From: a virus
Reading direction: 5' to 3' (one strand)
IMG/VR virus record: IMGVR_UViG_3300045284_000354
Coordinates: 1 to 41,611 of that record
Length of the DNA stretch: 41,611 bases
Of this stretch, positions 1 through 41,611 are shown one piece after another. A model generated the notes under the pieces. That model was not told the origin of the DNA and did not search any database. It saw nothing but the letters and a program-made list of their open reading frames with translations. Position numbers and translations under genes: made by a program. Positions within the stretch are counted from its first letter, which is position 1. Each line of letters starts with the position of its first letter.

Positions 1-134
1 GCACTGAAGGGGCTCCGCGAGGCCAACCCCATCAGCTCCACCGTGGGCGAGGTCGGCGGAGCGCTGGCACCGCTCCTGGTCTCCGGCGGCGGGTCGGCGG
101 CGGCAGAAGGCGCATCGGCGCTCGGGTCGGCTGG
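1..134. repeat. Terminal overlap of a circular assembly, left copy
   Basis: Bases 1-126 are identical to 41478-41603. In the last eight bases two differ (127 t/a and 132 t/g). Both copies lie in the same frame of one gene, so joining them gives one continuous protein. This looks like the overlap of a circularly closed or circularly permuted genome rather than a natural virion end. The two mismatches sit right at the contig end and suggest strain variation or assembly noise. Confidence 0.9.
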
Positions 135-2175
135 TGAGGTAGCAGGCGGGGCAGTTCGCACGCTCGGCGCCGGCCACCGGGCGATTGCCGGCGTCGGTAG
201 CCTGGTCGAGCGCGGGGCGGCACGCGGGCTGGAGGCGCTCGGGGCCACCGGCGAAACAGCGCTCGGTCGAATCGGCACGGCCGGCGTCAAGATGGCAGCG
301 CGCGGGGCGGCAGAAGGGGCGCTCTACGGCGGCGCCCAGGCGGCCAGCGATTCGGTGCTCAACGGCGACGACATTACGGCCGAGAAAATCGTTGCCGGAA
401 TGGGTCACGGCGCACTGTTCGGCGGGGCATTGGGCGGGGCGCTCGGGCTCGGCGGGGCGGCGCTGACCGAGGGCGCAGCGAGGCTCGTGCCAAAGAAAGA
501 GGCGCTGCAGCAATTGGCGCGCGAGCAGGGCCTGAAGGGCGCCGGCTTCAAGGGCAGCGACTTTCGCAAGCTGGCCGGCCGCGCCACGGGCGAAGCGGCA
601 GAGGCGCGCATTGGAGCTACCGCTGACGACCTGATGAATACGACGCTCCAAAATGGTGAGCGCGTGCTGCAGCCTGGCGCGAATGTCGAGGAAACGCTAG
701 CTCGGGTCTCGCAGGCAAAGATTGAGGCCCAGGCGCGGCTATCCGGGCTCAAGGACGAGCTCTCTGAAGGCATGGCAGCACAGGGAGCCAACCCGGACCT
801 GAACGAATTTCTGCGCCGAGCAGACGACCAGGTTTTCAAGCAGGCTCTCAAGAGCAATTCGCCTGGCGTGCGCGGCGAGGTTCGGGCAGCGCAGCGCGAG
901 CTTTCCCTGGTTCGCGAGCGCGCGGCCATGGCGCTGGAGTCGGCCAACCCGGAACAGGCAGCCATGTCGTTCCGCGAACTCGACCAGTTCCGCCAGGACT
1001 TGGCTTCCCGCGTCTACCCGAAGGCGCCGCCAGGCGGTGGGCTACCCGCGCCGCCTCCCAAAGGCGCCGAGCAGCTGATGAGGGTCGAGCGCATCCTCTC
1101 CGACTACCTCAAGGAAAACGCCAGCACCTTTCTCACCAAGGCCGGCGAGGACCCGAACGCCTACAACGAAGCGAACAGGCTCTACAGCAGCTTCAACAAG
1201 CTCGAGCAGGTAGGCACCAAGACGGCGAATCAGTCGCTGGGCAATCGAAGCATCTCCCCGTCGGACCATGCCCTAGGTGCCGCTTCGTTTCTTGGTGCCA
1301 TGACCACTGGCAACGTCGGCGCGCTCGGCGCGATGGGCTACGGCGCGGCTGCCACGTTCGCCAATAAGCTGCTACGCGAGCGCGGCAACTCGCTCGTCGC
1401 CGACATGGCCCGCCGAGCGTCCGAGACCGACAACGTCATCCAGACGGCCGCCAAGCAACTGGCCGGCACCGCCGAAAAGGTCAAGGCGCCCGTTTTCGCT
1501 ACCGCTTTCGAAGGGGAGTCGCTGGCGAACCAGTACCAGAAGACGGCAGAGCGCGTTCGCGAGCTCGCCCAGCCGGCTATCGCCATGCAGCACGTGAGCG
1601 GCGCGATTCAGGAGGTAGGCGCGCAGTACCCGAACGTTGGGGCGGCAGTCAGCCGCAAGCTGCTCAGCATCTACCAGCAGCTGGCCGCCAAGCTTCCGCA
1701 GTCGCACACCGACACGGGGAGCACCCTGACGCCGTTGGCCATCAAGACGCGCATCCCGCCGGTAGCCATGCAGCGCTTCATGTCGGACGTGAAGGGTGCG
1801 CTTCAACCCGAGCACGTCATCTCCGACCTGGGCCGCGGTGTCGTCGACCGGAACGCCATCGAGTCGCTGAAGCAGGCGCACCCGCTTCTTTTCCAGCAGC
1901 TCCGCACGCAGGTCGCGGAGACGGTCCAGACGCGCAAGAACGAGGTGCCCTACAAGCGCCGCGTCATGCTGTCGATGGTGTTCGACTTCGAGGGCGATTC
2001 GTCGCTCAACCCGCAGCGCATGGCGGGGCTGCAGCAGGTTGCGCAGTCGTTGTCCGTCGAGGATGCCGCGAAGGACGCGCAAATGATCAAGCCGAAAACG
2101 GCACAGCCCGTAAAGAGCAAAACGCCGGGGTCATTCAATTTGCCGAGCCAATCGGCGCTGAACGGAGAAATGTGA
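1..2175 (+). CDS. Internal virion (ejection) protein, C-terminal 724 residues
   Basis: This is the downstream part of a gene whose start is at 41112; across the circular junction (41477 to 1) the frame stays open and the whole protein is about 846 aa. It is Ala/Gly-rich. Glycine-zipper-like stretches able to enter membranes are seen near residues 210-280 and 545-575 of the full protein, and long charged helical segments lie between them. No catalytic motif is recognised. Size, composition and position after two other large Gln/Ala-rich proteins fit the internal ejection proteins of short-tailed phages, which pass into the host envelope with the DNA. The role is inferred from context and composition. 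It ends one base before the next gene. Confidence 0.7.
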   Translation, partial: ALKGLREANPISSTVGEVGGALAPLLVSGGGSAAAEGASALGSAGEVAGGAVRTLGAGHRAIAGVGSLVERGAARGLEALGATGETALGRIGTAGVKMAARGAAEGALYGGAQAASDSVLNGDDITAEKIVAGMGHGALFGGALGGALGLGGAALTEGAARLVPKKEALQQLAREQGLKGAGFKGSDFRKLAGRATGEAAEARIGATADDLMNTTLQNGERVLQPGANVEETLARVSQAKIEAQARLSGLKDELSEGMAAQGANPDLNEFLRRADDQVFKQALKSNSPGVRGEVRAAQRELSLVRERAAMALESANPEQAAMSFRELDQFRQDLASRVYPKAPPGGGLPAPPPKGAEQLMRVERILSDYLKENASTFLTKAGEDPNAYNEANRLYSSFNKLEQVGTKTANQSLGNRSISPSDHALGAASFLGAMTTGNVGALGAMGYGAAATFANKLLRERGNSLVADMARRASETDNVIQTAAKQLAGTAEKVKAPVFATAFEGESLANQYQKTAERVRELAQPAIAMQHVSGAIQEVGAQYPNVGAAVSRKLLSIYQQLAAKLPQSHTDTGSTLTPLAIKTRIPPVAMQRFMSDVKGALQPEHVISDLGRGVVDRNAIESLKQAHPLLFQQLRTQVAETVQTRKNEVPYKRRVMLSMVFDFEGDSSLNPQRMAGLQQVAQSLSVEDAAKDAQMIKPKTAQPVKSKTPGSFNLPSQSALNGEM

Positions 2176-2176
2176 G

Positions 2177-2551
2177 ATGAGCAAAGCGGAAGACATTAAG
2201 GCGCCGTTTGGCGACGGCACGAACGTAACGAACGTACGACTGTTCACCTGCGACTCGACCAGCAGGGCAAACGCTCTGCCTGCGTCGTTTAGCGGCAAGT
2301 ACATCGAAATCACGAACGAGACGACAAACCTGGCGCAGTTCTTTTTCTCGAAGAATTCTGGCGCCACTTGCGATGAAACGATCGCGGCGGCGGACGCTGG
2401 TGCATCGAGCGCGAGCCTTGGCGGCAGTCTCGCCGGGAGTGCATCCAAGCACCTCACTCTGCCATACTGGGCCAACAACGAAACCATGTACTTCGTGCGC
2501 GCATCGGTCACGTCGACCAGCCTGCGCATCGAGGAGCGGAGCAACGGGTGA
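2177..2551 (+). CDS. Small virion-associated protein, unknown
   Basis: 124 aa, starting ATG one base after the ejection protein stop and overlapping the following fibre gene by 4 nt. The sequence is Ser/Thr/Ala-rich and predicted-beta in character, with no recognised motif. Lying directly before a large host-recognition protein, it could be an adaptor or a fibre-base protein; this is inferred from position only. Base composition starts to fall here relative to the ejection genes upstream. Confidence 0.6.
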   Translation: MSKAEDIKAPFGDGTNVTNVRLFTCDSTSRANALPASFSGKYIEITNETTNLAQFFFSKNSGATCDETIAAADAGASSASLGGSLAGSASKHLTLPYWANNETMYFVRASVTSTSLRIEERSNG

Positions 2552-4710
2552 GTCTCATTCGCCGACCAGGGGCCCGCTTTAATCGCGGTCGCATCAATGC
2601 TCCGAATGAGCACATCGGAACGACAGGCGGCGTCACGTCCGCGCCCGTCTTCATCTTCACAGCATCGGAGGTGCTGTCAATCCCACAGACGACTACGGCG
2701 GTCGCGAACGTTGACACTAACGTCACGAAAACCGCACGGCCGATCGCGACCGACATGGTCAACGGTCACATGTATATGGGCACGTACCGCAATTCCGATC
2801 TGCAGATCGTCATCGCGAAGCAGACAGGCGGAACCGGCGCTTTCGTCGAAACGGTTGCTACATCTACAATCGTAGACGTCTCGGACAATCACTGCTCGCT
2901 GAAGCTGATCGTCGACGACACAGGACGTCTGAACGTCTGGCTAGGGTCGCATAGCAATCAGGAGAAATACTGGGTCGCGCCTAGCCCAGGAGACGCGCTA
3001 ATTACGGACGCCACGCTCATATCGCCGCGAGTGGCTGGCGGCGCCGCGCTAGAAGCGCAGGCCACGTATCACGATCCGGTCCGCCTCAATGACGGCGCGA
3101 TCGGCGTCACGTGGCGCTCTGGCGTGTCGGGTAATGGTGACCAGTACTTCGATGTAAAGCGGGCAGGCACTTGGGTCCGCAAGCCTCGTGTGTTGAACGG
3201 CACCAGCACAGGCGTGGATTTCTACGTCGATAATCTGGCGATTGAAGAAGCAACGAGCGTGCACCCGAACCGGATCTACATGGGCTTCTCGTGTCGACCG
3301 AGCCAAGATCCGGCGACGGCTTTCGGCAAGTGGCTGATTTACTCTGACGACGAGGGCGACCATTGGAGGGCTTGGAAAACCGGCGCCATTCTGCCAGCGG
3401 GCGCGCAGATCGCGGACTTGACCGACGCGCTTGTAGAAGCAATTCCCGACGCATACACGGACGCGAATTACAGCTTCTTCTTCGGCAACCAGGGGCTGTG
3501 CGTGGGGCTCGACGGCGTTCCCACGCTTACAGCGTACTATGGTCCAGCAACGGCGCCGGTAGGATTACCAAACGGCTACGGCACACCCACAGGTTCGCTC
3601 GGAATCTACGCTTGGCGCTGCAACCCGGCCACTGGCACGGTAGTCAAGCAAACGCTAGCGACGTGCCCAGGCTTCGGCACGACGACGCTGGGCGTCTCAA
3701 TTTCCACACCCGTATGGAAAGGCAGCCAACTCGCATGCTTTTACTCGAAGCGCCTTGCCTCTGATGCAGCGGGCGTGGGACGCATGTATTGCGCAAAGGC
3801 CGATGGCGACAGCCTGGCTAACCCGACAGAGCTGGAAGTCTTCTCGCGAAACTATGTGCAGGATGTGAGAGACACCACGTTCTGTTTCGATATGGCCGCT
3901 TGGGCGCAAGGCAGTGGCGCGCTCAAATGGCTATTCATGAAGGCTAGCAATAGTGGCCTCCAAGCGAGCAATGCCCCAGCCGTCGCGACTGTCACGTTTT
4001 CAACGACACAGCCTGTCATCAAAGACCCGACTGAGATCGCTAATCAAATCTACGGAGCCAACGCGCTGGACTGGCGCCTTCGTTCCGATTCGCGAACGCT
4101 CGACGTGTCAAACAATGTTCAGACCGGCATCGATCTGTCCGGCAACACGCGCAATTTCGGTTCCGCAAGTAGCAGCGTTCGCCCATCAATTGTTACCGTT
4201 TCCGGGCGCGACTTTTGGCGATTCGACGGCACCGATGATCAACTCATTCTGACGGGCGGCCTGGCTCGTCCGGCGCCCGATGCTACTCACCAATATTACA
4301 TCTGGCTTGTGGGCGCGAACGTTACATGGACCGCATCTGATCAGATCGTCAATGCCAACGGCGCGGTCATCTATCAGAGCGCGAGCGGCACCAATACGCG
4401 AATGAATCACGGTATCTCGGGCCAGTCCGCCGCCGGCATGTCTCTCGGAACGTACCGCGTCGTGCGCGCGCTTTTCACTGGCAGCACCAGTGACACGCTA
4501 CAGATCGATGGCGGAGCGGTCGTCACCGGAACAAGCTCAGGCACCACCATCTCAGGAACCGCGGTCATGATCGGCGGAGCAGCTGGCTTCGCTTGGTCTA
4601 ATGTCGACATTGGCGAGGTGTTCGCGCTGCGTCTCACAGCGGCGCCAACAGCTAAATTCCTCTACGATATCGACGGATACCAGAAGCTGTACTGGCCGGC
4701 TCTCGTATAA
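2548..4710 (+). CDS. Tail fibre/spike with BNR-like propeller and LamG-like end
   Basis: 720 aa, GTG start in a GTGA overlap with the previous gene. The N-terminal two thirds contain features of BNR/Asp-box beta-propellers: a segment DDTGRLNVWLGSHS near residue 130 resembles the repeat core of BNR-type polysaccharide-acting proteins, and YSDDEGDHWRAWK near residue 265 matches the Asp-box pattern SxDxGxxW. The last 220 residues resemble a concanavalin/LamG-like beta-sandwich that would bind glycans. It probably recognises, and may cleave, a host surface polysaccharide. The gene is clearly more AT-rich than its neighbours, which suggests recent exchange. Enzymatic activity is not shown by the sequence. 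Confidence 0.65.
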   Translation: MSLIRRPGARFNRGRINAPNEHIGTTGGVTSAPVFIFTASEVLSIPQTTTAVANVDTNVTKTARPIATDMVNGHMYMGTYRNSDLQIVIAKQTGGTGAFVETVATSTIVDVSDNHCSLKLIVDDTGRLNVWLGSHSNQEKYWVAPSPGDALITDATLISPRVAGGAALEAQATYHDPVRLNDGAIGVTWRSGVSGNGDQYFDVKRAGTWVRKPRVLNGTSTGVDFYVDNLAIEEATSVHPNRIYMGFSCRPSQDPATAFGKWLIYSDDEGDHWRAWKTGAILPAGAQIADLTDALVEAIPDAYTDANYSFFFGNQGLCVGLDGVPTLTAYYGPATAPVGLPNGYGTPTGSLGIYAWRCNPATGTVVKQTLATCPGFGTTTLGVSISTPVWKGSQLACFYSKRLASDAAGVGRMYCAKADGDSLANPTELEVFSRNYVQDVRDTTFCFDMAAWAQGSGALKWLFMKASNSGLQASNAPAVATVTFSTTQPVIKDPTEIANQIYGANALDWRLRSDSRTLDVSNNVQTGIDLSGNTRNFGSASSSVRPSIVTVSGRDFWRFDGTDDQLILTGGLARPAPDATHQYYIWLVGANVTWTASDQIVNANGAVIYQSASGTNTRMNHGISGQSAAGMSLGTYRVVRALFTGSTSDTLQIDGGAVVTGTSSGTTISGTAVMIGGAAGFAWSNVDIGEVFALRLTAAPTAKFLYDIDGYQKLYWPALV

Positions 4711-4719
4711 GGAAAACTA

Positions 4720-4920
4720 ATGCCACCCATCGTTACCCGTATTCTCATGATTCTCGCAGGCGTCATCACCTCGGCATCTAGCATCGAGGTTTGGAACTGG
4801 CGTACAGGGCTTTCGCTGCTCGGTATGTTCGTCGCCGGTATCGCAGCACTGAACGCTCCTGGCACCAAAGCGAAGGCCGAGGAAAAGGCGCTGGACACCA
4901 TAACGAAGGACATGACGTGA
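4720..4920 (+). CDS. Holin-like small membrane protein
   Basis: 66 aa with two hydrophobic segments, about residues 5-20 and 29-45, joined by a short polar turn, and a charged Lys/Glu-rich C-terminal tail. This is the layout of small two-span holins, which make the inner-membrane lesion that releases endolysin. It begins nine bases after the fibre gene and overlaps the next lipoprotein gene by 4 nt. An endolysin lies 350 bp downstream, which supports a lysis cassette. The assignment rests on topology and location. Confidence 0.6.
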   Translation: MPPIVTRILMILAGVITSASSIEVWNWRTGLSLLGMFVAGIAALNAPGTKAKAEEKALDTITKDMT

Positions 4921-5108
4921 GTGCCAGGCTGGTTCTACTTTGCCTTGTTCTGCTGTCTGCCTGTGCGGCTCCGACGCTCCAGCAGCGCCAAGACGCCTGG
5001 GTTCGCTACCGAGACGTGACCCGGGCAACTTGCCTCGTTGGCGCAGCGAAGGACCCGGCGATGCCAGTCAAGGTAGAGGCGTGGTGTATGAAGGTGAACG
5101 AGCCGTGA
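4917..5108 (+). CDS. Small lipoprotein, o-spanin candidate
   Basis: 63 aa, GTG start in a GTGA overlap with the holin-like gene. The N-terminus is a typical type II signal peptide, with a Leu-rich core ending in the lipobox LLSAC, so Cys20 should be lipidated. The mature part is only about 44 aa and has two further Cys. Within a lysis cassette a tiny lipoprotein suggests an outer-membrane spanin subunit (Rz1-like). It is not Pro-rich as classical Rz1 is, and no clear Rz-type partner with an N-terminal anchor was found, so it could have another envelope role. Confidence 0.55.
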   Translation: MSARLVLLCLVLLSACAAPTLQQRQDAWVRYRDVTRATCLVGAAKDPAMPVKVEAWCMKVNEP

Positions 5109-5125
5109 AGCTGCTAAGGTGAGCC

Positions 5126-5269
5126 ATGTCCCTACTCGAATTCCTCTGCATCATCGTCGCCCTCATCCTGTTCGGCGCCGCCATCGGTAAGCCGCTCGGT
5201 TGGATCGGCATGGGCTTCGCTGTTCTGGCGCTGGTCGTGCGCCTGCTGGGGCTGGGTGGCATCAGGTGA
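5126..5269 (+). CDS. 47-aa two-span membrane protein
   Basis: A short ORF starting ATG at 5126 encodes 47 aa with two hydrophobic helices, about residues 4-19 and 25-42, split by GKPLGW. It overlaps the endolysin start by 4 nt (GTGA). Position between the lipoprotein and the endolysin suggests a second holin, an antiholin or another lysis helper. There is no sequence signature beyond the topology. Confidence 0.5.
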   Translation: MSLLEFLCIIVALILFGAAIGKPLGWIGMGFAVLALVVRLLGLGGIR

Positions 5270-5865
5270 AAGACCACCGTGCCGCAATCCTCGAGTGGGC
5301 CCACTCCCAAGTCGGCCCCGGCGACCGTGCGACCTACTGGATCAGCGCGCTCGGCAGGGACCCCGGGCCTAAGCTCGCATGGTGCGGCGCGTTCTGCCTG
5401 GCGGCTCTGCATGCCGCTGGTCTCGCCTTGGATTTAAAGTGGTCCATCGGCGTTGGATTCATCGGACCCGCGCATCTCAAGGCAACCAAGATGCCACAGC
5501 GTGGAGACATCTGTTATCTGGACAAGCCGTTCCAGCATCACTTCTTGTTCGACTACGAATACGACGGCTGGGTACACTCAGTCGACGGGAACCAGCCCGA
5601 CGTACGCGAACGCTCGCCCCTGCTGCCTGAAGACGCGCGCGAGACGGACCAATTGCCACCCAAGGCGCACCCTACCCTTCGCGAAGGCTCCGTAGAGTTC
5701 GGCAGCGTGCGCTACCTCCAAAGCCTCTTGCCGGGCTGCAAAGTCGATGGGCGCTTCGGGCCAGTCACGAAGGCCTACATCGTAGCTTTCCAGGCAGCCG
5801 CCGGGTTAATTGCCGATGGCGTAGTGGGAACCGCGACGTGGCGAGAGCTTGAGGAAGGAAAATAG
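5266..5865 (+). CDS. Endolysin: Cys peptidase-type domain plus peptidoglycan-binding domain
   Basis: 199 aa, GTG start overlapping the upstream gene. Residues 1-130 look like a CHAP/NlpC-P60-type cysteine peptidase: Cys40 sits in AWCGAFC at the start of a helix, followed by a QHHFLF strand and a VHSVDGNQ strand that would give His and a polar third residue. Residues 140-195 form a peptidoglycan-binding type 1 repeat, seen as GSVRYLQ, DGRFGPVT, VAFQ and GVVGTATW. There is no signal peptide, so release would need the holin. It would cut the peptide part of the cell wall during lysis. The exact bond cut cannot be told. Confidence 0.8.
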   Translation: MKDHRAAILEWAHSQVGPGDRATYWISALGRDPGPKLAWCGAFCLAALHAAGLALDLKWSIGVGFIGPAHLKATKMPQRGDICYLDKPFQHHFLFDYEYDGWVHSVDGNQPDVRERSPLLPEDARETDQLPPKAHPTLREGSVEFGSVRYLQSLLPGCKVDGRFGPVTKAYIVAFQAAAGLIADGVVGTATWRELEEGK

Positions 5866-5867
5866 CG

Positions 5868-6137
5868 ATGGGCCCAGTAAGTCGCGCAGCGGTGCACAAA
5901 TTCCAGGGCTCCCTGCTGGATGCTGTGCTCCATTTGACCGAGGAGCTTCAGGCGCTCCGCAGCAGCATCAATCACCTAACGGGGAGAAACGCACTTGAGC
6001 TGGAGAGCGCGAATGAACGGATCGACGGGCAAGAGGAACGGTTCTTCCGACTCGACAAGCGACTCGAGCGACTTGAAAAATATGGACCCCTTGGACAAGG
6101 CTCGGGCCAAGCTCCAGGAGGCCAGGGAGGCGAATAA
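5868..6137 (+). CDS. Coiled-coil protein, unknown
   Basis: 89 aa, ATG two bases after the endolysin stop. The middle is heptad-rich and charged (ELESANERIDGQEERFFRL), predicting a coiled coil, and the C-terminus is a Gly/Gln tail. It overlaps the next gene by about 55 nt in another frame. It has no membrane segment. Being in the lysis cluster it may help lysis, but that is only context. Confidence 0.5.
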   Translation: MGPVSRAAVHKFQGSLLDAVLHLTEELQALRSSINHLTGRNALELESANERIDGQEERFFRLDKRLERLEKYGPLGQGSGQAPGGQGGE

Positions 6138-6372
6138 CCTGCTGTTGGATGCGGCCGATTTCGACGAGGACACCGGCCGTCACGAGGTAACGGTCAACCT
6201 GAATCAGCCATCCACGCCGCAGCCCAGCTCGCCTCAGATTGAGGTTTCGCAGCCAGAGCCCAGCGTTCTGAAGATTGCCTTCACCGCCGTCAACCGACTC
6301 AAGGGATGGCCGCTAGCGTTCGCCATTGCCGTTGCCGTTGCCGCGGTCCTGCGGTGGTACGGGAAGCTCTAG
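6082..6372 (+). CDS. C-terminally anchored small membrane protein
   Basis: 96 aa from ATG at 6082. The N-terminal 25 residues are helical and charged, a Pro/Ser/Gln-rich linker follows, and a single hydrophobic span lies at about residues 75-92 (WPLAFAIAVAVAAVLRWYG). It is the last gene of the rightward late operon and its stop codon lies in a strong hairpin. A tail-anchored protein here may belong to lysis or superinfection exclusion; no family is recognised. An upstream in-frame GTG/ATG would lengthen it but would overlap the previous gene even more. Confidence 0.5.
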   Translation: MDPLDKARAKLQEAREANNLLLDAADFDEDTGRHEVTVNLNQPSTPQPSSPQIEVSQPEPSVLKIAFTAVNRLKGWPLAFAIAVAVAAVLRWYGKL

Positions 6373-6546
6373 CGGCTCAACGAGCCGCTCGCATCCGCAG
6401 CCCTCGACCGAGCACGGACTCTCGCTGTCGCTACTGTGCTGCGCGCAGGTATGACCGCACATGCAAAGTTCTTCACAGCATGCGCTCACTTCGCACCAGT
6501 GAGGACAGAACGGCCCGCTCTGGTAGTCGGACCAGTCGTCAGTCAT
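6313..6546 (-). CDS. Small Cys-rich zinc-binding-like protein
   Basis: 77 aa, starting ATG at 6546 inside the end of the upstream gene. It has ten Cys, with a core CMCGHTCAQH...CSVEGCGC that resembles the short zinc-binding motif CxCGHxxxxH...CxxxxCxC found in small phage and bacterial proteins of unknown role. It ends in a Gly/Asn tail. Its last 60 bp overlap the 3' end of the convergent rightward operon. It is the last gene of the leftward operon. Confidence 0.55.
   Translation of the reverse strand: MTDDWSDYQSGPFCPHWCEVSACCEELCMCGHTCAQHSSDSESPCSVEGCGCERLVEPLELPVPPQDRGNGNGNGER
6371..6389. terminator. Strong hairpin between convergent operons
   Basis: AGCGGCTC-AAC-GAGCCGCT is a perfect 8-bp stem with a 3-base loop, starting at the stop codon of the last rightward gene and lying inside the 3' part of the last leftward gene. 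There is no T-run on either side, so it is not a textbook intrinsic terminator. A role as bidirectional transcription barrier or 3' end stabiliser is inferred. Confidence 0.4.
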
Positions 6547-6976
6547 CGTCCCGAATTTCCACGCGCTCGCCGTCAGGCTCGCCTTCGCGCCACGTAACAT
6601 CGAGCCCAGCCCAGACATCGCCCATCATGTTCGAGTAGGATGGCGCCTCGTGGACCGTGTAGTGACCTGACCCCTCGTCGGGCTCGTAGAGGCCGCAGGA
6701 GTTGCCGACGGCCAATCCGTGCTTTCGCGTCAGCTCCTCGAGGTCGACAAGGAAGGCGTTCATGCGCTCGCGAAGGTCGACTCGAGCCGCTACTTCTTCG
6801 GGCGACGGCGGAGGGGGAGACGGAGGTATCGGACCGAGGTCTTGCTTCACGATGTCGCAATCGACTTTCCCGTCCTCCAGTTTGCTGGACTTCCAGGTGA
6901 CGAAGTATCGCCAACGGTGCCCATCTTTTTCCGTGTCGTAAACGGTCGGGTATTTGCCTAATTCTTCTTCAGTCAT
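6539..6976 (-). CDS. Hypothetical protein with Pro-rich linker
   Basis: 145 aa. The N-terminal 45 residues look like a small beta domain (HRWRYFVTWKSS), then comes a Pro-rich linker (PIPPSPPPPSPEE), then a helical part and an acidic C-terminus. No family is recognised. It is in the leftward operon with overlapping neighbours on both sides. Confidence 0.5.
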   Translation of the reverse strand: MTEEELGKYPTVYDTEKDGHRWRYFVTWKSSKLEDGKVDCDIVKQDLGPIPPSPPPPSPEEVAARVDLRERMNAFLVDLEELTRKHGLAVGNSCGLYEPDEGSGHYTVHEAPSYSNMMGDVWAGLDVTWREGEPDGERVEIRDDD

Positions 6977-7064
6977 TGGTCGTCTCCTTCAGCTTGGCAC
7001 GGGCGGCGAACCATTCGGCGCTCCCGCACTGGTTCCTGTCGATCAGCTCATCCGCCGCCTCCAC
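6969..7064 (-). CDS. Possible tiny or frame-damaged ORF
   Basis: Between the HigA-like gene and the 145-aa gene, the frame ending at 6969 reads as natural-looking protein (AADELIDRNQCGSAEWFAAR...) and its stop overlaps the next start. The only good start in this frame is GTG at 7064, giving 31 aa, yet the protein-like reading continues upstream to about 7108. A GTG with a good AAGGGAG ribosome site at about 7109 is in a different frame and stops after 20 codons. It may be a small gene carrying a frameshift or an assembly error. Confidence 0.3.
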   Translation of the reverse strand: MEAADELIDRNQCGSAEWFAARAKLKETTND

Positions 7065-7101
7065 CGCCTCGTCCGCGCATCGAGCGGCTTCTTTGCTCTG
7101 G

Positions 7102-7398
7102 TCACGGCTTGGCTCCCTTCTTTTTCTGGATAGCGCGGGCCTCTGCCAAGTCGTGATTCATCTGCAACGTCAGCCAGAACTCGGCGGACACGTCGAGCGC
7201 CGCCTCCAGCCGGAGGGCAGTCTTGGTCGACACGCCGCGCCGGCAGTTCAACACGTCGCACAGGTAGGAATTGGCGATGCCGAGCTGGATAGCAAAGGCT
7301 GTCTGGGTAACGCCGCGCTCCCTCAGCATCTCGCGCAAAGTCTCGCCGGGGTGGCTGGTGTTGTCGGGCGCATACTTGTTGGGCTTGCGGACGGTCAT
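7102..7398 (-). CDS. HigA/VapI-family HTH protein
   Basis: 98 aa. The sequence HPGETLREMLRERGVTQTA near residue 16 and the following AIQLGIANSYLCDVLNCRRG helix-turn-helix are typical of HigA/VapI antitoxins of the XRE superfamily, including the later ALRLEAALDVSAEFWL segment. HigA proteins bind DNA and normally neutralise a HigB RNase toxin. Here the overlapping upstream 67-aa gene does not look like HigB, so this may act only as a repressor, or as a counter to host toxins. It overlaps its upstream neighbour by 4 nt (ATGA). Confidence 0.75.
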   Translation of the reverse strand: MTVRKPNKYAPDNTSHPGETLREMLRERGVTQTAFAIQLGIANSYLCDVLNCRRGVSTKTALRLEAALDVSAEFWLTLQMNHDLAEARAIQKKKGAKP

Positions 7399-7598
7399 GA
7401 TTTCCTCAGCGCCAGGACGTTGACGACCAGCGGCGTCGCGTGCGGATAGCGCCGGTCAATCGCCAGCCGGTGAAGCGGCCAGCGGAGCAAGATGCAGTTG
7501 TCCTTCACGTACTGCCAAGAGACCTTGCCAGCACGGAACGGATAGAGAGGCCCCCAGCGTCGGAGCTGGCGACGAAGGCGACGGGTGCGGGCTCTCAC
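7395..7598 (-). CDS. Basic 67-aa protein next to HigA-like regulator
   Basis: 67 aa, GTG start overlapping the 648-aa gene stop, end overlapping the HigA-like gene. The first 15 residues are very Arg-rich, then WGPLYPFRAGKVSWQYV and a hydrophobic C-terminal strand. It occupies the place of a toxin gene but is shorter than HigB (usually about 90 aa) and lacks a recognisable HigB pattern. The function is unknown. Confidence 0.5.
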   Translation of the reverse strand: MRARTRRLRRQLRRWGPLYPFRAGKVSWQYVKDNCILLRWPLHRLAIDRRYPHATPLVVNVLALRKS

Positions 7599-9541
7599 CG
7601 TCGCACCTTGGCCAATTCGTCGGCCAGCGTGTGCAGAACGTTGGCGAGCTGGTATGGGCGCTCCTCTGTCTTGCTGGCCTCACGAGCGGCTATCTTCAGC
7701 GCGGCTGCCACCTTTGCCAACACCAGCTCTCCCCGACTCAGTGGCTCCGCTAGGCTGGGGACGTGTGGGGAGGCGGGCATGACCAGCATCAACTCGCTAA
7801 CATCGAAGCCACGTACCTGACCATCCCCGCAAAGGACTGACACAACCTCGCGATACACGTCAGTCACTTCGCCTTTGCTGTTGTGGCGCTCGCTGAAGTC
7901 GATAATCTCCACCGTGTCACCGACAGCGAACATGCGCTTCTCCCCACCCGCGTCACCAGCAGGCTGCTCGATATCACCGGGCGACATCGATTCGCGAGGC
8001 ATGTAGTGAAGCTGCCCATCGGAGGCGCGCCGTACCAGAACGACGTCAAGCTGAGCAGGCGGAGAGACCGGCGGGGGCTCGGGCTTGTCGGTGCCGCACT
8101 TCCAGCAGAACACCGGCCCGAAGTCGTGGTCACAGTGAGCTACGCCGCGGTCGCAGGGGTCATGCGGCCCAGCTCCGCAATGCTCGCAGCCTTCCCCTTC
8201 CGCAGCCGGGGCGACTGGAGAGGGCGGAGGTGCTGGCTCATGCAGCGGCTTCGTGCACACATCCTCCATCGAGAGCGTGCCGGTCCCGCAGTTGCGGCAA
8301 ATGTTGCGGTCGATGTCGTTGTGTGCTCCGCAGCGTGGGCAATGCACATGGGGCTCCGCGCCCGCTTGTTCTTGGTTGGACGGTGGCTTGCCCGGTATTT
8401 CCGAGCCCGGGGTTTTCCCCAGGTCGCCGCATGATTGTTCTCCTTGGTTAGTCATCTCGACCTGAACACAGGCGGAGTCTTTCGCTTCCCCGGTTGGGGT
8501 CGGCTGGGAACGGAGGGCGTCGAGCTTGGCGAACCAGTGGCAAAAGCTGGCGCGCGCTACCGACCCGGGCACCGCGCTTTTCCGAAGGGCGCCTTCAAAC
8601 TCTCGAAACGCTTCTAACTCGGCTGCTTGGGCGCGGAGCTGCTGTGTCAGCTTTTCCACCTCTGCCTCGGCGCTCTTCCGATAGGCGGCGTGGTTCTCCA
8701 TCGCGCACATGTAGCAATAGGGCTGCGCGTCGGTGTCGGCCGCTTCGCCTTCGGTCAGACGGTGCCCGCAGTTGTCGCAAGAGCCGTTGCCCCCTTCGGG
8801 TGACGCGGGGCCTTCCGATGGGACCTGCTCTGCCCGTTCGCACCGGTCCACGTAGGCGACCAGCGACCGCTTGAGCACGGGAGGAAGGTCCGATGCTTCT
8901 GCCCAGTTGCGCACGTCCCGATGCGTCGGTCCGCCGTTCAGGCCGGTCATGTCGTAGCCGTCTTCGTCGCCACCGCCTGCGCCGCCGTGTGGGCCTTCCG
9001 ATGGGGGCGCCGGGGTGGAGTAAGCAGCGAAGGCGACGGCCGCGCATTCCCCGAGCCGAGCCGAACGCTTCTCGTGCGAATCGTCGTCTTGGTCGTGAGC
9101 CAGCTCAGCAACACGGAAGAGGCACTTTGCCAGCCGCTCCCTGCCCTCACGCTCGGCGGCTAGCAACCGCTGCAACCCGTCCCGTGTACCATCAGCCTGT
9201 TCGTGTAGTCGCTCGTTCATCTTCTCCAGCTCCGCCACTCGTTCTTGGGCGGCTGTTAGCTGCTCTTCCAACTCGGCGACTTTCGCAAGTCCGTCATCCG
9301 CCAACCTCGACATGAGCGCGGTCGTATCCATCGACGCGGTGATGATGCTTTTGAGCTGGGCCGTGGCTGTCGCTAGCTCCTCTTGGGCGGCGGCTAGTGA
9401 TGAGACCGGGACGAAGCCGGCCTTTGCCAACGTATCCGCGTCGGCCGGATAGCTCGCATCCAGGTCAGTCGCGTGAAACCAGTACAGGCGCCACGTGTGA
9501 GCCTTGTTCTTCTGCGGCTCTTCGGTTTGCAGCTCGATCAC
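7595..9541 (-). CDS. 648-aa modular protein with three zinc-ribbon modules and coiled coils
   Basis: It is unusually long for this operon. Residues 48-150 are an Ala/Glu-rich coiled coil. A first Cys module (CDNCGH...CYMC) lies near 252-277, a second coiled coil follows, a second ribbon (CPRCGAH...CRNCG) is near 400-420, and a third Cys/His cluster (CEHCGAGPHDPC...HC...CWKC) is near 450-480. Pro/Gly/Ser-rich linkers with a repeated SEGP motif separate the modules. Residues 535-590 (FAVGDTVEIIDF...) look like an SH3/KOW-type small barrel. No enzyme motif is seen. It resembles several small phage proteins strung together and may bind nucleic acid or host proteins. Neighbours overlap on both sides. 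Confidence 0.65.
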   Translation of the reverse strand: MIELQTEEPQKNKAHTWRLYWFHATDLDASYPADADTLAKAGFVPVSSLAAAQEELATATAQLKSIITASMDTTALMSRLADDGLAKVAELEEQLTAAQERVAELEKMNERLHEQADGTRDGLQRLLAAEREGRERLAKCLFRVAELAHDQDDDSHEKRSARLGECAAVAFAAYSTPAPPSEGPHGGAGGGDEDGYDMTGLNGGPTHRDVRNWAEASDLPPVLKRSLVAYVDRCERAEQVPSEGPASPEGGNGSCDNCGHRLTEGEAADTDAQPYCYMCAMENHAAYRKSAEAEVEKLTQQLRAQAAELEAFREFEGALRKSAVPGSVARASFCHWFAKLDALRSQPTPTGEAKDSACVQVEMTNQGEQSCGDLGKTPGSEIPGKPPSNQEQAGAEPHVHCPRCGAHNDIDRNICRNCGTGTLSMEDVCTKPLHEPAPPPSPVAPAAEGEGCEHCGAGPHDPCDRGVAHCDHDFGPVFCWKCGTDKPEPPPVSPPAQLDVVLVRRASDGQLHYMPRESMSPGDIEQPAGDAGGEKRMFAVGDTVEIIDFSERHNSKGEVTDVYREVVSVLCGDGQVRGFDVSELMLVMPASPHVPSLAEPLSRGELVLAKVAAALKIAAREASKTEERPYQLANVLHTLADELAKVRR

Positions 9542-9906
9542 GCGGCCCCCGTGTTTGCGGCATCACTTAGCCTGCCAAAAATGATTGCCCATTCCTCGTC
9601 CGTGGCGCGAAGCCTGCCGTGCTCCAGATCACCAAGGCGCTTGGGCTCCCAGCCGAGCAGCTCAGAGGCAGGGCGAAGCGAGAGACCCGCTCTGAGTCGC
9701 AGGATTCGCAGGTGTTCACGGCGCAACTCCGCCAGGCGCCTCTCAACGCACGCTAGCTTCTCCGGTTTGATCGCGTTGCCGTACCCAGGCCCGTCGCCAC
9801 AGCAGGCCCAGATGTGGTTAATGTCGTCGGGTCGCGGCGCACCGCATAGCCGGCACGCCGCTTCGCAGCCCACCTCGCCCGTCTCGGGCTTCTTCTCGTC
9901 GATCAT
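9538..9906 (-). CDS. Zinc-ribbon plus HTH DNA-binding protein
   Basis: 122 aa. The N-terminus has CEAACRLCG...CC, a likely metal-binding knuckle. The C-terminal half (LRAGLSLRPASELLGWEPKR) is an XRE-like helix-turn-helix. It is probably a small transcription regulator of the phage. It overlaps its neighbours by 4 nt on both sides. Confidence 0.6.
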   Translation of the reverse strand: MIDEKKPETGEVGCEAACRLCGAPRPDDINHIWACCGDGPGYGNAIKPEKLACVERRLAELRREHLRILRLRAGLSLRPASELLGWEPKRLGDLEHGRLRATDEEWAIIFGRLSDAANTGAA

Positions 9907-9983
9907 CGGAATGCCCTCGCGGCGAAAACGAACGCCAGTATCCCTGTTGCAAGAATCACCATCGCCTGGTCAACGCCGCTCAT
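9903..9983 (-). CDS. 26-aa single-span membrane peptide
   Basis: A tiny ORF starts ATG at 9983, eight bases after AAGG, and ends in TGA overlapping the ATG of the zinc-HTH gene. It encodes one hydrophobic helix (MVILATGILAFVFAARAF). The ribosome site and the ATGA coupling are the main support. Small membrane peptides of this type are common in phages but usually missed. Confidence 0.4.
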   Translation of the reverse strand: MSGVDQAMVILATGILAFVFAARAFR

Positions 9984-10092
9984 GCTCATCGCCTTTCGTT
10001 CGTCCAGCCAACCTGCCCAGCAGCAAGGGGCCGCCCACGGTGTCAGGTGGGAGGTCCGGCCGTGTTCGGCCCGTCGCTGCTGGGGAGGGGTG
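9984..10092. other. Non-coding gap with folded RNA potential
   Basis: This is a rare gap in a packed operon. Read on the minus strand, an outer stem CCCAGCAGC/GCTGCTGGG (10084-10076 with 10024-10016) closes two inner hairpins, GGCCG-AACA-CGGCC and CCCAC-CTGACACC-GTGGG. That gives a three-way-junction-like fold of 69 nt between the exonuclease stop and the next ribosome site. There is no T-tract. The role is unknown: translation control, RNA processing or termination are all possible. Confidence 0.35.
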
Positions 10093-10848
10093 TCACTCGA
10101 CTTCCGTTTCTTCGCCGTCGATGGTCAACGTGAAGCCGCCGTCCTCCTGAATGTCGAACGGCACTGCGCTTTCCGCGTAGGCCGGCCACTGGTCGCTCGC
10201 CTCGCAAACCAACAGCCGCTCCAGCCACGCGCGGCACATCCGCTCGCCAAGTTCCAGCGCGTTGTCAGTCATGCGAAATACCGTCACGGGGAACGGAGGT
10301 GCGGACTCGACTGCGACGATCCAGGCGGAGGCGGGTGTGCCGAAACCGGACTCTATCAAGCCGCGCCGGTACCAGGCAAGCTGGGCGTGGTAGCCGTAGA
10401 ATTTCGCGGCGGACATGAAACGCTCAGGGTGGGCAGTTCGCCCGGTCTTGAGCTCGGTCAGGTGCTCCAGAGTGAACACATCCTGGGTGCCCTCGATGAG
10501 CCGACCGAGCCAGCGCCACTGCATGGTGCGCTCCCTTGTGCCCTGGAGCAGCTCGGTCGCCTGCTGGTGCCGCTCGATGCTGTCGCGCATGCCGGCCGCC
10601 TTGTCGTGCTCTTTGGCGTTCAGGATGATGCAGTCAGGATGTGCGTCGCGGAACGCCTGCCACTCTTTGCCCGCTCGGCGCCCTTCGTAACGGACAACGT
10701 CCTTCCCGCCGAGCAAGAAGCTGTGGAGGGCCGAGCCGCCCAACTCGAAAGCCTCTTGCTTCTCTCGGTGGTGGTCCGCTTCGTAGCGGTAATGAGCCGG
10801 GCTCCGCTGCATGTGCTTCAGCGTGCTGAAGTGGACCGGCTCGAGCAT
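10093..10848 (-). CDS. RecE/exonuclease VIII-like PD-(D/E)XK nuclease
   Basis: 251 aa. The start FSTLKHMQRSPAHYRY and GSALHSFLLGG (His42) match the N-terminus of exonuclease VIII-like phage nucleases. The catalytic acid-X-Lys motif appears as TELKTG (Glu132, Lys134), followed by the typical F..YGYHAQLAWY segment at 150-160. The usual GRxD acid is changed: LGRLIEGTQDV is found at 114-124, so the metal ligand may be Asp123. Such enzymes resect double-strand ends for annealing recombination and genome end processing. The start overlaps the upstream gene in TGATG. Confidence 0.75.
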   Translation of the reverse strand: MLEPVHFSTLKHMQRSPAHYRYEADHHREKQEAFELGGSALHSFLLGGKDVVRYEGRRAGKEWQAFRDAHPDCIILNAKEHDKAAGMRDSIERHQQATELLQGTRERTMQWRWLGRLIEGTQDVFTLEHLTELKTGRTAHPERFMSAAKFYGYHAQLAWYRRGLIESGFGTPASAWIVAVESAPPFPVTVFRMTDNALELGERMCRAWLERLLVCEASDQWPAYAESAVPFDIQEDGGFTLTIDGEETEVE

Positions 10849-11255
10849 CAGCCGTCGCTCCCCGGTTCGCGCTCGTCCGTCGTCGCTTCCGGATTCGTTG
10901 CAAGCTCTCCCGCTTTGGCGCTGCTGTTCGGGATGCCCGGGCGGACCCGAATGCAGTCGACCGTCTCGCCGCCGAAGTTCGTCGTCGTCGGGTAGATCGT
11001 TATCCGCTTGCCTGCCCAGTTCGCCGTGTCGTTCCCGTACATCGCGGCAATCGCTTTGCAGTTCGTGCTGTTCAGGCCGAGCGGGCGCTTGTCGCGGCCC
11101 TCCTTGAAGTAGCAGAGCGGCTTCTTGCTCTTCTTGCCGCCCGTTCCCTTGATTTCCCCGCCCGTCACGCGCTCGATCGTCAGGGTGCAGTCCTTCCCCT
11201 GCAGGTCGAACGCGAACAGGTAGTCCCGTTCCATCATGCTTTTCCAGTGAGGCAT
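10848..11255 (-). CDS. Conserved phage protein next to exonuclease, possible OB-fold
   Basis: 135 aa with AAAGGA seven bases before the ATG. The pattern HWKSMMERDYLFAFDLQGKD, then KKPLCYF, LNSTNCKAIAAMYG and GKRITIYPTTTNFGG...DCIRVRP is familiar from many phage early operons beside RecE-like nucleases, where it is usually left as unknown function. The beta-rich core would suit an OB-like single-strand DNA partner of recombination, but this is inference. The C-terminal 30 residues are acidic and disordered-looking. Confidence 0.6.
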   Translation of the reverse strand: MPHWKSMMERDYLFAFDLQGKDCTLTIERVTGGEIKGTGGKKSKKPLCYFKEGRDKRPLGLNSTNCKAIAAMYGNDTANWAGKRITIYPTTTNFGGETVDCIRVRPGIPNSSAKAGELATNPEATTDEREPGSDG

Positions 11256-11345
11256 CTTGAATCCTTTTCGCTTTCCGTTGCTGCACTTCGAACACGCTGC
11301 GCCGGAGCTTTTCTTCGAGGTCGTCTTTGCGCGGGGCGGGCATGG

Positions 11346-11431
11346 TCAGGCCACGTGCTCCCAGCCGATGCCCTTGTATATCTTGCATACCAAAGCGGGC
11401 GACACGCCCAAGTCCGCGGCTATCTTGATTC
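11346..11431 (-). pseudogene. 3' remnant of the HNH endonuclease gene
   Basis: From the target duplication to the TGA at 11346-11348 the minus strand reads GIK-IAADLGVSPALVCKIYKGIGW-EHVA in the frame of the HNH gene interrupted upstream. KIAADLGVSPALVCKIYKG is a helix-turn-helix of the kind found at the C-terminus of phage HNH endonucleases. It has no start of its own and is cut off by the transposon. Confidence 0.85.
11424..11431. repeat. 8-bp target-site duplication, left copy
   Basis: CTTGATTC directly abuts the left end of the transposon and matches 13319-13326. Confidence 0.9.
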
Positions 11432-11456
11432 CATGCTCATCCGGTTAACTCCCACG
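11432..11456 (+). repeat. Left terminal inverted repeat of the transposon
   Basis: It begins CATGCTCATCCGGTT, continuing AACTCCCACG. The transposase TGA (11437-11439 on the minus strand) lies inside it. A near copy of its inner part (CCGGTTAACTCCCACG) is found again near the right end at 13227-13242. Confidence 0.9.
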
Positions 11457-12498
11457 GTCCGACCGCGACAGGGTGTACGCACTCGTCGCTGTACAGCTCA
11501 TCGTACGTCGGCGCTTCGCTCGTCGCCGCGATGCCGAGCAGCGAGCGAAACCCATTGAACGGGTAAAAGCGACGATTGAAGCGGAACACGAATTCGTTGG
11601 CGTAACTCTGGAGATGCTTCGGCGAAACGGAATGGTGAGTGCCTTGGAGCCAAGATTTGAAGTTGGAGAAAACCAGGTGAATCAGCGGCAAGTGAGCTTC
11701 GGCCACGGCGGGGTCGCCGCGCTCAGCAACGGGCGAATGGCGCACGCCACACTCCAGATCGAGCTGCGCGTAGCCTGGAAAGTCGTCGGTGCGGACAAAC
11801 GAGCCCTGAGCGATCGACTCGCGCGCGAACCCGAGCAGGCCCGGCGCGGTGCGGTCGGGCAGGACACGCAATCGCAGGCGCCCAGCGTAGGTGCCATTGC
11901 GTCGCAGCTTGGACTTGGCCAGCTTGCCGCCGTCCGCGGCCGGAGCGCGATGGAGGCTCTCCACGGCGCCGGCAAGGTAGACCTTGTGGTGGACGCCTCG
12001 CCCCTCGCCTCGCGTCGCGCCACCCACCAGCGACTCGTCCAGCTCGACCACCACGTTTTCGCCACCGATGCGGTCAACGTTCGGCCGGATCATGGCGGCC
12101 CGGAGCTTGTGCAGGATCTGAAATGCCGTCTCGTAGCGGGTCAAGCCGAGCTGCCTCGCGAACTGCGTGGCCGACATGCCCGGCGTCTGAGTGCTCACGA
12201 GATAGGCGGCCCAAAACCACGTACTGAGCGGGCTGTGCGTGCGGTGCATGATGGTGCCAGCCGTGAGGCTTGTGTCCTTGCGGCACGCCCGGCAACGCAG
12301 CACGCCGGGGCGAGCAGCAAAACGGAACGGGTCGCCACCCACACCGCAGGCGGGGCAGCGGAACAACTCGGGCCAGCGGCACCGCTCAAGGTAGGCGCCG
12401 CAAGCGGCGTCATTCGGGAAAAGCTTTTGGAATTCCGGCAGGCTGCGCGGGAATGGCAAACTACCCCGGTGCACGTCGTGGGTGGCTGCGGGGCTCAT
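11437..12498 (-). CDS. IS1595-family (ISXO2-like) transposase
   Basis: 353 aa. A zinc ribbon lies at Cys48, Cys51, Cys69 and Cys72 (CPAC...CRAC), followed by a helical HTH region (MSATQFARQLGLTRYETAFQ, 108-127). The ISXO2-like DDE domain shows Asp154 in VVVELDESLVGG, an Asp at 238/239 in RTDDFPGYAQL, and Asn279 in VFSNFKSWLQGTHH, with HLQSYANEFVFRFNRRF behind it; Asn in the third position is typical of part of this family. The length is normal and there is no frameshift, so it looks active. ATG overlaps the stop of a cargo gene, so the transposase is made from the cargo operon. Confidence 0.92.
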   Translation of the reverse strand: MSPAATHDVHRGSLPFPRSLPEFQKLFPNDAACGAYLERCRWPELFRCPACGVGGDPFRFAARPGVLRCRACRKDTSLTAGTIMHRTHSPLSTWFWAAYLVSTQTPGMSATQFARQLGLTRYETAFQILHKLRAAMIRPNVDRIGGENVVVELDESLVGGATRGEGRGVHHKVYLAGAVESLHRAPAADGGKLAKSKLRRNGTYAGRLRLRVLPDRTAPGLLGFARESIAQGSFVRTDDFPGYAQLDLECGVRHSPVAERGDPAVAEAHLPLIHLVFSNFKSWLQGTHHSVSPKHLQSYANEFVFRFNRRFYPFNGFRSLLGIAATSEAPTYDELYSDECVHPVAVGPWELTG

Positions 12499-12695
12499 TG
12501 GCCAACCGCCCTGGCTTGGGCGTCCTTGCACTCGTCGGCACGGAACGGACGGCCCTTGCCGTCGGTGTCCAGCGTGCCCGTGAACAAGCCACAGCGCGGG
12601 ATGCGCGGGCCAGGTTGCAAATACATGCAGCGCCCGCAGTGGTCTGCGGTGCACCGGATCTCGACTAGCGGCAAAAGCCGGATCTTAGCGTTCAA
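12495..12695 (-). CDS. Transposon cargo: small Cys-rich protein
   Basis: 66 aa from TTG at 12695, seven bases after AGGG; an ATG further up would overlap the previous gene much more. Seven Cys appear as CTADHCGRC, PRCG and ECKD, suggesting a small zinc-binding fold. Similar short Cys-rich proteins are common in phage and prophage early regions, but I cannot name a family. It lies inside the transposon and its TGA overlaps the transposase ATG. Confidence 0.55.
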   Translation of the reverse strand: MNAKIRLLPLVEIRCTADHCGRCMYLQPGPRIPRCGLFTGTLDTDGKGRPFRADECKDAQARAVGQ

Positions 12696-12933
12696 GCAAC
12701 CGCCCTTTCCAGTTGCGCGTAAGAGGCATCTCGCAAGCCTCGGCCAGCGCACTCTCACCAGCCTTAGTCAACCGCCAGCCGTTGCGCCAGCCGACGAGCC
12801 CTTGAGCTTCGAGCACCTTGTAGCGACCCTTGGGGACGTCGCCCGGATAGACGAGGGAAACTTCAGCCGCGAGACACTTCTTCATTGCCAAGATGTCCAC
12901 TGGCAGCAGAGCGATTTCGCTTCGATTGCTCAC
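12685..12933 (-). CDS. Transposon cargo: winged-helix-like protein
   Basis: 82 aa, GTG start in a GTGA overlap with the first cargo gene. The segment GRYKVLEAQGLVGWRNGWRL followed by TKAGESAL resembles a small winged helix (helix, wing, then a terminal helix as in marR-like or phage regulatory proteins). A DNA-binding role is possible. It is the second gene of the cargo operon. Confidence 0.5.
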   Translation of the reverse strand: MSNRSEIALLPVDILAMKKCLAAEVSLVYPGDVPKGRYKVLEAQGLVGWRNGWRLTKAGESALAEACEMPLTRNWKGRLLER

Positions 12934-13139
12934 GGCGACACCGCCGTCTTCAGTGCGCGCAAATTCTTGAGCAATTCCTCTGCCTGCTCGATCGCGTCAG
13001 CAAGCTCACCCAGGAAATCGGATGATGTCTCAGCCGACTCCAGAGTGGAGAAACTCCGCCCAAGATCTCGGATATTGCAGGTGACGTCCGAGTCATTCAG
13101 CTCTTCCAGCAGAGTTTCAATCGATGCTACGTTGGTCAT
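12930..13139 (-). CDS. Transposon cargo: acidic helical protein
   Basis: 69 aa from ATG at 13139 with AAAGGGA about seven bases upstream; an in-frame GTG at 13166 has no such site. The sequence is acidic and mostly helical (ADAIEQAEELLKNLRALK). No family is recognised. It is the first gene after the transposon promoter. Confidence 0.5.
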   Translation of the reverse strand: MTNVASIETLLEELNDSDVTCNIRDLGRSFSTLESAETSSDFLGELADAIEQAEELLKNLRALKTAVSP

Positions 13140-13166
13140 GTCGGAATCCCTTTCGATTTCGGCCAC

Positions 13167-13195
13167 GACCCCGGGTGTTTCAGCACCGCGGGGTC
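13167..13195 (-). promoter_or_regulatory. Leader hairpin of the cargo operon
   Basis: On the minus strand GACCCCG-C-GGTG-CTGAAA-CACC-CGGGGTC folds into a 7-bp stem, a one-base bulge and a 4-bp upper stem. It lies between the putative promoter and the ribosome site of the first cargo gene. It could stabilise the RNA or damp read-through transcription from the phage operon into the transposon. There is no T-run. Confidence 0.4.
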
Positions 13196-13210
13196 ACTCT
13201 GTACACCCAG

Positions 13211-13238
13211 AGCTTAGCGCACGGTTCGTGGGTGTCAA
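13211..13238 (-). promoter_or_regulatory. Putative promoter of the transposon operon
   Basis: On the minus strand there is TTGACA, a 16-bp spacer and TAAGCT. The -35 is perfect and the -10 is weak. It is the best sigma70-like signal in the transposon and points toward the cargo genes and the transposase. The -35 lies inside the subterminal copy of the inverted repeat. Confidence 0.45.
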
Positions 13239-13242
13239 CCGG
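13227..13242 (-). repeat. Subterminal copy of the inverted-repeat core
   Basis: CCGGTTGACACCCACG on the minus strand matches CCGGTTAACTCCCACG of the left end at 14 of 16 positions. It is a probable extra transposase-binding site and contains the -35 box. Confidence 0.6.
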
Positions 13243-13292
13243 ATACATGAGGGCGTAATGTCGATTGTTGGTAAGTGCGCGAAACCCTTACC

Positions 13293-13318
13293 CGTTGGGA
13301 GACAACCGGATGAGCATG
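13293..13318 (-). repeat. Right terminal inverted repeat of the transposon
   Basis: Read on the minus strand it begins CATGCTCATCCGGTT and continues GTCTCCCAACG, matching the left end. Confidence 0.9.
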
Positions 13319-13326
13319 CTTGATTC
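13319..13326. repeat. 8-bp target-site duplication, right copy
   Basis: CTTGATTC, identical to 11424-11431. On the minus strand it is part of the HNH codons for Gly-Ile-Lys. Confidence 0.9.
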
Positions 13327-13656
13327 CCATCTCGCCCCTGGCGCGCCGTCGCCTGATGGCAGCGACGTCACGCTCGGTAAGTTTAGCGCCTGGGTGTCTC
13401 GACCCAAACCTATGCCGTTTCTTTCGGACCATGTCGGCGGTGTTCTGAGCCGGGGTCCCTAGAAACAGATGAGAAAGTCGATAGCACAGTGGGTTGTCGC
13501 ACCGATGGCAAACAAACATACCGACGGGGATTGGCCCACGATGCCTTTCCCATGTCAGCCGATGCACTCGCTTGCTGCCCCATTTCCCGCTAGCGAACTT
13601 GACTGCTTTGGCACCGTAGCCGTTCACTATGCAGCCTCTCCATACGAGGCACGGGG

Positions 13657-13884
13657 TCACGAAACCTCCTCAATCGTCGCCCGCTCAGCCTCGGTCAAGC
13701 CGTCCCGACAGCGCGAATCCTCCGCCCCATCAACCCGGTCTATGTTGACCACCCGCGGCGCGTTCCGGATTCCGCACGCCTCGACGTAGCCACGGTAGTA
13801 CGCCAGCGCGAGCTCGAACGTCGCGAATGACGCCAGGCAGCCGTCGGAGCGGGACGAGAGGACTTCGTAGGGAAGCTTGGTCAT
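13657..13884 (-). CDS. Hypothetical 75-aa protein
   Basis: It starts ATG at 13884, overlapping the stop of the 49-aa gene; the longer upstream frame is antisense-like and was not used. It contains SDGCLASFATFELALAYYRG, a pattern like the small domains that read a substrate plus a position index, and a C-terminal helix. The function is unknown. It overlaps the HNH start by 4 nt. Confidence 0.5.
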   Translation of the reverse strand: MTKLPYEVLSSRSDGCLASFATFELALAYYRGYVEACGIRNAPRVVNIDRVDGAEDSRCRDGLTEAERATIEEVS

Positions 13885-14030
13885 TCTTCGGACTCCCAAA
13901 GCGTCACGGCTAAAGTCGAGCCGCAGGCACAATTCCAGAGCAGCAGGTAGGACACGACGCTGACTTGAAACCCGACAAGATTCTCCGGGGTTGGCGCGGC
14001 GGGGAGGCGACAGCAGGAGCAGGCGCGCAT
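13881..14030 (-). CDS. 49-aa Cys-rich protein with hydrophobic centre
   Basis: Starts ATG at 14030 in TGATG with the upstream gene and stops in the next start. The residues MRACSCCRL and WNCACGST place two Cys clusters around a hydrophobic middle, as in a minimal zinc ribbon. The start and stop coupling on both sides supports a real gene. Confidence 0.45.
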   Translation of the reverse strand: MRACSCCRLPAAPTPENLVGFQVSVVSYLLLWNCACGSTLAVTLWESEE

Positions 14031-14389
14031 CAGACTTCTCCCGCTTCGATGGCCTTGGCAGCGGCGGCGCGGGCGGCGTCGGGGGTGGCGCCACGATAGA
14101 CGCGACCATGAGCGGGCTCACCCGGCGCACCTATGGTCTCAAGGTGACAGGCGAAACCAAGAATCTGGCCGCTGCTGTCGATGCTGACGCTCGGCAGGCT
14201 GCAACCCCAAGCGCGGTAATCGCTCTGCGCTCGCCACGCATCCAGCACCCCGACAACGCGGGCGCGCTCGATGGCGTCACGCAGTTCGATCCATTCTAGC
14301 TCGTCTAGTTTGAGCGTGCCGTAGTCCCCGTCGCTTTCCATCAAACGGGCCAACGTGGCACCGTGCGCCTCGACCCATGCGGGTTTCAC
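14030..14389 (-). CDS. Hypothetical 119-aa protein
   Basis: GTG start in a GTGA overlap. A helical N-terminal half (ERARVVGVLDAWRAQ), a mixed middle and an Ala-rich C-terminal helix (DAARAAAAKAIEAGE). The C-terminal pattern resembles the end of small phage proteins that display a variable or processed substrate, but no name is justified. Confidence 0.5.
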   Translation of the reverse strand: MKPAWVEAHGATLARLMESDGDYGTLKLDELEWIELRDAIERARVVGVLDAWRAQSDYRAWGCSLPSVSIDSSGQILGFACHLETIGAPGEPAHGRVYRGATPDAARAAAAKAIEAGEV

Positions 14390-14616
14390 GACGCCACCTC
14401 CACATCATGCCCGTCATCAACCGGCACAGCGTCGTCCCAAGCGTCCGCCTTGAGTTGCTCCAAGAGCGCCTCGGGCAGCGCGTCGATGAGGAAATTCTCC
14501 GCCGCCACATCGACCACGTGCCCGTCGGAGCGGATGGCCGTAACGGCGGGGTCGTTCCCATCGTCGGCGAAGTCGATTTCGAACGTGAGGTTGATGGTGG
14601 CGGTGCCGTGTTTCAT
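14386..14616 (-). CDS. Acidic 76-aa hypothetical protein
   Basis: 76 aa, very acidic (many Asp), starting with a beta-type stretch TATINLTFEIDFADDG. It overlaps both neighbours by 4 nt. An acidic small early protein could be a DNA mimic or an inhibitor, but nothing beyond charge supports this. Confidence 0.5.
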   Translation of the reverse strand: MKHGTATINLTFEIDFADDGNDPAVTAIRSDGHVVDVAAENFLIDALPEALLEQLKADAWDDAVPVDDGHDVEVAS

Positions 14617-15341
14617 TGGCCCACCAGCTCGTTGATGATCTGGGTCGCCAACTCGGCTCCGAGGGTCAGGATGCGGTCACGCGCGTCGTCGGCGGCGTCG
14701 TCGGCGGCGGCGGCGGCGGCGTCGGCGGCGTAGGCGGCGGCGGCGGCGGCTTCGGCGGCGGCGTCGGCGGCGGCGTCGTCGGCGGCGTCGTCGGCGGCGT
14801 AGGCGGCGGCGCAGGCGGCGGCGCAGGCGGCGGCGCAGGCGGCGGCGTTCTTACATGCTTTATTTGCCGCTCTTGCTGCTTCCTGCGCAGAAACAAGGTC
14901 GCCTGCCCGCTCGCACGCCTCGGCGATCGACGGGTCCAAACCCGTGACCAGCCGCAAAACGACCGGCAGCAATTTGGTGATGGTCAGAAATGCCAGGCGC
15001 TTCGCGAACGCCAGCCCATCCAGGTTGACAGTCCCGAGCTGAGCTAGACCATAGTCGCACGTGCCCTTAGCGCGTGCCTCGGGGCTGCTCCAACGCGCGT
15101 CATTCAGTTTGATTGCGTGCGCGCGAATGATCGGGTGAACGCATGTGGGTTTATCGCCGAGCCCTTCGCCGGAGCACAGCGAGATGGCGGCTTCAATGCA
15201 GACCTGACCGTCCGCTTTTCCGACGCCATTCGAGAATCCACGCTCGCAGAACGTGGCGAACTTGGCGAAGTCGAAATTCTTCGGGGCGCGCGGGTTGTTG
15301 AGGTTCGGGTGGGAATGGTCGGACGTGGACTTGACGGTCAT
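14613..15341 (-). CDS. Conserved early protein with Ala-rich repeat tail
   Basis: 242 aa, first gene of the leftward operon, with AGGGAG eight bases before the ATG. The N-terminal 130 residues (FCERGFSNGVGKADGQVCIE, then TCVHPIIRAHAIKLND and RAKGTCDYGLAQLG) are of a type seen in several phages and bacteria, unnamed to my knowledge. Residues 160-225 are built of short repeats such as AACA, AADD and AADA, coded by GC-only triplets. The role is unknown; the repeat tail would form a long helix. Confidence 0.6.
   Translation of the reverse strand: MTVKSTSDHSHPNLNNPRAPKNFDFAKFATFCERGFSNGVGKADGQVCIEAAISLCSGEGLGDKPTCVHPIIRAHAIKLNDARWSSPEARAKGTCDYGLAQLGTVNLDGLAFAKRLAFLTITKLLPVVLRLVTGLDPSIAEACERAGDLVSAQEAARAANKACKNAAACAAACAAACAAAYAADDAADDAAADAAAEAAAAAAYAADAAAAAADDAADDARDRILTLGAELATQIINELVGQ
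14690..14850. repeat. GC-rich trinucleotide/12-mer repeat inside the Ala-rich gene
   Basis: The stretch is almost only GGC, GCG, GTC and similar units, with a clear 12-base period near 14806-14845 (GGCGCAGGCGGC repeated). It lies wholly in coding DNA in steps of three, so changes in copy number would keep the frame. It is not a CRISPR: there are no spacers. Confidence 0.7.
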
Positions 15342-15368
15342 TCTGGTTTCTCCCTGGCTGACTTGGTG

Positions 15369-15397
15369 AAGGTAGCGCCGGGCGAATCTGCTTGCAA
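15369..15397 (-). promoter_or_regulatory. Leftward early promoter
   Basis: On the minus strand TTGCAA, a 17-bp spacer, then TACCTT. The implied start is about 20 bases before the ATG at 15341, leaving room for the AGGGAG ribosome site. It shares its -35 box with the rightward promoter. Confidence 0.45.
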
Positions 15398-15399
15398 GC
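15390..15399. promoter_or_regulatory. Palindromic operator candidate
   Basis: GCTTGCAAGC is a perfect 10-bp palindrome in the centre of the divergent gap. It contains the -35 boxes of both putative promoters, so one bound protein could control both operons. The ribbon-helix-helix protein encoded next to it is the natural candidate. Confidence 0.5.
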
Positions 15400-15420
15400 T
15401 TTTTCTTTCGAGGCTAGGCT
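15392..15420 (+). promoter_or_regulatory. Rightward early promoter
   Basis: TTGCAA, a 17-bp spacer, TAGGCT. The -10 ends only eight bases before the ATG at 15429, so that start would be leaderless; an internal ATG at 15471 with GAGG upstream is an alternative. Confidence 0.4.
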
Positions 15421-15428
15421 GTGTCTCG

Positions 15429-15596
15429 ATGGCAACGAAGAAAGCACCCAAAAAGCGTGAGGCGACGGTCATGGTTTCCATAAGGTTCCCGCCGGACCTG
15501 GAGCGCGAGGCGAAGCGCGTGGCGAATCGAAGCGGGATGACTTTGCAGGCCTTCGTGCAGAGAGGGGTGCGGATGGCGCTAGGGTGGCCGTTGTGA
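15429..15596 (+). CDS. Ribbon-helix-helix (Arc/CopG-type) regulator
   Basis: 55 aa. A Lys-rich start is followed by ATVMVSIRFPPDLEREAKRV (strand then helix A) and RSGMTLQAFVQRGVRMAL (helix B), the ribbon-helix-helix plan of small dimeric repressors that put their strand into the major groove. It is the first gene rightward of the divergent promoters and probably controls them. A start at the internal Met (15471) would still leave the whole domain. Confidence 0.7.
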   Translation: MATKKAPKKREATVMVSIRFPPDLEREAKRVANRSGMTLQAFVQRGVRMALGWPL

Positions 15597-15781
15597 GCAT
15601 CGACCATTCCGATTCCGTCGGCTACCCCGCCGCCCCGACGCGGGTAAAGAAAACCGGAACCCACCCGCGCAATAGCCGCCGCCCGCTCTGGCTCAGGGCA
15701 CTCTGCCCTCGGCCGAACGGGCACGTCTACCGCATGGTGCAGGCGCGCAAGGTCAAGCGTCAGCCGGGGGTGCTGCGGTGA
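15593..15781 (+). CDS. Basic 62-aa hypothetical protein
   Basis: GTG start at 15593 in a GTGA overlap; rich in Arg, Lys and Pro, with one RRPLWLRALCPRPNGHVYRM segment. No family is seen. Its stop overlaps the next GTG start. Confidence 0.45.
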   Translation: MSIDHSDSVGYPAAPTRVKKTGTHPRNSRRPLWLRALCPRPNGHVYRMVQARKVKRQPGVLR

Positions 15782-16008
15782 CCACGTGCGCGAGATGCGG
15801 CGAGGAGGAATGCGACGGTGAGATGGGCCGAAAGGAAGCACTGGCCTGCCGCGACCGCGAACTCAGCAACATGCGCTCCCTGCTCCGCTCCGTCACGGGC
15901 AAGCTGGAGGAGGCGGCAACGATGCTAAGTGATATCGATGCGGCTACCTGTGGCGAAGTGGGCGAACCGCTCGGGCTCATCAACTCGGTGCTGGAGATTT
16001 TGAGCTGA
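15778..16008 (+). CDS. Hypothetical 76-aa protein with N-terminal Cys knuckle
   Basis: It begins MTTCARCGEEEC, a likely metal-binding knuckle, followed by a long helix (RELSNMRSLLRSVTGKLEEA). GTG start overlapping the previous stop, and its own stop overlaps the DnaB-like gene. The role is unknown. Confidence 0.5.
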   Translation: MTTCARCGEEECDGEMGRKEALACRDRELSNMRSLLRSVTGKLEEAATMLSDIDAATCGEVGEPLGLINSVLEILS

Positions 16009-16514
16009 TGACCCCGCGCAAAGCCATCGCCCCCGCGCTGCATGCCATCTCACCGACGGACGAGCCCGATCCCTTCGTCGGCGGCCAGCCCGGCATCTCG
16101 GTTCTCGACAGCGAAGGCGTATTCCTCTCGCACTGCCTAATGCATCCGGAGCAAGCCGGCGCGCTGGTCTCGATGCTGAAGCCGGAGCACTTCTACGCGA
16201 CATGCAACCAGCGCGTATTCGAGGCGTACAGCGCTCTCTGGGCCGACAAGCCCGACGTCGTGACCGTCGCCAATTGGATGCGCTCCCGCGGCACCCTGAC
16301 CCAGTCCGGCGGCTCCGCCTACCTCGCAACGCTCGTCGACTGCACGCCCGCGACGGTCAACCCGGCGCTGCATGCGGCGCAGATTGTGGAGGCCTGGAAG
16401 CAACGCGAACTTTTGGCCTGTATGACGCGCCAGGCGATTCTGCTTCGCCACGGACAAGTCGACCACGCTGGGGCCATTGCGGCGCTCAGGGAACATGTGA
16501 AGGCGGTGAAGTAA
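16008..16514 (+). CDS. Stand-alone DnaB helicase N-terminal domain
   Basis: 168 aa. Residues 30-160 follow the DnaB N-terminal domain: FLSHCLMHPEQAGALVSMLK, FYATCNQRVFEAYSALW, DVVTVANWMRSRGTL, GGSAYLATLVD and then AAQIVEAWKQRELL. In full helicases this domain contacts primase and shapes the hexamer; the RecA-like motor that should follow is absent, and the gene stops with no helicase motif nearby. It may bind host primase or loader, or help load host DnaB. It sits in the replication operon ahead of a DnaA-like protein and an ATPase. Confidence 0.75.
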   Translation: MTPRKAIAPALHAISPTDEPDPFVGGQPGISVLDSEGVFLSHCLMHPEQAGALVSMLKPEHFYATCNQRVFEAYSALWADKPDVVTVANWMRSRGTLTQSGGSAYLATLVDCTPATVNPALHAAQIVEAWKQRELLACMTRQAILLRHGQVDHAGAIAALREHVKAVK

Positions 16515-16724
16515 ATGGCTGACCTGGAAAAGTTTCGAGCTTTCGCGCTGGCCAAGATCGCAAAAACAAAAAACCCGCTCGGCAGCACGACCGTCGGGCT
16601 CGTCGGGAAAACGGCCCAGAAAAAGATGGCCTCTGACCTATTCACGCTGGAGGCGCTGCTCACTCGGTTGCGCAAAGAGGGTGCGCTTTATTGCACACGC
16701 GGCAGATGGTGGGTGCCGAAATGA
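16515..16724 (+). CDS. Small winged-helix-like protein
   Basis: 69 aa, ATG right after the previous TAA. A basic N-terminal helix, then LFTLEALLTRLRKEGALYC and TRGRWWVPK, resembling helix-turn-helix plus wing. It may bind DNA. No named family. Confidence 0.45.
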   Translation: MADLEKFRAFALAKIAKTKNPLGSTTVGLVGKTAQKKMASDLFTLEALLTRLRKEGALYCTRGRWWVPK

Positions 16725-16987
16725 TGACCACCACCGAAGCCCGCGCCCACCTCTCCATCATCGAAACCATCGACCGCGCAATCCGGGACAACTGGCATTG
16801 GGCCGTCACGCGCGACGCCGTTTGGAAGCCGCTCGAGACGTTCGCGCCGAGGTGCAGCGCCTGTCGCCGGGTGCTCAAGTTCGGCCCGCTCGTCAACGGC
16901 TCCAGGATTGTCGCGTGCACCTGCGGGGTCTGCTACTTCGAGGCGAACATTTGGTACGGGGTTCCGAAGGTGGAGAAGCGGGCATGA
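16721..16987 (+). CDS. Hypothetical 88-aa protein with zinc-ribbon
   Basis: ATG at 16721 (a second ATG follows at once) in an ATGA overlap. Two Cys pairs, CSACRR and CTCGVC, surround a beta hairpin and suggest a zinc ribbon. The N-terminal half is helical. The role is unknown. Confidence 0.5.
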   Translation: MMTTTEARAHLSIIETIDRAIRDNWHWAVTRDAVWKPLETFAPRCSACRRVLKFGPLVNGSRIVACTCGVCYFEANIWYGVPKVEKRA

Positions 16988-17061
16988 GCGAACTGCGAAC
17001 CGATGTCTCGGTACTCTACGTCGACTCGCCGCCAATGCCCGTCGATGAGCAGGACAAATGA
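16984..17061 (+). CDS. 25-aa linked ORF
   Basis: ATG overlaps the previous stop (ATGA) and the TGA overlaps the next ATG. It encodes 25 residues ending PMPVDEQDK. The double overlap suggests it is translated; it may only be a coupling leader. Its end shares a short DNA repeat with the start of a gene at 17276. Confidence 0.35.
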   Translation: MSELRTDVSVLYVDSPPMPVDEQDK

Positions 17062-17279
17062 CCCGCAAAGAAGCTGAGCAATTCGCAACGGACGTGCGCA
17101 TGATTTGCCCTGACAATTGGCAGGTTGATGCTCTGGCGTCTGGCGATAGCGATGGGTTCAGGATTCGAATCACCGAGGTGCTGCACGGCTCGGCTCCGAT
17201 CACGACTAATACGGACTGCGGGCACGTTACGCCTGAGGTGCTGGTCGAGTCTCATCGCAACCATTGGATGCGCCGATGA
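17058..17279 (+). CDS. Hypothetical 73-aa protein
   Basis: It starts ATG in an overlap. Helix then beta-rich part (DNWQVDALASGDSDGFRIRI) with CGH near the end. No family is recognised. Confidence 0.45.
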   Translation: MTRKEAEQFATDVRMICPDNWQVDALASGDSDGFRIRITEVLHGSAPITTNTDCGHVTPEVLVESHRNHWMRR

Positions 17280-17854
17280 CCGTCGACGAGCAGGACGTGC
17301 GTACAGAGGCTCGTCACCGAGAGGCCGCGTGTGAGGCGCTAGGCTTATTCGGAAACGACCAGAGCATACTCGGCAAGTGGCGAATTACTGGCGATGCCCA
17401 GCAACAGGACGGGGCTGGCGGGCTGCTATGTGACCATGTGCGTGTAGCGAAATCGATCGCTAACGCTGAACTGATTGATAGATGGAGGACACGGATGCGC
17501 AAATTTAGTCACCTGGAAAAATACGAGCTGATTGGCGAGTTGTATTACCGAGACACCGGTTTTCTCCGACCAGGCAAGAGCGAGGCGCCCGAGACCGGTC
17601 GTGACTCCGGCAGCGAAGAGAACGTGGCCAGGTTCGACGACTGGATGGCGACCAGGTGCTTCGGTGCGGCGATTGCTCGAATCTACGAGTTAGAGCTAAC
17701 TCCAGATGTTGTGCCCGATCCTGTCGTCGAAGAGTTAGCGAGTGCCGCGAGTGCGTTTGCGCAAATTTCCGAAAGACCCAATACGCCAAAGCGTGACCTT
17801 GCTCAACATAGGCTGATCGTGGCTATTCGTGAATATAGGGCGAGGAATGCCTAG
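17276..17854 (+). CDS. Hypothetical 192-aa protein
   Basis: ATG at 17276 in an ATGA overlap. Mostly helical and charged, with no motif I can name; the middle (HLEKYELIGELYYRDTGFLR) and C-terminal helices look like a soluble adaptor or regulator. The gene is less GC-rich than its neighbours, which suggests a separate origin. Confidence 0.5.
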   Translation: MTVDEQDVRTEARHREAACEALGLFGNDQSILGKWRITGDAQQQDGAGGLLCDHVRVAKSIANAELIDRWRTRMRKFSHLEKYELIGELYYRDTGFLRPGKSEAPETGRDSGSEENVARFDDWMATRCFGAAIARIYELELTPDVVPDPVVEELASAASAFAQISERPNTPKRDLAQHRLIVAIREYRARNA

Positions 17855-18029
17855 CTGTACCCGTTCACAACAGCATTGTTCACGCTGCGGTCGCCGCGCG
17901 GCATGGTCCTACCGTCAAAGGTGTAAGCATCGGTGCCCACACGGAAACCTATGCAGCTTCACACTCAAGCCGTGCCCGAAGTGCACAGAAGCAAGAAACA
18001 AGGGCTTTGATCCAACGGTAAGCACGTGA
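17847..18029 (+). CDS. 60-aa Cys-rich zinc-finger-like protein
   Basis: From ATG at 17847 it has eight Cys: CTRSQQHCSRCG, CKHRCPHGNLC and CPKC. It is basic and probably holds two metal sites. Its stop overlaps the next GTG start (GTGA). Confidence 0.5.
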   Translation: MPSCTRSQQHCSRCGRRAAWSYRQRCKHRCPHGNLCSFTLKPCPKCTEARNKGFDPTVST

Positions 18030-18532
18030 CTTGGATCATTTCCTCCAGCTCGGACAAGCGCGCGCTAGCCGTGGTCGACGGCCTCGGCGACTTCGCTGCG
18101 CACGGTTCGCACTATTCGCGTCGGACGCCAGGCTCCAAGACGTTCACCGGCATCGGGCAAGAGGTGGTGCTCGTTACGGAATGCGGCCGCGCTGTCTGGG
18201 CTGTAGTTCGCCAGCGAACGCCGGCTCGAGCCGGAACCGGGTCGTCACGTGGGCGCACCGGTACACCCGATGCGGCGCCCCGCTACGTGTGGCGCAACAT
18301 GCTGTTTCGGAACCTCGGCGCCGGGCTCTCGAGCGAGCTAATCCGTGCCGCCACGTGGGCTGCCTATGCGCACTGGCTTGAGCGTTACGGCGCGCTGCCT
18401 GAAGAGCGGCTGCGGACTGAGATAGGTATCAAGCAAATTCGCAGCAGTAACCCAGGCTGCTGCTACAAACTGGCCGGCTGGGGCGACCCGATAATCAAAC
18501 GCGGAAAGCTATTCCTACATGCCCCCCGTTGA
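18026..18532 (+). CDS. Conserved phage/bacterial protein of unknown function
   Basis: 168 aa, GTG start in a GTGA overlap. The C-terminal half, with YVWRNMLFRNLGAGLSSELI, YAHWLERYGALPEE, and then SSNPGCCYKLAGW and GKLFLHAP, matches a pattern repeated in many phage replication regions and always left unnamed. Its place before an ERCC4 nuclease suggests a nucleic-acid role. It is a solid gene but no reaction can be assigned. Confidence 0.6.
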   Translation: MTWIISSSSDKRALAVVDGLGDFAAHGSHYSRRTPGSKTFTGIGQEVVLVTECGRAVWAVVRQRTPARAGTGSSRGRTGTPDAAPRYVWRNMLFRNLGAGLSSELIRAATWAAYAHWLERYGALPEERLRTEIGIKQIRSSNPGCCYKLAGWGDPIIKRGKLFLHAPR

Positions 18533-19100
18533 CGAATCCGACGCCACCGCCGTCTTCCCCGACGCCGTCAACAAGGGCCGCCGCGCGAAGGCGAAGGTGC
18601 TTCCTACCATCATCGTCGATCAGCAGGAGAAGTTGCCACTGACTCGCTACTTCGATCCGAAGCTCGTGCAAGTCGAGACGGCGCACCTGGCGACTGGCGA
18701 TTATTCTCTGAAAACCGCGAGCCATTTGGTGGCGATCGAGCGCAAGGGCCTGGCGGATATTCTGACGTGCGTGACGGCAGACAGGGACCGCTTCTACGAC
18801 CAGATGCGGCGCCTGCGCGACTACCCAAGCCGCTTTCTAATCGTCGAGGCAACCAAGGCCACCATCGAGGCCGGCGCGTACGAGCGAGACATCAAACCGA
18901 GTTCGGTAACAGGAACGCTCATGTCGCTGGCGGTCCGGTACAACATCGTGCCGGTGTACTGCAAGGATCAGAGAGAGGCGGCCGAGCGGGTTCAGTGGAT
19001 TCTGCTGAAGGTCGCCGAGTTGCAGAAGGAAGGCTTTTACAAGGCCTACGAGGAGTCACTGGGAATCGTCCCGGATGCCGAGGCGCCCAATGTCCCGTAG
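18519..19100 (+). CDS. ERCC4-domain nuclease
   Basis: 193 aa. The ERCC4 (XPF/Mus81-type) nuclease fold is seen as TIIVDQQEKLPL (Asp34, Glu37), LATGDYSL (Asp61) and VAIERKGLADIL (Glu74, Arg75, Lys76), then FYDQMRRLRDYPSRFLIVEA. ERK is the metal-binding core. Family members cut branched or flapped DNA. In a phage replication module it could process recombination or replication forks. No helix-hairpin-helix domain follows. The start at 18519 overlaps the previous gene by 14 nt. Confidence 0.82.
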   Translation: MPPVDESDATAVFPDAVNKGRRAKAKVLPTIIVDQQEKLPLTRYFDPKLVQVETAHLATGDYSLKTASHLVAIERKGLADILTCVTADRDRFYDQMRRLRDYPSRFLIVEATKATIEAGAYERDIKPSSVTGTLMSLAVRYNIVPVYCKDQREAAERVQWILLKVAELQKEGFYKAYEESLGIVPDAEAPNVP

Positions 19101-19464
19101 CACTACCGGCATCAGCAAAAGCCGAGCCCGCCTGCTCGCCACGCCGCAGGTCCGCCGGTCGCTCACCGATGTGGTCTACGTGGTGGCCGAGCACTATGGC
19201 GTCAGCCCATCCGAGCTGCTCGGGAACGACTGCGGCAAGGTGGTGGCCCAAGCGCGCAGCGTCGCCTACGCGCTCTGCCGCGACCTGACCGTGTGCTCCT
19301 TTACGGAGATTGGCGAGGTGTTCTCTCGTGACCACAGCACGGTCATTGAGATGGTGAAGCGCGTCGCCAAGCGGGCGATGGCCGACGAGATGTTTGCGCG
19401 CTCGGTGGCGGTCTGCCGAGCTCGAGCGGTGATGACAATTCGAGCAAGGAGAATGGTCCCATGA
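19090..19464 (+). CDS. Stand-alone DnaA domain-IV-like DNA-binding protein
   Basis: 124 aa, ATG at 19090 six bases after GAGG. Residues 25-95 match the C-terminal DnaA-box-binding domain: VVYVVAEHYGVSPSELLG, QARSVAYALCRDLT, SFTEIGEVF and then SRDHSTVIEMVKRV, the DnaA signature (cellular form GRDHTTVLHA). The AAA+ domain of DnaA is absent. It probably binds DnaA-box-like sites on phage or host DNA to direct or block initiation. It lies between the ERCC4 nuclease and the VapE ATPase. Confidence 0.82.
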   Translation: MSRSTTGISKSRARLLATPQVRRSLTDVVYVVAEHYGVSPSELLGNDCGKVVAQARSVAYALCRDLTVCSFTEIGEVFSRDHSTVIEMVKRVAKRAMADEMFARSVAVCRARAVMTIRARRMVP

Positions 19465-19682
19465 ACCGATCCATCCGCTGCCGCCACGGCATGTGCCTGG
19501 CAACCGTGGGCTGCGAGACGTGCGGCGTCACCGTGCCCGAGAGAGCCGGGCGCCACCTGCGCCGGTCCGAGGAGCGCCGATCCAACAGCGTGCGAGCTCC
19601 GGACGGGTACGGCACGAGCGACGGGAAGCGCAGGCAGCAGGGCAACACGAATGCCAGGACGCGCACGGGGGAACGAGCATGA
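19461..19682 (+). CDS. Basic Cys-containing 73-aa protein
   Basis: ATGA overlap at its start. Four Cys in CRHGMCLATVGCETCG could bind zinc; the rest is Arg-rich and disordered-looking. The function is unknown. Confidence 0.45.
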   Translation: MNRSIRCRHGMCLATVGCETCGVTVPERAGRHLRRSEERRSNSVRAPDGYGTSDGKRRQQGNTNARTRTGERA

Positions 19683-19957
19683 CCGACCACGCCCACACGC
19701 TGCTAATCCTGACCGGGGAGGAGAGCCGCATCATGCGCGAGACGCCGAACCCAAAAGCCTGGTCCTACTCACTGAAGCATGAGGTGGAGCGCTGGAGGCC
19801 AGGGACGTACGTCAAGGACGACGCCTTTCGAATCGCTGCTAGGCAGCTTGGGTTCGGCGATGGCAAATACTACCGCATGCGGCTGAAGCCGCGAAATCGC
19901 CTTGGGCACATGAAGCACGGCGAGACGTTGTACATTCCATGGGGCAGCGAGAAGTGA
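19679..19957 (+). CDS. Hypothetical 92-aa protein
   Basis: ATG at 19679. Basic, beta-type C-terminal half (YYRMRLKPRNRLGHMKHG...LYIPWG). No family is seen. Its stop overlaps the GTG of the VapE gene. Confidence 0.45.
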   Translation: MTDHAHTLLILTGEESRIMRETPNPKAWSYSLKHEVERWRPGTYVKDDAFRIAARQLGFGDGKYYRMRLKPRNRLGHMKHGETLYIPWGSEK

Positions 19958-21339
19958 TCGAGCCGCCTGAAGGTCATCCGGTTTTGGATGACCTGGAAGA
20001 GCCTGCATCACTTGACAAGCAACGCGCGAAGCGTTGGGAGTCCGAACTTGTCATGGTCGCGAAGGGCGCAGGCAAGGCCAAGGAATTGGTGGTTGCTCCC
20101 ACAGCCGGCAACCTGAACCTGCTGCTGCAAAACGAGCCCGCATGGAAGGGTTGCCTTGGTTACAACGAGTTTGCAGAGCGCGAGGTTTGGCTCAAGTCGC
20201 CGCCGCGTATCGCTGGGGTTACCCCACCACAGCCCGGCGAAGTGCGCGACGAGCACGACGTGTACGTTCAGCACTGGTGGCACGCGAAGCGTGGGGTGCT
20301 TGTTGCCGGGGTGACGCCTGCGGTGATGGCAGCGGCGCGCGCGAATGCGTTTCATCCGGTCCGCTCCTACCTCGAGGGAATCAAGCCGTGGGACGCGAAG
20401 CCACGGTTGGATACGTGGCTCTCGGTCTACTTTGGGGTCGAGCAAAGCGAATACTCGAAGGCAGTCGGCGTCATGTGGGCAATCTCGGCCGTGGCTCGCG
20501 TTCTGCGTCCAGGCGAGAAAGTCGACACCATGCTGATTCTCGAAGGCGAACAGGGCACTGGTAAGAGTTCCGGTCTCGCCGCCCTGGTGCCGCAGGCCGA
20601 CTGGTATAGCGACACGCCCATCGATCTCAGGCACAAGCAAGACGCTTTCCAAGTTTTGCAGGGCAAATGGCTGTACGAGATTGGGGAGCTGCATTCATTC
20701 CGTGGGCAAGACGCCACCAGGATCAAAAACTTCCTCAGCGCAAGCTCAGACAACTACCGAGCCAGCTATGGCAAGCGCAATCGAACCTACCCGCGCCACT
20801 GTGTCTTCGCCGGAACGACCAACGAGCGCCAGTACCTCACCGACAAGTCAGGTAACCGCCGATTCTGGCCGGTCACGTGCGGCAAGGTCGACATCGAGGC
20901 CATCAAGCGCGATCGCGACCTGCTCTGGGCCGAGGCGCTGTCCAGGTTCCTGTCCAACGAGCCGTGGCACACGACGGACGCAGCCATGGCGACCATCATC
21001 CAAGAGCAACAGGAGTCGCGCCTGGTCCCGGACGACCCATGGGTCGAGCTGACCGAGAAGTGGCTCAAGTACCCAACGGTGCCTTCCGAGGGCAGCGCCA
21101 CAGAGCGCGACCCGGTCGACTTGGCACGCGGCTTCACCACGACTGACGTTCTGCTCGGGGCGCTGGGGGTAAGACGCGACGCCCTGACCCAGAGCGCGGC
21201 GACCAGGGTAGGTATCCTACTTGGTGGGCTAGGGTATGAGTCGCGCCAGGTCCGCATTCCAGGCACAACGAAAAAGCCTTGGAAATACTTCCTCAAGGGT
21301 GGTACCTGTGACAACGCTGGGACACCGGAAGAAGCATAA
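19954..21339 (+). CDS. VapE/VirE-type P-loop ATPase (replication)
   Basis: 461 aa from GTG at 19954; an ATG at 19939 is also in frame but has no ribosome site. Walker A is LEGEQGTGKSS near residue 197, Walker B is GKWLYEIGEL near 238, followed by FAGTTNE near 287 and NRRFWPV near 303, which together are typical of the virulence-associated E family, related to superfamily 3 helicases. In phages these proteins usually drive origin melting or primase-linked helicase action. No primase domain is fused at the N-terminus. It ends the replication module; a non-coding gap follows. Confidence 0.85.
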   Translation: MIEPPEGHPVLDDLEEPASLDKQRAKRWESELVMVAKGAGKAKELVVAPTAGNLNLLLQNEPAWKGCLGYNEFAEREVWLKSPPRIAGVTPPQPGEVRDEHDVYVQHWWHAKRGVLVAGVTPAVMAAARANAFHPVRSYLEGIKPWDAKPRLDTWLSVYFGVEQSEYSKAVGVMWAISAVARVLRPGEKVDTMLILEGEQGTGKSSGLAALVPQADWYSDTPIDLRHKQDAFQVLQGKWLYEIGELHSFRGQDATRIKNFLSASSDNYRASYGKRNRTYPRHCVFAGTTNERQYLTDKSGNRRFWPVTCGKVDIEAIKRDRDLLWAEALSRFLSNEPWHTTDAAMATIIQEQQESRLVPDDPWVELTEKWLKYPTVPSEGSATERDPVDLARGFTTTDVLLGALGVRRDALTQSAATRVGILLGGLGYESRQVRIPGTTKKPWKYFLKGGTCDNAGTPEEA

Positions 21340-21570
21340 ATGCTGCCGTTGTACCACGTACCAACCTGTACCACCCCTCTAGTTATGCGCGGGGAGATAA
21401 TCAGGGAAAGTGAGTTTTTAGGGCGCCGTAAAAAACAGGGGGGGGCAGGGTGTGACGTTGGGACAAACAGGTGGGGGCGAAAAACCCCGGTGAATTATTT
21501 CCTGGACAGTTTTGACAGCGCGCCGCATCTTGCCTCTTGACAACGCGGGCGCGATAAAAGTGAGCATCTG
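21340..21570. other. Main non-coding gap, origin or packaging site candidate
   Basis: 231 bp without a convincing gene. It holds three GTACCA repeats (21351, 21358, 21368), an AT-richer stretch (21382-21435), a G-run cluster with at least four G-tracts (21438-21476), a GGGGCGAAAAACCCC hairpin, and two copies of TTGACARCGCG (21512-21522 and 21537-21547). No sigma70 promoter with good spacing is seen. The position between the VapE gene and the packaging genes fits a replication origin, a pac/cos site or the late control region. Confidence 0.4.
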
Positions 21571-21858
21571 GTGAGCGAAAAACCTACATATGGCCCACAT
21601 GAAGGCCCGGTGTTTCGAACCTTGCGCGAGATCGCAGCGCTTCCGATCGCCGAACGCCTTGATGCTTTCGTGGATCGGCTCGACTTGCTCGACTCGGACG
21701 AACTCAACTTGCGCGTGCCGAACACTACCGTGCGCCTGAAGATTCTCGACGTGGGCAAGCAGTGGCTTCACGACGCGGAGAAGTCCGGGGCCAAGCCGGG
21801 CAAACTGGCTGCGCTGCGGATGTTCGACGCGGCTCCGGGCAAGAAGGCGGCGGGATGA
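21571..21858 (+). CDS. Hypothetical 95-aa protein, first late gene
   Basis: GTG start at 21571 after the gap, with only a weak ribosome site. It is helical (FRTLREIAALPIAERLDAFV, DLLDSDELNLRVPN). Small terminase subunits are helical proteins found near this place, but no terminase pattern is visible, so the name is not given. Confidence 0.5.
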   Translation: MSEKPTYGPHEGPVFRTLREIAALPIAERLDAFVDRLDLLDSDELNLRVPNTTVRLKILDVGKQWLHDAEKSGAKPGKLAALRMFDAAPGKKAAG

Positions 21859-22142
21859 ACGGCGCAAGACTATTCCGAGGTGCGCCATGTGAGATGTGCG
21901 ATGGCTACGGCTGCCAATCATGCTGCGGATCTGGGCAATCGACAATCGCCGCCCCTGATCGTCGGCTGGCGCAAGGCGACCAAGTTCGCTTCAAGGCACA
22001 CGGCGCGACTGGCCTGCCTCACAAGCTTCTCGAGCGCTCGGGCGACGAATGCACAATCCGGGACGAGCGCGGCCGGGTCATGAAACACGTGCCGGTGGAA
22101 TTGTTGGAAAGGGCTGACGAATGTTCGACGCAGAAAAGCTGA
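21855..22142 (+). CDS. Zinc-knuckle plus SH3-like small protein
   Basis: 95 aa, ATG at 21855 in an ATGA overlap. N-terminal CEMCDGYGCQSCCGSG is a metal-binding-like cluster; the rest (GDQVRFKAHGATGLPHKLLE) looks like a small KOW/SH3 barrel. It overlaps the next gene by 22 nt. The function is unknown. Confidence 0.5.
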   Translation: MNGARLFRGAPCEMCDGYGCQSCCGSGQSTIAAPDRRLAQGDQVRFKAHGATGLPHKLLERSGDECTIRDERGRVMKHVPVELLERADECSTQKS

Positions 22143-22354
22143 AGGTGAGTTTCAAGGGCGCGTTGCCGAAGGGCGCGGAGATGCACGTGGAACCGTCGAC
22201 GGTCGACGAGCAGCCCAACGGCTCAAGCCAGGCCGCGGCGCTGGTGACGCTGACGAACGGCAGCAAGGTTGCCAAGCGCGTGTTCACCGAGGCCGACCAG
22301 GCGAGCTCGAAGCTGGCAGCGACCATCAAGGCGTTTTGCGAGAGGGTGGCCTGA
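22121..22354 (+). CDS. Hypothetical 77-aa protein
   Basis: ATG at 22121 inside the previous gene, TGA overlapping the next ATG. Starts with a beta part, VSFKGALPKGAEMHVEPS, and ends in a helix. No family is recognised. Confidence 0.5.
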   Translation: MFDAEKLKVSFKGALPKGAEMHVEPSTVDEQPNGSSQAAALVTLTNGSKVAKRVFTEADQASSKLAATIKAFCERVA

Positions 22355-22674
22355 TGCGCTTCACCAAAGTCACCTTCACCCATCCGCTGAGCATCAAGTT
22401 CCTCGGCGACGAGCGGCCCGACGGCATCCCGCGCGCGGTGCACTCGGCGTTCGCGCATGACATCGGCTCGGTGAGCACGCTCGAGAACCAAACCTCACCC
22501 GCGGTGGACAGCATCGAGGCGGTCGACCAGTGGGTCGTGATTCGCTGGGGCGACCAAACCAAGGCGGTGCCGGCGGCGAAGGTCGAGAGCGCGGACGTGC
22601 TCGACTTGGACGCTGACGGGCTGCCGGTGGTGGCCAAGCGTGGCCCGGGGCGTCCGCGGAAGGACGCGGCGTGA
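22354..22674 (+). CDS. Hypothetical 106-aa protein with AT-hook-like tail
   Basis: ATG at 22354 (TGATG). The body is beta-rich; the last residues KRGPGRPRKDAA resemble an AT-hook (GRP core with basic flanks), which binds the minor groove of AT-rich DNA. This may be a DNA-binding accessory protein near the packaging genes; it is based on one short motif. Confidence 0.5.
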   Translation: MRFTKVTFTHPLSIKFLGDERPDGIPRAVHSAFAHDIGSVSTLENQTSPAVDSIEAVDQWVVIRWGDQTKAVPAAKVESADVLDLDADGLPVVAKRGPGRPRKDAA

Positions 22675-22922
22675 GCGCGGCAGAGCGAGTGCTACAGGAG
22701 TCCATTCGAGCCATCGGCGCTCTGCGCGCTTGCGGGCTCGCTGATTGGGCTCCGGAAGAGGACTTCGAGCGAGCGCTACATGAGTCAAGCGCGGAGCTGA
22801 AGCAACGTGAGGCTGATGCAGCTGTCGCAGTCCAGAAAGCCAATGACGCTCACGTTGGCCTGTTATCTGGTCTGAGAATCACGAGCTACGGCGTTGGGCG
22901 CTGGTACGGATGGGTGTCATGA
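22671..22922 (+). CDS. Hypothetical 83-aa helical protein
   Basis: GTG start in a GTGA overlap. Long helix rich in Glu and Ala, ending in an aromatic tail. No family is recognised. Confidence 0.45.
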   Translation: MSAAERVLQESIRAIGALRACGLADWAPEEDFERALHESSAELKQREADAAVAVQKANDAHVGLLSGLRITSYGVGRWYGWVS

Positions 22923-23476
22923 GCGGAGCAATCCGCGCCGTCAACGAGTTGAATGACTACTCAGCAAGCACCGTGGTTCCTGCTGAGCCTGAGGTTGGCA
23001 GCGTCGCGGAGGGCAACGTAGCTCCGGCCGGCGTCGTCCGCATCCCAGGCGAAGAACTGCTGGAGGCCATCGAGTCGGAAGAAGACATCGTCAAGGCCAA
23101 CCGCGAGCTCACCGAGGGCACCGAGCAGAACCGCTCCGAGCTCGGCCGCTGGCAACGCCTGTACGGCGAGGTGCTCAACGAGTGCAACAAGCGCCTCAAG
23201 TCGCAGGGCGTGATGCTGCTCGTCGCCGTTCCGGAACCTAACGGGCTCGGGTGCGTGTTCGAGGGTGTCGACTTGGCTCGCTTCAAAGCTGCTCAGGTCA
23301 GCGGGGTAATGGCGACTGGCGGCGAGGACTACGAGGTCATCCTCACCCTGCCTGCTCGTCAGCGCGTCGACATCATGGCGACCGGGCGCGAAAACTTCGT
23401 GCGTACCATGATCGGCTGGGTTTGCGACGCGGTGATGGAACAGAAGCGGGCTTACCTGGCGCGAACGGTGCATTGA
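22919..23476 (+). CDS. Hypothetical 185-aa protein
   Basis: ATG at 22919 in an ATGA overlap. An acidic N-terminal linker is followed by helices (EEDIVKANRELTEGTEQNRS) and a beta-type C-terminal half. No family is recognised. It lies upstream of the terminase, and a small-terminase role can neither be shown nor excluded. Confidence 0.5.
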   Translation: MSGAIRAVNELNDYSASTVVPAEPEVGSVAEGNVAPAGVVRIPGEELLEAIESEEDIVKANRELTEGTEQNRSELGRWQRLYGEVLNECNKRLKSQGVMLLVAVPEPNGLGCVFEGVDLARFKAAQVSGVMATGGEDYEVILTLPARQRVDIMATGRENFVRTMIGWVCDAVMEQKRAYLARTVH

Positions 23477-23673
23477 TGCCCGAGGCTGAGCCGCTCCATT
23501 TCGATTGCGTAGCCTGCCAGTCGCGGTCCTACGAGCGCCAGGACAACGAGCTTGCCACGATGACGATTCTGCGGATGCTCAGCACTGGTTTCAACATTGA
23601 CGAGATTGTTGATGACCTTTGCTTCGAGCACCGCTCGCGTCTGCAGTTGCACGTGAAACCGAGGTCTGCTTGA
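23476..23673 (+). CDS. Small zinc-finger-like protein
   Basis: 65 aa, TGATG overlap at its start. A pair CVAC near the start and CFEH near the end would form a CxxC...CxxH site around a helical middle. The function is unknown. Confidence 0.45.
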   Translation: MPEAEPLHFDCVACQSRSYERQDNELATMTILRMLSTGFNIDEIVDDLCFEHRSRLQLHVKPRSA

Positions 23674-23879
23674 TGCGTCGCAGCTGGACCCGAACAGCAA
23701 CCGAACTGCCCAAGCCAGGCGTCTGGCTCATGGGCACCGTACTGGGGCGCGAATACCCGATGCTGGTCCGGCTCAAGGTGGACGGCGCTGAGCCTTGCTG
23801 GGAGACGCGGACCGGCGACACGACTCCGCTCGCGGCATGCTCGCACTGGGACTACTTCGAGCCGCTGGGGCCTGAGTGA
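23673..23879 (+). CDS. Hypothetical 68-aa protein
   Basis: ATG at 23673 in a TGATG overlap, end overlapping the terminase start by 4 nt. Beta-rich (GVWLMGTVLGREYPMLVRL), probably a small barrel. No family is recognised. Confidence 0.45.
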   Translation: MRRSWTRTATELPKPGVWLMGTVLGREYPMLVRLKVDGAEPCWETRTGDTTPLAACSHWDYFEPLGPE

Positions 23880-25414
23880 ATTTAGAAAGTTTGCTCACCG
23901 CGCCTAATGGGTTCCAACTCACGAAGGCGACCAAGCTGCAGCGCGCCATCTGCCGCATGGAGACCGGCTTGCCGCTCGACGACCTAGCCGACTGCCCCGA
24001 AATCATCGAAGCGATCGGCGGCGCTCAGGCCCTGAACGGCCTGCCAACCGTCGCGCCGTCCACCTCCGTGCTCATGGCAGCGGTGCGGACCGCCAAAAGC
24101 CAGAAGGCGGCGGCCAAAGCGTTCCGGGCCGCGCAGATTTGCGACCTGAGCATGCTGCAGGACGGCGAGATTGCCCGCTACTCGGTGTGCAGCATCGACA
24201 AGGACAAGGCCGACGCGGTGCTCGAGCACCTGACAGGCAAGATTCAGGCGTCCGAGGTGCTGTCCGCCGCGCTCATCAAGCCACCGGCTGGTGACTCAAT
24301 CTTCTTGATGCACCCGAGCGGTAAGCCCGTCGAGATCAAGGTCATGGCCGGCAAGCGCGCTGGCGGCGGGCTCGTCTCGCGCTGGTCGATCGGAGCGACC
24401 TTCGACGAGGCACCGCGCATGAACGGCGCCGACAAGAAAATCAACCTGCCCGACTCCATTGTAGCTCTCCGCGCTCGCTTGTTGCCCGGCGCGCAGATTG
24501 ACCTGATTGGTTCGCCGTGGGGCCCGTCGGGGCTTATTTACGACCTGTTCGTTGACCGCTTCGGTCGGCCCGGCGCGGACATCCTGTTCATGGTCGCCAA
24601 AGGTCCGGACATGCACCCGACCCACTTCACGCCGGAGTTTTGCGAGAAGCTTCGGAGGGAGGACCCGACGGCGTATCGAACGGATGTGCTTGCCAAGTTT
24701 TGCGACCCGCCGAGCTCACTGCTCTCGAGCATCGACGTGGAGGCATGCAGCCGTAAGGCGCCGCTCGACCTGAACCCGAACAAGCAGCCGCATGTTGCCG
24801 CCATTGACCCGGCCAACCGCAAGAACGCCTGGACGCTGACCATCCTGCGCCCGAACGAGAAGGGCGACCCCGAGGTGGCATGCACGCGACAGTGGACCGG
24901 CAGCCACGCCGCGCCGCTTCGGTCGTCACGCACCTTTGAGCTGATTCGCCCGCTGCTCGAGCTGTACAACATCGAGGACAACCTGCTCTGGACGGACCAG
25001 GCGAACTTCGACGACAAGTGGGAGTTGGCGCAGACGGCCGGAATCACGCTGGTGGCTGACCCGTTCACCGATTCCGAGTGGCGCGCGCATGCCAAGCACC
25101 TCGAGAAGCTGGTCACGGAGCATCGCATCGAGCTGCCGCCGAACGCGGCGATGCGGGCCGACATACTGGGCATTCAGAAGCGGCTGACCGAGCGCAGCTG
25201 GACCATCGTGTTGCCGAACACGCAAGACGGACGGCATGGCGACTACGTTCCATCGCTCTGTCTCGGACTGAAACATCTTGGTCTGCCGGTGCTGAGCGCG
25301 GCGGCGAACGACACCTACGACGAGCACGAAAAGCGCGTGCTCGATTTCATCAACAGCTCCAAGTCCAACCCGATGCGGGCGGCTGGCGAGCGACTGAGGA
25401 GCGCGTTTTCATGA
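23876..25414 (+). CDS. terL: Terminase large subunit
   Basis: 512 aa, GTG start. This is the ATP-driven packaging motor and nuclease. A deviating Walker A, AAVRTAKSQKAA near residue 65, is followed by the Walker B/acid pair in WSIGATFDEAP near 172. The RNase H-like nuclease domain shows AAIDPANRK near 309, WTDQANFDDKWE near 372 and DGRHGDYVP near 455. It docks on the portal encoded two genes later. The lack of a G-K-S/T P-loop is known for some terminases. Confidence 0.85.
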   Translation: MNLESLLTAPNGFQLTKATKLQRAICRMETGLPLDDLADCPEIIEAIGGAQALNGLPTVAPSTSVLMAAVRTAKSQKAAAKAFRAAQICDLSMLQDGEIARYSVCSIDKDKADAVLEHLTGKIQASEVLSAALIKPPAGDSIFLMHPSGKPVEIKVMAGKRAGGGLVSRWSIGATFDEAPRMNGADKKINLPDSIVALRARLLPGAQIDLIGSPWGPSGLIYDLFVDRFGRPGADILFMVAKGPDMHPTHFTPEFCEKLRREDPTAYRTDVLAKFCDPPSSLLSSIDVEACSRKAPLDLNPNKQPHVAAIDPANRKNAWTLTILRPNEKGDPEVACTRQWTGSHAAPLRSSRTFELIRPLLELYNIEDNLLWTDQANFDDKWELAQTAGITLVADPFTDSEWRAHAKHLEKLVTEHRIELPPNAAMRADILGIQKRLTERSWTIVLPNTQDGRHGDYVPSLCLGLKHLGLPVLSAAANDTYDEHEKRVLDFINSSKSNPMRAAGERLRSAFS

Positions 25415-25683
25415 ACCTAGCCCTGCTTGCATACGAGATGCGCGCGGCCGGAATCAAGAGCCTGGCGCTGGAGCTAAGCGAGAGCCCCGGCAGCCTCCCT
25501 GCACCGTATGAGCGCGACACTTTGGCGCCAGGCGAGCCACCCGAGCCCGACTTGCCACCGAAAGACCCGAAGCTCTGCGCCGCCGCTGGCTGCACGTCGG
25601 AGCGCGGCGGCCTATTCGGTGGAAGCGCAGCGGGCGAATACTGTCGTGAGCACGCGCTTGCGAAGGCTGGGGTAAGACGATGA
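25411..25683 (+). CDS. 90-aa protein between terminase and portal
   Basis: ATG at 25411 overlapping the terminase end. The second half is Pro-rich and then has CAAAGCTSERGG...YCREH, a small zinc-binding pattern. No named family. Position suggests a packaging accessory. Confidence 0.5.
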   Translation: MNLALLAYEMRAAGIKSLALELSESPGSLPAPYERDTLAPGEPPEPDLPPKDPKLCAAAGCTSERGGLFGGSAAGEYCREHALAKAGVRR

Positions 25684-27638
25684 CTAAACACGAACTCTGG
25701 TATCAGCTCGAGGACGAGAACGACGCCGCCTCATCGATGGTAAACACCGCGCGCGCCCTCTGGGACGACCAGGGCAGCAACCGCCGCCGCATTGCCGACG
25801 ACGCAATGACGCTCTGGTCCGGAACCACGCAGCACTCGCTGATGGGCGCAAACCCGATGAGCGTGCTGGGCATGATCGACGGCACGAGCGCCTACAACGT
25901 CGTCCAGGCCATCGTGGACACCAAAGCGAACGCGACGCTGCGCAACGAAGTCCGCCCGCTGTTCGTGACCGAAGGCGGCGACTCGGAGTTGCGCGAGAAG
26001 GTCGACGCAATGCAGGAGGCCTGCGACGGGCAACGCTACGCACTCGGTCTCGAAGGCGAGATGGGCGAGCAGAGCTGCTGGAACGGCTACATCTTCGGCA
26101 ACGGCGGCGTGGAGTTTTGGACCGACGCGGCCAACTCGCGCATCATGGTCACGCCCGCTTGGATGTGGGAGTACTTCGTCTCGCGCCAAGAGGCCCGCAA
26201 CGGCTCACCGATGCAGATGTTCTCGCGCCATGTCATCCCGCGCGACGTGCTTCTTTCATTCCTTGCCAACGAAGGCAACGAAACGCTCGACGCCGTCAAC
26301 GAAGCGCCAAGCGCGACCTGGGAGGATTCGAAGCAGTACGAGATGACCGAGCCGGGTAAGGTCGTCGACCTGGTCGTCATCTTCAAGAGTTGGCACTTGC
26401 CCTCCGGCCGCGTCGACCTGAGCGATCCGCGCGCGTTCGGGCGCAACAAGAAAGGCGAGGACGCTCGCCGCGTGAAGGCGAATCACGACGGTATGCACAT
26501 GGTCTGCCTGCAGGGCACGCCGGGCGACGGCAAGCAGCTGAAGCCGCTCATCTCGCGCCCGTGGCCGTTCGACCACTACCCAACGCCGTGGTTCAAACCG
26601 AACCGCGTGCCGGGCGAATACTGGGGCCGCGGTGAGCCCGAGATTTTGGCTGCCGCGCAGATTGAAGCGAACCAGTGGAACGAACGCATCTATCAGGTGC
26701 TCGACCGCTACGCGCGCCCGGCCGTCATCCTCGGCAAGGGCGCGAAGCTCAACCCGGCGATGATCAACAACGCGCTGTTCAACATCTGGCAGGTCGAGGG
26801 CAACCCGGCCGGCGCCATGGAGATTCTGAACGTGCCGGCGGTGCCGACCGACCTAGTTCAGCGCCTCGACCGTCTGCCCGCAAACGCTCGTGAGCAACGT
26901 GGCATGTCAGAAATGTCGATGACGGCGCGCCGACCGACCGGCATCAATCACGAGCCGGGCTTGGCCTACCTCGCGAACACCGAAACGATTCGCCACACGG
27001 CCGAGTTTCGCGCCTGGGAGCGCTTCAACCTCGAATGCTCCAAGAACATCATTCGGTGTCTGCGCGAGCTCGCCGAGACTGACCCGGATTACGAAGTCGT
27101 GTTCGAGAAAGACGACGTGCTCGAGCGCGTGAAGTGGAAGACCATCGACATCGACGCGAGCAAATACCGAATCAAGGCGAAGGGCACGAACCTGTTTAAG
27201 CAGGACCCGGCGCAACAGGCGGAGCAAATCATGGAGCTCATCGACCGCGGAGCGCTCCCTCCCGATGCCATCTTCGACGCCGTAAAGTCCCCGGACCTGC
27301 AGATGCTCGCAGGCGACCGAAACATCATGGCGAAGAACATCGAGCGGCGGCTGGATGCGGTCGTTAAGGGCCCCGAGTTTACCGACGAGATGATGCCGGA
27401 CCCGTACATGGACCTGAACATGGCCAAGCGGCTCGGCATTCAGCGCAAGAACAAGCTCGAATACAACGGCGAGGCTTGGGAGCGCATTCAGCGGGTGGTT
27501 CAGTTCCTCGAGGCGGTTGATGGCGAGCTCGCAAAGCTCGCGCCGGCCGCACCAGCAGGTCCGCCAGCACCCGCCGGCATGGGCGCGCCGCCTCCTGGCC
27601 CGCCTGGCGTGTCTGCTGCCCCTCCAGTGCTTCAGTAA
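25680..27638 (+). CDS. Portal protein
   Basis: 652 aa. It lies directly after terminase and before scaffold and capsid genes, as portals do. Early helical repeats (TARALWDDQGSNRRRIADDA), a mixed wing/stem region with PAWMWEYFVSRQEARNG, and a later helical region (ECSKNIIRCLRELAETDPDY) fit a portal, and the C-terminus is Pro/Gly/Ala-rich. As a dodecameric ring it would be the DNA channel and docking site. Assignment is by size, order and general pattern. Confidence 0.75.
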   Translation: MTKHELWYQLEDENDAASSMVNTARALWDDQGSNRRRIADDAMTLWSGTTQHSLMGANPMSVLGMIDGTSAYNVVQAIVDTKANATLRNEVRPLFVTEGGDSELREKVDAMQEACDGQRYALGLEGEMGEQSCWNGYIFGNGGVEFWTDAANSRIMVTPAWMWEYFVSRQEARNGSPMQMFSRHVIPRDVLLSFLANEGNETLDAVNEAPSATWEDSKQYEMTEPGKVVDLVVIFKSWHLPSGRVDLSDPRAFGRNKKGEDARRVKANHDGMHMVCLQGTPGDGKQLKPLISRPWPFDHYPTPWFKPNRVPGEYWGRGEPEILAAAQIEANQWNERIYQVLDRYARPAVILGKGAKLNPAMINNALFNIWQVEGNPAGAMEILNVPAVPTDLVQRLDRLPANAREQRGMSEMSMTARRPTGINHEPGLAYLANTETIRHTAEFRAWERFNLECSKNIIRCLRELAETDPDYEVVFEKDDVLERVKWKTIDIDASKYRIKAKGTNLFKQDPAQQAEQIMELIDRGALPPDAIFDAVKSPDLQMLAGDRNIMAKNIERRLDAVVKGPEFTDEMMPDPYMDLNMAKRLGIQRKNKLEYNGEAWERIQRVVQFLEAVDGELAKLAPAAPAGPPAPAGMGAPPPGPPGVSAAPPVLQ

Positions 27639-27648
27639 GGGACCAATC

Positions 27649-28767
27649 ATGAGCGAAGTCGCAACCGCCGCAGTCACCGAAACACCCGCCGCGCCGCCGC
27701 CGGCAGTCTCCGCCGAGCCCGCAATCGATCTCGATGCGTTTGCCGCCGTCCTGAATCTCGAGCCAGGCAAGCCCAAAGCCGCCGAGGTGAAGCCCGAGCC
27801 GGCCAAGTCGACCAAAGAGCCCGAGCACTTGGCCGCCGCGAACGGTCGCAAGCCGCCAAAGGAGCCGCTCGACCCGCTCGACTTCGACGCCGAGGCGCTC
27901 AAGACGCCCGCAGAGCTCAAGGCCGTGTCCGAGCGCATCATCAAGGCGCGGAAACAGGCGCTCGAGCTGATTCGTTCGTCGCACAACGCGATTGCGCACG
28001 CCGAGCGGCTCAAAAAGCAGCATGACGACCGCGACAAGGGGCTGTCCGAGCGCGAAACGCGCGTGGCGGCGTGGGAGCGCGTCGTTTCCACCGCCGTTGA
28101 CGACCTTGAGAGCGGCGACTCGGAGCGATTCCTGACCGCGGTGGGCAAGCTGAGCAAGTCGGGAGACCCGGCCGGCTTCTGGCGCAACGCCGCGCTCTCG
28201 CTAGCGAAGGGCGAGAAGCTGAAGCCGGCGCAGGCGGCAGCCGTGGCGGCAGACCCAGAGCTCAAGCAGCGTCTGGACGCGCTCGAGAGCCAGCTGAAGG
28301 GCAAAGACGATGCCGAGTTCACCGCCCAGCTCGAATCCCTCAAGACCCGCAACCTCCAAGCCGCTCGTGAGAATGCCGCGACACCGCTTGTGGTCGCGTA
28401 TGCCACCGACCCGCGAGCAGCTGGCGACATTCGCGAGCGCTTGGCGCAAATCATGGTCGACGGCGCGAAGGGACGGGGGCGACCGTTGACAATCGCCGAA
28501 GCGTGTGCTTCCCTGGAGTCAGAACTCAGCGTTCATTTCGAGTTGTCCCAGCGAGCCGACGGTAAAACGAACGGCGAAAAAGGGACTGCCGGCTCCGCGC
28601 CGGAAGCTGGACGGGCCACCAGCAAGGAACCTCCGAAACCCGAGACAACGCCAGCAACGATTCCTGCCTCGCTCTCAAGTGCTCCCATGTCGGCAAATCG
28701 GCCGATGACCGAGCAAGAGGAACGCGAGTGGCAGATTCGCCAGGCTGAGGCCATCGGGTTTTTATGA
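27649..28767 (+). CDS. Scaffold-like protein
   Basis: 372 aa from ATG at 27649. Low-complexity Ala/Pro/Glu/Lys-rich N-terminus, long charged coiled-coil middle (QLEALDAL-type helices, ERLKKQHDDRDKGLSERETR), and a polar end (MTEQEEREWQIRQAEA). Such a protein before the capsid gene is typical of a capsid scaffold, which shapes the shell and leaves it. No protease gene is seen. Confidence 0.65.
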   Translation: MSEVATAAVTETPAAPPPAVSAEPAIDLDAFAAVLNLEPGKPKAAEVKPEPAKSTKEPEHLAAANGRKPPKEPLDPLDFDAEALKTPAELKAVSERIIKARKQALELIRSSHNAIAHAERLKKQHDDRDKGLSERETRVAAWERVVSTAVDDLESGDSERFLTAVGKLSKSGDPAGFWRNAALSLAKGEKLKPAQAAAVAADPELKQRLDALESQLKGKDDAEFTAQLESLKTRNLQAARENAATPLVVAYATDPRAAGDIRERLAQIMVDGAKGRGRPLTIAEACASLESELSVHFELSQRADGKTNGEKGTAGSAPEAGRATSKEPPKPETTPATIPASLSSAPMSANRPMTEQEEREWQIRQAEAIGFL

Positions 28768-28821
28768 CATAGCCGCGCTGTTTAGCGCCACGCCCGAGGG
28801 CTTCTGCTCTCGGAGGTTAAC

Positions 28822-30081
28822 GTGGCAGCTGAAACAATCGCAGGCTCCAACATTTTCAAGATTCTCTACCCGAACGAAGTTTCGACGCCCGAATACGCGG
28901 CGTCCAAAGCGTTCGGCATGATGAAGAAGGACACGCAGTTCGCGTCCGACGGCACGAAGTACGTAGTCGTCACCATCGCCCCCGGCGCCGGCGGCTCCGC
29001 CAGCATTGCGGCGGCCTTGGCGAACCAGAGCGCGACCCAGCAGGTCCGCTTCTCGCTCGGTCGACGCAAGCTGTACGAAATCGGCAGCATCGACGGCGAA
29101 GCGATGGCGGTCGCCAAGAACGGCGGCGGCGACAACTCCAAGGGCGCCATCCTGGACATCGTCAAGCACGCGATGAACCGGGCGCGCTACGCCTTCGCTC
29201 GCACCTTCGCCCGCTCTCTGTGGGGCTCCGGCGGCGGCGGTCGCGGCACCATCTCCAGCGGCTCGTCCGTCGCGTCCGCGACCATCACCCTGACGAATCG
29301 AGCCGACGCGGCCGGCTTCTTCAAGGGCATGGTCCTGCAGACGGCGCCAAACGACGGTTACACGACCGTCACGAGCCCGAACATCGGCCAAGTCACGATT
29401 TCGAGCATCACGCGCAAGGCGAGCGGCGGAACCGCGACGCTGACCGCGACGGGCGCTTGGAACGCGGGCATCGGTGGCGTCGCAACGGGCGACACCATCT
29501 TCCGCCAGGGCGATTACAGCATCTACCCGAACGGCATTCCGGGCTGGGCCCCGATTGCTGACCCGGGCGGCGGCGACTCATTCCTCGGCGTCAACCGCAG
29601 CACCGCGGGCGACATGAATTACCTGTCCGGCTGGCGCGTTGCCGGCGGTGGGCAGCCCAAGCAGCAAACACTCATCGACGCGGCGGCCGAAGCGCAGATG
29701 AACGGTATCATGCTCGACACCGTGTTCATGAACCCGCTCGACATGCGCGATGCGTTCAAGGAACAGAGCTCGTACAAGACGATCGATGTTGCCACGACCA
29801 ACCCGAAGGTCGGCTACAAGGGCATCGAGCTGCTCGCGAGCGTCGGCGCGCTGAAGGTGATGCAAGAGACGGACGTGCCGCAGGGCTACGCCTGGCTCCT
29901 GAATCCGAGCGCAGATTGGACGTGCCGCTCCGCTGGCGACACGCCGCAACTGCTCGACTACGACGGCCTCAAAGCCTTCCTCCGCAACCCGAACGGCGAC
30001 GACTATCAGTTCCGTCTGGGCTGCTACATGAACTTCGAAAACGCCGAGCCCGCCAACGCGGTCGTCGCCAGCTTCGCCTGA
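28822..30081 (+). CDS. Major capsid protein
   Basis: 419 aa, GTG start after an excellent GGAGG ribosome site seven bases upstream, in line with high expression. Helical N-arm, then a shell-type region (QVRFSLGRRKLYEIGSIDGE), an inserted beta-rich domain around residues 150-235, and a P-domain-like part ending with VGYKGIELLASVGALKVM. The order after the scaffold and before adaptors marks it as the HK97-fold shell protein. Confidence 0.8.
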   Translation: MAAETIAGSNIFKILYPNEVSTPEYAASKAFGMMKKDTQFASDGTKYVVVTIAPGAGGSASIAAALANQSATQQVRFSLGRRKLYEIGSIDGEAMAVAKNGGGDNSKGAILDIVKHAMNRARYAFARTFARSLWGSGGGGRGTISSGSSVASATITLTNRADAAGFFKGMVLQTAPNDGYTTVTSPNIGQVTISSITRKASGGTATLTATGAWNAGIGGVATGDTIFRQGDYSIYPNGIPGWAPIADPGGGDSFLGVNRSTAGDMNYLSGWRVAGGGQPKQQTLIDAAAEAQMNGIMLDTVFMNPLDMRDAFKEQSSYKTIDVATTNPKVGYKGIELLASVGALKVMQETDVPQGYAWLLNPSADWTCRSAGDTPQLLDYDGLKAFLRNPNGDDYQFRLGCYMNFENAEPANAVVASFA

Positions 30082-30094
30082 GGAGAAGAACCAT

Positions 30095-30592
30095 ATGCCC
30101 GCATCAACCAATCTCGGCCAGGCAAAGGATTGCCTCTCCGCAAGCGTTACCCAGTTCGGTGGCGTCGCCAGCATCGACGAAATCGCCGCATTCGAGGTCA
30201 CCTTCGACAAGGCGGCGGCGGATGGCATGGCGAGCACCACCACCACCGACACCATCGTTTGGATCAACCCGTACACGGTGCCCGTCTACCTCCAAAGCGC
30301 TTACGGCGTGGGTGTGGGCGCCGGCATCACGGCGGACGCATCCAACAACGCAACGATCACCTTCCGCACTCGAGATGGTGTGGGCGGCGCGAGCGCGGCG
30401 GCCCTGACCATCGTGACGGACGTGGCCGGTGGCACTTGGACTTCGAACCAGTCCAAGGCCATCACCACGCAGACGATCGCAAACTTGGCGGTGCCGGTGG
30501 GTGGTCAAATCACCTTCTCGATCGCCAAGGGCGGTACTGGCGTCGTGGTCCCCATCAGCAAGTTCATCATCCGCTGCTTCAAGGGGGAATGA
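30095..30592 (+). CDS. Capsid-associated (decoration-like) protein
   Basis: 165 aa with GGAG before the ATG. Thr/Ala/Gly-rich and beta in character. It follows the capsid gene, where decoration or head-stabilising proteins are usual. No motif fixes this. Confidence 0.55.
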   Translation: MPASTNLGQAKDCLSASVTQFGGVASIDEIAAFEVTFDKAAADGMASTTTTDTIVWINPYTVPVYLQSAYGVGVGAGITADASNNATITFRTRDGVGGASAAALTIVTDVAGGTWTSNQSKAITTQTIANLAVPVGGQITFSIAKGGTGVVVPISKFIIRCFKGE

Positions 30593-30595
30593 GCC

Positions 30596-31027
30596 ATGGC
30601 TGCCCAAGGCCAGTACCCGTCGAAAACCAACACGCCCATGGAAGCGATCGTGCGCTTCAAGATGTTCATGGATGCCGCGAACGCCCCAATCCTCGCTGGT
30701 TGGACTTCGAACACCGTGAACGTCTCGGGCAACCCGCTCAATCTGGGCGTAACCAGCGTGTCGCGCGTTTCGCAGGGCCTGTTTCGGCTGACCCTGCGCG
30801 ACCGCTTCCCGCTGCACGTGAAGACCACGGCCCAACTGAACGTGAACGCCGCCGGCCAGCAGCGCTTCGTTCAGCCGGGCCCCGTCGCCAACGTCGGCAC
30901 ATCGACCGCCATCACGGTGGACATCTTGGTGGTCGACAACGCCGGTGCCGTTCAGGACCCGGCGGCCGCCAACGCCAACAACTTCATCAGCGGAGAGATC
31001 GTGTTCTGCGACACGACTAGCTGCTGA
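30596..31027 (+). CDS. Small head or head-tail protein
   Basis: 143 aa, beta-rich, with AMEAIVRFKMFMDAANAPIL near the start. Lies between the decoration-like protein and the adaptor region; its stop overlaps the next ATG. A structural role is inferred from place. Confidence 0.55.
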   Translation: MAAQGQYPSKTNTPMEAIVRFKMFMDAANAPILAGWTSNTVNVSGNPLNLGVTSVSRVSQGLFRLTLRDRFPLHVKTTAQLNVNAAGQQRFVQPGPVANVGTSTAITVDILVVDNAGAVQDPAAANANNFISGEIVFCDTTSC

Positions 31028-31266
31028 TGGCGGAGCCGGGCAAAAAAGGCGCACTGCTCATCGCGCTCGGGGGCCCGAAGGGGCCCTCTGGGCACGCCGA
31101 GCCGGACGCCGACGAGATGGGCGGTCCGTCCGATGGCGACACGGACGACATGGGCATGGATGGCGTGAAGCAGCAGGCGGCGGACGATGCGTTCGACGCG
31201 CTGAAGTCCGACGACCGCGCCCTGTTCGCCGATGCCCTCGATCGGTACGTCAAAGCGTGCGTGTGA
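31027..31266 (+). CDS. Acidic 79-aa protein
   Basis: ATG in a TGATG overlap. Gly/Pro start, then very acidic (ADEMGGPSDGDTDDMGMDG) and a helical end. The composition is like that of small acidic structural or regulatory phage proteins. The function is unknown. Confidence 0.5.
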   Translation: MAEPGKKGALLIALGGPKGPSGHAEPDADEMGGPSDGDTDDMGMDGVKQQAADDAFDALKSDDRALFADALDRYVKACV

Positions 31267-31289
31267 GGCGATGAAAGCACTGGAGGCAT

Positions 31290-32075
31290 ATGGGCAGCGT
31301 CAACCGAGCGTATCTTCGCAACCTGGCGCGCCTGTATGCCGACGGTCGACCCGGCGGCACTGGGACTTTCGTTGATGACAGCGACGCGACGGCCAACGCC
31401 GTCAGCTTCGATACGCTCATCAACGGAGCCCTAGCCGAGCTCTACGACATTCTGGTCGCGGCTCGCGGGCACGAGTACTACGCGACAGACGCGGACATTG
31501 CGATCGTGGCCGGCACTTCGCTCTACGCGCTGCCGACGGACTTCTACGAGCTTCTTTCGATTCGGCTGCAGTGGGACCCGTACTTCATCGAGGAGCTGCA
31601 CCCGATGGGCGTGCGCGAGCGGAGCCGCTACGAATCGCTCGCTTACGGCGTGTTCGAGCGCGGGACGCCGAAAGCCTACCGCCTGCAGGGGACGCAAACG
31701 GCCAGCGCGCGCACGGTCGAAATCCTGCCGGTGCCGACGCGGACCGTCACGTGTCGAATCCGCTACATCCCCCTATTTGCAAATCTCACCGACGACGCCG
31801 CGCTTTTCGACGGCGTGAACGGCTGGGAAAAGCTAGTCGCACTCAAGGCCGCCATCGAATACCGGACCATCGCCGAGAAGCCGATCGGGAACCTCGCGCA
31901 GCTCTACGCGGAGAACTTCGCGCGCATCTCGGCCCTGGCCGACCAGCGTAACGCGAACTATGCCGAGCAGATTCAGAACGTGAACCCCGAGCGCTGGCGT
32001 CGGGGAGGGTTCATCGGCGGACGCGGCGCGGGCAACGGCATCTTCGACGACTCTTTCGACGACAGTTTCAACTGA
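31290..32075 (+). CDS. Head-tail adaptor protein
   Basis: 261 aa. Helical start (YLRNLARLYADGRP), then LINGALAELYDILVAARGHEYYATDA and LPTDFYELLSIRLQWDP, the type of sequence seen in adaptor/connector proteins (T7 gp11 or P22 gp4-like) that bridge the portal and the tail nozzle. The C-terminus is a Gly-rich stretch ending in a DDSF repeat. It lies just before the spike and nozzle genes. Confidence 0.65.
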   Translation: MGSVNRAYLRNLARLYADGRPGGTGTFVDDSDATANAVSFDTLINGALAELYDILVAARGHEYYATDADIAIVAGTSLYALPTDFYELLSIRLQWDPYFIEELHPMGVRERSRYESLAYGVFERGTPKAYRLQGTQTASARTVEILPVPTRTVTCRIRYIPLFANLTDDAALFDGVNGWEKLVALKAAIEYRTIAEKPIGNLAQLYAENFARISALADQRNANYAEQIQNVNPERWRRGGFIGGRGAGNGIFDDSFDDSFN

Positions 32076-34054
32076 TGGCCGACTCCACTCAGGCAGCCCT
32101 ACTTGTCGCAGCCCTGCAGGTTCGCAACGAGCACGCCGACAAGGCCAACACCGCCGTTCGTATCGGCGACTTGTTCACGGCATTCATCAATTCGATCTAC
32201 GGAATAACCGGACGCTTCAACGTCAAGGCTTACGGAGCGACGGGCGGCAACAGCGTGCTCGATGCTGCCGGTTTCGCTGCCGCTGCCGCAGCTGCTGCGC
32301 TTGTAGGTGGAACGGTGTACATCCCCAAGGGAACGTACGGTGACACGGATTGGGAATTCACCGTTCCTAGCGGCGTGACGGTAGAGGGCGAAGGAGATGA
32401 CAGCGTGCTCTACCGCTGTTGGGTCCGCGCAACCGGCTCCTTCGGAACGGCCATCCCATTCACGGGCGCGACATCGAAAGGCGACACGATCATCCCAATT
32501 CCAGCCACGGGGCTGGACAAATCGTGGATTCGAATCGCTGGCGTCATCAACTGCCAGAGCCCAAACGCGGGCGTCGACCAGCTCGGGACGGACGCTGCCG
32601 AGGCGAGTTTCTTCGGCGAGTTCGCGCGCATCCAGGCAGGTAACCTCGCCACGGCGATTCTGGATTGCCGACTCGTGTTTCCGTACAGCAACACGCCCGG
32701 CAGTGACTCTGGCAGTTTCACCACGACCATTGCGCGCGTCATCACGTTCAACGAAAACGTGCGTCTGCGCCGGTTCAAGGTGCTGCAACCGAATAGCACG
32801 CACTCCGAGGTTTTCCGGATTCGCTTCTGCAGAAACCTGCTGATCGAGGATGTGACGATCGATTGCAATGACCAGGTCGCGCAGGGCGTGCTGATGGAGT
32901 ACTGCCTCGACTGCAGCACGGTCGACGTAACGACCATCCAGAAGCGTAACAGCGTCCCGACCAGCAGCTCCACGAACGGGATTCTTTTCGCCACGTGCCA
33001 GAACTGCATTGGCGACCGGTGCACCACCCTGAACGGCTACCAGGGCGTAGACGTAACGTTCGTGACGTTCGACACGACGAACCGCGGCGGGCCATCCATC
33101 GCTTGTGGCTTCGCCAACAGCACCGCGCGCGACAACGAGCGCGACGGGTTCACGAGTCACTACGGCTGCTACGCGAGCTTCTTCATCAACTGCACCGTGC
33201 ATGCGAAGCTCGGCGGCATCCGGATTCGTTCGCGCGGAGACCAAATCATCGGATGCCGAATTTTCGCGAGCCAGGCGGCGAACTTTGGGATTCTCATCGA
33301 CGATGCGGCAGCCGTCGACTCGATCGTCAGCAACAACTACGTCGAAGGCGGAGCGTACCCGATCCTATTCACACATTCGCTAGCCGGCCTGCTTCCGCTG
33401 GAGACGTTGCTCAAGTGCGGGTCTGCTTCGATCACGAACAACGCTATCCGGGGGGCTGGCGATCACGGAATCTACGTGAACGACGCCTACACGTCGGCGG
33501 TGATGGTCGGGCCGCGCATCGAAAACAACGACATTCACTTTCCCATCGGCAACGGCATCCAGATCGGTTCCTACAACAATGGGACAATCGTTCGCGGCAA
33601 CCGAATCAGCGGAATCCTGACGACGAAGAGCGGCATTCGGTGGAGCGCGAACGTCAAGCGCTTGCACGTCGCTGAAAACCACATCTACGACGTGAACGCG
33701 ACGGGCTTCGCGATTCAGGGCGCTGGGGCCGCAACGTTCATGACCGACGCGGCTACGTTCCCGGCCGGCAACGCGGAGGCGGAGCTGTTCATCGGCACGA
33801 ACTATACGAACGCCGCGACGCCCTACCAAAGCGTGATTCGCGACACGACGGCTTACGCGACGGGCTACCTGGCGGGCTTCGGCGCGACAGGAAATCTGAT
33901 GACTGCGGCGCCCGTGCTGCGCGGCTCAGGTACGCCCGAGGGCTCGGTCTATGCTCCGGTCGGCTACCTATACCTGCGATCGAACGGCGGAGCGGGAACG
34001 AGTGTCTACTTCAAAGAAACGGGCACCGGTAACACCGGTTGGGTGGCGAAGTGA
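32075..34054 (+). CDS. Right-handed beta-helix tail spike
   Basis: 659 aa, TGATG start. After a short N-terminal particle-binding part comes FNVKAYGATGGNSVLDAAGF and then VYIPKGTY, the classical pectate-lyase-type parallel beta-helix start. Many asparagine-rich turns follow (for example IENNDIHFPIGNGI, VRGNRISGIL), as in phage spikes that bind or cut polysaccharide. The C-terminal 110 residues have lost the repeats and may be the trimer end. Catalytic residues cannot be fixed here. Confidence 0.8.
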   Translation: MADSTQAALLVAALQVRNEHADKANTAVRIGDLFTAFINSIYGITGRFNVKAYGATGGNSVLDAAGFAAAAAAAALVGGTVYIPKGTYGDTDWEFTVPSGVTVEGEGDDSVLYRCWVRATGSFGTAIPFTGATSKGDTIIPIPATGLDKSWIRIAGVINCQSPNAGVDQLGTDAAEASFFGEFARIQAGNLATAILDCRLVFPYSNTPGSDSGSFTTTIARVITFNENVRLRRFKVLQPNSTHSEVFRIRFCRNLLIEDVTIDCNDQVAQGVLMEYCLDCSTVDVTTIQKRNSVPTSSSTNGILFATCQNCIGDRCTTLNGYQGVDVTFVTFDTTNRGGPSIACGFANSTARDNERDGFTSHYGCYASFFINCTVHAKLGGIRIRSRGDQIIGCRIFASQAANFGILIDDAAAVDSIVSNNYVEGGAYPILFTHSLAGLLPLETLLKCGSASITNNAIRGAGDHGIYVNDAYTSAVMVGPRIENNDIHFPIGNGIQIGSYNNGTIVRGNRISGILTTKSGIRWSANVKRLHVAENHIYDVNATGFAIQGAGAATFMTDAATFPAGNAEAELFIGTNYTNAATPYQSVIRDTTAYATGYLAGFGATGNLMTAAPVLRGSGTPEGSVYAPVGYLYLRSNGGAGTSVYFKETGTGNTGWVAK

Positions 34055-34482
34055 GCGCCCTCAAGAAAATCGGCGACTTCACGGCGCCCAAGGACGAGGC
34101 GACCGGCGCCGAACTTCGCCGCCAGTTGCGCGCATTCCAGGGCAACGTCGACGATATGGGCGACACGCTGAAAAAGTCGGCCATGGCCAAGCTCGAGCGC
34201 AACGGGCCCGGCATCGTGCGCGACGATTCGTGCGTGCTCTATCCTGGCCAGTTCCAGCTGTTCGACACCAGCGTCACGAACGTGTCGGCTGGGCTCGCGA
34301 AACCCACCTCTGCCGGCGCCGGGACGTTCATCGTCGCCATCAACCTGCCGGGCAGCACGAGCAACCTCTACCTGCGCGCCGAAGCCGGATGCCTGATTGA
34401 TGGCACCGACCACGTCACCATCGTAACGGCAGGAAACGCGCTCGTCTTCTGCGACGGCGAAAACTATTGGAGTTTCGTCTGA
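34051..34482 (+). CDS. Small tail-associated protein
   Basis: 143 aa, GTG start overlapping the spike stop. Helical N-terminus (AELRRQLRAFQGNVDDMGD), beta-rich C-terminal half ending CDGENYWSFV, as in small domains at the end of spike or fibre proteins. It may be an adaptor or chaperone of the spike. The function is inferred from place. Confidence 0.55.
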   Translation: MSALKKIGDFTAPKDEATGAELRRQLRAFQGNVDDMGDTLKKSAMAKLERNGPGIVRDDSCVLYPGQFQLFDTSVTNVSAGLAKPTSAGAGTFIVAINLPGSTSNLYLRAEAGCLIDGTDHVTIVTAGNALVFCDGENYWSFV

Positions 34483-37400
34483 TGGCGCTCGAGACGAACA
34501 TCATCGAGTTTCCGATCACGCAGGGCCAAGACGAGGGCACCGCGGTTCAGGTGCTGCCGGTCGGCAAGTTCAGCTCGCTGCAGAACGCGCGGTTCCGGAA
34601 GAGCAATCGAATCGGCAAGCGCAACGGCTACACGAGCAAGAGCAGCCTGGACGCGAGCGGCGTAGCGCTCGGCAACGGCAACGGCCGACTCACTTGCCTA
34701 GGCCCGGAGTTTTGTGTTGTCGACGACACGTTCTATCGGCGCAACACGGTCTCCGACAGCTGGGTAGCGAAGCCGACCATCGGCGTGCTCGGCGGTTCGC
34801 GCATGCTCTGGAACAAGTTCCCAGAGTTCACGCCGGGGCAAATCATCGACCCGCCTGTACAAGAGACACAAGAACCCGCGGGCGGATTGGCTGCCTACAG
34901 CGGGATGACAACCGGGCTGGGGCTCGTATGGACAGCCGAGGGGCGCATCTACAACGGCGCTTGGTACATCTGCGTCACCGCTATGAGGGAAGATACGGGG
35001 GACGTAGAATTCACCCAGGACATCCTGCAGTCCTTCGCGGCTACCACCGACACGCCCAGCGTCCAGATGCTGAGCATGCCGACGCCGGACACGGTGGTGG
35101 TAATCACTGACATTTTCACGGCCGGCAACAAAACTGGAATCATTGCTTATACACTCACCGATTTGGTGAACGGGTTCGCGTCGGCGCCCGGCTTCACTTG
35201 CAGCCAATCAGCGGCGAACTACTACCCAACGAGCAACAACAAGCTTCTTTTTGCCTACGTGCTGACCGGTACGCCGCTGACCGTGCGCGTGGGAACGCTG
35301 GACCCGTCAACGGGGGCCGTCGTTCAGAACGCCACGATCGCGACCGCGGGCAACAAGACCCTGCTGAGCATTTTCGGGCAGGCGTCCGGAGCGCTTTGCG
35401 TTGGGTACTTTGATGCGACCAGCGTTGTCGCGGTCGTCTACAACGCGGCTTTCGTGTCCACAGGTACGGTGAACATCACCACCTCCGTGGCCGACGCTCG
35501 CGGCCCGGTCATGTTCGCCGAGCGCCAGGGTGTCACCGTTTTCAAGCTGCTTGCTGCCATGAATGGCATCAGCAACGACACTTTTGTTTTGGATTTCGAC
35601 GCGACCGGGGCAGTGACAACAGTTGTGATGCGACAGAAAAACTGCGTTCCTCTCTCGCAGCCGTTCAGCATCGGAACGACTGAGGTCTTCATCTGGTTGC
35701 GCTACGTCTCTGGGGAAGGGCTCGGCGTGGCATCGCTCGTGCGAATCCCGCACGACCAAGAGTTCTCAGGCGGCGCGCCATCATCCCCCGGTGTCTTCCC
35801 TATCCAGGCGACGGTTGACGATCGAGACGTGCCTACGCCGCTGGCGGCTGCCAAGGCTGGGCCTCCGTTCCCGACTCCGCTGCACCTCACGAGCGGGTAC
35901 AGCGCGCTCATCAACTACAACCGCCAGAGCTTCGTCCGAGCGGGCTCGGTCATCTATCAGCGCTCAGTGATGATCGTGCCGGTCAGACACCGCAGCGAGG
36001 GAATCCGATACGCGCAGTCGTGCGTCGTCCCTTGCTCCGGCCGGCAGTTCGTAGCGGGCGCGCAGCCGCAATGGGTCGACACGGTCGCTGCTTACGAGGC
36101 GGGCTTCATTCAGGCGCCGGTCTCGATCGCTGCTCCGAACGTCGTCGGAGGCGGAGTGCTCCCGGCCGGCGGCGCGTACTCCTACACCGCTGTCTTTGTG
36201 AGCGAAGTTGGCGGGGTAGAAGAGCGCAGCGGCCCAGCTCTACCGGTAGCGGTGACCACTGGAGGCGCCAACTCGGCCGTGTTGCTTCGCTGGACGACCA
36301 TGGAACTGGGCTCGCGCCGGCAGGTGACGTGCAAGGTCTACCGGACGACGACGAATGGTTCCGTTTTTTACCTCGTCGGCAAATTCGACGCCTCTCCCGG
36401 TGGCGATGTGTTGGGCTACGTCAACTTTCTCGATAGCGCATCGACGGACTTGGACATCATCCAAAATGAGCCGCTCTACATCAACGTGGGCCAGGAGCTG
36501 GCGGCCGGAAACTTCCCGGCCTGCTCGTTCGCGAACGTCGGAGGCAACCGGCTGTGGTGCGGCGGAGGTTTCACGGGAAACGTCGTCCAGGCCTCCAAGC
36601 TTTTCGCGCCCCATCTCGCCCCCGAATTCGCCGACGACGACGCCTTTCGCGTGACGCTCCCTTCCGAATGCACCGGTTCGGCTTGGTGCGACAGCGAGGT
36701 GCTTTTCACGCAAGAGGGCATCTATCTGGTTTCCGGCGACGGGCCCGACGGCAGCGGTACCGGCTTCTTCACCTTGTCGCGATTGCCTTTCGATATCGGC
36801 TGCATCGACTGGCGCAGCATCGACTCGACCGATGCGGGCGTGTTCTTTCAGTCGAACCGCGGCATGTACCTGTTGCCTCGAGGCTTCGGGCCGCCCATCT
36901 CGATCAACGCCATCCTCGACACGTTGACGACCTATCCGATCATCACGTCGGCGCGCTCGAGCTACAACACGCAAGGCGGCGCGGACAATTCGGAGCAGGT
37001 CGTTCAGTGGACGGCCGTCACCGACGAGGCCGCGAACTCGGGCGTCGTCATCACCTACGACATTGCCTATTCAGCCTTCTCGGTCGACACTTGCAACGCC
37101 GACTATCCGGCGACGTTTCAAGCGGGCTGGCAGGGCGACTCGGTACAGTCGCCTGGGACGATGACGGTCGGGCCGGGCGGCGCGTCCAAGTGGCACCCAT
37201 TTCGCGTGCGCGACACGTCGCATTCGGACGGAGGCCTGACGATCGACATGCTGACAGAAACCGGAGACATCCGACCTTGGGGCCTATTCTCCCACGGTGT
37301 CGTGAACAGGGTCGGCATGCTGATGGTGCTGGGGAGCGCCTGCACGGTCAGCGTCGTCAAGACCACCGACCGCGGCAGCCGGGCAACCACGCGCAGTTAC

Positions 37401-37610
37401 ACCGGAATCGCTCCCGACTACGTGGCCGATTCGGACGTGTACTTGGATGTGGAGCTGGGTAATACTGAACAACGGGACATTACTGCCCTTCGGTTCCGAT
37501 ATTTCGAATCCAGCGCGCTCGAGGGAATGGCTCTAATCGGCATGATTATAGAGGCGGATGAAAAGCCGCAAGGTTTCCGGCTACTTAAGCCGGCCGACAG
37601 GATTGTCTGA
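34482..37610 (+). CDS. Nozzle-like tail protein
   Basis: 1042 aa from ATG at 34482; an upstream start is rejected because TGATG coupling fits better. The start FPITQGQDEG...LPVGKFSSLQNARF...KRNGY is the pattern of large beta-propeller tail-tube proteins (gp12 of T7 and P22 gp10-like families). The body is beta-rich throughout. It likely forms the nozzle that closes the head and carries the spikes. Confidence 0.65.
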   Translation: MALETNIIEFPITQGQDEGTAVQVLPVGKFSSLQNARFRKSNRIGKRNGYTSKSSLDASGVALGNGNGRLTCLGPEFCVVDDTFYRRNTVSDSWVAKPTIGVLGGSRMLWNKFPEFTPGQIIDPPVQETQEPAGGLAAYSGMTTGLGLVWTAEGRIYNGAWYICVTAMREDTGDVEFTQDILQSFAATTDTPSVQMLSMPTPDTVVVITDIFTAGNKTGIIAYTLTDLVNGFASAPGFTCSQSAANYYPTSNNKLLFAYVLTGTPLTVRVGTLDPSTGAVVQNATIATAGNKTLLSIFGQASGALCVGYFDATSVVAVVYNAAFVSTGTVNITTSVADARGPVMFAERQGVTVFKLLAAMNGISNDTFVLDFDATGAVTTVVMRQKNCVPLSQPFSIGTTEVFIWLRYVSGEGLGVASLVRIPHDQEFSGGAPSSPGVFPIQATVDDRDVPTPLAAAKAGPPFPTPLHLTSGYSALINYNRQSFVRAGSVIYQRSVMIVPVRHRSEGIRYAQSCVVPCSGRQFVAGAQPQWVDTVAAYEAGFIQAPVSIAAPNVVGGGVLPAGGAYSYTAVFVSEVGGVEERSGPALPVAVTTGGANSAVLLRWTTMELGSRRQVTCKVYRTTTNGSVFYLVGKFDASPGGDVLGYVNFLDSASTDLDIIQNEPLYINVGQELAAGNFPACSFANVGGNRLWCGGGFTGNVVQASKLFAPHLAPEFADDDAFRVTLPSECTGSAWCDSEVLFTQEGIYLVSGDGPDGSGTGFFTLSRLPFDIGCIDWRSIDSTDAGVFFQSNRGMYLLPRGFGPPISINAILDTLTTYPIITSARSSYNTQGGADNSEQVVQWTAVTDEAANSGVVITYDIAYSAFSVDTCNADYPATFQAGWQGDSVQSPGTMTVGPGGASKWHPFRVRDTSHSDGGLTIDMLTETGDIRPWGLFSHGVVNRVGMLMVLGSACTVSVVKTTDRGSRATTRSYTGIAPDYVADSDVYLDVELGNTEQRDITALRFRYFESSALEGMALIGMIIEADEKPQGFRLLKPADRIV

Positions 37611-39229
37611 TGAGCAAAGGTGGAGATGCACTCAAGGGCGCGGGAGCTGGTGCGGCCACGGGGGCGGCGCTTGGCTCCGTTGTTCCTGGAATCGGGACCG
37701 CGATCGGCGCCGGAGCCGGGGCACTTATCGGAGGCATCGGCGGCTGGCTGAAAAGCAGCGGTAGCGGCGACAAGGCGGCGCCCAGCTACAACCCGAATCG
37801 GAACGATTTCTCCTACGGGCTCGGCCCAGCTGGCGGATTCGCCGAGAAGGAAGCCGAGCGGTACCGTCAACGCCAATTTCAGCTCGAAGCGCTGGGAGAG
37901 GGCGCGCAGTCGCGGCAAGGCGCCACCCAGGCGATGCCCGACAGCATCCAACAGGTTCAGAGCGGAGGACAAGGCTACCTGCAGGGGGCCGACGCGGCCG
38001 CCCGTCAGCAGCAACTGCAAGCGCTCGGCGGCATTCAGCAGCAAACCGGGGCGCTCAACCAATTTGCAAACCGCGAACAGGGTCCCAGTGCGGCCCAGGC
38101 GCAGCTGCAGGCCGGCACCGACATGGCCGCCAAGCAGCAATATGGCATGGCGCGCGCACAACCCGGCGGCGGCGGCGCAGCGCTTCGGAACGCCTCGTTC
38201 AATGCCGCTGGCATCTCGGGCAATGCCGCAAACTCGGCAGCGATGCTTCGGGCTCAGGAGGACCAGAGCTACCGGAACCAGCAGCTACAGGCTCTCGGCG
38301 CGGCACAGCAGGGCGCGGGCATGTCGGCTGGTTACGCCGGGCAGCTTCGTCAAGGCGACCAGGGTTTCGCGCAAGCGCAGGCCGGGCAAGCGAACTACGA
38401 CGCCAACGCCGCGAACCAGTTCAACCAGGGCCAGCAACAGCTGCAGTACCAGGTCGGTTCGAACAACCTCCAGGCTGGACTGCAAACGCAGCAGCAGAAC
38501 GACGCAATGACGCTGGGCACGGGCGCGCAGAGCATGGGCTACGATGCGCTTCGCGCTGGCGCCGCGAGCGCAGCGACCGGGCAGAACAACGCCTACGAGG
38601 CGGCCGTGGCGCAAGGTGCGGGCCTCGGCTCGGCGAACTACAACGCGGCGCAGGCGAACAGCACGGCGCAAACCGGCATGTATTTGGGAGCCGCGACGGG
38701 CGCGCTCGGAGCCTACGCGCAGATGCAGGGCGGCGGGACCAAGAGCGATGTTCGCGCCAAAAAAGACATCATCCCCGTGAGCATGTCGCATCGGGACTTT
38801 CCGGATGCGCCGTCCGGAGACGGGATGCCGTCGCCCGAGGCTCACGCGCGCCAGCAGCAACTGGAAGCACTCGGAGCAATGGGTGACTTTCGTGCGCCCG
38901 ACCTTCGCCCCGCCCAGGGCTACGAATACAGCTACAAGAACCCAGCGGCAGACGGCGCCGGCCGCTACGTCGGCCCGATGGCGCAGGACCTGGAGCACCT
39001 GCCAGGCGTGGTCGAACAGGCTCCCGATGGGCAGAAGGCGATCAATGCGCCCCGGCTCACGCTGGCCAACACGGCTGCCCTGAGTGAGGTGCAGCGCAAA
39101 CAGGACGAGCTCGAGCGCGCGCTTCGTCTCCAGGCCCTCGGGGGCGGCGGCGCCCCCAGCGGCTTCGTCCGCCCCGACGTGAAGCAGCCCGACTACGAGG
39201 CCTACGGGCCCGAGGGGTATCACTACTGA
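37610..39229 (+). CDS. Ejection-type protein with S74-like chaperone domain
   Basis: 539 aa. N-terminal glycine-zipper membrane-like segment (residues 8-45), then Gln/Ala-rich helices. Near the end KSDVRAKKDI (residue about 380), later YSYKNP, GRYVGPMAQDLE and RLTLANTAALSEVQRKQ match the peptidase S74 intramolecular chaperone, where Ser in SD is the self-cleavage residue. This domain normally ends tail fibres; here it is on a Gln-rich virion protein. The motif LxALG occurs five times (about residues 92, 135, 225, 417 and 506). Confidence 0.7.
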   Translation: MSKGGDALKGAGAGAATGAALGSVVPGIGTAIGAGAGALIGGIGGWLKSSGSGDKAAPSYNPNRNDFSYGLGPAGGFAEKEAERYRQRQFQLEALGEGAQSRQGATQAMPDSIQQVQSGGQGYLQGADAAARQQQLQALGGIQQQTGALNQFANREQGPSAAQAQLQAGTDMAAKQQYGMARAQPGGGGAALRNASFNAAGISGNAANSAAMLRAQEDQSYRNQQLQALGAAQQGAGMSAGYAGQLRQGDQGFAQAQAGQANYDANAANQFNQGQQQLQYQVGSNNLQAGLQTQQQNDAMTLGTGAQSMGYDALRAGAASAATGQNNAYEAAVAQGAGLGSANYNAAQANSTAQTGMYLGAATGALGAYAQMQGGGTKSDVRAKKDIIPVSMSHRDFPDAPSGDGMPSPEAHARQQQLEALGAMGDFRAPDLRPAQGYEYSYKNPAADGAGRYVGPMAQDLEHLPGVVEQAPDGQKAINAPRLTLANTAALSEVQRKQDELERALRLQALGGGGAPSGFVRPDVKQPDYEAYGPEGYHY

Positions 39230-41112
39230 TGGCGGGCGGGTACCTCATCGACCCCGCAACGGGCCAGCCTGCCGTGCGGACCGCCTCAGGCGCCTTGCTG
39301 CCGCTCCCGCTGACTCAGGACGACCTGACGGCGGCGGGAATGCCGGGGCCGCCTGGGATGCCCGTAGCGCCGCCCGCTGGCCAGGACATGCGCGTGGCTG
39401 GCCCTGGCGGTGGGCCCATGGCGCAGTGGGGTGACGCCATCCCCACCTTGCCGCAGGAGACGCCACAAGAACAACAGGCTCAGCAGGCCGCCGAGATGCG
39501 CAGGCAAATGGAGGCGGCCGGGGTGCGCACGACCGCGCCGGCGCCGTCTCACGGCATGCAGCCTCAAGAGCCCAGTTGGATGCCGACCGGTCAGGGCGGG
39601 GCCCCGGGACGAGCCGCGGTTGACCCGTCCGAGCTCGCGCGCCCCGGCGCTCCCCAGCAGCAGGCGTCACAGCAGCAGGCGGCTGGCGGTGACATCAACG
39701 ATCCGCTGGTACGCCAGGCCATGGCAGAAGCCATGCGGCGTCCGGGCGGCGGAGGCCCGCGCGGCCTGGGCATCACCGGCGAGACGCAGAAATATACGAC
39801 ATTCCAGAACCCAGGCGGCGACCCGACCAAGGTTGCGGCGGCCCAGGAAGCGCTCGGCGCGTCCGATAAGTACAGCGAAGAGCTGGCCAAGTCGCTGAAC
39901 GTTCGCCAGCAGCAGGCGTACGAGGCGCAGCAGGGCGAGCTCGCGGCGCGCGCCGGGCAGATGCAGGCCCAGCAGCAGCACTACGAGGCGCAGCAGGCGC
40001 TGCTCCAGGATTACCAGTCCAAGCGTGACGCGGCGATGGCCGAAGCGGCGCAACTCAAGACGCCGCAAATGGAGGACTACTGGGGCAGCCGCGGGACGAT
40101 GGCCAACATCGCGACGGCCTTGAGCATCACGCTCGGCGGTGCGCTGCAGGGGCTGCGCGGCGGGCAAAACACCGGCCTGGAGATGGCAAACCAAAGCATC
40201 GACCGGTGGATCGCTTCTCAGCGCGAGGAGTACCAGCGCGCCAGGGAGAAGGGCACCGACCTGGACAATCAGTACGCGAAAATGGTCCAGCGCTTTGGCT
40301 CCGAAAACCTCGCAGCTGACCACCTGCGCGAACAGGCATGGACGGTCCGAGACGGCATGCTCAAGAACTACGCCGAAAAAATTGGCACCCCGAGCGCGCT
40401 CGAGTCCTACAATCAGGCCATGCTGCAGACCGAGGCGCAACGGGCTGCACTTCAAGCGCAAAACAGCCAAGGTGCGCAGGTCGACATTGAGCAGAAGCTG
40501 TCGATGCAGGGCGGCGGCGGAGGCGGCAAGCCCAAGGGAGTGCTCGACATGCTGCGCGCGGGGGCCGAAGCCAAGAAGCTGAAGGACGAGCTCGCGGGCG
40601 AAGGAAAAGAGCCCGGGCGCGCGATCGAGTCCGGAAAAACCGAGGCCATCACGGGCGCCATCAACACCATCGACGCCGCAGATGAGATCGAAAAGCACGT
40701 TGGCGCGCTGGGCTACAAAGAGAGCGACACGGACGACCCGCTCAGCGGTCCCGTCGACTACATCACCAAGAACATTCCCGGCACGCAAACGAAGCGCACG
40801 AGCCAAGACCTGGAACGCGCCACGCAGAACTTTGCCCGTGGCCTGCAGCAGTCGCTCGGCAAGTCCGACAACGACGCCAAGCTGGCCGACCAGATGGCAG
40901 CGGGCGGCGGCTCGGGCCGCCAGCGCATCCAAGCGGCGCAGACCGGACGCAAGCGGGCGACGGCGCTCATTCAAGACACGTTGGCCGGCATGACCCCGGA
41001 CCAGCAGCGCGCCTTCATCAAAGCTCTCCCTGAGGATCGTCGCCAGCGCGTGCTGCAAATCGTCCAGTCCAGCGCAGGGCAGGCGCCCGCCGCCAGCGAA
41101 AGGCCGTTCTGA
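39229..41112 (+). CDS. Gln/Ala-rich internal virion protein
   Basis: 627 aa, TGATG start. Pro/Gly/Gln-rich first 190 residues, then coiled coil (QQAYEAQQGELAARAGQMQA), a short hydrophobic stretch (MANIATALSITLGGALQGL, about residue 285) and helical, Gly-rich parts. No enzyme motif. Between two other large proteins of this style, it is likely one of three ejection proteins. Confidence 0.65.
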   Translation: MAGGYLIDPATGQPAVRTASGALLPLPLTQDDLTAAGMPGPPGMPVAPPAGQDMRVAGPGGGPMAQWGDAIPTLPQETPQEQQAQQAAEMRRQMEAAGVRTTAPAPSHGMQPQEPSWMPTGQGGAPGRAAVDPSELARPGAPQQQASQQQAAGGDINDPLVRQAMAEAMRRPGGGGPRGLGITGETQKYTTFQNPGGDPTKVAAAQEALGASDKYSEELAKSLNVRQQQAYEAQQGELAARAGQMQAQQQHYEAQQALLQDYQSKRDAAMAEAAQLKTPQMEDYWGSRGTMANIATALSITLGGALQGLRGGQNTGLEMANQSIDRWIASQREEYQRAREKGTDLDNQYAKMVQRFGSENLAADHLREQAWTVRDGMLKNYAEKIGTPSALESYNQAMLQTEAQRAALQAQNSQGAQVDIEQKLSMQGGGGGGKPKGVLDMLRAGAEAKKLKDELAGEGKEPGRAIESGKTEAITGAINTIDAADEIEKHVGALGYKESDTDDPLSGPVDYITKNIPGTQTKRTSQDLERATQNFARGLQQSLGKSDNDAKLADQMAAGGGSGRQRIQAAQTGRKRATALIQDTLAGMTPDQQRAFIKALPEDRRQRVLQIVQSSAGQAPAASERPF

Positions 41113-41611
41113 TGGCGGACCCAGCAACTCCCGCGCCTTTCGTTCAGCCCGAGGCCTACGCGGCCGACGGCACTCCGATCGCTCCGGACGCTATCCCGGA
41201 AGCGGTAGCCAAGGGGCAAGCGTTCTTCAAGAGGGGCGCTCGTGTCGCCGCCCGGAACCAGGCCGGCGAAGTCGTCACCATCGACGCGGCCGACGCGAGC
41301 CACCCCGGTTACCAGGTGCTCACGCCGGCGCAGGTCGAGCAGGCGCACGCGCAGAAGCAGTACGGCGAAGGAGTCGGGAACGTGCTCAAGGCCGGCGCGG
41401 CCGGCGCGGCGCGCGGGCTCACGCTCGGCGCGTCCGACGCCGTCCTGAGCGGCATCGGTGGCGAGGGCACCCGCAAAGCACTGAAGGGGCTCCGCGAGGC
41501 CAACCCCATCAGCTCCACCGTGGGCGAGGTCGGCGGAGCGCTGGCACCGCTCCTGGTCTCCGGCGGCGGGTCGGCGGCGGCAGAAGGCGCATCGGCGCTC
41601 GGGACGGCGGG
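41112..41611 (+). CDS. Internal virion (ejection) protein, N-terminal part
   Basis: ATG at 41112 overlaps the previous stop. The first 122 residues (to 41477) join directly to residue 1 of the window to make about 846 aa. Polar and Pro/Ala-rich start, then GAAGAARGLTLGASDAVLSG, a glycine-rich amphipathic segment. The last 134 bases repeat 1-134. Confidence 0.75.
   Translation, partial: MADPATPAPFVQPEAYAADGTPIAPDAIPEAVAKGQAFFKRGARVAARNQAGEVVTIDAADASHPGYQVLTPAQVEQAHAQKQYGEGVGNVLKAGAAGAARGLTLGASDAVLSGIGGEGTRKALKGLREANPISSTVGEVGGALAPLLVSGGGSAAAEGASALGTA
41478..41611. repeat. Terminal overlap of a circular assembly, right copy
   Basis: Same sequence as 1-134 apart from two bases close to the end, which change one codon from Ser to Thr and leave one Ala codon synonymous. 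Confidence 0.9.

Follow-up and report, generated by a model that had tools for sequence, protein, structure and literature searches.

Insertion sequences with passengers are an established kind of mobile element, and so are mobile insertion cassettes. The former, referred to as transporter IS, carry passenger genes and are known in the IS1595 family; the latter (MIC), as well as MITEs, consist of insertion-sequence ends around passenger DNA without a transposase and are presumed to be mobilised in trans. Phage genomes are known mosaics of small genes, in which a dedicated unit for the transfer of single genes between phages has rarely been identified. Here, we describe a 1,887-bp element in a 41,611-bp virus contig (the window, i.e. 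the whole stretch of DNA that was analysed). Judged by sequence comparison, it is probably (we put this at roughly 80%) an autonomous transposon of the IS1595 type, belonging to a phage-resident lineage that moves exchangeable phage genes and comprises both helper and non-autonomous forms.

The window element has the protein-domain and 8-bp duplication features of the IS1595 family. With ISAcr1-like members (ISXO2-type transposase) it has in common the zinc ribbon and DDE_Tnp_IS1595 domains and the 8-bp duplication; its ends resemble those of cellular relatives and appear related to those of this group (CATGC/CGTGC-C/T-TATCCGGTT). The bacterial relatives recovered in this analysis are mostly about 1.05–1.2 kb long with 3–184 bp before the transposase, whereas members of the virus lineage measure about 1.5–2.6 kb and contain exchangeable phage-type or uncharacterised genes. 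As in transporter IS, the passengers lie between the ends along with the transposase and occur at independent duplications; the virus lineage differs in that carriage is near-universal and cargo is replaced between close copies. The cassettes described below, such as the one in L203, resemble MICs in having ends, a target duplication and a passenger gene with no transposase, which is not the case for the window element itself. They differ from MICs and MITEs in being mostly single-gene, in lying in virus contigs, in the many genes involved and in a stereotyped end that often reaches the start codon. In integrons, single genes are exchanged as discrete gene cassettes, phages included (PMC9892861). 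The exchange of single genes as discrete units is a feature of both systems, whereas insertion is dispersed in the elements studied here, which are marked by inverted ends, 8-bp duplications and a DDE transposase. In the window element neither packaging nor replication genes were recognised, so that the features by which phage satellites are defined (an independent replicon with packaging or hijacking genes of its own) were not found there. We found no report in the open-licence literature of a phage-resident lineage combining near-universal exchangeable cargo with matching single-gene cassettes.

Structure and insertion site of the window element

The element and its surroundings comprise the following features, in window coordinates.

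11346–11423, minus strand: interrupted HNH endonuclease gene, 3' part
11424–11431, no strand: target-site duplication CTTGATTC, copy 1, exact 8 bp
11432–13318, minus strand: complete cargo transposon of IS1595 type (1,887 bp), its operon reading on the minus strand
11432–11446, plus strand: terminal inverted repeat CATGCTCATCCGGTT, transposase end, overlapping the transposase stop codon
11437–12498, minus strand: transposase, 353 aa, with zinc ribbon and DDE_Tnp_IS1595 domains (Pfam), under purifying selection
12495–12695, minus strand: cargo gene 3, 66 aa from ATG, Cys-rich, its stop overlapping the transposase start
12685–12933, minus strand: cargo gene 2, 82 aa from GTG
12930–13139, minus strand: cargo gene 1, 69 aa from ATG at 13139, acidic
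13140–13318, minus strand: conserved cargo-side end and leader, up to the first cargo start codon, common to L002 and L003
13167–13195, minus strand: predicted leader RNA hairpin
13211–13238, minus strand: sigma-70-like promoter candidate, TTGACA-16-TAAGCT, read by eye
13228–13246, minus strand: internal end-like copy TATCCGGTTGACACCCACGA
13304–13318, minus strand: terminal inverted repeat CATGCTCATCCGGTT, cargo end, 15/15 match between both ends
13319–13326, no strand: target-site duplication CTTGATTC, copy 2, exact 8 bp
13319–13660, minus strand: interrupted HNH endonuclease gene, 5' part

The preliminary description, made from the letters of the window, had proposed 15/15 inverted ends with an 8-bp duplication, an intact IS1595 transposase with a zinc ribbon, and three small cargo genes in one overlapping operon with it. 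All three proposals were confirmed. CATGCTCATCCGGTT lies on both sides and CTTGATTC directly outside, which delimits a unit of exactly 1,887 bp; the transposase matches the Pfam families DDE_Tnp_IS1595 (1.6e-27) and Zn_ribbon_IS1595 (8.7e-11), both above the curated cut-offs; and overlaps of 4 to 11 bp link the three small ORFs to one another and to the transposase start. Deleting the element together with one copy of CTTGATTC in silico regains a 139-aa HNH protein, which aligns with phrog_59 right to the C-terminus, showing that the insertion is real and lies within a phage endonuclease gene. The corresponding empty site was not found in relatives, the neighbouring exonuclease having no relative in the virus set, and a DNA search of phage records with the window region gave no match.

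The cargo genes had no detectable homologue in Pfam, PHROGs or the virus contigs, and AlphaFold models of cargo genes 2 and 3 were of low confidence (pLDDT 48–49; 49 for cargo gene 2). The winged-helix-like character and the likeness to phage early genes that the preliminary description gave to the cargo are accordingly tentative. Two of the starts are uncertain: for cargo gene 1 the 69-aa form from the ATG at 13139 is preferred over one of 78 aa, and for cargo gene 3 the 66-aa form from the ATG at 12695 is preferred, a GTG at 12758 giving 87 aa. Upstream of these genes, the predicted hairpin has the same 11-bp stem in three elements, among which four stem pairs are altered on both sides and none is broken (pairs counted by eye). 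The columns matching the candidate promoter, also read by eye, contain TATACT in L002 and CATAAT in L003.

PHROGs matches elsewhere in the window include exonuclease VIII, a helicase/primase, a head-tail adaptor, a tail spike and an internal virion protein. Searches of the window for a tyrosine integrase and for the phrog_2 terminase gave no match, and no terminal repeats were found in the record. The phage had been called lytic-looking, which is possible: the negative search for a tyrosine integrase supports it weakly, whereas the window, having no terminal repeats, may be incomplete, and several relatives of the element lie in integrase-bearing records.

Related elements in virus and bacterial contigs

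A scan of virus contigs identified two other records, L002 and L003, with transposases 95–96% identical in amino acids to that of the window. Both elements have the window's ends, and each has other flanks and its own exact duplication (GTTGTAAC in L002 and ATTCGAAC in L003). Similarity to the window covers the first ~190 bp, comprising the end, leader, ribosome-binding site and first start codon, and resumes at the transposase start codon to continue to the far end at 85–87%. The cargo between these fixed boundaries is unrelated, encoding proteins of 69, 82 and 66 aa in the window, 123 aa in L002, and 64 and 82 aa in L003. The same pattern of replacement was observed in further close pairs, such as L030/L034, L038/L039, L045/L047 and L176/L184. 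The flanks of L002, L003 and the related L004 match phage replication families. A large window protein (23876–25414) has a 40% relative in the L003 record and none in the L002 or L004 records, indicating that the carriers include different phages.

To compare these elements with their bacterial counterparts, a single script was used to locate the ends and exact 8-bp duplications in virus-contig and bacterial-contig relatives of the transposase, and an exact duplication was found in 87 distinct elements besides that of the window. The virus data consist of metagenomic contigs, some of them integrase-bearing, and one isolate assembly. In the first set, at least 426 bp preceded the transposase in every virus element, in contrast to 3–184 bp in most bacterial ones. 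A second virus scan, baited with a bare bacterial transposase, served as a control; in the combined set, inverted ends and an exact 8-bp duplication were located for 51 distinct virus elements, and 49 of these contained cargo of at least 426 bp, the two bare ones both coming from the single isolate assembly. After dereplication at 97%, the ratio of cargo-bearing to bare elements was 43:1 in virus and 8:19 in bacterial contigs (p = 4e-10). In the tree, both the presence of cargo and origin from a virus show clustering, and an independent-pairs test had too few informative pairs for significance. The window, L004 and L002, whose 97% cluster includes L003, together make up a clade of virus sequences only, and the bare bacterial elements group together. 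Five of the eight cargo elements from bacterial contigs (L070, L074, L122, L128 and L136) were placed among virus sequences, and the flanks of L070, L074 and L122 gave phage-type or integration matches. The phrog_2 terminase was detected in 12 of 24 virus records checked, and most of the 24 had no tyrosine integrase.

These comparisons bear on a simpler explanation, namely that an ordinary bacterial insertion sequence entered the phage and once trapped three neighbouring genes, the cargo being incidental. The closest named element, ISAcr1 (64% amino acid identity), is indeed bacterial, bacterial relatives of the transposase occur across many taxa, and passengers are also present in some bacterial members, AbiEii and Uma2 among them, which were assigned by reading the sequences to the bacterial-contig elements L069 and L100. 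Nevertheless, the nearest relatives (95–96%) sit in further virus contigs and have different cargo, cargo is near-universal in virus-contig elements and mostly absent from bacterial ones, and the window clade is virus-only, which makes a single accidental capture very improbable.

The preliminary description had suggested that the element is adapted to phages and moves between them, which is well backed by the recurrence at independent sites and by the contrast in cargo between virus and bacterial relatives. It had named as a refutation that the ends recur at no other insertion, which was not borne out: the search that it proposed, for the same element with different flanks, recovered ends and transposase in other virus contigs. 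The expectation that identical cargo would accompany identical ends failed, as cargo is replaced between copies.

Separately, L074, a cargo-bearing element on a bacterial isolate contig, adjoins a phage-type primase and is a candidate cultivable source.

Cargo turnover and selection

In 23 virus pairs the transposase DNA is at least 84% identical; similarity in the cargo region was detected in five of them, of which L170/L180 alone clearly shares cargo genes, the other four having short stretches or a shared leader in common. Common cargo was also found in pairs of lower transposase identity (L044/L047, L005/L009, L039/L188 and L041 with a second L039 element). The dN/dS ratio was 0.01–0.085 for transposases and 0.14–0.31 for recurrent cargo in pairs with measurable dS, and these low values suggest that both the transposases and the recurrent cargo are maintained for function. 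Most of the 96 cargo ORFs have no known function; a 4.1-kb L061 element was excluded from this gene set, given an apparent second, distant transposase of IS1595 type inside it. Named cargo of autonomous elements includes a Lar restriction alleviation protein, an RMF-like protein, and an N6_N4 methylase accompanied by a remnant of the XcyI restriction enzyme. The L044 cargo family has partial relatives in Klebsiella and Vibrio phage records and in an archaeal virus.

Cargo could differ between elements by capture of adjacent phage genes, through adjacent insertions followed by deletion, instead of by exchange between elements. Some capture of this kind would account for the extra left end of L038, for a fragment of a transposase start inside L172, for the two left ends of L016/L018 and for the end-like copy within elements of the window clade. 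Such remnants are, however, present in only a few elements, for which reason we rejected them as a general sign of capture, and the boundary of replacement usually falls right at the transposase start codon, which recombination in shared flanks fits better. We regard capture as the source of the differences as a tentative explanation, and the two routes may both be acting.

Some elements depart from the usual arrangement. Cargo lies 3' of the transposase in L037 (4946–6729) and L042 (4875–7437), the latter encoding an N6_N4 methylase of 468 aa on the other strand. In the L010/L183 element, which has weaker ends, the cargo seems to consist of a methylase gene with an XcyI restriction-enzyme remnant behind it.

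Transposase-less cassettes and a proposed mechanism

The fetched virus loci were also scanned for pairs of ends with exact duplications, whatever their content; the same combination of end pair and exact 8-bp duplication gave 0 matches in three dimer-shuffled copies and one reversed copy of the loci (1.7 Mb). At 7474–7990 of L203, a 517-bp cassette without transposase is bounded by the window's own ends CATGCTCATCCGGTT and the duplication ATTCGTTG; its single 157-aa gene has a DPPH motif and no Pfam match. A pattern scan for a common end subtype returned 108 stretches, and from these and the earlier ones 55 cassettes were defined, which are 293–927 bp long (median 568), with one ORF filling at least 70% of the cassette in 46 of them. 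Many share a left module that reaches the start codon. In 22 of the 55, a short frame starts from an ATG within the end and stops immediately before the ATG of the gene, which suggests translational coupling.

The same cassette genes recur at different places. Nine cassette clusters have genes in common across loci, always with different duplications; the L208 and L225 cassettes, for instance, are 98.3% identical over 363 bp and have different duplications. For the L278 and L304 cassettes, relatives have the precise empty site, with the target in one copy, and a transposase and a cassette reside together in eight contigs. The cassette end had 0 matches in 385 alphaproteobacterial genomes, which is weak evidence because far less DNA was searched there than for viruses. 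Pfam matches among 44 cassette proteins include Mom (two), NADAR (two), DUF1281_C (two), Dam, a C5 methylase, RlaP, ASCH and others.

The content of elements and cassettes also bears on the alternative of a purely selfish phage parasite, whose cargo would be passive or would serve the element, for example in transposition control, and not the phage. Fast cargo turnover, the large share of cargo with no known function and the disruption of the HNH gene by the window copy would all agree with such a parasite. We consider it unlikely, since recurrent cargo genes are under purifying selection and the named ones (Mom, Dam, Lar and the C5 methylase) are known phage protective genes with no obvious role in transposition; in the reading that we favour, cargo would be kept for the benefit of the phage.

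For the phage-resident lineage with exchangeable cargo, which we favour, we hypothesise a mechanism in which (i) an operon in which the exchangeable small genes precede the transposase would be expressed from the promoter and leader at one end, the stop codon of the transposase lying in the opposite end; (ii) the transposase would act on both inverted ends, and the unit would enter phage DNA by active transposition and duplicate 8 bp of the target, which in the window is an HNH-endonuclease gene; (iii) cargo would be swapped in the interval from the leader to the start codon of the transposase, the likeliest routes being recombination of elements that meet in co-infected cells or adjacent insertions and subsequent internal deletion; (iv) the same machinery would probably mobilise in trans the transposase-less single-gene cassettes with matching ends. 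Whether these parts form an integron-like, transposase-based phage cassette system, in which IS1595-type helpers and hopping single-gene cassettes spread counter-defence genes such as DNA-modification enzymes, seems to us evenly balanced. If true, a helper lineage with swappable cargo and its single-gene packets would constitute a defined route for phage gene trade, covering DNA-modification and other protective functions, known anti-restriction genes included, and the ends would offer a sequence handle for locating candidate counter-defence genes of no known function inside packets.

Several further observations concern individual cassettes and their records. In the left end of the L230 cassette (5954–6001), the ATG in the inverted end opens the leader frame MLIRLPHTNAETY, whose TAG abuts the ATG of the gene; an outward ATG is also present at the outer tip of each cassette end. 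The Mom-family cassettes at 2328–3146 of L016 and 893–1659 of L287 are 70% similar by tblastx, and the ends of the former are weaker (12/16). Comparison of L304 (5367–6182) with L046/L236 revealed one cassette nested in another, of which a relative has the uninterrupted form. Finally, terminase-like frames with in-frame stop codons occur in the records of L225 (G406, 40782–42110, one TAG) and L235 (G408, 11504–12979, one TGA and two TAG), where recoding, interruption or decay may account for them.
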